Below, piece by piece: positions 1 through 38,941 of a stretch of 38,941 nt of DNA. Source of the DNA: Pseudanabaena sp. FACHB-2040. GTDB lineage: Bacteria; Cyanobacteriota; Cyanobacteriia; Phormidesmidales; Phormidesmidaceae. The translations under genes and the position numbers were made by a program. Numbering within the stretch: the stretch's first letter is position 1; each line of letters starts with the position of its first letter. A model generated the notes under the pieces. It worked only from the letters and a program-made list of their open reading frames with translations. It was not told where the DNA came from and did no database searches. The DNA lies in contig NZ_JACJQO010000003.1 in assembly GCF_014696715.1 (NCBI RefSeq), positions 1-38,941 on the forward strand, given 5' to 3'.

Positions 1-144
1 TTTGACCGCTTGATTCACTGCATGAATCAATTCCGCGCTTCGCCACACGCTTTCAAACTGGCTGTTTGATGCCTTGAAAACTTTTTTCTCAACCAGAGTG
101 ACTAAAGAGGGATCATAATCAGAGGTCGCTTGACCGTGCCCATT
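1..144 (-). CDS. Possible partial coding frame running off the left edge
   Basis: On the minus strand one frame is open from an in-frame stop at 145-147 to the edge of the window, about 48 codons. Its translation looks protein-like, with stretches such as DPSLVTLVEKKVFKASNSQF and ESVWRSAELIHAVNQ. No ATG, GTG or TTG start precedes that conserved-looking part, so this may be a gene with its start inside the frame, a gene remnant, or chance. It would be divergent from the flippase gene at 161. I do not recognise a family. Confidence 0.25.
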
Positions 145-160
145 CTACCGCCGAAAGTTG

Positions 161-1147
161 ATGCGCCCCGACACGGATTTTCTTAGGACACCTTTAGCTA
201 AGAGACTCAAGCAGTTCTCCCAGTTTGCTCCGGCCCTGTTTAGCCTGGGGCTATTTTGCCTGTCAGCTTGGGCGATACATTCGGAGTTGAGCCAGTATCC
301 GCCTCGGGCAATTCTTAACAACATTCGGTCGATTCCGGTCGAGGCGTTGGGGGCAGCTGTGGCGCTGACTGGGCTCAATTTTCTGTTTCTCACGGGCAAC
401 GATACCCTAGCGACCCGCTATGTGCGCCATCCGCTGCCGTACCGTAAAACTGCGTTGGTGGCCGTGATCAGCTATGCAATTAGCAACAGTGTGGGTATGG
501 CCATGCTGAGCGGGGGGGCTATTCGCTATCGCTTTTATTCGGCTTGGGGGCTGTCGGCAGGTAAAGTTGCTCAAATAGCTGCTTTTTGTGGTCTGAGCTT
601 TTGGATTGGCCTGTTTTTTCTTTGTGGGCTGGTCTTTACGCTAGACCCATTGCCTTTGCCGGGTCTGCTGCATTTGCCCTTTGAGACGGTGCGCCCCATT
701 GGTCTGCTTTTTCTAGCGATGATTGCCGCTTACCTGACGATTACTGGGCTTAATCGTCACCCCGTCAAAATTGGTCGGTGGAGCTTGCCAAACCTGCCGC
801 TGAAGCTATCTTTAGCTCAGATTTTGGTGACCTCTGGCGACTGGGCCGCAGCAGCAGGCGTAATTTATGTGCTGCTGTGGTTTACGGGAGTAAGCTCGGG
901 CCTTAGCTATTTTGCTTTTTTTGGGGCTTATCTGCTGGCGCTGTTGTCTAGCATTATCAGCAATGTGCCGGGGGGGTTGGGGGTGTTTGAGACGGTGCTG
1001 CTGCTGCTGATCTCGCCGCCGATTGCGGCGGACAGTCTGCTGGGGGTGCTGCTGGTTTATCGGATCATCTACTTTTTTCTGCCGCTCATAGTGGGAGTTT
1101 TGTTGCTAGGAGTCTATGAGTTGCAGCAGCGCTATAGGCGCAGTTAA
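161..1147 (+). CDS. MprF-like flippase domain / UPF0104 membrane protein
   Basis: This is a polytopic inner-membrane protein of about 328 residues, the length of the stand-alone UPF0104/COG0392 family. That family corresponds to the N-terminal lipid-flippase half of lysylphosphatidylglycerol synthase MprF. It has about eight hydrophobic segments. The signature SGGAIRYRFYSAWGL lies near residue 120 and NVPGGLGVFETVLLLL near residue 270; the PGGLGxFE motif is the family hallmark. The aminoacyl-transferase half of full MprF is absent, so lysyl-lipid synthesis is not supported; a lipid or polyprenyl-linked substrate flippase is the likely role. The ATG at 161 is directly preceded by an in-frame TTG at 158, which could also start it. 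The 3' neighbour phnC is convergent, with a 37-bp gap. Confidence 0.85.
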   Translation: MRPDTDFLRTPLAKRLKQFSQFAPALFSLGLFCLSAWAIHSELSQYPPRAILNNIRSIPVEALGAAVALTGLNFLFLTGNDTLATRYVRHPLPYRKTALVAVISYAISNSVGMAMLSGGAIRYRFYSAWGLSAGKVAQIAAFCGLSFWIGLFFLCGLVFTLDPLPLPGLLHLPFETVRPIGLLFLAMIAAYLTITGLNRHPVKIGRWSLPNLPLKLSLAQILVTSGDWAAAAGVIYVLLWFTGVSSGLSYFAFFGAYLLALLSSIISNVPGGLGVFETVLLLLISPPIAADSLLGVLLVYRIIYFFLPLIVGVLLLGVYELQQRYRRS

Positions 1148-1184
1148 CCGCGTTGGGCTGCGATCTTTTGCTGGTTCGGTGGGG

Positions 1185-1919
1185 TCAGGGCTTGTAGAGG
1201 TGGGCCATGCTAGTGGTATTGAACTGGGCGGTGGGCACGTCGAGCACCAGTTTGCCGGACTGAATGCCGAGGATGCGATCGCTATATTCCCGAGCCAGCT
1301 CCACTTGGTGCAGATTGCAGAGCACCGTCAGTCCTTCTTGCTGGCAGAGCGATCGCAATAGGCCCAGGACTGTGTGAGCCGTTTCGGGGTCGAGGCTGGC
1401 TACGGGTTCGTCGGCCAAAATCAGGCTGGCCCGCTGGGTGAGGGCGCGGGCAATGGCGACCCGCTGCTGCTGCCCCCCTGAGAGCTGGTCGGCTCTTTGA
1501 AAGGCGACATCGAGCAGCTGCACTCGCTCTAGGGCGGCTAGCCCTTCCTTGAGCAAATCGGGCGGAAACTGGCTGAATGCACAGCGCCAGAGCGGCAGCT
1601 CTGGCAGCCGCCCACCTAAGCAATTTTCTAGGGCGCTGCGGCGGCGCACTAGGTTGAATTGCTGGGCGATGGTAGCGATTTGGGTGCGAGCCTGCTGAAG
1701 TTCGCGGGCGGAGCAGCGGGTGAGGTTCTGCCCGTGAAACCAGACTTGGCCGTGGGTGGGGCGAATTAGCCCCAGAAGGCAGCGCATCAGGGTGGTCTTG
1801 CCTGCGCCGCTGGGGCCTAAAACAGCAGTGAAGGAGTGGGGCGCAATTTCAAAGCTGACCTGCTCTAGGGCAGTCCGGCCATTGTCATAGATTTTGGTTA
1901 GGCTCTCAACTCTTAGCAT
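1185..1919 (-). CDS. phnC: PhnC-type ABC transporter ATP-binding protein
   Basis: A 244-residue ABC ATPase of the phosphonate/phosphite importer class. Visible motifs are Walker [10 protein letters not shown] (35-43), Q-loop around Q86-Q87, signature LSGGQQQR (146-153), Walker B LILADEP (166-172), the D-loop SLDPE just after, and the H-loop histidine in CNLHQVE (about 203). It powers the PhnE permease from the cytoplasmic face. It is the last gene of the ArsR-phnD-phnE-phnC operon and starts only 3 bp after the phnE stop, so the two are probably translationally coupled. No C-P lyase genes are in the window, so the true substrate (phosphonate, phosphite or another oxyanion) cannot be read from context. 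Confidence 0.9.
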
Positions 1920-1922
1920 GGC

Positions 1923-2777
1923 TTACCCCAACCGCTGCCGCAGGCGGGCACTGAGGGCGTCGATCAGGCTGACCATGCCCAAGATTAGCAGCAGAATAGT
2001 GGAGAGCCGAGGAAAGTCGAGCAGCTTGAGACTGACCAGCAGCTCGTAGCCAATGCCGCCCGCCCCCACAATGCCCAAAATGACTGAGGAACGGACGTTG
2101 AACTCCCACAGGTAAAGGCTGATGCCGATCAGTCCCGGTAGCGCTTCTGGCAGAACGGCAAAGGTGAAGGTTCGAATGCGATCGCATCCTGCTGCCTCAA
2201 CCGCCTCGATTGGCTCGGCTGGCAAGGTTTCTAGCACTTCGGCATAGAGCTTAGCCATCGATCCAGTGGTGTGTAGGGCCACGCCTAAGGCTCCAGCAAA
2301 TGGCCCCAAACCCACAATCGAGACAAAAAATAGGGCAAAAATTGCGGTATCGATACCCCGCAGCAGGTTCAGGAATGCCCGCAGCGGGGTTGCCAACCCT
2401 TTGAAAGGGGTGACATTGCGGGCCACGATCATGGCTAAGGGGACAGCCGCCATGATCGCAACTCCCGTGCCAATGATGGCGATCGCCAGCGTTTCCCAAA
2501 TTGCTTCTAGAAAAATCGGCAGTTCGCTGAAGTCGGGCGGAAACAGCCGCACTAGCCAGTTCCCCATCTGGGGCAGGCGCTGCCAAAACTGCTGCGGGTC
2601 AACCCTGGCTTCACGGGCGCTGGCAATGAGGATAGCGCCTGCCAGCAACGCCCAAAAGCTGTGGCGCAGCACTCGCCAAAGGCCCCCCTGACGCTGCCAT
2701 TCGCCTTTGAGGAGGGCATCGTAACTAGGCGGGGGAGCTGATTTGCCGTTGGTAGGTTCGAGCGGGGGGCGGGTCAT
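1923..2777 (-). CDS. phnE: PhnE-type ABC transporter permease
   Basis: A 284-residue permease with a cytoplasmic N-terminal tail of about 35 residues, then about six membrane spans with the binding-protein-dependent transport fold. The cytoplasmic loop that contacts the ATPase is visible as EALPAEPIEAVEAAGCDRIR-like sequence (EAVEAAG, near residue 190), the EAA motif of this family. The segment SVILGIVGAGGIGYELLVSL near the C-terminus is typical of PhnE. It follows phnD after a 117-bp gap that contains a strong hairpin, and leads directly into phnC. One copy is present, so the permease is probably a homodimer. Confidence 0.9.
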   Translation of the reverse strand: MTRPPLEPTNGKSAPPPSYDALLKGEWQRQGGLWRVLRHSFWALLAGAILIASAREARVDPQQFWQRLPQMGNWLVRLFPPDFSELPIFLEAIWETLAIAIIGTGVAIMAAVPLAMIVARNVTPFKGLATPLRAFLNLLRGIDTAIFALFFVSIVGLGPFAGALGVALHTTGSMAKLYAEVLETLPAEPIEAVEAAGCDRIRTFTFAVLPEALPGLIGISLYLWEFNVRSSVILGIVGAGGIGYELLVSLKLLDFPRLSTILLLILGMVSLIDALSARLRQRLG

Positions 2778-2811
2778 AGGAGCAATGTTTCTAGGGCATA
2801 GCTTGAGAATC

Positions 2812-2841
2812 CCCCTGCCCCCCTTGCAAGAGGGGCAGGGG
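2812..2841. repeat. GC-rich hairpin between phnD and phnE
   Basis: CCCCTGCCCC (2812-2821) pairs perfectly with GGGGCAGGGG (2832-2841) around a 10-nt loop that itself contains the palindrome CTTGCAAG. It sits in the only long gap inside the phn operon. It resembles C-rich/G-rich dispersed hairpins of cyanobacterial genomes. It could stabilise the phnD message or lower downstream expression, so that more binding protein than permease is made; that role is inference. Confidence 0.6.
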
Positions 2842-2894
2842 AAAGCTTTTATTCAAGAAGCTAGGGGATCTTACAGCAGACTTTTTGCGCAGAA

Positions 2895-3824
2895 CTACTT
2901 CAGCTTGCCAACTGACTTGCCAGCCGTTTCGATGGGTGCGTAGTTGCTGCCGTCGGAGACTACAAAGCCGGTGTAGTTGGGGGGTAGCAAAGTTTCGGTC
3001 TGCTCTGGGGTGAGATTGACCAAAACCTCCTGCAGACGGGCTTTGAGATCTTCTGGGAAATCACCGCGCACCACAATGGGGTCGTTGGGCAGCGGATCTG
3101 ACTGCCAGATGATCTTGATCTGGCTCTTGTCGATTTTGCCCTCGCTGGTCAGCACGTCGAGGTTGCGATCGTAATCGGAGGCAATATCAACTTGGCCGTT
3201 GAGCAACGCGATGGCCTGGGCGGCGTGGCTGGCCCCTTCGCTGTAGTCAAACACAGCTTTGGGATCGAGATTGCGGCGCAAAAACTCGGCTTGGGGCACC
3301 AACCAGCCGGAGGTAGAGCCGACGTCGGCTAGGCTGATTTTGAGCTTTTCGCCCTGCTGGCTGAGCGCAATGGCTTCTTCTAGAGTCTCGAAGGGGGCGT
3401 CGGCGCGGGCCATGAGCACCGAGTAGTAGGTGGGCTGGTCTTTGTACTTGACGGTTGCGATCGCATCGAGCGACGGCTCATTGTGGTGAGCCAGCACATA
3501 GCCCCAAGGGCCGAGCCAAGCCACATCCAGCGTGCCAGAGCGCAGCGCCTCAGAGATGCCAATCCAGTCGTCGGCGACCACCACTTCAGTCGGTAAGCCC
3601 AGCTGCTCGCCTACTTCCTGAAACAGCGGCTCAAACTGCTTACGGTTTTCGTTAGGCGTTGGGAAATAAGGCCCTACCCCAAACTTGAGTTGAGTGAGCT
3701 GTACAGAGTCTGGGGCAGCGGCATCGGGCTGAGAAGACTGGGGTGTACAGGCTACTACTACGACCAGCGCCAGCAGCCCCGCTAGGAATGCTCCTAGCCA
3801 GCCTTTTGTGCGAAATCTAACCAT
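2895..3824 (-). CDS. phnD: PhnD-type periplasmic substrate-binding lipoprotein
   Basis: A 309-residue phosphate/phosphite/phosphonate ABC transporter binding protein (PhnD/PtxB superfamily). The N-terminus has a lipoprotein signal: charged MVRFRTKGW, a hydrophobic stretch, then VVACTPQ with the lipidated cysteine at C26. The mature part shows family features such as LKFGVGPYFPTPNENRKQFE at the start and VADDWIGISEALRSGTLDVAWLGPWGY. The GPWGY region replaces the more common G-P-x-x-Y. GGAAG lies just upstream of the ATG. It starts 39 bp after the ArsR stop, so both are in one transcript. AioX, an arsenite-binding protein, is a known member of this superfamily, which matters because the gene is under an ArsR-type regulator with a cysteine pair. 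Confidence 0.88.
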   Translation of the reverse strand: MVRFRTKGWLGAFLAGLLALVVVVACTPQSSQPDAAAPDSVQLTQLKFGVGPYFPTPNENRKQFEPLFQEVGEQLGLPTEVVVADDWIGISEALRSGTLDVAWLGPWGYVLAHHNEPSLDAIATVKYKDQPTYYSVLMARADAPFETLEEAIALSQQGEKLKISLADVGSTSGWLVPQAEFLRRNLDPKAVFDYSEGASHAAQAIALLNGQVDIASDYDRNLDVLTSEGKIDKSQIKIIWQSDPLPNDPIVVRGDFPEDLKARLQEVLVNLTPEQTETLLPPNYTGFVVSDGSNYAPIETAGKSVGKLK

Positions 3825-3863
3825 GTCAACTTCCTTATTCGCGTTACTGAAGTGGGAAGGGCA

Positions 3864-4175
3864 CTAAGCCCCAGTTTCAAAAGACAGAGAGCAGCAGCCC
3901 AGGTTGAGGGCTTTAGCCGAACCTATCTGCACACCGGGGGCAAGCTGATAGAGAACCGCTTTGCCCTCTCGACTCGACACCACCAGTCCCTCCCGACGCA
4001 GCACTTTAAGGTGGTGAGATAGGAGACTCTGCTCTAGGTCTAGTCGCCGATTCAGCTCACCTACGTGTTTCGGACCCTCCATCAGCATTTGCACAACCGC
4101 CAGACGAGTCTGATCTGCCAGAATCCGCAGCTGACGGGCGCAGAAAGACGGCATAGCAGGATCTGCCTGAGGCAT
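3864..4175 (-). CDS. ArsR/SmtB-family repressor with C-terminal CC pair
   Basis: A winged-helix repressor of 103 residues when started at the ATG at 4175, which has GGGAG seven bases upstream. A longer start at 4214 (116 residues) has no ribosome site and would run through the operator. The helix-turn-helix is ELNRRLDLEQSLLSHHLKVL (about 40-59), followed by the wing REGKAVLYQL. There is no ELCVGD-type cysteine site in the recognition helix region. Instead a vicinal pair C94-C95 lies after the winged helix, plus C12 near the N-terminus. In Acidithiobacillus ferrooxidans ArsR, C-terminal C95-C96 form the arsenite site, so metalloid sensing is plausible but inferred. It heads the operon with phnD, phnE and phnC and probably autoregulates it. 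Confidence 0.85.
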   Translation of the reverse strand: MPQADPAMPSFCARQLRILADQTRLAVVQMLMEGPKHVGELNRRLDLEQSLLSHHLKVLRREGLVVSSREGKAVLYQLAPGVQIGSAKALNLGCCSLSFETGA

Positions 4176-4214
4176 CAGCAGCTCCCATTCCCACAAAGAT
4201 GAATTTTCCTTCAT

Positions 4215-4230
4215 ATGAAAGACTATTCAT
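4215..4230. promoter_or_regulatory. ArsR/SmtB-type operator
   Basis: The inverted repeat ATGAA-N6-TTCAT matches the core TGAA-N6-TTCA of the 12-2-12 operators bound by SmtB, ZiaR and ArsR-type repressors. A second overlapping palindrome TTCATATGAA lies at 4210-4219. It is 40-55 bp upstream of the chosen ArsR start at 4175, where a promoter would be. It lies in the region between the repressor operon and the divergent trkA-like gene at 4408. Confidence 0.65.
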
Positions 4231-4407
4231 CTCAATCCGTCAATCGGGCGCTTCAGTAGAAGACTACGAAGTGTCTGGTGGATTAAGCAAGAACCCAATT
4301 AAAAATTGAAGCGCAGGAGAGATAACTCGGTCCTGATTATTGCGACCTGGCCCAACTCCGCGCCATAGTGAGGCCATCTGCACCAAGTCAGCGCTAGGGG
4401 AGGCTGT

Positions 4408-5085
4408 ATGTACGTTTTGATTGGGGGAGCTGGCATGATGGGCCTGAATCTGGCCGAGACACTGCTCCAGACAGGTCACACTGTAGCGCTAATCGACACC
4501 GCGCCTGCGGCCTGCCAGCACGCCCGTGAAAAAATTGGGGTAATGGCCTTTGAAGGCAGCGCTGTTAGCACTACAGTGCTCATGGAGGCAGGCATTCGCA
4601 AGGCTGATGCGGTGATTGCAGCGCTGCGCGACGACGCGCTAAATCTGGCCATGGTGACCCTAGCTAAGCACTATGGAGTACCCCAGATCGTAGTGCGAAT
4701 GAGCGATCGCGACTTTGCCGAACCCTATCAACTGGCCGGAGCCACCCATATCATCAGCACCACTGATCTAGCTATCACCCGCATTCTCAACGCGATTGAG
4801 TATCCCCAAGTGGATGCCATGATGCACTTCGAGCAAGATCAGATAGAGGTGCTCAAGCTATCGATTCCCCAGGAGTGCTACTTGGTCGGGCGAACGCTGG
4901 CTGAGGTAGCCCGCGACCCCCGATTTCCAGCAGGAACTTTGATTATTGGCTACCAGGCCCACCCCCACGAAGACCTAACCATTCCCAATGGCAGCACGGT
5001 GCTGGAGCGAGGCTCCACGATTTTGGCCGTGACAAAGCCCCATCTGGTCAGGCACATGATTGACTTCTTAGGAATGTGCAGATAA
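4408..5085 (+). CDS. TrkA/KtrA-like NAD-binding K+ channel regulator
   Basis: A 225-residue cytoplasmic protein with one TrkA_N (RCK) Rossmann domain and one TrkA_C domain. The nucleotide-binding loop GGAGMMG is at residues 6-12, with the acidic D at the end of strand 2 (ALIDTAP). Length and layout match the single-RCK KtrA/TrkA-like regulatory subunits that gate Trk/Ktr potassium uptake in response to nucleotides. No potassium channel gene is adjacent. It is convergent with the CPA1 antiporter gene, and both would act in monovalent cation homeostasis. Confidence 0.85.
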   Translation: MYVLIGGAGMMGLNLAETLLQTGHTVALIDTAPAACQHAREKIGVMAFEGSAVSTTVLMEAGIRKADAVIAALRDDALNLAMVTLAKHYGVPQIVVRMSDRDFAEPYQLAGATHIISTTDLAITRILNAIEYPQVDAMMHFEQDQIEVLKLSIPQECYLVGRTLAEVARDPRFPAGTLIIGYQAHPHEDLTIPNGSTVLERGSTILAVTKPHLVRHMIDFLGMCR

Positions 5086-5127
5086 AAAAGCGCCTCAGCT
5101 TTGCCCTATACCTCTCTCCTCCTCCCC

Positions 5128-6741
5128 TCACTCATCCTTCAAAGTCATCAGCTTCTCGTTAAGTTCGCTCACGTAGGACTGGGCCAAGTCGTCGGGCAGC
5201 AGTCCTTTGCGGGCGGCTCTGCGAACGGCTCCTTTTTCGGCTAAAAAGAGGCGGCGGCGCAGGCTGTCTAGGTAGCCCTGTTCAACCGGGTCGGGGGCTA
5301 TGTCTGAGCGTTGATTGTAGAGGTCTCGCAGCTCTCGTTCGGAAGTGGCGATACGAGCCTGATAGGCGGCAAACAGTTCTTCGTAAAGGGATTTGGGTAG
5401 GCTGCCCGACTCTAGCAGGCTATTGAGTTCTTGCTGGGCGGCTTTAGAGGAGATCAGGTTGAGCTGTAGGGTTTCGATGTGCTGCCGCAGGGGAGAGATG
5501 GGGGAGAGGTTGAGCTGTTTGACGAGCCGGGGTAGGGCCAACCCCTGACCAATGAGCGACAGCAGCACGGCACTGTAGACCAGGGCAATTACTTCAGGGC
5601 GGCCGGGCAGGGTAAGCGGCAGGCTGACGGCTAGCGCCATTGACAGCGACCCTTTGACGTTGCCTAAAATCAGCACGTGCTGCCAGCGCAGGGGAATGGG
5701 GCGATCGAAGAAGTTGAGCAGGGCCACCAAAGGATAAATGGAGCAAATGCGCCCGATCTGATAAGCCAGAATGGCAAAGAGGGCGGCGGGAATGGTGTAC
5801 CACAGGGTGCCTAAGTTGACTTCAATTCCTACCAGCAAAAAGATGAAGGTATTGACCCCAAACCCGGCATATTCCCAAAAGTTGAGCAGAGTGACGCGGG
5901 TAGAGGCTGAGGTGCGGCTAAAGCCCAGATTGCCGATGACCAGGCCGGTGACAACAACTGCGATCGCACCCGACACCCCCAATGCCTGACCCAGCTGAAA
6001 CGTGCCCAGCGACACGGCCACAGTCAGCAGCAGATCGCTGAGGGCATCATCGAGTTGGGAGAATAGGCCGACGCAAAGGTAGCCCAAACCCAGACCCACC
6101 AAGCCGCCGCCGACAAAGGCCACCAGCAGTTGCGAAAGCGCCGCTGTCGGGGTCACCGTTCCCTGAGTATGGAAGGTGGCAATGAGACTTAGCAGCACCA
6201 GGGCAATACCGTCGTTGAACAGGCTCTCGCCTTCGACAATGGTCGCTAATCGTCCGGGCACAGGCACTTCGCGAAAGGCGACAATGACAGAGACTGTGTC
6301 GGTAATAGTCAAAATCACCCCCGTTGCGGCGGCGGTAATCCAGGCCATACCCAGGCCCGCCTGCAGCAGCGCAGCGGTAATCGAGGCTGCCAGCAGCACC
6401 CCTGGCCCAGCCAAGAGAGCAATCGGCTTGACGGTGCTACGCAGACGGCTGAAATCGGTATTGATAGCAGCCTCAAAGATCAAAATCGGCAGAAACAGAT
6501 TCAAGATCAGGTCTGGATTGAGTCCGATGGTGCCTGGTAGGGCCTGTTTGGTAATGGCCAACCCTGCTACCACCAAACCGACTACGTAGGGAATGTGCAG
6601 CCGCCGCGTGATCAGGGCCACTCCAGTCGCCACCAGCAGCAGGATGATCAAGGTGTTGACTAGCCCGGTAAACTCAGTAGTCGCAGCGGCTGCGCTGCCC
6701 AGATCAGGGGCTTGGCTGGTTAGAAGAAAAAGACCGCTCAC
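5128..6741 (-). CDS. CPA1-type cation:proton antiporter
   Basis: A 537-residue Na+(K+)/H+ antiporter of the NhaP/CPA1 family. About twelve membrane spans fill residues 20-400. The catalytic motif GESLFNDGIALVLLSL carries the conserved N-D pair, and upstream VILTITDTVSVIVAFREV has the usual TDxVSV-type helix. A charged cytoplasmic tail of about 130 residues follows (helical, with repeated R/E/L), as in cyanobacterial NhaS/NhaP proteins with regulatory tails. The start is GTG at 6741; no ATG lies close upstream in frame. It ends 42 bp from the convergent trkA-like gene. Confidence 0.88.
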   Translation of the reverse strand: MSGLFLLTSQAPDLGSAAAATTEFTGLVNTLIILLLVATGVALITRRLHIPYVVGLVVAGLAITKQALPGTIGLNPDLILNLFLPILIFEAAINTDFSRLRSTVKPIALLAGPGVLLAASITAALLQAGLGMAWITAAATGVILTITDTVSVIVAFREVPVPGRLATIVEGESLFNDGIALVLLSLIATFHTQGTVTPTAALSQLLVAFVGGGLVGLGLGYLCVGLFSQLDDALSDLLLTVAVSLGTFQLGQALGVSGAIAVVVTGLVIGNLGFSRTSASTRVTLLNFWEYAGFGVNTFIFLLVGIEVNLGTLWYTIPAALFAILAYQIGRICSIYPLVALLNFFDRPIPLRWQHVLILGNVKGSLSMALAVSLPLTLPGRPEVIALVYSAVLLSLIGQGLALPRLVKQLNLSPISPLRQHIETLQLNLISSKAAQQELNSLLESGSLPKSLYEELFAAYQARIATSERELRDLYNQRSDIAPDPVEQGYLDSLRRRLFLAEKGAVRRAARKGLLPDDLAQSYVSELNEKLMTLKDE

Positions 6742-6999
6742 AGTACGTTCCAGTGGGTGCCGTTAACAATTCCTTTCAATCCTACGGGAGCCGCTACGGC
6801 ACTGCCGTTTGCTGGAGTGCAATGGTCGGACGTTGGAGCGGCCCTTGCAGCGATTTTTGCACTAGTAGGCTGCAGGGAGTAGATATGGGTAGAGGGGTGG
6901 ATGAGTGGTGAATGCAGGCGAAAATGGCTGTAAAAGCCATCGCAAGTGTTTGTTCGCCCGCTTCGCCGTAGGATAGAAACACTCCTCCAGGGAAATAGT

Positions 7000-7419
7000 A
7001 TGGATAAAGCAGCGCAGCTAATTCGCATGGCAGAAGATGAGCTAACCGAGTACAGCACGGATGCTCGCAAGATTGAGAAGCTGCGACGCAAGTTTAGCTT
7101 TGTCGTGCCTTACACGGAGCAGGCAGAGGTGCGATCGCAAGTTGAATCTGCTATGCCCAAAAACTTTGTGGCCAAGCTGGTGGAAGAAAACCGCCAAACA
7201 GTAGCGCTGCCCTTCTGGGGAATTGGGGGGCTGGGGCTGCTGCTGGGCATTTCCTGGAAACAGCCGTTTGACCTGATTGCTACTGGAATCGGGTTCTACG
7301 TGGCCTTCCAAATCCAAAAATGGGGCTGGGAGCTGGAGGCTAAGCGCCTGGTGCTAAAAACGCTTGATGAGATCGAAGCTACTGTCCAAGCTGATAGAGC
7401 AGAGGCCAAGGTGGAGTAA
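7000..7419 (+). CDS. Hypothetical two-TM membrane protein
   Basis: I do not recognise a named family. The protein (139 residues) begins MDKAAQLIRMAEDEL, after an AGGGAAA ribosome site; an upstream in-frame TTG at 6946 gives an unconvincing 18-residue extension. It has an N-terminal charged helical region of about 65 residues, two membrane spans (about 68-85 and 90-107), and a charged C-terminal helix ending TVQADRAEAKVE. It is 12 bp upstream of the next membrane-protein gene, so they form a likely operon. Confidence 0.65.
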   Translation: MDKAAQLIRMAEDELTEYSTDARKIEKLRRKFSFVVPYTEQAEVRSQVESAMPKNFVAKLVEENRQTVALPFWGIGGLGLLLGISWKQPFDLIATGIGFYVAFQIQKWGWELEAKRLVLKTLDEIEATVQADRAEAKVE

Positions 7420-7431
7420 TCAGACAGATCC

Positions 7432-7920
7432 ATGAATCGGGCTCGGCTACGGACTATCCTGCTGTGGGTTGTGCTCAACACTGCCTTTTGGGCAGTTGTC
7501 TGGAGTGTTACGTTTTCAGGCCTGTATGGTGTGTGGGCTAATGAGGCCATTGAACCTTCACTTTTCAAAGGCTTTTTGGCTGGGGGAGCCGTGGGTGGGG
7601 CAGGGCTGGGGCTGTTGGAAGCGAGGGTTTTTGGCTTTCTTCAAAGGCAGGATGCTTGGGGCAGAAGCGTTATCTTTTGGGTTGTCTACTGGGTCTTGGT
7701 CTTCCCGCTGTTTGCTACCTTGATCTGGGCGATTGTGAATCGAGACTGTAACTGCGATGGCAATTTAATGTGTCTTTGCCCACCCGCCAATTTTCTTCTG
7801 GGAATGGTGATTGCCTACCTATTTTTGTGGGTGACTGTCCCTGGATATTTTGTAGTGGCTGTGGTGGGCAGTCTGCTCTGGGGATGGCTGTTTCAGCGCC
7901 TGGTTTACCGATTTTTTTAA
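7432..7920 (+). CDS. Hypothetical four-TM membrane protein
   Basis: Unrecognised 162-residue integral membrane protein. Four hydrophobic spans are visible, around residues 8-30, 42-62, 80-100 and 120-155. A small cysteine cluster, RDCNCDGNLMCLCPP (C at four positions within about 12 residues), lies between spans 3 and 4. The cluster could be a metal or disulfide site, but that is a guess. It is the second gene of a pair with the 139-residue protein just upstream. Confidence 0.65.
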   Translation: MNRARLRTILLWVVLNTAFWAVVWSVTFSGLYGVWANEAIEPSLFKGFLAGGAVGGAGLGLLEARVFGFLQRQDAWGRSVIFWVVYWVLVFPLFATLIWAIVNRDCNCDGNLMCLCPPANFLLGMVIAYLFLWVTVPGYFVVAVVGSLLWGWLFQRLVYRFF

Positions 7921-8032
7921 GCTGGTGCGGTGCGGCGAATGCGATCGCTCAATCTAGAATTGCCTAGAATTCATTTGGGAGTTGTTGGGCAGGCTGTACT
8001 GGACTCAAGCTGCAGAATGGAGGGTCAGGCCA

Positions 8033-8842
8033 ATGCCAAAAAGAACGTACCTTTTGCCGCTGGAGCTGGGCCATCGACTGGAAGTTTCCTGGCGGCGGGG
8101 CTGGCGCAGGTGTAGTCTCTATTTAGACGGCCAGCGGATAGGAACAATTCCAAACCTAAAGGCGCTGCCGCAACAGCTATTTACCCTTTCGAGTGGGGCC
8201 ACTCTGCGTGTTAGCCTGCTGTATTCGGGGGCTGTGCCGTATGATGTCGGCTTGTCGCTTAACGATCAGCCTCTGGTTCAGGTCAGATCGGTTCAGCTGC
8301 TAACAGTTGCTCTCAGTGCAATCGGGCTAATCGCTGGCGTGAACTGTATGGCGGGTGTCTTTGGCCTGCTGAACTTGTCCCTGCGGATCTGGCCTAATAC
8401 CGTACTACTGTTGGGATTTGGGCTTTTCTCGCCCCTGGCTTTTGGGGGATTGACTGTGGCAGGCTCTTCAGCCGCTTTGGCTGTTGGGGTGGGCGGCCTG
8501 TATCTTTTTCTGGGCATACGAGTTTGGCAGCGATCTTGGGCAGCTTTGCTGCTGGTGTTAGGCATATTCTTTTTGGATTCGGTTTATCTCGGTTTTGCGG
8601 TCTTGACAGGCGGTGGGGAAGCGGCGGTAATAGTCAGCCCAATTGTGTTTCTCCGACTGATTTTGCTGGTTGCGATCGCATTTGGTCTAGAAGGATTTGG
8701 CCAGCCTGTTGCTGAAAATACTGCTGCGATCCATCCACCTGTTCCTCGGCTGTTTTTTGTATTCAAACGATTTACAATCAACACTCTCTCTGCAGTGGTG
8801 GACCCTATCGGATGGATCTTTAGCAAGAGAAGTCAAAAGTAA
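8033..8842 (+). CDS. Hypothetical membrane protein with N-terminal beta domain
   Basis: Unrecognised by name, 269 residues. The ATG at 8033 has GGAGGG nine bases upstream; an alternative TTG at 7982 lacks one. Residues 1-95 look like a beta-rich soluble domain of a kind common in cyanobacteria, with LYLDGQRIGTIPNLKALPQ, the core FTLSSGATLRVSLL and VGLSLNDQPL. Five or six membrane spans follow (about 97-220), then a basic tail ending FSKRSQK. The soluble domain probably faces the cytoplasm. No function can be given. Confidence 0.6.
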   Translation: MPKRTYLLPLELGHRLEVSWRRGWRRCSLYLDGQRIGTIPNLKALPQQLFTLSSGATLRVSLLYSGAVPYDVGLSLNDQPLVQVRSVQLLTVALSAIGLIAGVNCMAGVFGLLNLSLRIWPNTVLLLGFGLFSPLAFGGLTVAGSSAALAVGVGGLYLFLGIRVWQRSWAALLLVLGIFFLDSVYLGFAVLTGGGEAAVIVSPIVFLRLILLVAIAFGLEGFGQPVAENTAAIHPPVPRLFFVFKRFTINTLSAVVDPIGWIFSKRSQK

Positions 8843-8892
8843 TTAGCTGTCTGCTTTCTGGGGCTGATAAACCTTCAGTCGGTAAAAGGGCG

Positions 8893-9729
8893 ATGAATGC
8901 ACCCCAAGATTTTGCAAAATTGTGGAACCCCGGCATTGCTGGGCTGGAACTGTTTAGTGCCCGGCTGTTTCGCCATCGCTTTGACAAGCATTTTCATGAG
9001 GGCTATACCATCGGCCTAAACGAGGCTGGGCTGGGAGGCTTTACCTATCGAGGGGTCGCTCACCATGCCTACCCCCACAGCTTTAATTTGATCAATCCTG
9101 GCGAAGTGCATACGGGATACGTTGGATCAGAGAGCGGCTGGACGTTTCGCAACCTCTATATCAGCCTGCCTTTGCTGAAACGGATGCTGGTTCAACTGGA
9201 GTGGTCGAGTCAGGGGCTGCCCTATTTCCGCCAGCCAGCGGCTTGGGATCAGCCGCTTCGAGCTGCCTTTTATCAAGCTTTTCAGGCTCTGAGCGCACCT
9301 GCCTCTCAGCTAGAGCAGCAAACCCTATTACTGGAGTTTTTGGCTCAGCTGTTGGCTAGGCAGGCTCAATCTGGTTATTGCCCGCTGCTGGTTAAGTCAG
9401 AGAGGGGTGCGATCGCAAAAACTCGCACCTACCTAGAAGCGCACTACACAGAGAACCTGTCGATTGAAGCTCTGGCCCAGCACGTAGGGCTTAGCCCTTA
9501 CTACCTGATCCGCAGCTTTCATCAGCAGGTGGGGCTGCCGCCGCACAGCTACCAGCGCCACTGGCAGCTCTTGCAAGCCAAACGCGATCTGCAAACACCC
9601 AAGCCAATTTCCGAGGTCGCCCTTGATCACGGCTTCTATGACCAGAGCCACCTGACCCGCCACTTCAAACGGGTCTTTGGCGTGACGCCGGGGCAGTACC
9701 GCCAGGGCAATTCTGTCCAAGACGGTTGA
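8893..9729 (+). CDS. AraC-family transcriptional regulator with cupin domain
   Basis: A 278-residue regulator. The N-terminal half (about 15-160) is an AraC-type cupin effector domain, with the histidine-rich LFRHRFDKHFHEGYTIGL and INPGEVHTG strands. The C-terminal half (about 175-275) is the double helix-turn-helix DNA-binding domain: ENLSIEALAQHVGLSPYYLI, then PISEVALDHGFYDQSHLTRH and FKRVFGVTPGQYRQ, which match the AraC/XylS signature. It lies 41 bp upstream of a BenE-type transporter in the same direction, so it probably controls that gene in response to an aromatic or other small ligand. The ligand is unknown. Confidence 0.9.
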   Translation: MNAPQDFAKLWNPGIAGLELFSARLFRHRFDKHFHEGYTIGLNEAGLGGFTYRGVAHHAYPHSFNLINPGEVHTGYVGSESGWTFRNLYISLPLLKRMLVQLEWSSQGLPYFRQPAAWDQPLRAAFYQAFQALSAPASQLEQQTLLLEFLAQLLARQAQSGYCPLLVKSERGAIAKTRTYLEAHYTENLSIEALAQHVGLSPYYLIRSFHQQVGLPPHSYQRHWQLLQAKRDLQTPKPISEVALDHGFYDQSHLTRHFKRVFGVTPGQYRQGNSVQDG

Positions 9730-9770
9730 GGGCAAGGTCCGTAGGCTGAGGAAGTCGAAACTGCACGGCC

Positions 9771-10958
9771 ATGACTTCAAAAAGCTTTGTGACTCCATCA
9801 GACCTGATCAAAGACTGCTCGGCTTCGGCCATCATTGCGGGTTTCGTGACAGTGCTGGTGGGCTTTACCAGTGCTGCTGTGATTGTCTTTCAGGCGGCCC
9901 AAGCGCTCAACGCCACGCCAGAGGAGATTGGCTCTTGGATGTTGGCCCTTGGCCTGGGCATGGGGCTGACCTCTATTACGCTGTCGCTGCGGTACCGGGT
10001 GCCGGTGGTGACAGCCTGGTCTACGCCGGGAGCTGCCATGCTGATCACCTCAGCTGCGGGAGTGCCTATGGCAGAAGCGATTGGCGCATTCCTCATCTCA
10101 GCTCTGCTGATCACGATCTGCGGCTTTACGGGCTGGTTTGAGCGGGCCATGAGCCGCATTCCCCTATCGCTGGCATCCGGTTTGCTGGCGGGGGTGCTGC
10201 TGCGCTTTGGGCTAGATGTGTTTGTGGCGATGAAAACGCAGTTTGGCCTGACCTTTGCCATGTTCTGCGCCTACCTGATTGCCCGCCGCCTATCGCCCCG
10301 CTATGCAGTGATTGCCGCCCTGAGTTTGGGCCTTCTGATTGCAGGCACCCAAGGACTGCTGCGCTTTGAGACGATTAGCCTGCAGCTGGCGCAGCCGGTG
10401 CTGACGCTGCCCCGGTTTTCAGTTGGGGCCTTGGTGGGAATAGCCCTGCCGCTGTTTGTGGTGACGATGGCCTCGCAAAATGTGCCGGGGGTCGCCGTGA
10501 TTCGGGCCTCGGGCTACTCGGTGCCTATTTCCCCCATTATTGGCTGGACCGGGGTTGCCACACTATTGCTGGCCCCTTTCGGCGGCTTTGCCCTGAATTT
10601 GGCTGCGATTACGGCGGCTATCTGCATGGGCCGAGAAGCTCACGAAGATCCGGCCCGACGCTATGTAGCCGCTGTGGCAGCAGGTGGCTTTTACCTCTTG
10701 GTGGGTCTGTTTGGTGCAACTGTCGGGGCAGTCTTTGCCGCTTTTCCCCAAGAGCTGGTGCTTGCGATCGCAGGTCTAGCCCTCTTAGGCACCATCGGCA
10801 ATGGCTTAGCCACTGCTTTGTCTCAAGAAAAGGAGCGCGAACCCGCTCTGATCACCTTTCTGGTGACGGCTTCAGGGCTGACTCTGTGGGGCATTGGTTC
10901 TGCTTTTTGGGGATTGGTGGCGGGGGGGGTAGCGCTGGGGGTGTTGCGGAAGCGGTAG
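9771..10958 (+). CDS. BenE-family benzoate/H+ symporter-like transporter
   Basis: A 395-residue inner-membrane protein with about twelve spans and no signal peptide. It matches the BenE family in length and in motifs such as VVTAWSTPGAAMLITSA (about 83-99), the long helix FVVTMASQNVPGVAVIRASG (about 225-245, carrying the TMASQNVPG signature) and FGGFALNLAAITAAICMG. BenE proteins import benzoate or related carboxylates with protons. No benzoate catabolic genes lie in the window. The AraC regulator immediately upstream fits the usual regulator-transporter pair. Confidence 0.87.
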   Translation: MTSKSFVTPSDLIKDCSASAIIAGFVTVLVGFTSAAVIVFQAAQALNATPEEIGSWMLALGLGMGLTSITLSLRYRVPVVTAWSTPGAAMLITSAAGVPMAEAIGAFLISALLITICGFTGWFERAMSRIPLSLASGLLAGVLLRFGLDVFVAMKTQFGLTFAMFCAYLIARRLSPRYAVIAALSLGLLIAGTQGLLRFETISLQLAQPVLTLPRFSVGALVGIALPLFVVTMASQNVPGVAVIRASGYSVPISPIIGWTGVATLLLAPFGGFALNLAAITAAICMGREAHEDPARRYVAAVAAGGFYLLVGLFGATVGAVFAAFPQELVLAIAGLALLGTIGNGLATALSQEKEREPALITFLVTASGLTLWGIGSAFWGLVAGGVALGVLRKR

Positions 10959-11108
10959 GAGAAGAGAGAACGCGTCTCCTCTTACACCAGAACTGGCTGT
11001 AAAACAATGCTTGGCAAGGGGACTGCTGGGGGACTTAAATGGATGAGCTGTATTAACCATCAGGGCGCTGCTCTGGCTGCGTCTTTACCCTCACACCTCT
11101 TGCTTTAA

Positions 11109-11606
11109 ATGGATACTTCAACTACCCGCGCCTTTGCAATTTTGGCTCCGGTTCCTGAGAACCATCTGATTACGGGTCTAGATGCGATCGCACAACAGCT
11201 CGACGCCACCCCGCCGCAAACTCCGCCTGTGGTCGCTTACGGCAGTGATGCCTTTGAAGTTTTTGGCAAGGCCGATCAGCTGCGCCAGCAGGCCCCAGTG
11301 GAAATATATTTCTATGCCTCCCACGCTAAAGAGCAGCCATTGAACCACCAGGTGACTTGGCGCGCCACCTACATTGGGCATGTCCACTCTCGCCGAGGTC
11401 GCTATCCTGGAAGCGCTCTGCATCGGCCTGTTTCAACTCAAAATGATGCCCCCACCTGGGCTATTTTTTGGCGAATTCAGGACTTAGAAAAGCTCGATAC
11501 CCCCATCCCCATTGCCAACTTCCGGGCTTTGGAAAAGAAAACCAATTTGACTGCTCGCTTTATTCCTGAGGGGCCGATGTTGGTAGCCTTGCCAGTGAAG
11601 GCGTAG
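11109..11606 (+). CDS. Hypothetical protein, possible PUA/EVE-like fold
   Basis: Unrecognised soluble protein of 165 residues. The N-terminal half is rich in P and A; the middle contains VEIYFYASHAKEQ and VTWRATYIGHVHSRRGRYP, and the end has WAIFWRIQDLEKLDTPIPIA. A pattern of aromatic-rich strands, then W-x-F-W-x-I, then I-P-x-x-x-F-R, recalls small PUA/ASCH/EVE-like beta barrels, but this is weak. It is followed by a hairpin terminator at 11614-11634. Confidence 0.55.
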   Translation: MDTSTTRAFAILAPVPENHLITGLDAIAQQLDATPPQTPPVVAYGSDAFEVFGKADQLRQQAPVEIYFYASHAKEQPLNHQVTWRATYIGHVHSRRGRYPGSALHRPVSTQNDAPTWAIFWRIQDLEKLDTPIPIANFRALEKKTNLTARFIPEGPMLVALPVKA

Positions 11607-11613
11607 CCTGAGC

Positions 11614-11638
11614 GGAGGGAGGATCAATCCCTCCTGTT
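11614..11638 (+). terminator. Terminator-like hairpin after the 165-residue gene
   Basis: GGAGGGA (11614-11620) pairs with TCCCTCC (11628-11634) around a 7-nt loop and is followed by TGTTTC. It starts 8 bp after the stop codon at 11606. A second perfect hairpin, GGGTGCAG/CTGCACCC (11659-11666 and 11671-11678), lies between this gene and the convergent ABC gene ending at 11694, so the gap can end transcripts from both sides. Confidence 0.6.
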
Positions 11639-11693
11639 TCAGCGACAGATGCTGCATTGGGTGCAGGCCCCTGCACCCCTACTAGAAAGGCTT

Positions 11694-13310
11694 TTACCCC
11701 TCACCCACAACAGAGCCATACTCCAGCTTGAGCAGCCGATCTGCAATCGAGAAATAGCGATCGTCATGACTAATTACCAGCACCGTTTTTCCCTGCTGCT
11801 TCAGCTCTGGCAGAATCTGGTGGTAGAAGATCTCACGAAAGTAAGGGTCTTGATCGGAGGCCCATTCGTCAAACAGGTAAATAGGTCGATCCTCTAGGTA
11901 AGCTGTCAGCAATGCCAGTCGCTTACGCTGCCCCTGAGACAGGTTTAAGGTCGAGAGCATTCCCTCGGTTACCTGCACTTTGTGGCCCAACTGTAGCCGC
12001 TCCAGATAGGTTTTAGCCTGAGCATCCAGATCGGCTAAGTTCAGGCCCAAAAGCTTTTCAAACAGAAAAAAGTCTGCAAACACGGTGGCAAAGAGCTGCC
12101 GATACGCCTCTCGGTTTTGGTCGGTAATAGGCATATCGTTGACGCAGATCTTGCCTTCATCGGGGCTATACAGACCTACCAGCAGCTTTGCTAGAGTCGA
12201 TTTGCCGCTGCCGTTGCCGCCCACAATAAACACCACTTCTCCTGCTTTAATCGTTAGGTCAATCGGCCCAAGGGTAAAGTGGCTGCCGTCAGTGTCGTTG
12301 GGGTAGGTGTAGGTGAGCTGCACCAGATCGATTTGAGTGGGGGTGAAGGTAGACGAAAACTGCAGCTGTTCATTTGTTTCGGCGTGTTCAGCCAGCGACA
12401 GGCCCAAAGCATCCACCTTTTGCAGAGAAACGCTGGCCTGCCCCAAACCTGGCAGGCTTTGCAGCAGGCTTTGTAGGGGGCGGGTCAGATAGACGAGGGT
12501 TAGCACATAGCCGGAGAGCACAGTAGGGGTCATTTCAACCCAGTTGGGCAATCCAAAAACCAGCAGCCCTAGCAGCGTGAATAGAAGAATTTCGCCGCCG
12601 CTGCTTGCGATCGCAGACAGCCGCAGCCCCGCCACCCGATAATCACGCAGCTTCTCGGCAGTGCTTTGCAGTTCCTCGGTAAAAAAGACCTGCCGCCGTT
12701 CTCGGTGCAGCTTGAGTTCTTTTAGCCCGGCGGTGATTGCCTGAAAATGTTTGAACAGAAAGTCTTGCTGCTCACGCGCCTGTTTGAAGACCCGCAGCGT
12801 TTGATTAATGAGCCACTGTACCAGTGCGATCGCAGCTATCAAAAACACCAAAGTCCCTGCTAGTACAGGTACCGATAGCCAGGCTAGATAAGCCAGACAG
12901 CCTAGCACCAGCGCCAGATCAACGCAGATAAAAGGCAAGTTAAAAGCAGCATTGCCAATGGTCAACGTGTCTTCGGTCAGCGTTGCCAGCAGGCGATTGG
13001 CACCGAGCGCTTCGAGCTGGCGCAGCGGCACAGCCAAGATCTGGCGGCTGAGCTGAAGCCGCAGGCGAAACACGCTCGACTCAGACAGCGTTGCCAGCAA
13101 AATTTGAGAGGTCAGGCTGCTCAGCAGCGTCACTGCGGCTAGACCGATAAAACTCCACAGCACCAGACTACCTGCTACCTGATCACTACCAAGCGTCTGA
13201 TTGATTAGCGCCAGCAGCAGCACGCTCGTCCCACCACTGATGATGCCGGTCAACCCTGCCATCACCATGACACGCCACGAATTTCGCAGCAAGAAGCCAA
13301 TTAAGTTCAC
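11694..13310 (-). CDS. Cyclic-peptide-export-type ABC transporter (permease-ATPase fusion)
   Basis: A 538-residue half-transporter: six membrane spans in residues 1-300 and an ATPase domain after about 325. Walker A is GGNGSGKST (near residue 365), signature LSQGQRKR and Walker B RPIYLFDEWASDQDP. The unusual DEWASDQDP after Walker B and the short N-terminus match the PvdE/SyrD cyclic peptide transporter family rather than MsbA. Relatives export non-ribosomal peptides or siderophore precursors. No peptide synthetase or siderophore gene is in the window, so it is an orphan here and its substrate is unknown. It stands alone between convergent and divergent neighbours. Confidence 0.85.
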   Translation of the reverse strand: MNLIGFLLRNSWRVMVMAGLTGIISGGTSVLLLALINQTLGSDQVAGSLVLWSFIGLAAVTLLSSLTSQILLATLSESSVFRLRLQLSRQILAVPLRQLEALGANRLLATLTEDTLTIGNAAFNLPFICVDLALVLGCLAYLAWLSVPVLAGTLVFLIAAIALVQWLINQTLRVFKQAREQQDFLFKHFQAITAGLKELKLHRERRQVFFTEELQSTAEKLRDYRVAGLRLSAIASSGGEILLFTLLGLLVFGLPNWVEMTPTVLSGYVLTLVYLTRPLQSLLQSLPGLGQASVSLQKVDALGLSLAEHAETNEQLQFSSTFTPTQIDLVQLTYTYPNDTDGSHFTLGPIDLTIKAGEVVFIVGGNGSGKSTLAKLLVGLYSPDEGKICVNDMPITDQNREAYRQLFATVFADFFLFEKLLGLNLADLDAQAKTYLERLQLGHKVQVTEGMLSTLNLSQGQRKRLALLTAYLEDRPIYLFDEWASDQDPYFREIFYHQILPELKQQGKTVLVISHDDRYFSIADRLLKLEYGSVVGEG

Positions 13311-13480
13311 TGAACGTTCACCCCCAATTGCAGATCGCTACCCTCTAAGCTAGCGATCTCTCAGCGGAGATGGGGCGCGGCAGCCTCGGTTTTGTTTCAT
13401 TTTGACCAGAGGAAAGAGGCTGCGCCCCTGACTAAGTTTTTAGGATGACAGCAACCACTTAAACCTAATCAGCACACACG

Positions 13481-13816
13481 ATGTCCGAACATTCCAAGCG
13501 AGAAACGATCGACGAATTTAAGGCAATAGTCAACATGACTCCCGGCCAGTTAGAGTCGTGGCTGCAAACGGAGGAGTCGCAGAGCGTAGGCCAAAAAGAT
13601 GGCGACGAAGAATCGACCGGGCACCAGTCGGGGCGGCAAATTGTTGAGCTGCTGCAAAAGCACCAGGCCGACTACGGCGAAGACGATCTAGCTCATATGC
13701 GTAAGGTCATTGGCTATATTCATCGGCACAGTGCTCAGCGGCCCTCGGGGGATGTAGAGGATACTCGCTGGCGCTATTCGCTAATGAATTGGGGGCATGA
13801 CCCGCTGAAGGATTAA
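13481..13816 (+). CDS. DUF3140-family protein
   Basis: A 111-residue soluble, charged protein matching the DUF3140 family. The family features seen are TIDEFKAIVNMTPGQLESWL at the start, a variable acidic linker (QKDGDEESTGHQSG), then HMRKVIGYIHRHSAQRP and the C-terminal WRYSLMNWGHDPLKD. Family members are often annotated as DNA-binding, but no biochemical role is established that I can name. It has its own upstream region and no close operon partner. Confidence 0.8.
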   Translation: MSEHSKRETIDEFKAIVNMTPGQLESWLQTEESQSVGQKDGDEESTGHQSGRQIVELLQKHQADYGEDDLAHMRKVIGYIHRHSAQRPSGDVEDTRWRYSLMNWGHDPLKD

Positions 13817-13984
13817 GGCAAAGGGAGATGGGTGCGGGGCTGTGGGCGGTCGCTTGAGCTGAGTAAAGGTGTGTCTCTTGGGAGGCATTTGGCTATCTCT
13901 CTAGAGCGACCGTGAACCGCTACAAAGCCCTTTATGATGCCTTTCATCCACTAAACTTTGACGTAAGGGATGGAGCGCTACACC

Positions 13985-14530
13985 ATGAACCCTGAAGAAC
14001 TTAAGCAACGCTACGAGGCAGGTGAACGGGACTTTAGCATTGCAGATTTGAGAAACGCGGCTTTAGACGGCATCGATTTGAGCGGGGCAGTCTTGCATGG
14101 AGCCATGCTAGAGGGTGCTACTCTACAGCGGGCCAACCTCAGCCGAGCTGACCTAAGCGGCGCGACCCTGAGCGGTGCGAACTTGACCCAGGCTGATCTA
14201 AGCAGCGCTGACTTAAGCGATGCTATTCTCGACCATGCCATTTTGGAAGGTACGCTTCTAGAAGGGGCGATTTTAACTCAGGCTGATTTGAAGGCGGCGG
14301 ATTTGGGACAGGCCGACCTTAGCCAAGCCGATCTCAGTGAGGCTGATCTGACTAGAGCCAATCTGGAGGCAGCGGATCTCAGCGGGGCAGATTTGGCAAC
14401 GGCAGATCTGCATGAGGCCAATTTGAGTCAGGCGTCGTTAGAAAGGGCTAACTTAAGCCGAGCCAGACTAGACGATACCAATCTGGAAGGCACAATTTTG
14501 GAAGGGGGCGACAGCCGCTTGATTAGCTAG
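13985..14530 (+). CDS. Pentapeptide repeat protein
   Basis: About 181 residues, almost entirely A(D/N)Lxx pentapeptide repeats from residue 15 to 175 (runs such as ANLSRADLSGATLSGANLTQ and ADLSQADLSEADLTRANLEA). This predicts a right-handed quadrilateral beta helix of about eight coils. The N-terminal MNPEELKQRYEAGERDF is the usual cap of cyanobacterial members; an in-frame ATG at 13970 gives five extra residues. No catalytic domain is fused. Some relatives mimic DNA and protect gyrase, but in cyanobacteria most have unknown roles. Confidence 0.92.
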   Translation: MNPEELKQRYEAGERDFSIADLRNAALDGIDLSGAVLHGAMLEGATLQRANLSRADLSGATLSGANLTQADLSSADLSDAILDHAILEGTLLEGAILTQADLKAADLGQADLSQADLSEADLTRANLEAADLSGADLATADLHEANLSQASLERANLSRARLDDTNLEGTILEGGDSRLIS

Positions 14531-14548
14531 ATACAGATACCACGAGGC

Positions 14549-14702
14549 GTTAGAAACCAGGTTTCTATTCTCAGCCTAGTCTGAAGCTGCTGAGCATGTA
14601 AGAAACCCGGTTTCTTAAGCGTGGTGTTAGAAACCGGGTTTCTATTCTCAAGCTAGTCTGAAGCTGCTGAGTGTGTAAAAAACCCGGTTTCTTGAGCGTG
14701 TA
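14549..14702. repeat. Two 77-bp tandem units with AGAAACCGGGTTTCT palindromes
   Basis: Each unit carries two palindromes of the cyanobacterial type AGAAACC(C/G)GGTTTCT, at 14552-14566, 14601-14615, 14629-14643 and 14678-14692, separated by a shared linker containing CTAGTCTGAAGCTGCTGAG. The spacing between equivalent positions is 77 bp for both palindromes, so the whole unit was duplicated. A few substitutions separate the copies. These palindromes can form hairpins in either strand. Confidence 0.85.
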
Positions 14703-14703
14703 G

Positions 14704-14838
14704 ATAAACCAAACTAAGCAGGAGACTCTGGACTACGGTTATCGGGTGGAGTGGGCTGAAGCCTTTGATCTGCTGGCCGATCTGGAATCGGCGTTGGTGG
14801 CAACGGGAGTGCAGGAACTAACTAAGGACTGGCTTTGA
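14704..14838 (+). pseudogene. Short orphan 3' coding remnant
   Basis: An open frame from a stop at 14701 to TGA at 14836-14838 encodes about 44 residues with protein-like character, including ETLDYGYRVEWAEAFDLLAD and ESALVATGVQELTKDWL. It lacks an ATG and any ribosome site, and begins straight after the repeat block. It is probably the 3' end of a gene whose 5' part was lost when the repeats inserted or recombined. I do not recognise the family. Confidence 0.35.
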
Positions 14839-14916
14839 GGTGCGATCGCAACCAGACCAGCCCTCGTCCTAAGCCAACTACAATGAGGGCAAGTTGAACT
14901 TTCTACCTCCACAAAG

Positions 14917-15639
14917 ATGTCTCAACCCCTCCATATACCGCAGGCCGAGCCGCCGCTCTCGCCTAAGGTATCGCTGCCAACTATGTATGATCTGCCCAGC
15001 GAGTCGTTGGAGGAACCTGGCTTGCCTGACGAGTTTCATTCGCTTCAGCCTCATTTATTGAGTGAAACGTTTAGTCTGACCGCCTACACCCGCAACGAGG
15101 TTTTTACCGGAAGCGATCTCAATCTCTACTACGATGCTCGCCACCCCCTTTGGTATAAGCGCCCTGACTGGTTTGCGGTAACAGGCGTTCCTCGGCTCTA
15201 TGAAGAACAAGATTTGCGGCTGAGTTATGTGCTCTGGCAGGAAGGAAGAAGCCCAGATGTTGTTGTTGAGCTGGTATCTCCTGGCACTGAGGACGAAGAC
15301 CTGGGCAAAACACTTGATTTGCCTGCTCAGCCACCAACCAAGTGGACGGTTTACGAGCAGATTTTGCGCGTGCCTTACTACCTTGTCTACAACCGCTACA
15401 CAAATCAATTACAGGCTTTCACATTGGTTTCTGGGGCCTATGAAGAAGTGCCCTTGACAGAGGCTCGGTGTTGGCTGCCTAAACTGCAAATCGGCTTGGG
15501 CCTATGGCAGGGCGAATACCGGGAGATCACCCGTCCTTGGTTGCGCTGGTACGACGCTCAAGGCGCGTGGATCTTGACTAAAGCTGAGCGGCTGGCGGCC
15601 CGTTTGCGAGAGCTGGGTGTTGATCCTGATCAGGTTTAG
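14917..15639 (+). CDS. Uma2-family (DUF820) putative endonuclease
   Basis: A 240-residue protein of the Uma2 family, which has the PD-(D/E)XK nuclease fold and is greatly expanded in cyanobacteria. The N-terminal 35 residues are proline-rich. The core contains YDARHPLWYKRPDWFAVTGV, then the catalytic block SPDVVVELVSPGTEDEDLGKT with the D and E expected to bind metal, and YYLVYNRYTNQLQAF. The C-terminal tail WLRWYDAQGAWILTKAERLA, ending in a leucine-rich helix, is common to the family. The true substrate of this family is unknown; many copies sit near mobile DNA. Confidence 0.9.
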   Translation: MSQPLHIPQAEPPLSPKVSLPTMYDLPSESLEEPGLPDEFHSLQPHLLSETFSLTAYTRNEVFTGSDLNLYYDARHPLWYKRPDWFAVTGVPRLYEEQDLRLSYVLWQEGRSPDVVVELVSPGTEDEDLGKTLDLPAQPPTKWTVYEQILRVPYYLVYNRYTNQLQAFTLVSGAYEEVPLTEARCWLPKLQIGLGLWQGEYREITRPWLRWYDAQGAWILTKAERLAARLRELGVDPDQV

Positions 15640-15789
15640 CTAGGGTCTGAAAGCTGCTTGCCGAACTTTAAGGTTGCTTGAGGGAACCTCTGTCACAAGT
15701 ACCCGCGCGGGTCATGCGATCGCACTTAGGCATAAGCCAGAGTGTCTATATTCCAGCAGAAAATAGCTGCGAGAGGAGAGATAGCACGA

Positions 15790-17292
15790 ATGGCTAGATT
15801 TCATGGTTTTGGCGATCGCACTGCTGACCAGTACCCGATGGGCACCACGGCCCCTACTGGCAAGTTTGGCAGGATGTTTCCGGCACTGCGGCCTTTTATT
15901 CCTTCTGAGGAAAGCCTGGTCGAGTTGGGCGCGGCAATGACCGACGGCACGAACGATGATCCGGCGGGTGACAATATCAAGGTTCCGGCGGGCTATACCT
16001 ACCTGGGCCAGTTTATTGACCACGACATCACGCTAGACACCACTGCTTTGCAAGAGAAGCAGGTAGACCCGCTGGCGATTTTTAACTTTCGTACTCCGGT
16101 TTTGGAGCTAGACAGCCTTTACGGGCTGGGGCCATCGGTGCAGCCCTACCTTTATCAGCTTGACGGTGGCTTTGCCCCTCAAGAGAAGTTTGCAATCGGC
16201 GAAACCAATTCTGAGCCAGGCCGTGGTGACGGTACTATCAAGGCGAGCCTGCCCAACGATTTACCACGGGTGGCGAGCGGTCTAGCGATTATTGGTGACC
16301 CTCGCAACGACGAAAACCTGATTGTGGCTCAGCTCCATCTGGCCTTTTTGAAATTCCACAACAAGGTGGTTGAGGGATTGAAGAATGGCACGCTGCTGCG
16401 GCGTTCTCCTCTGCGCAAGAGCGTTTTTGAGGAAGCTAGAGACACGGTGATTTGGCACTATCAGTGGATTGTGCTGCACGACTTTCTCCGCCGCATTTTG
16501 GATGCAGAGCAGCTGGATCGGGTGCTGGATAAGGGCCGCAAGTTTTATCGGTTTGAGCAAGAACCCTTTATTCCAGTGGAGTTTTCGGTTGCGGCTTACC
16601 GATTGGGCCACAGCATGATTCGCTCAATCTACGACTATAACCGGGTATTTACGCCTAAGCCAGGTGGTGTGACGCCTGCAACGCTGCAGCTCTTGTTCTC
16701 CTTTACGGGCAAGTCGGGCAGCCCAAGCGATCCGTTCCCAGTGCCCATTCCTAGCGACTGGATTATTGACTGGCGGCGGTTTTTTGAGCTGGATGAGACG
16801 GTTCCAGCACAGGCCAGCCGCAAGCTCGACCCGTTCCTAGTAGACCCGCTCAAGAATCTGCCGAATGTGCCTGGGCCCAACTCGCTGGCAACGCGCAACT
16901 TGTTGCGGGGTCGCAGTCTGGGTCTGCCTACTGGCCAAAGCATTGCTCGTCGTATGCGCCTTCAGCCGCTGAAACCTGAGCAGATTGCGACGGGGCCTGA
17001 TGGTGCAGTGGCTAAGAAGCATGGCTTCGACCGGGAAACGCCGCTGTGGTACTACATCCTCAAGGAAGCTGAGATCCAGGGTGAGGGGTTGCGGTTGGGC
17101 CAGGTGGGCAGCCGAATTATTGCTGAGGTGTTTGTGGGGCTGCTGGAAGGTGACAGCGGTTCTTTCTTGGCTATCAACCGCGACTGGACGCCTTTCTTGC
17201 CTTCTGCCGAGCCTGATACGTTTACGATGGCTGACCTGCTGCGCTTTGTGGGTGACCTCAGCCCAATTGATGAGCCGGTTAACCGCGACTAA
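15790..17292 (+). CDS. Animal-type haem peroxidase (peroxidase-cyclooxygenase superfamily)
   Basis: A 500-residue haem peroxidase. The ATG at 15790 is preceded by GAGGAGAG; a GTG at 15742 would add 16 residues. Active-site residues can be matched to mammalian myeloperoxidase. The segment GQFIDHDITLD gives Q74, D77 (haem-linked aspartate) and distal H78. GDPRNDEN gives catalytic R172 and E175 (R239 and E242 in myeloperoxidase). YRLGHSMIR gives proximal H274. There is no signal peptide, so it is either cytoplasmic or leaves by a non-Sec route. It lacks the large N-terminal and repeat extensions of peroxidockerin-type cyanobacterial proteins. It likely oxidises halides or organic substrates with H2O2. 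A terminator follows at 17314-17347. Confidence 0.9.
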   Translation: MARFHGFGDRTADQYPMGTTAPTGKFGRMFPALRPFIPSEESLVELGAAMTDGTNDDPAGDNIKVPAGYTYLGQFIDHDITLDTTALQEKQVDPLAIFNFRTPVLELDSLYGLGPSVQPYLYQLDGGFAPQEKFAIGETNSEPGRGDGTIKASLPNDLPRVASGLAIIGDPRNDENLIVAQLHLAFLKFHNKVVEGLKNGTLLRRSPLRKSVFEEARDTVIWHYQWIVLHDFLRRILDAEQLDRVLDKGRKFYRFEQEPFIPVEFSVAAYRLGHSMIRSIYDYNRVFTPKPGGVTPATLQLLFSFTGKSGSPSDPFPVPIPSDWIIDWRRFFELDETVPAQASRKLDPFLVDPLKNLPNVPGPNSLATRNLLRGRSLGLPTGQSIARRMRLQPLKPEQIATGPDGAVAKKHGFDRETPLWYYILKEAEIQGEGLRLGQVGSRIIAEVFVGLLEGDSGSFLAINRDWTPFLPSAEPDTFTMADLLRFVGDLSPIDEPVNRD

Positions 17293-17313
17293 GTCTGACT
17301 GATTGTGTTGTAG

Positions 17314-17347
17314 GGGGAGGGAGTCTAAAGGGTTTCCTCCCCTTTCT
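17314..17347 (+). terminator. Hairpin terminator after peroxidase gene
   Basis: GGGGAGG (17314-17320) pairs with CCTCCCC (17336-17342), followed by TTTCT. It lies 21 bp after the peroxidase stop codon and fits a rho-independent-type terminator, with a loop of 15 nt. Confidence 0.6.
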
Positions 17348-17516
17348 ATGTGAGCCGGGTTGTTGCTAGCGACGAACGAAATTAAAGGGTAGGTCGCCAT
17401 AAAATGCTTGAGTGGATTTCCGCAATCTCGCCATCTCGAACTGGATCACAGTAATTGAAGATGGGTCTGCGCCAAGTTGGGCCTCGACTCTACATCGAAT
17501 GGGAGACATAATTGCC

Positions 17517-18077
17517 ATGCCTCACAGTGGTAAAAGGTGGAGAAGTGCTGCTTTCTACACCCTTTCAGGCGTCTTTTTAACAGTCTTGCTGGCTAACACT
17601 TCATGCAGCCGGGAGCCGGAAATGACGACATGGTCTCACAGTCAGTTTGTAGAACAGGTAAAAAGCGGGCAGATTGAAAGCGTCATCATGAGTAATGACG
17701 GGTTGGAGGCAGTCGCAACAAAGCGTGATGGACAGCAGGTAACCGTAAATTTGAGCTCTACCGATCTGGAATTGATACCTGTTTTGCAGCAAAACGGTGT
17801 TGATGTTTCAATGGTGCCTCAGCAATACGAAGATAGTTTTCCCGAAAATAATTCTCTCTTAGTGCTTCCTATCTTCCCCCTCTTAATATCGGCTGCAATT
17901 GCGTTAGGCGGTTTCTTATTCTGGCTTTGGATGTTGATTGACTGTGCCATGAAGGAGACGGATGAAGGCAACAGCAAGCTCGTCTGGGTGCTGATTATTC
18001 TATTTGTGAATTTTCTTGGCGCACTGGCTTATTTCTTTATCAGAAGACCTCAGCGTCTCAGAGATTTAGGGCAGTAG
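17517..18077 (+). CDS. FtsH_ext-like / PLDc_N-like small membrane protein
   Basis: 186 residues from the ATG at 17517, with GGGAG 12 bases upstream; earlier in-frame starts at 17499 and 17412 give poor N-termini. A hydrophobic signal or anchor (about 11-30) ends TSCSREPEM, where the cysteine could be a weak lipobox. Next comes a domain of about 65 residues, WSHSQFVEQVKSGQIESVIM to VLQQNGVDVSMV, which matches the periplasmic FtsH_ext domain of FtsH proteases. Two membrane spans follow with the LWMLIDCAMKE and LVWVLIILFVNFLGALAYF pattern of the PLDc_N domain. There is no AAA or peptidase domain. It may bind FtsH substrates or FtsH itself, but that is inference. Confidence 0.65.
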   Translation: MPHSGKRWRSAAFYTLSGVFLTVLLANTSCSREPEMTTWSHSQFVEQVKSGQIESVIMSNDGLEAVATKRDGQQVTVNLSSTDLELIPVLQQNGVDVSMVPQQYEDSFPENNSLLVLPIFPLLISAAIALGGFLFWLWMLIDCAMKETDEGNSKLVWVLIILFVNFLGALAYFFIRRPQRLRDLGQ

Positions 18078-18352
18078 GGGGGTGCGATCGCAACCTTACC
18101 TCTACCCTAAATCCCAACTCCGGCTGCCTAAGCGTATCTGTTGGGTTAAGAGTCTGCATAGAATTTGGTCTTGTGATGAGACTGTCCTATACCTAAATGA
18201 GTCTCATTTGTATACGCATGAGTCCTTCTTGAACTCTTAAGTTGATTCAACCCGCTACAGCTGCATTCATTGATGCCACTAAGCTAGCTATTGGCCTAAA
18301 AGCTTGCAGTAATGGAGGTGATCAGGCAAAGCAAAAAGCATTAGTCGCTAGT

Positions 18353-18625
18353 GCTTATTACTTAAGGGCTTTGGTTTATTCATTAAGGGCAATTGTTTAT
18401 TGCTTAAGGACTAATGCATAAGCAAACGGGATAAATGCTTATTGCATAGCAGCAATTGTTTATTGCTTTGTCGTTAATGTATAAGCCAACAGGATGAATG
18501 CTTATTGCATAGCGACAGTTGTTTATTACTTTGCCCTTAATACATAAGCTAACAGGATGAATGCTTACTACATAGCGACTTCGCTTTATACGTTAGCGAT
18601 TAGGGTATAAGCAAGATGAACTAAT
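18353..18625. repeat. 21-bp monomer array arranged in 63-bp trimers
   Basis: The array is made of 21-bp monomers starting with G(C/T)TTATT or GCATAAG-type sequence at 18353, 18374, 18395, 18416, 18437, 18458, 18479, 18500, 18521, 18542 and 18563, with degenerate ones to 18625. From 18395 they form a 63-bp higher-order unit A-B-C repeated three times: A at 18395, 18458, 18521 (gtttattgctt); B at 18416, 18479, 18542 (cataagc-aaca-ggat); C at 18437, 18500, 18563 (gcttattgcatagc). B and C are partly inverted copies of each other (ATGCATAAGCA against TGCTTATTGCAT), so each trimer can form a cruciform. Every frame has stops. There are no unique spacers, so it is not a CRISPR. Confidence 0.85.
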
Positions 18626-18695
18626 GCTTGCTGCGGGGTTGCGATCGCAATCTGCGTTTGGCTTATGCCATTCTCCTAAGCTACAGAACAGAGCT

Positions 18696-18726
18696 GTAGG
18701 ATGGGCAAAGCAAAGCGTGCCCATCA
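18696..18726. repeat. GATGGGCA hairpin repeat
   Basis: GATGGGCA (18700-18707) pairs with TGCCCATC (18718-18725) around a loop of 10 nt, AAGCAAAGCG. The context GTAGGATGGGCAAAG is a widely dispersed cyanobacterial intergenic repeat type. Confidence 0.65.
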
Positions 18727-18840
18727 CAACCTATATCGAGGCAATCTTGCGATCGCGTACAAAAAGCTGAAGAAATTGCCAGAACTTTGCCGCTGGCCCT
18801 ATGGTAGTGGGGACAACAGATAGAGTGGAGCAATCGATTA

Positions 18841-20379
18841 ATGGCGTTATCGACGGCTCAGGTTAACTGGGCAGCCCTGCAAAACGGGTCGGATATTCGT
18901 GGAGTCGCCCTAGATGGGGTTCCCGATGAAGCCGTTAACCTCACCCCTGACGTTGTCACAATTTTGGGTAAAGCCTTTGTGACCTGGCTGGCCTCGCAGC
19001 TAGAGAAACCTGCGGCTGAGCTGACGATCGCTGTAGGCCGCGATAGCCGTCTGTCTGGCCCAACCTTAATGCAGGCAGTCATCGAAGGCATGGCTGCCCT
19101 AAGCAGTCGGGTGTATGACGTGGGGATGGCGTCTACCCCGGCTATGTTCATGAGCACCGTGTTGCCAGACTTTAGCTGCGACGGTGCGATTATGCTGACT
19201 GCTAGCCACTTACCGTTCAATCGCAACGGGCTCAAATTTTTTACCCGCCAAGGAGGGCTGGGTAAAGGAGACATCACCCGCATTTTGCAGCTGGCTGAGC
19301 AGGCAGCCTTTAAAGACGCAGCGGTTCCCGGAGCCATTGAAACCCGTGATTTAATTTCAGCCTATGCAGCGGGCTTGGTGCAGACAATTCGGCAGGGGGT
19401 GAACCATCCCGAACAGTTTGACCAGCCGCTACAGGGGCTCAAGATTGTGGTGGATGCGGGGAATGGGGCCGGTGGTTTTTACGCCAGTCAAGTGCTTGAA
19501 CCCTTGGGAGCAGATACCCACGGCAGCCAGTTTTTAGACCCCGATGGCACCTTTCCAAACCACATTCCCAACCCTGAAAATGAGGCGGCTATGGCCTCGA
19601 TTTGTCAGGCTGTGCTCGCTAATGGGGCAGATTTTGGCATCATCTTTGATACCGATGTCGATCGGGGTGCGGCGGTAGACCACCAGGGGCAAGAACTGAA
19701 CCGCAACCGCTTAATCGCGCTGATTTCAGCAATCGTCCTGCAAGAACATCCCGGCTCTACCATTGTGACCGACTCCATCACCTCTGATGGGTTGACCCAG
19801 TTTATTGAGGGTGATCTGGGAGGCATTCACCACCGTTTCAAGCGGGGATATAAGAACGTCATTAACGAGGCCATTCGGCTAGACGAATCGGGCCAACCCT
19901 CTTGGCTGGCGATTGAAACCTCTGGTCACGGGGCGATGAAAGAAAACTACTTTTTGGATGACGGGGCGTATTTGGTGAGCAAGCTGCTGGTAGAGCTGGC
20001 AAAGGCTCGATTGGCAGGCAAGCGGTTGACTGACCTGATGGCGGCCCTACAAGAACCCCAAGAAAGTCGGGAAGTTCGACTCAAGATTCAGATGCCTGAC
20101 TTCAAGAGCTATGGCACTGAGGTGATCGATCAGCTACAGGCGTTCGTTGCGACTCAGCCTGATTGGGCAATGGTGCCCAACAATTACGAGGGGGTGCGCG
20201 TTGCTTGCCAGTCTCCTGAGGAAAACGGCTGGTTTTTGCTGCGGCTCTCCCTACACGATCCGGTGCTGCCGCTGAATATTGAGTCCAACAGATCAGGGGG
20301 TACGGCTAAAATAGCTGAACGCCTGCGAGCCTTTCTTGCTCCGCTGGCAGGATTGAACATCTCAGAATTGGAAAGGTAA
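18841..20379 (+). CDS. Phosphomannomutase/phosphoglucomutase family protein
   Basis: A 512-residue alpha-D-phosphohexomutase. The phosphoserine loop is MLTASHLPFNRNGLKF with S122; the usual N-P after TASH is L-P here. The metal loop DTDVDRGA (about 275) supplies the three aspartates of the canonical DGDADR. The sugar-binding loop is ETSGHGAMKENYFLDDGAYL (about 360) and the C-terminal phosphate loop is SNRSGGTAKIAE (about 483). The four-domain layout is complete. It interconverts sugar 1- and 6-phosphates for glycogen, cell-wall or glycan synthesis. A permease gene follows after 9 bp. Confidence 0.88.
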   Translation: MALSTAQVNWAALQNGSDIRGVALDGVPDEAVNLTPDVVTILGKAFVTWLASQLEKPAAELTIAVGRDSRLSGPTLMQAVIEGMAALSSRVYDVGMASTPAMFMSTVLPDFSCDGAIMLTASHLPFNRNGLKFFTRQGGLGKGDITRILQLAEQAAFKDAAVPGAIETRDLISAYAAGLVQTIRQGVNHPEQFDQPLQGLKIVVDAGNGAGGFYASQVLEPLGADTHGSQFLDPDGTFPNHIPNPENEAAMASICQAVLANGADFGIIFDTDVDRGAAVDHQGQELNRNRLIALISAIVLQEHPGSTIVTDSITSDGLTQFIEGDLGGIHHRFKRGYKNVINEAIRLDESGQPSWLAIETSGHGAMKENYFLDDGAYLVSKLLVELAKARLAGKRLTDLMAALQEPQESREVRLKIQMPDFKSYGTEVIDQLQAFVATQPDWAMVPNNYEGVRVACQSPEENGWFLLRLSLHDPVLPLNIESNRSGGTAKIAERLRAFLAPLAGLNISELER

Positions 20380-20388
20380 ACAGCCCCA

Positions 20389-21444
20389 ATGATTTCTCTT
20401 TCCAACCTTCCTAAGTGGGCAACGGTGGGATTGGCCTTTCCCCTGATCTGTCTCAATGGCTGGCTGCTGTATCGGCTGGGAATGCTGCTGCAGCCTGTTA
20501 CCAGCGTTGTTATTACCGCTAGCCTGATCGCCTTTCTGCTTGACTATCCCATCAGGTTTCTAGAAAAACAGCGTGTTCCGCGAGGCGGGGCGATTGCCCT
20601 GGTCTTGCTGATTGCCCTTCTAGTGACGACCATTCTCGTGATTTTCTTAGGGCCAATTGTCTGGCAGCAGCTCAACGAATTTGCCGAACGATTGCCGCGA
20701 TGGATCGAACGGGCAAAGACGGAGTTGCTTTTGCTGGAGCAACGAGCCACCCTGCAGAGCTTACCGATTGATTTAGATCAGCTGACGATTGGAGCTGCTA
20801 ATCAAATTTCTAGTGCTCTTGAGTCGGGTACTAGTCAGGTCATTAATGTGACTCTGACGACTATTGATGGTGCCCTAAACCTCTTGGTCACAGGGGTGCT
20901 CAGCATCTTACTTGTGTTTACTGGGGAAGACCTTTGGAATGGAATCTTAAGCTGGCTGCCCGATAAGTGGCAGGCTCGGATACAGGACTCGCTTCAGCCC
21001 AGCTTTCAGGGCTATTTTTCGGGTCAGGCAACGTTGGCCTTGATCCTAGCGGCAGCCCAGGCAATTACTTTTATGCTCTTGGGTGTGCCGTTTGGCCTTT
21101 TATTTGGTGTTGTCATTGGCCTTGTCAGTATCATTCCTTTTGGGGGGACGGTGGCGATTCTTGGCGTCAGTGCGCTGCTGGCCTCTCAAGATGTTTGGCT
21201 AGGGCTTGAGGTGTTGATTGTGGCGCTTGTGCTGGGGCAGATCAATGACAACTTAGTGGCCCCGCGTTTGATTGGAGGCATTACTGGGTTAAACCCAGCG
21301 GTGATCATCATTGCGCTACTCATCGGCACAAAGTTTGCAGGATTTTTAGGACTGATTTTGGCTGTACCTACTGCCAGCTTTCTTAAAAAGATTGCGGATA
21401 CCTTACGGGAACCCGTTGGCTCTCAAATCATTGCCAAGCAGTGA
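20389..21444 (+). CDS. AI-2E/PerM-family membrane transporter
   Basis: A 351-residue polytopic protein of the AI-2E transporter (DUF20/PerM) family. It has an N-terminal hydrophobic pair, then a central soluble segment rich in E, L and Q (about 95-165), and four or five C-terminal spans. The family signature near the end is GQINDNLVAPRLIGGITGLN followed by AVIIIALLIGTKFAGFLGLI. Members have been linked to autoinducer export or Na+/H+ antiport, but this subtype is uncharacterised. It starts 9 bp after the phosphomutase stop, so the two are likely co-transcribed. Confidence 0.85.
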   Translation: MISLSNLPKWATVGLAFPLICLNGWLLYRLGMLLQPVTSVVITASLIAFLLDYPIRFLEKQRVPRGGAIALVLLIALLVTTILVIFLGPIVWQQLNEFAERLPRWIERAKTELLLLEQRATLQSLPIDLDQLTIGAANQISSALESGTSQVINVTLTTIDGALNLLVTGVLSILLVFTGEDLWNGILSWLPDKWQARIQDSLQPSFQGYFSGQATLALILAAAQAITFMLLGVPFGLLFGVVIGLVSIIPFGGTVAILGVSALLASQDVWLGLEVLIVALVLGQINDNLVAPRLIGGITGLNPAVIIIALLIGTKFAGFLGLILAVPTASFLKKIADTLREPVGSQIIAKQ

Positions 21445-21517
21445 TTGTGAGACTTGCTCAGTTGTGTGCTTTGAGGGGCACGCTTTGCCTATCCTATCGG
21501 TGTGTTCAGGCTCTTTT

Positions 21518-21590
21518 TGTAGGTTGGTGTCGAGCTTGCGAGACCCAACAAAACCCTGTTCGATTTCGCTCTGCTCAACCCAACCTACAA
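21518..21590. repeat. GTAGGTTGG inverted dispersed repeat
   Basis: TTGTAGGTTGG (21518-21528) and CCAACCTACAA (21580-21590) form a perfect 11-bp inverted repeat. They enclose about 50 bp with further homology to the GTTGGGTT...AACCCAAC repeats common in cyanobacterial intergenic DNA. A related degenerate copy is at 38054-38135. Confidence 0.7.
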
Positions 21591-21629
21591 GAGCCTAACC
21601 GCAAAGATTATTTTTTAGTCACTAACCCC

Positions 21630-22590
<961 letters not shown>

Positions 22591-22604
<14 letters not shown>

Positions 22605-22755
22605 GGTTTAACTCCTGTTGCTCTACAAAAACTTCTTTTACAGCGGTCATGCCATTAAGGACAGGCGGAAATCCGGCATAAACCGCCATCTGCATCACTA
22701 CTTCGGTTTGCATCTCAGGCGGATCGGGTTTGTTCAGAGGTTTTGAGTGAGTCAT
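22591..22755 (-). CDS. CMD-like mini-protein (54 residues), possibly a remnant
   Basis: A short ATG frame bridges the two genes: it begins inside the end of the MerR gene and ends inside the start of the AKR gene. The translation has [20 protein letters not shown] and then [20 protein letters not shown] followed by [14 protein letters not shown]. The middle part strongly resembles the C-terminal helices of carboxymuconolactone decarboxylase/AhpD-like proteins (the A-x-Y-x-G-x-P-x-x-x-N motif). The usual protein is about 100 to 130 residues with a CxxC or catalytic His region; both are missing here. It may be the decayed 3' end of a CMD gene or a real coupled mini-protein. MerR-CMD-AKR sets are common. 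Confidence 0.55.
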
Positions 22756-23152
22756 TAAGGGTTGCCTCTAGCTCTGAATAGTGCTGAATCTTCCAGTCGA
22801 TAACAGCAAGATTGTCTTGAAGCTGCTGAATTTGGGTCAAAACTGCTTCGCGATGAGATTCTAGAATTTGCCGCCGCTGATGGAACCCAGAGTCGGGATG
22901 AGATCTCACCAGCTCTGCATACTGCTGCATTTGACGAATCGGCATACCCGTCAGCCGTAGTTTGTTCAAAAACTCAATCCAGCGCAGATCGTTAGCCGAG
23001 TAGCGCCGATGACCGTTGTTTGATCGCCCAATAGGCGCAATCAGATCGCAGCGTTCGTAATAGCGCAAGGTATGGACGCTGAGCCCAGTGGCGGCAGCGA
23101 CCTGCTGAATAGTGAGTTCTTGGACCTGCTGAGTGATGAGTTCCTGTTCCAT
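22715..23152 (-). CDS. MerR-family transcriptional regulator
   Basis: A 145-residue regulator from the ATG at 23152; a GTG at 23161 is also possible. The N-terminal HTH is ATGLSVHTLRYYERCDLIAP with the wing GRSNNGHRRYSANDLRWIEFL. A long coiled-coil dimer helix (about 80-140) follows and ends KTSEQTRSA. There is no cysteine set for metal binding, so a redox- or aldehyde-responsive NmlR/AdhR-type role is likelier than mercury. The first residues contain a near-duplicate, ELITQQVQ then ELTIQQVA, from a 24-bp tandem repeat at about 23095-23146. It overlaps the CMD-like ORF and is upstream of the AKR gene. Confidence 0.88.
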   Translation of the reverse strand: MEQELITQQVQELTIQQVAAATGLSVHTLRYYERCDLIAPIGRSNNGHRRYSANDLRWIEFLNKLRLTGMPIRQMQQYAELVRSHPDSGFHQRRQILESHREAVLTQIQQLQDNLAVIDWKIQHYSELEATLNDSLKTSEQTRSA

Positions 23153-23159
23153 AATCTGC

Positions 23160-23190
23160 ACGTTAGAGGTTAGAGCGCACTCTAAGTCAA
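23160..23190 (-). promoter_or_regulatory. MerR-type promoter/operator
   Basis: On the minus strand TTGACT (23190-23185) is a good -35, and 19 bp downstream TAACGT (23165-23160) is a possible -10. The long 19-bp spacer contains the perfect dyad TTAGAG-N4-CTCTAA (23170-23185), the arrangement used by MerR activators such as NmlR/AdhR. The predicted start of transcription falls at about 23152-23154, on the MerR ATG, so the message may be leaderless. Confidence 0.75.
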
Positions 23191-24417
23191 GCAGATTTTT
23201 TCGAACCTGACTTGTTTAGGTTGGTTGATGGCTCTGCACTGCATTTACCACAGCGTTGACTTGTACCAGTTCTCCTTAGTTAGTTGGCGCTACAGATGCT
23301 GCATTGGACACAGTTCCCTACACCCAGTGCAGGAACGAGCTACACCCCGACCAGAGGAAACTAAATTAGGTCAATAGCAACGGACAGACCGCTTCAAAAA
23401 ATTTGGTGCTGGCTTCTCTACCCCGCAATTGTCATTAAAGTTCTGTCTTCACCAGCATCGATCTGCTCATAGAGAAAATTACTCCTTCCTTTGCAACAAG
23501 GCATGGTTTTTCTTCTCCGCAACCTAATGCCCTCTAATCTCATTCAATTTTCCGTACGGAAGTTTATTCACGATCTCTTCCTTTCGCTACGCCTTGGCAG
23601 TTGCTTTCAGGTGACTGCCTAACTACGGAATGCGTTAGGCACATCTATAGTTTTACTAGTTGCTGCAAGCTGGAGACTTTTACCACTTGTTTAGTGCTTA
23701 CTAGTAGGTGAATTATCTCTACCAATATAGGCGAAAGCGCAGTTGTATGTGTGACAGTTGCATGTGACGGTAGACTAGTTGCCTGTAACGCAAATACTCA
23801 AAGTCCTAAAAGCCTTGCAAATAGGGCTTTTTGAGGCGTTTAAAAAAATCGTGGACTAAATTTGGACTAAAATTTAAAGGCCTTTTCGCGCCTTTTTAGC
23901 CCATAGTCACAGCCTCTAGTTGGCTCAGGAAGGCATCCTCTCATTCTACCGGGCACTCCTCAAAGCGAACCAACAAGTCTTCAATGATCAAAAAACGAAT
24001 CTCATTTGAGGACTTATTTGTATATTTTTAAGACCAATTATTGTTAGGTTAAGTCTTATTGTGAGATCAAATTTATCTAGGTTTATCAAATAGTTACTCT
24101 CAAGAACTGAAGCCTCTTCTAGAAGGTTTACCCATCGAATTGCTGGAGGCACCGACCAAAATTTTCTTTAGAATGCGCTAGGCAATTTCTGTTCTTAAGT
24201 GCAGAAACTGCATTTCCACAGTGCAGTTCAATCCGCACAGACTTATATGGAATAGCGATAAACCATCAGCCAACAAAGACCCTGGCAATGAAATCTCACT
24301 ACCAGGGTCTTTTGAACTTATTCAAGCCCGCACAGGCTGACAGAAACGCAGAATCAATCCGTGAAAAAATTCATCGCAAAAGACTTTTCCTTCTGTCTTC
24401 TGCCTTACTTCTTCTTT
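23191..24417. other. Gene-free region with hairpins and short repeats
   Basis: I see no credible gene in this stretch of over 1.2 kb. It contains the 16-bp motif ACAGATGCTGCATTGG (23292-23307), also found at 11645-11660. It has a three-copy motif (C/T)AGTTG(T/C)(A/C)TGT at 23740, 23755 and 23776. Two terminator-like hairpins follow, AAAAGCC/GGCTTTT (23808-23831) and AAAGGC/GCCTTT plus TT (23876-23897). A repeated GGACTAAA (about 23852 and 23864) and a strong hairpin at 24275-24313 complete it. It could hold a small RNA or the scar of a mobile element; neither is shown. Confidence 0.65.
24275..24313. terminator. Bidirectional terminator hairpin
   Basis: AAAGACCCTGG (24275-24285) pairs with CCAGGGTCTTT (24302-24312) as a perfect 11-bp stem around a 16-nt loop, with a T run on the plus strand and CTTTGTT on the minus strand. 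It is 105 bp past the end of the hdeD-like gene, which reads toward it, and would also end a plus-strand transcript from the gene-free region. Confidence 0.7.
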
Positions 24418-25008
24418 TTAAGCAGATGCCGCCTGATCAAGCTGATCCGAGTCATCAGTGCCAGAAGTCCGAGCATTCAAGCAAATCATCGTTCGGGAAA
24501 CACCAGTCGCTAGCACGCTAGCACCCACTGCAGTTCCTAGCAGCCAAGGTGCGTTAGAAGGCCAGCCAGACCAAACAATTCCTCCCAGTAGAAGCGTCAC
24601 CAGGGCATTTCCCAATACCCAAGTCCAGTTTTGCTGAGGCCGTAGGCGGAAAGCTAGGATCAGCTCAAACACACCTTCTGTCAGCAGGAAGCTTCCCAGC
24701 AGCAGCGTGATCGTAATAACGCCCGTCAGAGGATTGAGCAACAGCGTTGCGCCAGCCCCAATATAGAGAACGCTGAGCAGCACCTTCCAAATAAGGCCAC
24801 CTTTGTCTTTTGTTTGAAAAGCAAAAATTGCCTTAGAAAATCCAGCAGTCAGCAGAATGAAAGCAACCCAAGTTGCAGTGACGATGGTGGAGAAGACAGG
24901 CAAAATAAGCGCCACTACGCCCAGAATAGCCAAAAAGATACCTGTCCAAAGCGAGCGATTACTGCCGCTCTTAGGATCTTGACGATCTAGAGATGTATCT
25001 GCAGTCAT
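24418..25008 (-). CDS. HdeD-family (DUF308) membrane protein
   Basis: A 196-residue protein with six closely spaced membrane spans arranged as three pairs (about 23-43, 47-68, 76-96, 102-122, 129-149 and 157-175). It matches the HdeD/DUF308 family, in which Escherichia coli HdeD aids acid resistance at high cell density. The N-terminus is polar (MTADTSLDRQDPKSG) and the C-terminus is an acidic tail ending DQLDQAASA. The start has no strong ribosome site. It stands alone, with gene-free DNA on both sides. Confidence 0.85.
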   Translation of the reverse strand: MTADTSLDRQDPKSGSNRSLWTGIFLAILGVVALILPVFSTIVTATWVAFILLTAGFSKAIFAFQTKDKGGLIWKVLLSVLYIGAGATLLLNPLTGVITITLLLGSFLLTEGVFELILAFRLRPQQNWTWVLGNALVTLLLGGIVWSGWPSNAPWLLGTAVGASVLATGVSRTMICLNARTSGTDDSDQLDQAASA

Positions 25009-25160
25009 TAACCTTTAATTTCCCATGCTTACAGGTTCTCCAGTAGGCTAAGAATTTTTTCTACCTTTCTTAAAGTTCCGTAAGGTAGACCGAAGCTCGT
25101 CAATAAGGGTAAATCTTTATTCTTGCAATTAGACTAGCTTAACCACTAGTGAGACTAAGT

Positions 25161-25373
25161 TTAATTCTGAATGGTCTCTTTAAGAGACAGCCAGACCTGC
25201 CCTGAGTCTAGGCTGCCAATCTTAAAGCCGATTAACTGACAAGCTTGCTCGTAACGTCTGTCCTTCTTAGCCTCAGGAAATCCAGCTCCTACAATAGAGA
25301 ACCCATTGCAGGGGCCAAGTCTCGCCCCTTCGGCTCTATTACCAGCAACCAGACTTAAAAGACTGTTAGACAA
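25161..25373 (-). CDS. Possible small hypothetical protein (TTG start)
   Basis: A 70-residue open frame with a protein-like C-terminal half (RYEQACQLIGFKIGSLDSGQ) but a TTG start and no visible ribosome site. It could be a small gene or the remnant of a larger one. I do not recognise it and list it with low confidence. The surrounding 25009-25564 region is otherwise empty, apart from short runs with GACTC/GAGTC-like motifs. Confidence 0.3.
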   Translation of the reverse strand: MSNSLLSLVAGNRAEGARLGPCNGFSIVGAGFPEAKKDRRYEQACQLIGFKIGSLDSGQVWLSLKETIQN

Positions 25374-25564
25374 ACAACCCTGAAACCAGAATCCAGTAAG
25401 ACTCTATCTTATAAAAAGACTCAAAAGTATTTCTAGAAGACTAACCTCGATAAAGCATAGTCTCATACCGAGACGAGTACCTATCTGCCTATCCACTCAA
25501 AACGTTGAGTCACGCCGCGCTTGACGCTAACCTACACAGCTTCCCTTCCCCGCGTCTCTCCTAG

Positions 25565-26245
25565 TCAGCTACGAAAGCCCTGAAACTGCCTAAGCCGCTG
25601 CTGAAATCCACTCCAATAAGAATTCAAATCCTCCATTGACAGCTCAAAGCGCTGAGCAGGCTGATCGTCAAGTGCGATCGCAACCATTGCCCGACTCACC
25701 TCCAGCCCCAAATCACCATAGACAGCATTCACAGCGGCTCGATAGGCTGCGACTTGAAAGCAATAGTCAGTAATCCAGTCCAGCTGCTTTGGCTTGCGAG
25801 CGGTTTTCCAATCGCACAGACACAGCTCTCCCCGATACACCACCAGCGCATCGGGAAAGCCCACAAATCCGAGATCGTGCCAGACCGCTCCCTCCACCAG
25901 CAGCACTTCTTCCACCTCCTGCAGCAGCGGCTCAACTGAAGCCCAATAGCCTGCCAGTTCAGGGACAATCTCGATGTCTTCCCCTCTCAGGTAGGCTGCA
26001 ATTTGCCGGTGCAGTCTCGTTCCCGCTGAAGCAGCCCGACCTGTAATTTGTTTAGCCACATCTACCCCTACCGACTGCTGCCACCGCTGCAGGGCTTCAC
26101 GATCCGCCCGAGGTTTGGTTGCCGACAAAATAGTGGTCACTCCCGGAAAGCGGTGTCCCTCAACTTCGTAGTACGAGCGCTGGTTGACCCGAACCCGCCG
26201 GGCGCGGTAGTGAACTAGCTGCACAGCAGGCCCCCGAAGTGCCAT
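25565..26245 (-). CDS. PD-(D/E)XK nuclease, MGME1-like
   Basis: A 226-residue soluble protein of the PD-(D/E)XK exonuclease superfamily, closest in look to mitochondrial genome maintenance exonuclease 1. The N-terminal block RVRVNQRSYYEVEGHRFPGV then TTILSATKP is typical. A conserved helix, RAASAGTRLHRQIAAYLRGE, gives the G-x-x-x-H motif. The catalytic strands are GFVGFPDALVVYRGELCLCD (with the D of PDA) and DWKTARKPK (motif D-x-K), followed by the Q-x-x-A-Y helix FQVAAYRAAV. Such enzymes degrade single-stranded DNA ends. AGGAG abuts the ATG too closely, so a GTG at 26224 is an alternative start. It is not next to cas genes, so a Cas4 role is not supported. Confidence 0.75.
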   Translation of the reverse strand: MALRGPAVQLVHYRARRVRVNQRSYYEVEGHRFPGVTTILSATKPRADREALQRWQQSVGVDVAKQITGRAASAGTRLHRQIAAYLRGEDIEIVPELAGYWASVEPLLQEVEEVLLVEGAVWHDLGFVGFPDALVVYRGELCLCDWKTARKPKQLDWITDYCFQVAAYRAAVNAVYGDLGLEVSRAMVAIALDDQPAQRFELSMEDLNSYWSGFQQRLRQFQGFRS

Positions 26246-26570
26246 CTCCTATCGACTAAAGGAGTTTCAATTTTCTGTGCAGTGAAATAAAGTTTCAGCA
26301 AGCAGCTTCTGCCAGAAGGTAGAGACATCGGTTAGAAGTTTCATCGTAAATTGTTCTGAAGCTTTAAGACACTTGAAGTTTTAACTAGTACTCTCGCCCT
26401 ATAGTGCTCTCTTAAAGAACTTGGTGTCAAAAAGTCTCGGGTCAAAGCAGACCGAGGAGACAGCTTTATAGCTATGAAAATTGGGTTTGGTTGAGCGCTC
26501 CTCGTTGCTGCATTACAAGTCATCACCGCTCTAGCCTTGCGCTGATTTGTTTGGGAAAGAGAAAACCGTG
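26246..26570. other. Intergenic gap between nuclease and PAS kinase genes
   Basis: About 325 bp between divergent genes. I see no gene, strong hairpin or HIP1 octamer in it. It should hold the promoters of the nuclease and the hybrid kinase. Confidence 0.5.
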
Positions 26571-29500
26571 ATGCAGACTAACACCCTGGCTCATTTTCTA
26601 AACCATAAAGGTCGCCCAGGGGATCTGCTTCAATCCTATAACTGGGCTGAGACTCGCTTGGGGCCGCTAGAAAACTGGCCTCAAAGTCTGCAGACTGCCC
26701 TCAGTATTTGCCTCACCTCTCCCCTCCCAATGTTCATGGGTTGGGGCGAAGAGCTAATTTTGTTTTACAACGAGGCCTGTCAGCAGGCCCTTGATCTGTC
26801 TGCCGACACACTGGAGTTAGGGCAGCCCGTCAGACTTGGGTGTCCTCGGCTTTGGGCTGTAGTGGGTTCTCTGCTGCAACAGGTTATGCAAGGAGAGACA
26901 GCTCAGGCAAAACAATTCTCCTGGAGTAGCGGCAGTGCTCAGGAGCGCGCCTTTACATTTGCCAGCAGCCCAATTTTGAATGAGTCGGGCGAGATAGGCG
27001 GCGTTTTTACTGTGGTTTCGCCCCAGCCCAGCTTTTTCCCCCAAGCTTCTCCTGCCGCTGCTTACCGACACCATAGCGAAAAAAGCACTGAAGAAGTGAC
27101 TGAACAAGCGTTGGAGAGCATCACTGATGCTTTTGTCAGCTTTGACGGGGAATGGCGCTTTACCTACGTCAATCAGGCGGCGGCGCAACTGCTAGACCAT
27201 CCGCCAGCAGCACTGCTGGGTAAACGGATCTGGCAGGATATCTTTGAACTCGATGCTGGTCGCTTGTCTACGCAGCAACTGCAGCAGGCACTGATAGATC
27301 AGCAGCCCTTACACCTAGAAGACTACTGCAGCAGCCTCAGTCGCTACCTTGAGATCAATGCCTATCCGTCTGAGGCGGGGATTGCCGTCTATTTTCGAGA
27401 CATTAGCGATCGCAAACACACCGAAGCCGAACTGCGACGGCAAAAAGACGAACTGCGGCTGATCACCGACGCCATTCCAGCCCTAATTGCCTATGTTGGC
27501 GCCGATCAGCGCTACCAGTTTGCCAATCGCGCTTTTACTACCTGGTTCGGTCAACCTGCAGAAACCGTCGTGGGTCAGCGCATCGAAGAGTTTGTTGGTC
27601 CCCAAGCTTACCCGCGCATGCGCCCCAGCGTTGAAGCAGCTCTGGCAGGCAATCTGGTCATGGACGAACTTTGGCTGCCCTTCCGCCAGGGCAGCAGCCG
27701 CTACGTGCGACGGCAGTACATTCCCGATCGGCAGGCCAACGGTGACATTCGCGGATTTTATGCCCTGGTCAACGACATCACCGATCTCAAGCTGACCCAG
27801 GATGCGCTGCTGCGTAGCGAGGAACGCTATCGGTCGCTGGTCTCCATTTTGGCTTCGATAGTCTGGAGCACTGATCAAGAAGGGCAGTTCACCTCGCCCC
27901 AATCCGGCTGGGAGACCTTTACCGGCCAGTCTTGGCAGCAGCACCAAGGCTGGGGTTGGCTAAAGGCCCTTCACCCAGATGACCGCGAACCCTTCAGACT
28001 GACCTGGGTTCAAGCGCACGAGGCGTGCCAGATCTACAGCGCCGAAGGTCGCCTTTGGCACGCCTCTAGCCAGCAGTACCGCTACTTTGAATCGCGCGGC
28101 GTGCCCCTGTTTGACGAGACTGGCAAGGTGCGGGAATGGGTGGGCATCATCACCGATATAGACGATCGCAGGCGAGTTGAAAATGCCCTGCGCCTGAGTG
28201 AGTCTTACGCCCGCTCGCGGGTCGAAGAGCTAGAAGCCCTAATGGAGGTTGTTCCCGCTGCGATCTGGATTGCTCACGATCGCAGCGGGAACGATGTCAC
28301 AGCCAACCTCATGGCCTACCAGCTAACCCGCACCCGGCCGGGGTTGATTCAGCCTGCGGCCTTGGTTAAAGGCGGCAATAGCCTAAACTTTCGGCTAATC
28401 CGTCAGGGGGAAGAGTTGCCCTCTGAGGAGTGGCCCATTCAGACCTGTTGTCGTCAGGGCATAGAGCTAGAAAATGAACTAGAAATGCGCTTCGATGATG
28501 GCAGCACCGCCTGCCTCTATGGCAAAACGGTGCCCCTGCGCGATCAGCGGGGGCAGATTCGCGGAGCCATTGGCGCGTATGTAGACATCACTGAGCGTCG
28601 TCATTCCGAAGAAGTGCTGCGACGCAGCAACGCCACCCTAGGCCTGCTCTCCGAAGTTGCTAACCAGCTGCTGCTAAACGAACAGCCTAAAGCTTTTATT
28701 GACCGGCTCTACAATCGGCTGTCGGAGCACCTGGGCCTAGAGCTGTACTTCAACTACCTGTTTGACGAAACTCAGCAGCAGCTCTATCTCCATGCCTATG
28801 GCGGCATTCCGTCGCACGTGGCCGACCGGCTGCACTGGCTCAAGCTAGGCCAGACGGTCTCTGGCACCGTGGCGCTGCACCGCAGACGTCTAGTCGTTGA
28901 AGATACCCAGCAGACTACTGATCCGATCACCGAGCAAATCCGAGAGCTAGGCGTGATGGCCTACGCCTGCTACCCGCTGCTGTCGCGAGGGCAGTTTATC
29001 GGTACCCTCTCCTTTGGTACCCGCACCCGCACCCACTTTGAGCCCGATGAGTTGGCCCTAATGCAAACCGTCTGTGACCAAGTAGCCGCCGCCCTGGAGC
29101 GATCGCAACTGCTCACTCAGCTGCAGCAGCGAGCTGCCGAACTAACCCACGCCAACCGCATCAAAGACGAGTTTATGGCGGTGCTCTCCCATGAGCTTAG
29201 ATCGCCGCTCAATCCCATTTTGGGCTGGGCTACTCTGTTGCGCCGCAAGTTAAAAGATCCGCTACTGGGGCAGGCCGCCGAAACTATTGAGCGCAACGTC
29301 AGGCTGCAGGTACAGCTAATCGATGACCTGCTCGATATCTCCCGTATTCTCCGGGGCAAGCTCACCCTCAATCGAGAAGCCGTTCGGCTAGAGAAAATCA
29401 TCGCAGCAGCCCTCGAAACAGTTCAGCTAGCGGCTACTACCAAGGCAATTTCCATTCAGACCCACGTTGCCCCCGAAGTGGGCTGGGTGTTGGGAGATTC

Positions 29501-30326
29501 TGCTCGTCTGCAGCAGGTCGTGTGGAACCTGCTCTCTAATGCGGTGAAGTTTACACCCAAGGGTGGCCAGGTTGAAGTGGGGCTGTCTCTGGGTGCAGGG
29601 CAGGCATCCTCCAACCCTAAAGCTCCCTATGACCAACTTGTTCAGCTGACGGTGAGCGATACGGGCAAAGGCATTAGCCCCAGCTTTTTGCCGCATGTCT
29701 TTGAGTCCTTCCGCCAAGAAGATGGCACCACCACCCGTCAGTTTGGCGGCCTGGGCCTGGGCTTAGCGATTGTTCGCCACATTATTGAAATGCATGGTGG
29801 CACAGTTAGCGCCACTAGTCCCGGCGAAGACCAGGGAGCTACCTTTACTGTCAGCCTGCCTATTTTCCAGCCCCAAAGCGATCTCCAGCCGCAGCAGATG
29901 CCCTCGCCATTGACCTTTAACGATGAACCGCTGCAGGGCTGCCGCATTTTGCTGGTAGAAGACGACCCCGACAGCCGTATCTTTCTCTCCATTTTGCTGG
30001 AGCAGGCAGGGGCAACGGTAAGTGCGATCGCATCAGCCTCCGTCGCCCTGGCCCGCTTCCCCGATAGTCAGCCCCACATTCTGATCAGCGACATCGGTAT
30101 GCCGGAGCTAGATGGCTACCAGCTAATTCGCCAAATCCGCTCGCTGCCAGCTGATCGGGGTGGGGCAGCGCCCGCTATTGCCCTCACGGCCTATGCTTCA
30201 GAAAGCGATGCCGAACGTGCGATCGCAGCCGGTTTTCAGCGACACATTGCTAAACCCGTTGACCCCAGCGATCTCATTGAGGCTATTCTCGATCTGATGC
30301 CTAGAGGCAGAGACGATCAGGTTTAG
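26571..30326 (+). CDS. Multi-PAS/GAF hybrid sensor histidine kinase
   Basis: About 1251 residues from the ATG at 26571 (GTG at 26568 and TTG at 26547 are alternatives). Domains in order: a PAS-like N-terminal domain (15-150, with PMFMGWGEELILFYNEAC), PAS domains at about 170-280, 295-410, 415-540 and 545-680, several ending in DITD/DISD-type linkers, then GAF (687-850). The HisKA helix FMAVLSHELRSPLNPILGW has its phosphoryl histidine at about 874. The HATPase follows, with N-box NLLSNAVKF (980), DTGKGIS (1029) and GLGLGLAI (1060). The C-terminal receiver LLVEDDPDSR (1125) has the phosphoacceptor D in LISDIGMPELDG (about 1174). No membrane segment is present, so it senses a cytoplasmic signal. 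The GAF lacks an obvious bilin-binding cysteine motif. Confidence 0.93.
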   Translation: MQTNTLAHFLNHKGRPGDLLQSYNWAETRLGPLENWPQSLQTALSICLTSPLPMFMGWGEELILFYNEACQQALDLSADTLELGQPVRLGCPRLWAVVGSLLQQVMQGETAQAKQFSWSSGSAQERAFTFASSPILNESGEIGGVFTVVSPQPSFFPQASPAAAYRHHSEKSTEEVTEQALESITDAFVSFDGEWRFTYVNQAAAQLLDHPPAALLGKRIWQDIFELDAGRLSTQQLQQALIDQQPLHLEDYCSSLSRYLEINAYPSEAGIAVYFRDISDRKHTEAELRRQKDELRLITDAIPALIAYVGADQRYQFANRAFTTWFGQPAETVVGQRIEEFVGPQAYPRMRPSVEAALAGNLVMDELWLPFRQGSSRYVRRQYIPDRQANGDIRGFYALVNDITDLKLTQDALLRSEERYRSLVSILASIVWSTDQEGQFTSPQSGWETFTGQSWQQHQGWGWLKALHPDDREPFRLTWVQAHEACQIYSAEGRLWHASSQQYRYFESRGVPLFDETGKVREWVGIITDIDDRRRVENALRLSESYARSRVEELEALMEVVPAAIWIAHDRSGNDVTANLMAYQLTRTRPGLIQPAALVKGGNSLNFRLIRQGEELPSEEWPIQTCCRQGIELENELEMRFDDGSTACLYGKTVPLRDQRGQIRGAIGAYVDITERRHSEEVLRRSNATLGLLSEVANQLLLNEQPKAFIDRLYNRLSEHLGLELYFNYLFDETQQQLYLHAYGGIPSHVADRLHWLKLGQTVSGTVALHRRRLVVEDTQQTTDPITEQIRELGVMAYACYPLLSRGQFIGTLSFGTRTRTHFEPDELALMQTVCDQVAAALERSQLLTQLQQRAAELTHANRIKDEFMAVLSHELRSPLNPILGWATLLRRKLKDPLLGQAAETIERNVRLQVQLIDDLLDISRILRGKLTLNREAVRLEKIIAAALETVQLAATTKAISIQTHVAPEVGWVLGDSARLQQVVWNLLSNAVKFTPKGGQVEVGLSLGAGQASSNPKAPYDQLVQLTVSDTGKGISPSFLPHVFESFRQEDGTTTRQFGGLGLGLAIVRHIIEMHGGTVSATSPGEDQGATFTVSLPIFQPQSDLQPQQMPSPLTFNDEPLQGCRILLVEDDPDSRIFLSILLEQAGATVSAIASASVALARFPDSQPHILISDIGMPELDGYQLIRQIRSLPADRGGAAPAIALTAYASESDAERAIAAGFQRHIAKPVDPSDLIEAILDLMPRGRDDQV

Positions 30327-30349
30327 CGAAGCTACTTGCATGAGCACGT

Positions 30350-32152
30350 CTAGGCGTTGAGCGGATCAGCCACTGCTTCTGCTTCACTAGCTCCCAGCTG
30401 CAGCGCATAGAGATTAGCATAGATGCCGGCTTGCTCAATCAGTTCCTGGTGAGTGCCATGCTCCGCAATCTGCCCCTGCTGAATCACCAGCACCTGATCA
30501 GCTTGGGTGACAGTGCTCAGGCGGTGAGCGATGACAAAGCTGGTGCGGTTCTTTAAGAGACGTGCGATCGCATCTTGCACCAGCGCCTCCGTGCGCGTGT
30601 CAATGCTGCTGGTCGCCTCATCCAAAATCAAAATTCGGGGGTTGATCAACACCGCTCGGGCAATACTCACCAATTGCCGCTGCCCCTGGCTCAGAGGCGC
30701 ACCCCGTTCACCCAGTCGGGTGCTGTAGCCTTGAGATAGTGAGGTAACAAACTCGTGTACGTTAGCTGCCTGAGCCGCCGCCTCAATCTCAGCCTGACTG
30801 ACCTGAGGCGAACCAAAAGCAATGTTTTCAGCCACCGTCCCGCTAAACAAAATATTGTCTTGCAAAACAATGCCAATCTGGCGGCGCAAACTCGCCTGCG
30901 TCACACTCCGCACGTCAATGCCGTCAATCTTAACCGCCCCGCCCGTGACGTCATAAAAGCGCAAAATCAGGTTGATGATAGTGCTTTTGCCTGCCCCCGT
31001 TGGCCCCACCAGAGCAATCATCTGTCCCGGTTTAGCCTGGAGATTAATCTGGTTGAGCACCCGCTGGTTCGGTGTGTAGCCAAAAGTAACTTGCTCAAAA
31101 GTAACCTCCCCTTTGATCGGCGGCATCCGAGTTGCATCGGGCGCATCTTGGAGCTGTAGGGGTTCATCCAGCAGCACAAAGATTCGATCTAGGCCTGCCA
31201 GAGCAGACTGGGCCTGGGTATAAAACTGGCTGAGGATCTGAATCGGCCGAAAGAACTGCTGCACATAGAGCAAAAACGCCGTCACCACCCCCACCGTAGC
31301 CGCCCCTGTCACCGCCAGGTAGCCGCCGTAGGCCATTACCGCTGCCGTTGCCAGCGTATTGAGAAAATCAATCGACGGTAAAAACGCTGCTGTCACCGCC
31401 ACCGCCTGAATATTGGCTCTGCGGTTGGCCGCATTGAGGCTGTCAAATTCTTCAATATTGAGGTCCACCCGGTTAAAGGCTTGAGCCTCGCGCACGCTGC
31501 CAATATCCTCTTCGAGCTTGGCCGACAGATCTCCAATCGTCTGCCGCGTCACCCGAAAGCGGGTTCTAGCCCAGCGAGAAAATAGGCTGGTCGTAAAGAT
31601 CATCAGCGGCACCACCAGGTTGCTCAACAGCCCTAGCTGCAGGTTGATTGAAAACATGGCGATAATAATGCCGACCAGACTAAAAGTCTGCCCCAGCATC
31701 TGCGGAATCGTCAGCCCAAATGCCTGATTGACCGTATTAACATCATTCAGCAGTCGGCTCATCAAATCGCCAGCCTCACTGCGGTCAAAAAAGCTGATGG
31801 GCAGACTCTGAATTTTGTCAAAAATGTCTTGCCGCAATCGGGCCAGAAGGCGCTGCATGATCGAGCCAAATCGCAAGATCTGCCCGCGAATGGCCCAAAC
31901 CCCCGAAACGTAGATGGCCGACAGCACCCCCAGCATGATCAGCAGCCCCCGCAGGTTGCCGGGCACAATCAGGTTATCGATAGACCAGCCAATTAGCAGT
32001 GGCCCAATAGACTGAGTCGCTGCACCCAGAATGACCAGGGTAAAGGCAATCGGCAGCTCTTTGCGGTAGGGCCGGAAGTACTGCAAAAAGCGCTGCAGGG
32101 TCGAAAGACTCGGCTTTTGCTCCGGCGCAACGACAGGGATAGCGCTTCTCAT
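30350..32152 (-). CDS. MsbA/LmrA-like ABC exporter
   Basis: A 600-residue half-transporter: six membrane spans (about 30-320) fused to an ATPase domain (about 345-585). Walker A is GPTGAGKSTIINL (near 388), Q-loop GIVLQDNILFSGTVAENIAF, signature LSQGQRQL, Walker B ILILDEATSSID, and H-loop FVIAHRLST. It probably exports lipids, drugs or peptides as a homodimer. It is convergent with the hybrid kinase gene and divergent from the GAF kinase. There is no clear substrate clue. Confidence 0.9.
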   Translation of the reverse strand: MRSAIPVVAPEQKPSLSTLQRFLQYFRPYRKELPIAFTLVILGAATQSIGPLLIGWSIDNLIVPGNLRGLLIMLGVLSAIYVSGVWAIRGQILRFGSIMQRLLARLRQDIFDKIQSLPISFFDRSEAGDLMSRLLNDVNTVNQAFGLTIPQMLGQTFSLVGIIIAMFSINLQLGLLSNLVVPLMIFTTSLFSRWARTRFRVTRQTIGDLSAKLEEDIGSVREAQAFNRVDLNIEEFDSLNAANRRANIQAVAVTAAFLPSIDFLNTLATAAVMAYGGYLAVTGAATVGVVTAFLLYVQQFFRPIQILSQFYTQAQSALAGLDRIFVLLDEPLQLQDAPDATRMPPIKGEVTFEQVTFGYTPNQRVLNQINLQAKPGQMIALVGPTGAGKSTIINLILRFYDVTGGAVKIDGIDVRSVTQASLRRQIGIVLQDNILFSGTVAENIAFGSPQVSQAEIEAAAQAANVHEFVTSLSQGYSTRLGERGAPLSQGQRQLVSIARAVLINPRILILDEATSSIDTRTEALVQDAIARLLKNRTSFVIAHRLSTVTQADQVLVIQQGQIAEHGTHQELIEQAGIYANLYALQLGASEAEAVADPLNA

Positions 32153-32540
32153 GCTGCACCTAGGGAAGTTAAACGTTTCATTGGCTGAACCTACCGCTTA
32201 AAGCATGGCTCATCGTCAATAGTGTAATGCGGCCATCTCTAAGAGGCACATAGAGAGAGGCACCAACAATGCTGGCAGATAAAACTAAGACGAGACTCAA
32301 GGGAATATCTATAGGACTATTGATAATACAAATGAGACTCACCATGAAATTCATGAGGAAAAAGTTCCTGAGAGCTTCTCTACAGCCGAACTAGAAACTG
32401 CCTAAAACCGTACATAGATGCCGTACACATACTCCTACCAGCCAAGCAGAACGTGTCCTACCTACGAGAGATGCCGCACCTCTCTCTATGTAGATACGGT
32501 GGTATGGCAATTTCTCATCAGCTTTAGGGTAGGAACGGAT
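32153..32540. other. Intergenic gap upstream of GAF histidine kinase
   Basis: The gap contains the inverted copy of a 16-bp element, ATACAAATGAGACTCA (32326-32341), identical after reversal to 18198-18213, and a nearby CGAGACTC (32291-32298). An open frame from an ATG at 32418 leads into the kinase but lacks a ribosome site. Promoters of the divergent ABC exporter and kinase genes should lie here. Confidence 0.55.
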
Positions 32541-34127
32541 TTGAAGACTATACCTTTGCCAGCCAATGAAGTCGATCGAGTAAAAGCGCTTCATCGCTAC
32601 AAAGTTCTCGACTCTTCTGCCGAACAAGCTTTTGATGATTTAACTACTTTAGCTGCCCATATCTGCGGTACCCCCATTGCCTTAGTCAGTCTGATCGATG
32701 CAGATAGGCAATTTTTCAAATCAAAATTAGGCGTCAACGCTACAGAAACGCCAAGAAAGATAGCGTTCTGCACCCACGCTATCCTGCAGCCAGACAACTT
32801 ACTCATTGTGCCGGATGCCTTAGAAGACGAGCGATTCGCCCATAATCCCCTCGTCACCTCTGACCCCTACATTCGATTCTATGCAGGCGCACCATTAGTC
32901 ACTCCTGACGGGTATGCAATCGGTACCCTGTGCGTAATCGATCGTGTTCCCCGCCAGCTTAGCCCAGAGCAGCAGCAGGCACTTCGGGTACTCAGCCGCC
33001 AGGTTATAACGCAACTGGAGCTGCGGCTAAACCTAATGAAAGTCAAGCAAACCACATCTCAGCTAGAGCGAGTTGTAAAAGCACTAAAGCGAAGTAATCA
33101 GTTTTTAAGCAAAACGGTGCATCAGCTGAAGCACACGCAGGCTCAGTTGGTCCAGACTGAAAAGATGTCTGGGCTCGGTCAACTGGTTGCCGGAATTGCT
33201 CATGAAGTTAATAATCCAGTCAATTTCATATATGGAAATCTTCCATACATTCAGCGCTATGCTCAAGACCTATTAGAGTTGCTATCTCTCTACCGCGAAC
33301 ATTGCCCTAACCCTCCGGCCTTACTTCAAAGAAAAGCTGACACGATTGACGTTGATTTTGTGTCTAGTGATCTGTTGAAGATTGTGTCATCGATGAAGGT
33401 GGGAACCGAGCGAGTACGAAATCTAGTATTGTCCCTACAAAACTTTTCGCGCAAAGATAGATGTAGGAAAGAACAGGCGGCTATTCATCAAGGCATAGAC
33501 GATACGCTATTAATCCTGAATCACCGGCTGCAGGCAAAGGGCAAGCAATCTGCCATCAAAATTGTAAAAGAATATGGAGACTTGCCTCCGATTGAATGTA
33601 ATGCGGGATCTCTCAACCAGGTCTTCATGAACATTCTAGGTAATGCAGTAGATGCACTAGAGTCAGTCAGACTGAATACTTCATCTACTGAATCTCTTCT
33701 GGCACCGACTATCACCATTCGTACGGAGGCGGTACAGCCAACCAACGGCAGAGATCCTGCATCCATAGTGATTCGTATCGCCGATAACGGTGATGGGATT
33801 CCCCAAGAGACATTGCGTCAAATATTCGATCCTTTCTTTACGACGAAACCAGTTGGGAAAGGAACTGGGCTCGGGCTGTCAATTAGTTATCAAATCGTTG
33901 TTCAAGAGCATGGCGGTATGCTCAAATGCTGGTCACAACCTGGCAGGGGAACCGAGTTCTCGATTGAACTGCCGCTAGCTGAGCAAAAGCCAATCGAGGC
34001 TCACAATGTTTTGAAATTTCAAGCGCTACAAACTAGCCAAATCAACCAGTATTCCCAAAAACGGTTGACGACCGAACCGGTGAAACTTCGAGATAGGGAA
34101 GTCCAAAGCGTAGGGCTTGCTAAATAG
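32541..34127 (+). CDS. GAF-domain sensor histidine kinase
   Basis: About 528 residues from a TTG at 32541 with AGGA upstream. The protein then begins LKTIPLPANEVDRVKALHRY, the usual start of this family; an ATG at 32418 would add 41 unlike residues. A GAF domain covers about 24-165 (PIALVSLIDADRQFFKSKLG, CTHAI). A coiled coil (170-210) follows, then the histidine box GQLVAGIAHEVNNPVNFIYG with H at about 221. The HATPase has N-box FMNILGNAVDAL (about 358), DNGDGIPQETL and GKGTGLGLSISY (about 440). There is no receiver and no membrane span. The base composition is more AT-rich than in the neighbouring hybrid kinase gene. Confidence 0.9.
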   Translation: MKTIPLPANEVDRVKALHRYKVLDSSAEQAFDDLTTLAAHICGTPIALVSLIDADRQFFKSKLGVNATETPRKIAFCTHAILQPDNLLIVPDALEDERFAHNPLVTSDPYIRFYAGAPLVTPDGYAIGTLCVIDRVPRQLSPEQQQALRVLSRQVITQLELRLNLMKVKQTTSQLERVVKALKRSNQFLSKTVHQLKHTQAQLVQTEKMSGLGQLVAGIAHEVNNPVNFIYGNLPYIQRYAQDLLELLSLYREHCPNPPALLQRKADTIDVDFVSSDLLKIVSSMKVGTERVRNLVLSLQNFSRKDRCRKEQAAIHQGIDDTLLILNHRLQAKGKQSAIKIVKEYGDLPPIECNAGSLNQVFMNILGNAVDALESVRLNTSSTESLLAPTITIRTEAVQPTNGRDPASIVIRIADNGDGIPQETLRQIFDPFFTTKPVGKGTGLGLSISYQIVVQEHGGMLKCWSQPGRGTEFSIELPLAEQKPIEAHNVLKFQALQTSQINQYSQKRLTTEPVKLRDREVQSVGLAK

Positions 34128-34173
34128 GTAGACAAGGGAAAGAGACCGTCAACCTGCGGAATGCCGGCAAAAA

Positions 34174-34228
34174 ACAAAGCTCAGAACTGGTGATCCAACA
34201 GCTACATCATCCAGATTCTAAGCTTTGT
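34174..34228. repeat. Imperfect inverted repeat after the GAF kinase
   Basis: ACAAAGCTCAGAA (34174-34186) and TTCTAAGCTTTGT (34216-34228) match at 12 of 13 positions around 29 nt. It lies between convergent genes (kinase stop 34127, HNH stop 34287) and may end transcription or stabilise 3' ends, though no T run follows. Confidence 0.45.
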
Positions 34229-34286
34229 GGTTGAGGCTTTCGCTTAGCTATTTCTCCTTCTGCTAGTTGAGTAGAGCCCAAACTCA

Positions 34287-34532
34287 CTACAGATCAAACC
34301 GACGCCGAAACCGAGGATCTGTAGAGTGTTTCTTCCGCTGATTGCAGGTAGAGCAGAGTGCCTGTAGATTGCTAATGTCGTCAGGGCCACCCTGGGCTAA
34401 AGGGATAATGTGGTCGATAGTGAGCTGAGCTTCGCTGCTGGTCTTGCCGCACCCCTTGCACTGATAGCTATCGCGCTCAAACACATACTGCCTCACCGCT
34501 TTGGGTATTGAGATTCGCTTAGATTTGCCCAT
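34287..34532 (-). CDS. HNH endonuclease
   Basis: A compact 81-residue HNH nuclease. The zinc-finger cysteines are CKGC and CSTC, and the catalytic core is TIDHIIPLAQGGPDDISNLQ with the D-H pair and the N of SNLQ. A basic N-terminus (MGKSKRISIPKAVRQYVFER) and a basic tail (RKKHSTDPRFRRRFDL) would bind DNA. It has no partner domain. Its start overlaps the end of the KGK-domain gene by 14 bp, so the two are coupled. Stand-alone HNH proteins occur in phages, introns and defence islands, and the role here is unknown. Confidence 0.9.
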   Translation of the reverse strand: MGKSKRISIPKAVRQYVFERDSYQCKGCGKTSSEAQLTIDHIIPLAQGGPDDISNLQALCSTCNQRKKHSTDPRFRRRFDL

Positions 34533-34974
34533 TGGATTCGGTTAGAGATAAACGAAGTTCATTCAAAGCAGGATCTTTTTCATCGGCGGGTGACTCGTTA
34601 AGTTCCTCAGCTATCTCCTGAGATGGCACGACCTCTTTTTCGGCTATCAACTCTAAAACAAGCTTGAGCCGAATACTGCCTGCTGTCCAAGTCGCTCCGT
34701 CCAGGCCTAATACCTGACATGCAACACCTGACTGATATGTTAAATTACCTAAGTATCGTTCAAACGCTGGCATTCCTTTGCTGATTAAAATTTGATTTAA
34801 AGCAGTACCTTGATCAGCTACTAATGCTTGTTTTAGACATTCTAATAAATCACCTATTTTATATAGTTTTGAATTGAATGCGATTACAGAATCCTTATCT
34901 TTTCCATTTTCCTCTAACGTAATTATTTGTTTTTGGAGTTCAGCTTCTTGGGAATTTGCTTGGTTGCTAGGCAT
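34519..34974 (-). CDS. KGK-domain protein
   Basis: A 151-residue soluble protein, started at the ATG at 34974; a longer frame to 35064 would run through a terminator hairpin. The N-terminus is Q/E-rich and helical. Residues about 30-125 match the cyanobacterial KGK domain: VIAFNSKLYKIGDLLECLKQ, then ACQVLGLDGATWTAGSIRLK ending in a hydrophobic strand LVLELIAEKE. The Lys-Gly-Lys motif itself is altered to A-G-S here. An acidic, low-complexity tail follows. The KGK domain has no known function. It lies between a dynamin-like gene and the HNH gene. Confidence 0.6.
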   Translation of the reverse strand: MPSNQANSQEAELQKQIITLEENGKDKDSVIAFNSKLYKIGDLLECLKQALVADQGTALNQILISKGMPAFERYLGNLTYQSGVACQVLGLDGATWTAGSIRLKLVLELIAEKEVVPSQEIAEELNESPADEKDPALNELRLSLTESNGQI

Positions 34975-35013
34975 GTTGTCTGCTATAGATATGGGTAAAA
35001 CTACAATAAAACT

Positions 35014-35042
35014 GGTCAAGGTATCCACTGGATACCTTGACC
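35014..35042 (-). terminator. Perfect 13-bp terminator hairpin after the dynamin gene
   Basis: GGTCAAGGTATCC (35014-35026) and GGATACCTTGACC (35030-35042) form a perfect 13-bp stem around a 3-nt loop. On the minus strand it is followed by AGTTTTATTG. It lies 15 bp after the dynamin-like stop at 35057, so it should end or weaken transcription into the KGK and HNH genes. Confidence 0.8.
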
Positions 35043-35056
35043 GTAGAGAAAGATAG

Positions 35057-37561
35057 CTACACAACTTCTAGAACTGAGGGAGTTAAGCTACCAGATTCTG
35101 TAAATTGGAAAGATGAGTGGTCTAACTCTGCGTGAGAAGCCTCCAGATCATCCTCGTCGGAGGTCGTCACAACAAGATCATCACGGCTGATTAGAGAGAG
35201 CTTTTTACGGTCAAGTTGGTGAACTTCAAGGCACGCATTAATGCCTGAAATCGCCTCATTGAGCAACTCAACCTTGGTCTGTATCTCAACCTTCAATCTC
35301 TGGTTCTGGATCACCTTCTCTGCTGCTTCCTTATCTAGCGTTTGGGCCAAGTAGGCTCGAGCATGGTCATATTCATGGAGAAGGGAATCAGCCTGAGCCT
35401 GAGCAGCACTGAGCAAATGGCTATTCAAAGTCTGGTTGATGGTTTGGCGGAAGGTTCGCAGCACTGTATCTCCCACCTTTTGCTCAAAGTCGAGCTTGAG
35501 CAGCTGTCGAATAGCCGGTTCCGCATCGATCATGCTCTGATAGTCGTAGCCTCGGCACGATTGTTGCAGGGTTTGACGCAGCTGCCACACAGAAGCCGTT
35601 CCCTCAGAGAAGAATTCAGGGCGCTCCCTCACATAGCGATCGCACTCTGTCCTCGCCTCATTTATCAGGGCTGCCGTCACCTGCTGCTGCACCTGATGCA
35701 GTCGCTGCTCAATGCCGCCATCGTTACCGAGTAACCGATAAATCTCACGGGAGTAATCGCTTGTCTGCACCCGTGAAATGAGCTGCTGAAAAAATCGTAG
35801 GGTCAGTTCCTCCGAGCAGCTGACTAGAAGATCTTCCAACCCGTTTGCCAGGTAATAAAAAGCCTCCGACAAAATGCCCAGCAGGGGAACGACAGAGTTG
35901 CGGCGATGGCTAGCCTGAGCCTGCTGGTAAACACCCTCCACGCTGAAGGTATTGAGCAGTTCGTCTAGGCGGCTCACCATCTTGGCCTGAAGCTGACGAA
36001 AATCTCGCTCAAATTCAGCATTACCATTGCTGGCAACCGTCTGGTTGATTAGCGCCTCCATGTCCTGGCGGTGGCGATCGCCCACGTTTTTGAGGTCTTT
36101 GCTGAGCTGTCTCAGTTTTTGTGACTTGATCGCCTCAATTTCTTGGGGTTGGCTCTGAACTGCCTGCCACTGCTCTAGGTAGAGCTTACGCAGGGCAATG
36201 CAGACAGGGTGCAGATCATCAGCCAGATTGCTAAACAGGAGCGGTCGCTTTTCCTCCTGAAGATAGCGGGTAATCCCCTGGCGAAACTGCTCCACTCCAC
36301 TGTGCTCAATCAACTGATCAATCAGCGAAGTGCCATAGCTAGAAAGAATACGAAGGTAGTTCTCATTGGGCGATTCGTAGCCTCGGATCTCGGGCCGAAA
36401 CTCGCTGCCAATGAGCTTACCGGAGTTGCCACAGTAGTTATTAAACTCAGTCACAAAGAGCGGCACTTCCTCGTGCCCATTCTGCCCCTGCACCTCCTCG
36501 GCAAAGAGCGAATCTAGGCCAAAGCGATTGTACTGGTCGGTTTCTTTGAGCTGCCGACCGTAGAACCCTAGCAGTCCACTGGTGCGAAAAACTCGCGTGG
36601 TGTCTTGGAACTGGTTGCTGATGCACTGGTCGAGCCGCTGCCTGAGCTGGGTGTTGTACCAGGTTCTATCCACTCGGTTGAAGACGTAGAAGACCCGATC
36701 TCGAATGCTAGGATTCCGGCGAATTTTCTCAAGCAGTTCAGTCTCTTCGGCGGTTAGCTCTCCGGTCTCTGCCGTTTTGAGCACACAGACCACTGCAGAG
36801 GTATCAGGGTCTTCAATTTTGGCGTAGGTCAGTTCTGCATCTTTACGAACGGGTGCATCGATGCCTGGAGTGTCGATCAGCACGTTGCCGTCTTTTAGCA
36901 AATCGTGGCAGCAGAAGTACTCAATTCTTTTGAGGACAGCGCTATTGGAGCCGCGTCGGGCGTAGCTTGCGGCTTCCTGCAGGTTGGAGAAGTTAAACTG
37001 CTCCATTGAGTAGGTCGCGTTCTGATTCGGCGAGAGGCGATCGCGATTGGTGCTGTAGCCTTCTAGCAGCAGCTTTAGGGCGTTGGCTTGCTTGGCTTTG
37101 TCTGAGCGGGTTTCTCCCCCCTCTTCTTGAATGATGCTTTGGCAGATTTGCTCAAGCTGTTTCAAGACTCCAGGCTGCTGCAGGCTGGCTTGAATTTGCA
37201 GCTGTAGACGCCCGATCAGTGCTTGAATCTGCTCTCGGACTTCGGCTTCGCTGAGAAATGTCAGCACAACTCTTTCCTGCCCATCCTCGGCATAGGCAAT
37301 GCGGCACTCGGTTCCGGTCGCGTGGCCTTCGGCACTGTAGAGCAGCTTGCGGCCCAGCAGCGCGTTGATCAGCATCGACTTTCCAGCACTGAAAGCTCCA
37401 GCAAACACAATCTCAAAGGTAGGAGACACGGCTTTCTTGAGCGATCCCTGAACTGGAGTTGTATCTTGCTGCGATCGCAATCCAGGTTCTTGATGCAACA
37501 GCTGCAAAACCTGCGTAACGTCTTGCTGCAGGGAGGAGCAGTGAGAGAAAGTGTCAGCCAT
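35057..37561 (-). CDS. Dynamin-like large GTPase
   Basis: 834 residues from the ATG at 37561; an in-frame start at 37696 adds 45 unlike residues. GTPase motifs are the P-loop GAFSAGKS (55-62), switch T in ATGTECR, G3 DTPGID (about 230) and G4 NRVD (about 295), as in bacterial dynamin-like proteins (the Nostoc BDLP family). The middle and C-terminal parts are long helices rich in Q, E and L, with a hydrophobic stretch SVVPLLGILSEAFYYLANGL (about 595-615) that may be the membrane-binding paddle. The C-terminus ends with an acidic, serine-rich tail. It is predicted to bind and remodel membranes. A terminator follows. Confidence 0.9.
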   Translation of the reverse strand: MADTFSHCSSLQQDVTQVLQLLHQEPGLRSQQDTTPVQGSLKKAVSPTFEIVFAGAFSAGKSMLINALLGRKLLYSAEGHATGTECRIAYAEDGQERVVLTFLSEAEVREQIQALIGRLQLQIQASLQQPGVLKQLEQICQSIIQEEGGETRSDKAKQANALKLLLEGYSTNRDRLSPNQNATYSMEQFNFSNLQEAASYARRGSNSAVLKRIEYFCCHDLLKDGNVLIDTPGIDAPVRKDAELTYAKIEDPDTSAVVCVLKTAETGELTAEETELLEKIRRNPSIRDRVFYVFNRVDRTWYNTQLRQRLDQCISNQFQDTTRVFRTSGLLGFYGRQLKETDQYNRFGLDSLFAEEVQGQNGHEEVPLFVTEFNNYCGNSGKLIGSEFRPEIRGYESPNENYLRILSSYGTSLIDQLIEHSGVEQFRQGITRYLQEEKRPLLFSNLADDLHPVCIALRKLYLEQWQAVQSQPQEIEAIKSQKLRQLSKDLKNVGDRHRQDMEALINQTVASNGNAEFERDFRQLQAKMVSRLDELLNTFSVEGVYQQAQASHRRNSVVPLLGILSEAFYYLANGLEDLLVSCSEELTLRFFQQLISRVQTSDYSREIYRLLGNDGGIEQRLHQVQQQVTAALINEARTECDRYVRERPEFFSEGTASVWQLRQTLQQSCRGYDYQSMIDAEPAIRQLLKLDFEQKVGDTVLRTFRQTINQTLNSHLLSAAQAQADSLLHEYDHARAYLAQTLDKEAAEKVIQNQRLKVEIQTKVELLNEAISGINACLEVHQLDRKKLSLISRDDLVVTTSDEDDLEASHAELDHSSFQFTESGSLTPSVLEVV

Positions 37562-37757
37562 GAAAGTTAAGGTATGGGAGTTTTGAGTTACGGACAACTG
37601 ATAGCTACCGTCTCCAACATGCCCATTCCGGTCTAAGAACTCTACGTAGCCAGTGTAGATATCTACACTGTGGAAATTACGGAGATGCTTTCTCAAGGCA
37701 GCCTAGACAGCCTCACCCAGCAATTGGGTTAAGACAGTGGCCAAACCCTACTAGATA

Positions 37758-37788
37758 GGCAAGGCTAAAAGTCTATAGGGGCCTTGCC
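37758..37788. repeat. GGCAAGGC hairpin repeat
   Basis: GGCAAGGC (37758-37765) pairs with GCCTTGCC (37781-37788), in the context GGGGCCTTGCCCGCCCTAC. This resembles the GGGCGGGCAAGGCCCC hairpins widespread in cyanobacterial intergenic DNA. Confidence 0.6.
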
Positions 37789-37846
37789 CGCCCTACAGTT
37801 TCGCAAGGCTATAGTTGTAGGCAACAGCCCCTAGCCATTTGACTCT

Positions 37847-38065
37847 ATGTTCGACATCATTGCCGCCATTGGTCTAAGAGAAGCTGGCAGCTTCTTGGCG
37901 AAGGATGTGCTGCTGCCGCTGTTTAAGGGGAGCCTGGAGGACGACACCAAGGACTTTTTTAAGGGCTGCATTCGGATCCGGCTGGCCAAGCCCGCTAGAT
38001 CCGAATGCAAAAGGCAGTGGCAGAGGCGCTTTAAGTTGGACATGCTAGCTGGTAGGTTAGGTTGA
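37847..38065 (+). pseudogene. Decayed N-terminal fragment of a larger protein
   Basis: A 72-codon frame starts MFDIIAAIGLREAGSFLAKD and goes on VLLPLFKGSLEDDTKDFFKG, then turns into unrelated basic residues. The first 41 residues look like the amphipathic N-terminal segment found at the start of some cyanobacterial NACHT/STAND-type proteins. In another frame, right after an inverted repeat (37967-37978 and 37998-38009), MQKAVAEAL and a stop at 38032 read like a continuation of the same protein. So an internal rearrangement and truncation are likely. The family match is from memory and needs a search. Confidence 0.4.
37967..38009. repeat. Perfect 12-bp inverted repeat inside the gene fragment
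   Basis: TGCATTCGGATC (37967-37978) and GATCCGAATGCA (37998-38009) are exact inverse complements, separated by 19 nt. It interrupts the coding-like fragment at 37847-38065 and may mark a small inversion or deletion. Confidence 0.75.
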
Positions 38066-38135
38066 ATGAAGTGAAACCCTAACTTAACGTTAGGGGGGCC
38101 ATTGGTTTTTTGCCAAGGTCTAACTCGACCTACAA
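38054..38135. repeat. TAGGTTAGGTTG dispersed repeat
   Basis: Runs such as GGTAGGTTAGGTTGA and AAACCCTAAC, then CTCGACCTACAA, resemble the GTAGGTTGGGTTGA...CCAACCTACAA repeat at 21518-21590. It fills the short gap between the gene fragment and the TPR gene. Confidence 0.5.
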
Positions 38136-38152
38136 AAATACGCTCATTGATG

Positions 38153-38941
38153 TCACTTTAGTCCTTGTCGAATTTGTTTCTTTAATTGCTTTACTTCCCC
38201 CTTCAAAAGTATTGTCTTTGGATGTTTCTGACCTAAGACTTCGTTGAGAATAAATAGAGATTTTTCAAGAACCTTTAGAGCTTCTAGGGGCTGCTCATTT
38301 TTTTCATAAAGTTTTCCTAGTGTTCGAATGCGCTCAGCAAAATATTGGCTTTTAGTTTCATGACGCTTATGTTTAATATCTTGCCATCTTTCCAACAATG
38401 AGATAGCTTCTTGATAACGCTTTTGCCTTTGATAAAGACTTGCCAAGTTATTCAAACTGATAGCGGTATTGGGATGATTTTCTCCTAGTTGCTCTTCTAC
38501 AATTTGCAAAGCACGGACATAAAGAGGTTCTGCCTCTCCATATCGTCCTGTATTTTTGTAGAGGCTTGCCAAGTTGTTCAGACTAGCAGCAGTATCAGGA
38601 TGATTTTCTCCTAGTTGCTCTTCTACAATTTGCAAAGCACGGACATAAAGAGGTTCTGCCTCTCCATATCGTCCTGTATTTTTGTAGAGGCTTGCCAAGT
38701 TGTTCAGACTAGCAGCAGTATCAGGATGATTTTCTCCTAGTTGCTCTTCTACAATTTGCAAAGCACGGACATAAAGAGGTTCTGCCTCTCCATATCGTCC
38801 TGTATTTTCGTAGAGGCTTGCCAAGTTATTCAGACTAGCAGCAGTATCAGGATGATTTTCTCCTAGTTGCTCTTCTACAATTTGCAAAGCACGGACATAA
38901 AGAGGTTCTGCCTCTCCATATCGTCCTGTATTTTTGTAGAG
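38153..38941 (-). CDS. Tetratricopeptide-repeat (kinesin-light-chain-like) protein, partial
   Basis: The 3' end of a gene that runs off the right edge; 262 codons are visible. It consists of 42-residue TPR units of the kinesin-light-chain type with DTAASLNNLASLYKNTGRYG, EAEPLYVRALQIVEEQLGEN and HP. Three full units plus a partial one at the right edge are almost identical; a more divergent unit and a C-terminal helical tail follow. In cyanobacteria such repeats are commonly the sensor part of larger proteins with NB-ARC, CHAT or other N-terminal domains, but the N-terminus is outside the window. The gene is AT-rich compared with most of the window and has no HIP1 octamer. Confidence 0.92.
   Translation of the reverse strand, partial: LYKNTGRYGEAEPLYVRALQIVEEQLGENHPDTAASLNNLASLYENTGRYGEAEPLYVRALQIVEEQLGENHPDTAASLNNLASLYKNTGRYGEAEPLYVRALQIVEEQLGENHPDTAASLNNLASLYKNTGRYGEAEPLYVRALQIVEEQLGENHPNTAISLNNLASLYQRQKRYQEAISLLERWQDIKHKRHETKSQYFAERIRTLGKLYEKNEQPLEALKVLEKSLFILNEVLGQKHPKTILLKGEVKQLKKQIRQGLK
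38508..38941. repeat. 126-bp near-identical direct repeats
   Basis: Units start at 38508, 38634, 38760 and 38886 (period 126 bp, one TPR unit each). The first two are identical at every base, the third differs at two positions, and the fourth is cut by the window edge. Identity at DNA level, including third codon positions, indicates recent duplication or gene conversion. Confidence 0.9.

Follow-up and report, generated by a model that had tools for sequence, protein, structure and literature searches.

The window analysed here, 38,941 nucleotides at the start of contig NZ_JACJQO010000003.1 of Pseudanabaena sp. FACHB-2040, carries a non-coding array of 21-bp tandem units, which we read as the gene-less copy of a two-component element made of a 21-bp helically phased DNA platform and a small DNA-binding protein. 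This reading is given a probability of about 0.45. The arrays form a family, are linked to a small gene, recur in the same genome as gene-less copies with the unit of a gene-linked array, and bear no coding signature. The array type, which accompanies most copies of the small gene and also stands alone, is an apparently undescribed element of filamentous cyanobacteria.

A 21-bp tandem array in a gene-free gap

The array occupies positions 18334-18634 and consists of 14 in-phase 21-bp units (18334-18627) followed by a few bases, with no small gene or remnant of one near it. A sequence-only reading of the window had described a 21-bp repeat with a 63-bp super-period; the repeat proved real, with a span slightly wider than the 18353-18625 given at that time. 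Within 18353-18625, self-identity at lags 63, 21 and 42 was 0.69, 0.48 and 0.46, compared with 0.20-0.31 at 12 other listed lags and 0.271 ± 0.028 (maximum 0.373) in 2000 shuffles, and TRF called 63-bp and 21-bp arrays on the window as well. The 63-bp super-period, taken as the lag-63 segment, spans 18374-18634. Two clear A-B-C trimers of 63 bp are located at 18439-18501 and 18502-18564 (75% and 71% identical to the reference copy at 18376-18438), and the left part of the array (18355-18417), 65% identical to the reference trimer, is built of three simpler units, namely TTATTACTTAAGGGCTTTGGT and two more. Identity also remains raised at multiples of 7, with 0.41 at lag 7 vs 0.48 at lag 21.

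The gap at 18078-18840 is free of ORFs of at least 80 aa, and each of the six frames of the array is broken by 5-12 stops, in agreement with the earlier description of a gene-free gap with stops in all frames; the array is non-coding. The proposed inverse complementarity of monomers B and C turned out to be weak (at best 10/21 positions, the same as for B against itself), but longer imperfect inverted repeats with 40-nt arms (70%) are present. Compared with dinucleotide shuffles, which break the repeat, the array has the more stable fold on each strand (z -3.75 and -4.34). Rfam gave 0 matches within the window at gathering scores. Directly after the array, at 18641-18648, lies GCGATCGC, presumably HIP1, which is likewise found at the edge of the sibling array on contig C22 described below.

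Both neighbours of the array are encoded on the plus strand. The left one (17412-18077) is a 221-aa protein with FtsH_ext (PF06480) and PLDc_N (PF13396) domains by Pfam, that is, an FtsH extracellular-type domain fused to PLDc_N without the FtsH ATPase. The right one (18841-20379), whose product we take to be phosphomannomutase/phosphoglucomutase-like, starts about 200 bp past the array. The array and the left neighbour were absent from the 80 relatives' loci fetched via this right-hand gene, three of which are non-cyanobacterial and some of which hold almost no upstream DNA; the upstream DNA common to them was restricted to the ~60 bp immediately 5' of the gene. Two other repeats were noticed in the window. 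A 77-bp unit occurs in two copies (90%) at 14549-14700, with GTTTCTATTCTC and AACCCGGTTTCTT, and AAACCCGGTTTCTT-like stretches are seen in loci L070 and L078. A 126-bp repeat in four copies at 97% lies in or beside an ORF at 38439-38941 and reaches the contig end, and the contig probably breaks in this repeat.

Related arrays within and beyond the genome

When the window's genome (G000, with C3 the window contig) was searched with the window array, a clear relative was found on contig C22 (69% over 245 bp), together with 41 weaker matches. The plus-strand stretch 18404-18648 of the window matches G000:C22:182295-182539 on the minus strand, which is the strand of the small gene there. Four of the 43 matched loci were opened (the window, C22, C5:361705-361880 and C2), and the weak matches C5:361705-361880 and C2:85176 proved to be arrays of 21-bp period; the C2 array, used as a query, led to a further array at C5:858413 with periods of 21, 42, 63 and 84. 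The remaining matches were mostly 15-30 bp long, at the query end near GCGATCGC. Another match of the C2 query, C5:717560, was rejected as an array, being a short inverted pair only. The window-type arrays of this genome have a common phase and unit, TTAAGCATTTGCAGCTTTTGC, and a palindromic junction, TGCTTAAGCA.

A profile built solely from the sequences of 18 in-phase 63-mers detected five arrays in the same genome (on C2, on C3, which is the window's, twice on C5 and on C22; matches on C24 and C39 at E > 0.5 were left out) and, among 63 genomes from the same taxonomic family, gave window-type matches in 16. Many of these matches had a 21-bp period once opened, and L186, L195, L197 and L201 had no clear period. 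Applied to six genomes of two other families, picked for carrying the small gene, the profile returned 19 loci in 4 genomes, all of one family, and the 8 distinct arrays (12 locus rows) checked among them had periods of 21, 42, 63, 84 or 189. Judged by these matches, arrays of the window type also occur in further genera and in a second family. The array is not satellite DNA of a single locus. A common dispersed transposon end, named earlier among the findings that would refute the observation, was not what the dispersed copies turned out to be: those opened in the window's genome are tandem arrays, intergenic or under short doubtful ORFs only, and a transposon end or insertion sequence was rejected on these grounds.

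A 400-kb sample of the window's genome contained two non-coding tandem arrays, with periods of 39 and 55, and 0 arrays of 21 bp. The 400 kb sampled from genome G405 (L372-L391) held 28 non-coding tandem arrays, among them 15 of 7 bp that resemble short tandemly repeated repetitive (STRR) sequences and several of 72-79 bp that we presume to be CRISPR-like. Three 21-bp arrays were present in the G405 sample, none of them within a gene-carrying stretch; that in L383 stops 1 kb short of the end of its stretch, and a gene could lie beyond.

Arrays upstream of most copies of a small gene

Among the genes adjoining arrays, one common small protein was found beside three arrays in three genera. The C22 sibling, 69% alike to the window array, lies upstream of the gene for this ~120-aa basic helical protein. 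The gene is present in 29 of 63 family genomes (maximum 12 matches per genome, some of them partial) and in 22 of 386 genomes sampled across the phylum, mostly from two other families; copy numbers from the phylum search are lower bounds, with at least 11 matches in some genomes. To judge from its sequence matches, the gene is often multicopy. Many of the genomes with 11 or 12 matches belong to family f18, whose members are probably heterocyst-formers.

An array of 21, 42 or 63 bp was located upstream of 84 of 111 distinct gene copies (segment score, with a lag score above 15 as threshold), and the same score at lags 18, 19, 20, 22, 23 and 24 was reached by 1/111. This set excludes loci with under 400 bp of upstream DNA as well as copies that do not differ in the last 150 bp. 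Upstream arrays were counted in 46/67 copies from the window's own family and in 38/44 from the phylum sample, and the count stood at 82/105 without the 6 loci that had been entered through their arrays (2/6 scoring). After grouping of the proteins at 72% identity, 36 of 44 groups had at least one upstream array; a clear array was missing in 27/111 gene copies and 8/44 groups. A later fetch, overlapping the earlier set, gave a score above 15 for 8 of 12 copies. Coding DNA favours lags that are multiples of 3. Lag 21 was among the top 3 lags upstream of 49/70 and downstream of 17/70 copies in the first set, and among the top 3 of 54 lags upstream of 38/48 and downstream of 13/48 copies in the phylum set, which shares one copy with the first. 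The earlier statement that nothing nearby identifies the array's protein is true for the window; the relatives, with arrays upstream of most copies of one gene, supply a candidate.

As a control, 373 other ORFs were scored, 338 of them from the loci fetched with the right-hand gene and mostly from other cyanobacterial genomes. Ten reached the array score upstream: five through 7-bp repeats, two through masked N runs, two through one 63-lag repeat in L100, and one through the window's own array, besides which no true 21-bp array was found upstream of the 373.

In the 90-array set (lag score above 12), the median array length is about 204 bp and the median distance from array end to start codon 243 bp (quartiles 174-290). 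Example upstream arrays from distant genomes are nearly perfect repeats, and all six gene copies of genome G069 have an array. Upstream of the gene copy in L305 (G140), two different 21-bp arrays stand in series, one with a AATGCCATTGTTTCAACTGAC unit and one of window type. Genomes with a window-type match carry the gene in 14 of 16 cases and those without in 15 of 47 (Fisher p = 1.3e-4, a value inflated by shared ancestry); this table has doubtful rows because the four weak profile matches named above lack a clear period.

Clustering of the ORFs that neighbour the gene copies revealed no widely shared partner, the widest cluster, which we take to be the Uma2-type family common in cyanobacteria, covering 10 loci, and no ParM-like partner was noticed when the clusters were judged by eye. 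A plasmid search returned one record, an unannotated 1.2-Mb Kovacikia replicon. Viral carriage was rejected, none of the 176 matches to the peptide pattern in IMG/VR being a relative.

A basic protein modelled as one long helix

The protein, about 120 aa long, is basic at its N-terminus and in its tail, with a long helix between them. Its pI ranges from 8.0 to 10.2 with a median of 9.7, and its net charge is about +5 over residues 1-20, -4.6 in the middle and again about +5 in the tail (n = 70 for both). The residues invariant among 35 aligned representatives include Y53, D61 and G101. AlphaFold2 predicted a helix at 9-24 and a long helix at 36-89 (54 residues), with pLDDT 84.7 and pTM 0.56. 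The model shows no known DNA-binding fold, Foldseek found no match to the PDB at E <= 0.001, and the best profile match to PDB sequences had an E of 0.054. Pfam assigned no family to three copies tried, and for four copies neither an NCBIfam match above the cut-off nor a family in PHROGs or PADLOC was obtained, the best E being a chance-level 0.0097. If the model is correct, a rod of ~80 Å with basic ends would be compatible with DNA sites 21 bp (~71 Å) apart.

The period is kept and the unit is not

With 10.5 bp per turn of the DNA helix, no whole number of bases below 21 completes whole turns. Units vary between gene copies and the period is constant, with super-units of 42, 63 or 84 bp frequent on the 21-bp unit. 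Similarity of the units tracks similarity of the proteins in close relatives only: below 65% protein identity the Mantel rho was 0.01, and 193 of 500 permutations were as high, which argues against a conserved base-specific site. No base-specific motif common to all array types was seen by eye either. The units lean towards dyad symmetry: the mean z was 1.75 over all n = 90 (SE 0.17) and 1.02 when restricted to the n = 31 clear units (SE 0.23). Substitutions exceed indels in the arrays, weakly, by 17.4 to 11.5 in a comparison biased by array detection. Across 41 non-redundant arrays, lag 7 was not raised (z 0.9 for the consensus, -0.5 raw). In the same 41 arrays, all gene-linked, bases at a distance of 10 or 11 are, unexpectedly, equal less often than by chance (raw z about -5), and AT/GC content tends to switch from one helical turn to the next (W/S z -3.2).

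Arrays that stand without the gene

In the window's genome, four gene-less arrays are of the same type as the gene-linked array on C22, and two (on C8 and C12) are of the type of the gene-linked array at C5:16004; at 4:1 and 2:1, gene-less arrays are the more numerous there. In G405, a gene-less array 2.1 Mb away matches a gene-linked array at 88%, and a second gene-linked array is matched by a gene-less one at 97%. This latter pair lies in a duplicated segment (L380 6446-7152 and L313 466-1204), patchy upstream and 97% identical over 445 bp, whose homology covers the upstream flank and the array and ends at about the array's 3' end, one copy having the array without the gene. Arrays may serve as recombination breakpoints. 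In G069, none of the three gene-less arrays matches the six gene-linked ones beyond 14 bases, which rules out that all its gene-less arrays come from its gene-linked ones. Near gene-less arrays, 16 loci were searched for decayed remains of the small gene and none appeared at E < 1. Some gene-less arrays, such as that in L032, are not upstream of an obvious gene. A 133-codon ORF across the gene-less array on C12 (L329 4077-4478) reads as hydrophobic heptads.

Discussion

The open-access literature searched on cyanobacterial 21-bp repeats, the protein's heptapeptide motif and related repeat classes holds no description of this element, in line with the sequence-only reading, which knew of no named element with such a structure; an account in an older subscription journal is possible. 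Several known systems resemble it in part. In ParMRC/parC, the small DNA-binding protein ParR, of ribbon-helix-helix fold, has a short direct-repeat array by its gene, with units that differ between systems. The element described here likewise has a small protein, a putative DNA binder, a direct-repeat array near the gene and differing units, but it is chromosomal and often multicopy, its unit letters are uncorrelated with the protein, the predicted model is one long helix, and no ParM-like partner was noticed by eye among the neighbour clusters. STRR sequences are heptanucleotide intergenic tandem repeats of filamentous cyanobacteria. The present arrays are intergenic tandem repeats too, and that of the window retains some 7-bp sub-periodicity; they differ from STRR in their constant 21 bp, in the absence of a raised lag 7 across types and in their gene linkage, and STRR membership with a 7-bp unit was rejected on the constant period.

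In REPIN-RAYT systems, a gene has its own adjoining repeat type, several flavours occur per genome and repeats are found elsewhere, Nostoc punctiforme being one of the genomes studied (PMC3116915). Here, too, a repeat stands beside a gene and gene-less copies of the same type exist, for two types in G000 and two pairs in G405, with 0/3 in G069. By contrast, RAYT is a tyrosine transposase and the protein here, short, basic and helical, matches no transposase family; REPINs consist of short palindromes in hairpin doublets, and the present 21-bp repeats form tandem arrays about 200 bp long. Identity of the small gene with RAYT was rejected in view of the lack of a Pfam family for three copies and of an NCBIfam, PHROGs or PADLOC family for four. 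By analogy, the system logic may be like that of REPIN-RAYT or of an iteron centromere, and we file it under neither because the protein falls into no transposase family and inspection by eye revealed no partner NTPase. ToxIN also has tandem repeats upstream of a small gene; the present element differs from it in repeat length, in the large gap, in the two-strand folding and in the predicted protein fold. A ToxN-like endoribonuclease fold was rejected, as the AlphaFold2 model is mainly two helices, with no PDB match at E <= 0.001 and no PADLOC match. NsiR1 resembles the element as a set of tandem direct repeats upstream of a gene, in its case hetF in Nostoc; it differs in being an sRNA of ~60 nt that occurs 12 times in tandem, each copy having its own promoter, and the passages on it mention no tie to the small protein (PMC9045159).

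Four other explanations were weighed against the two-component element. The arrays might be functionless, expansion-prone 21-bp tandem DNA, a higher-order relative of the 7-bp STRRs, with the gene neighbourhood as inherited baggage. Such DNA would agree with units that diverge freely, with the raised identity of the window array at multiples of 7, with the richness of G405 in 7-bp arrays (15/28 in 400 kb), with the G405 duplication that carries array and flank without the gene, and with the excess of gene-less over gene-linked arrays in the window's genome. We nevertheless consider it unlikely, since 36/44 protein groups keep an upstream array of the same period while the letters turn over, since 21-bp arrays are missing from 400 kb of the window's genome and from all control ORFs but the window's own, and since lag 7 is not raised over the 41 non-redundant arrays. 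A cis-acting curved DNA, in which two-turn repeats sum their bends into an upstream architectural or promoter element and the small protein is not the ligand, is less probable still. It would account for a period kept without its sequence, and a gene does follow the window array at 200 bp, oriented as in the gene-linked sibling. Curvature computed with a wedge table was 8.66 degrees per turn for period-21 column-permuted repeats vs 7.05, and 9.17 for the real arrays (50/84 higher than permuted): curvature is raised by the period itself and hardly by the letters, and as a selected property it was set aside as weak, the real arrays being barely above the permuted ones. Curvature also leaves one gene family's preference unexplained (84/111 vs 10/373), as well as the gene-less arrays with no obvious downstream gene (L032).

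A type III toxin-antitoxin-like arrangement, in which a repeat RNA made from the array would restrain the small protein, a toxin, appears improbable to a high degree. The array does lie upstream of a small multicopy gene with units that differ per copy, and arrays fold slightly better than column-permuted controls on the sense strand (mean z -1.14; 45 of 90 arrays folded). The antisense strand, however, folds as well or better (-1.38), and somewhat better folding of both strands is expected of DNA dyads, not of one RNA. The 21-nt unit, the median gap of 243 bp, the long-helix model with its lack of PDB and PADLOC matches, and gene-less arrays that have no role in such a scheme all speak against it. 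Coding repeats, with 21 bp as 7 codons of heptad-repeat peptides or their remnants, are scarcely credible, even though at least one frame is open in 59/90 arrays and one C12 array lies inside the 133-codon ORF: column-permuted arrays have open frames just as often (1.56 vs 1.52), the synonymous share is unchanged (0.439 vs 0.434, n = 77), variability is not focused in one codon phase (0.412 vs 0.428), and every frame of the window array is stopped.

For the two-component element, we propose that the ~120-aa protein would bind the array in oligomeric form, lining a single face of the DNA, and that helical spacing would therefore matter more than letters. The gene-linked array would be the home or operator site, and the gene-less arrays, that of the window included, would be further occupied sites or leftovers of duplication. 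The downstream role may lie in chromosome organisation or gene control. Of the earlier proposals, the best fit is an array whose equal sites, all on one face of the helix, would be bound by a protein. Pfam showed no replication, partition or recombination gene among the six flanking proteins scanned from arrays in the window's genome. A bolder form of the proposal, which we hold as doubtful, is that small coiled-coil proteins with basic ends could assemble on any sequence repeated every two turns, reading the period and not the letters; with a home array by most paralogous genes, the dispersed gene-less arrays could then be docking sites that organise the chromosome of multicellular cyanobacteria.

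To our knowledge, known array-binding systems recognise a conserved site. It is unusual that an unnamed, conserved and often multicopy protein family is tied, across a large evolutionary distance, to arrays that keep only their repeat length. The linkage supplies a candidate partner protein for otherwise unexplained tandem repeats of filamentous cyanobacteria, and the system makes it testable whether a protein recognises helical periodicity itself.
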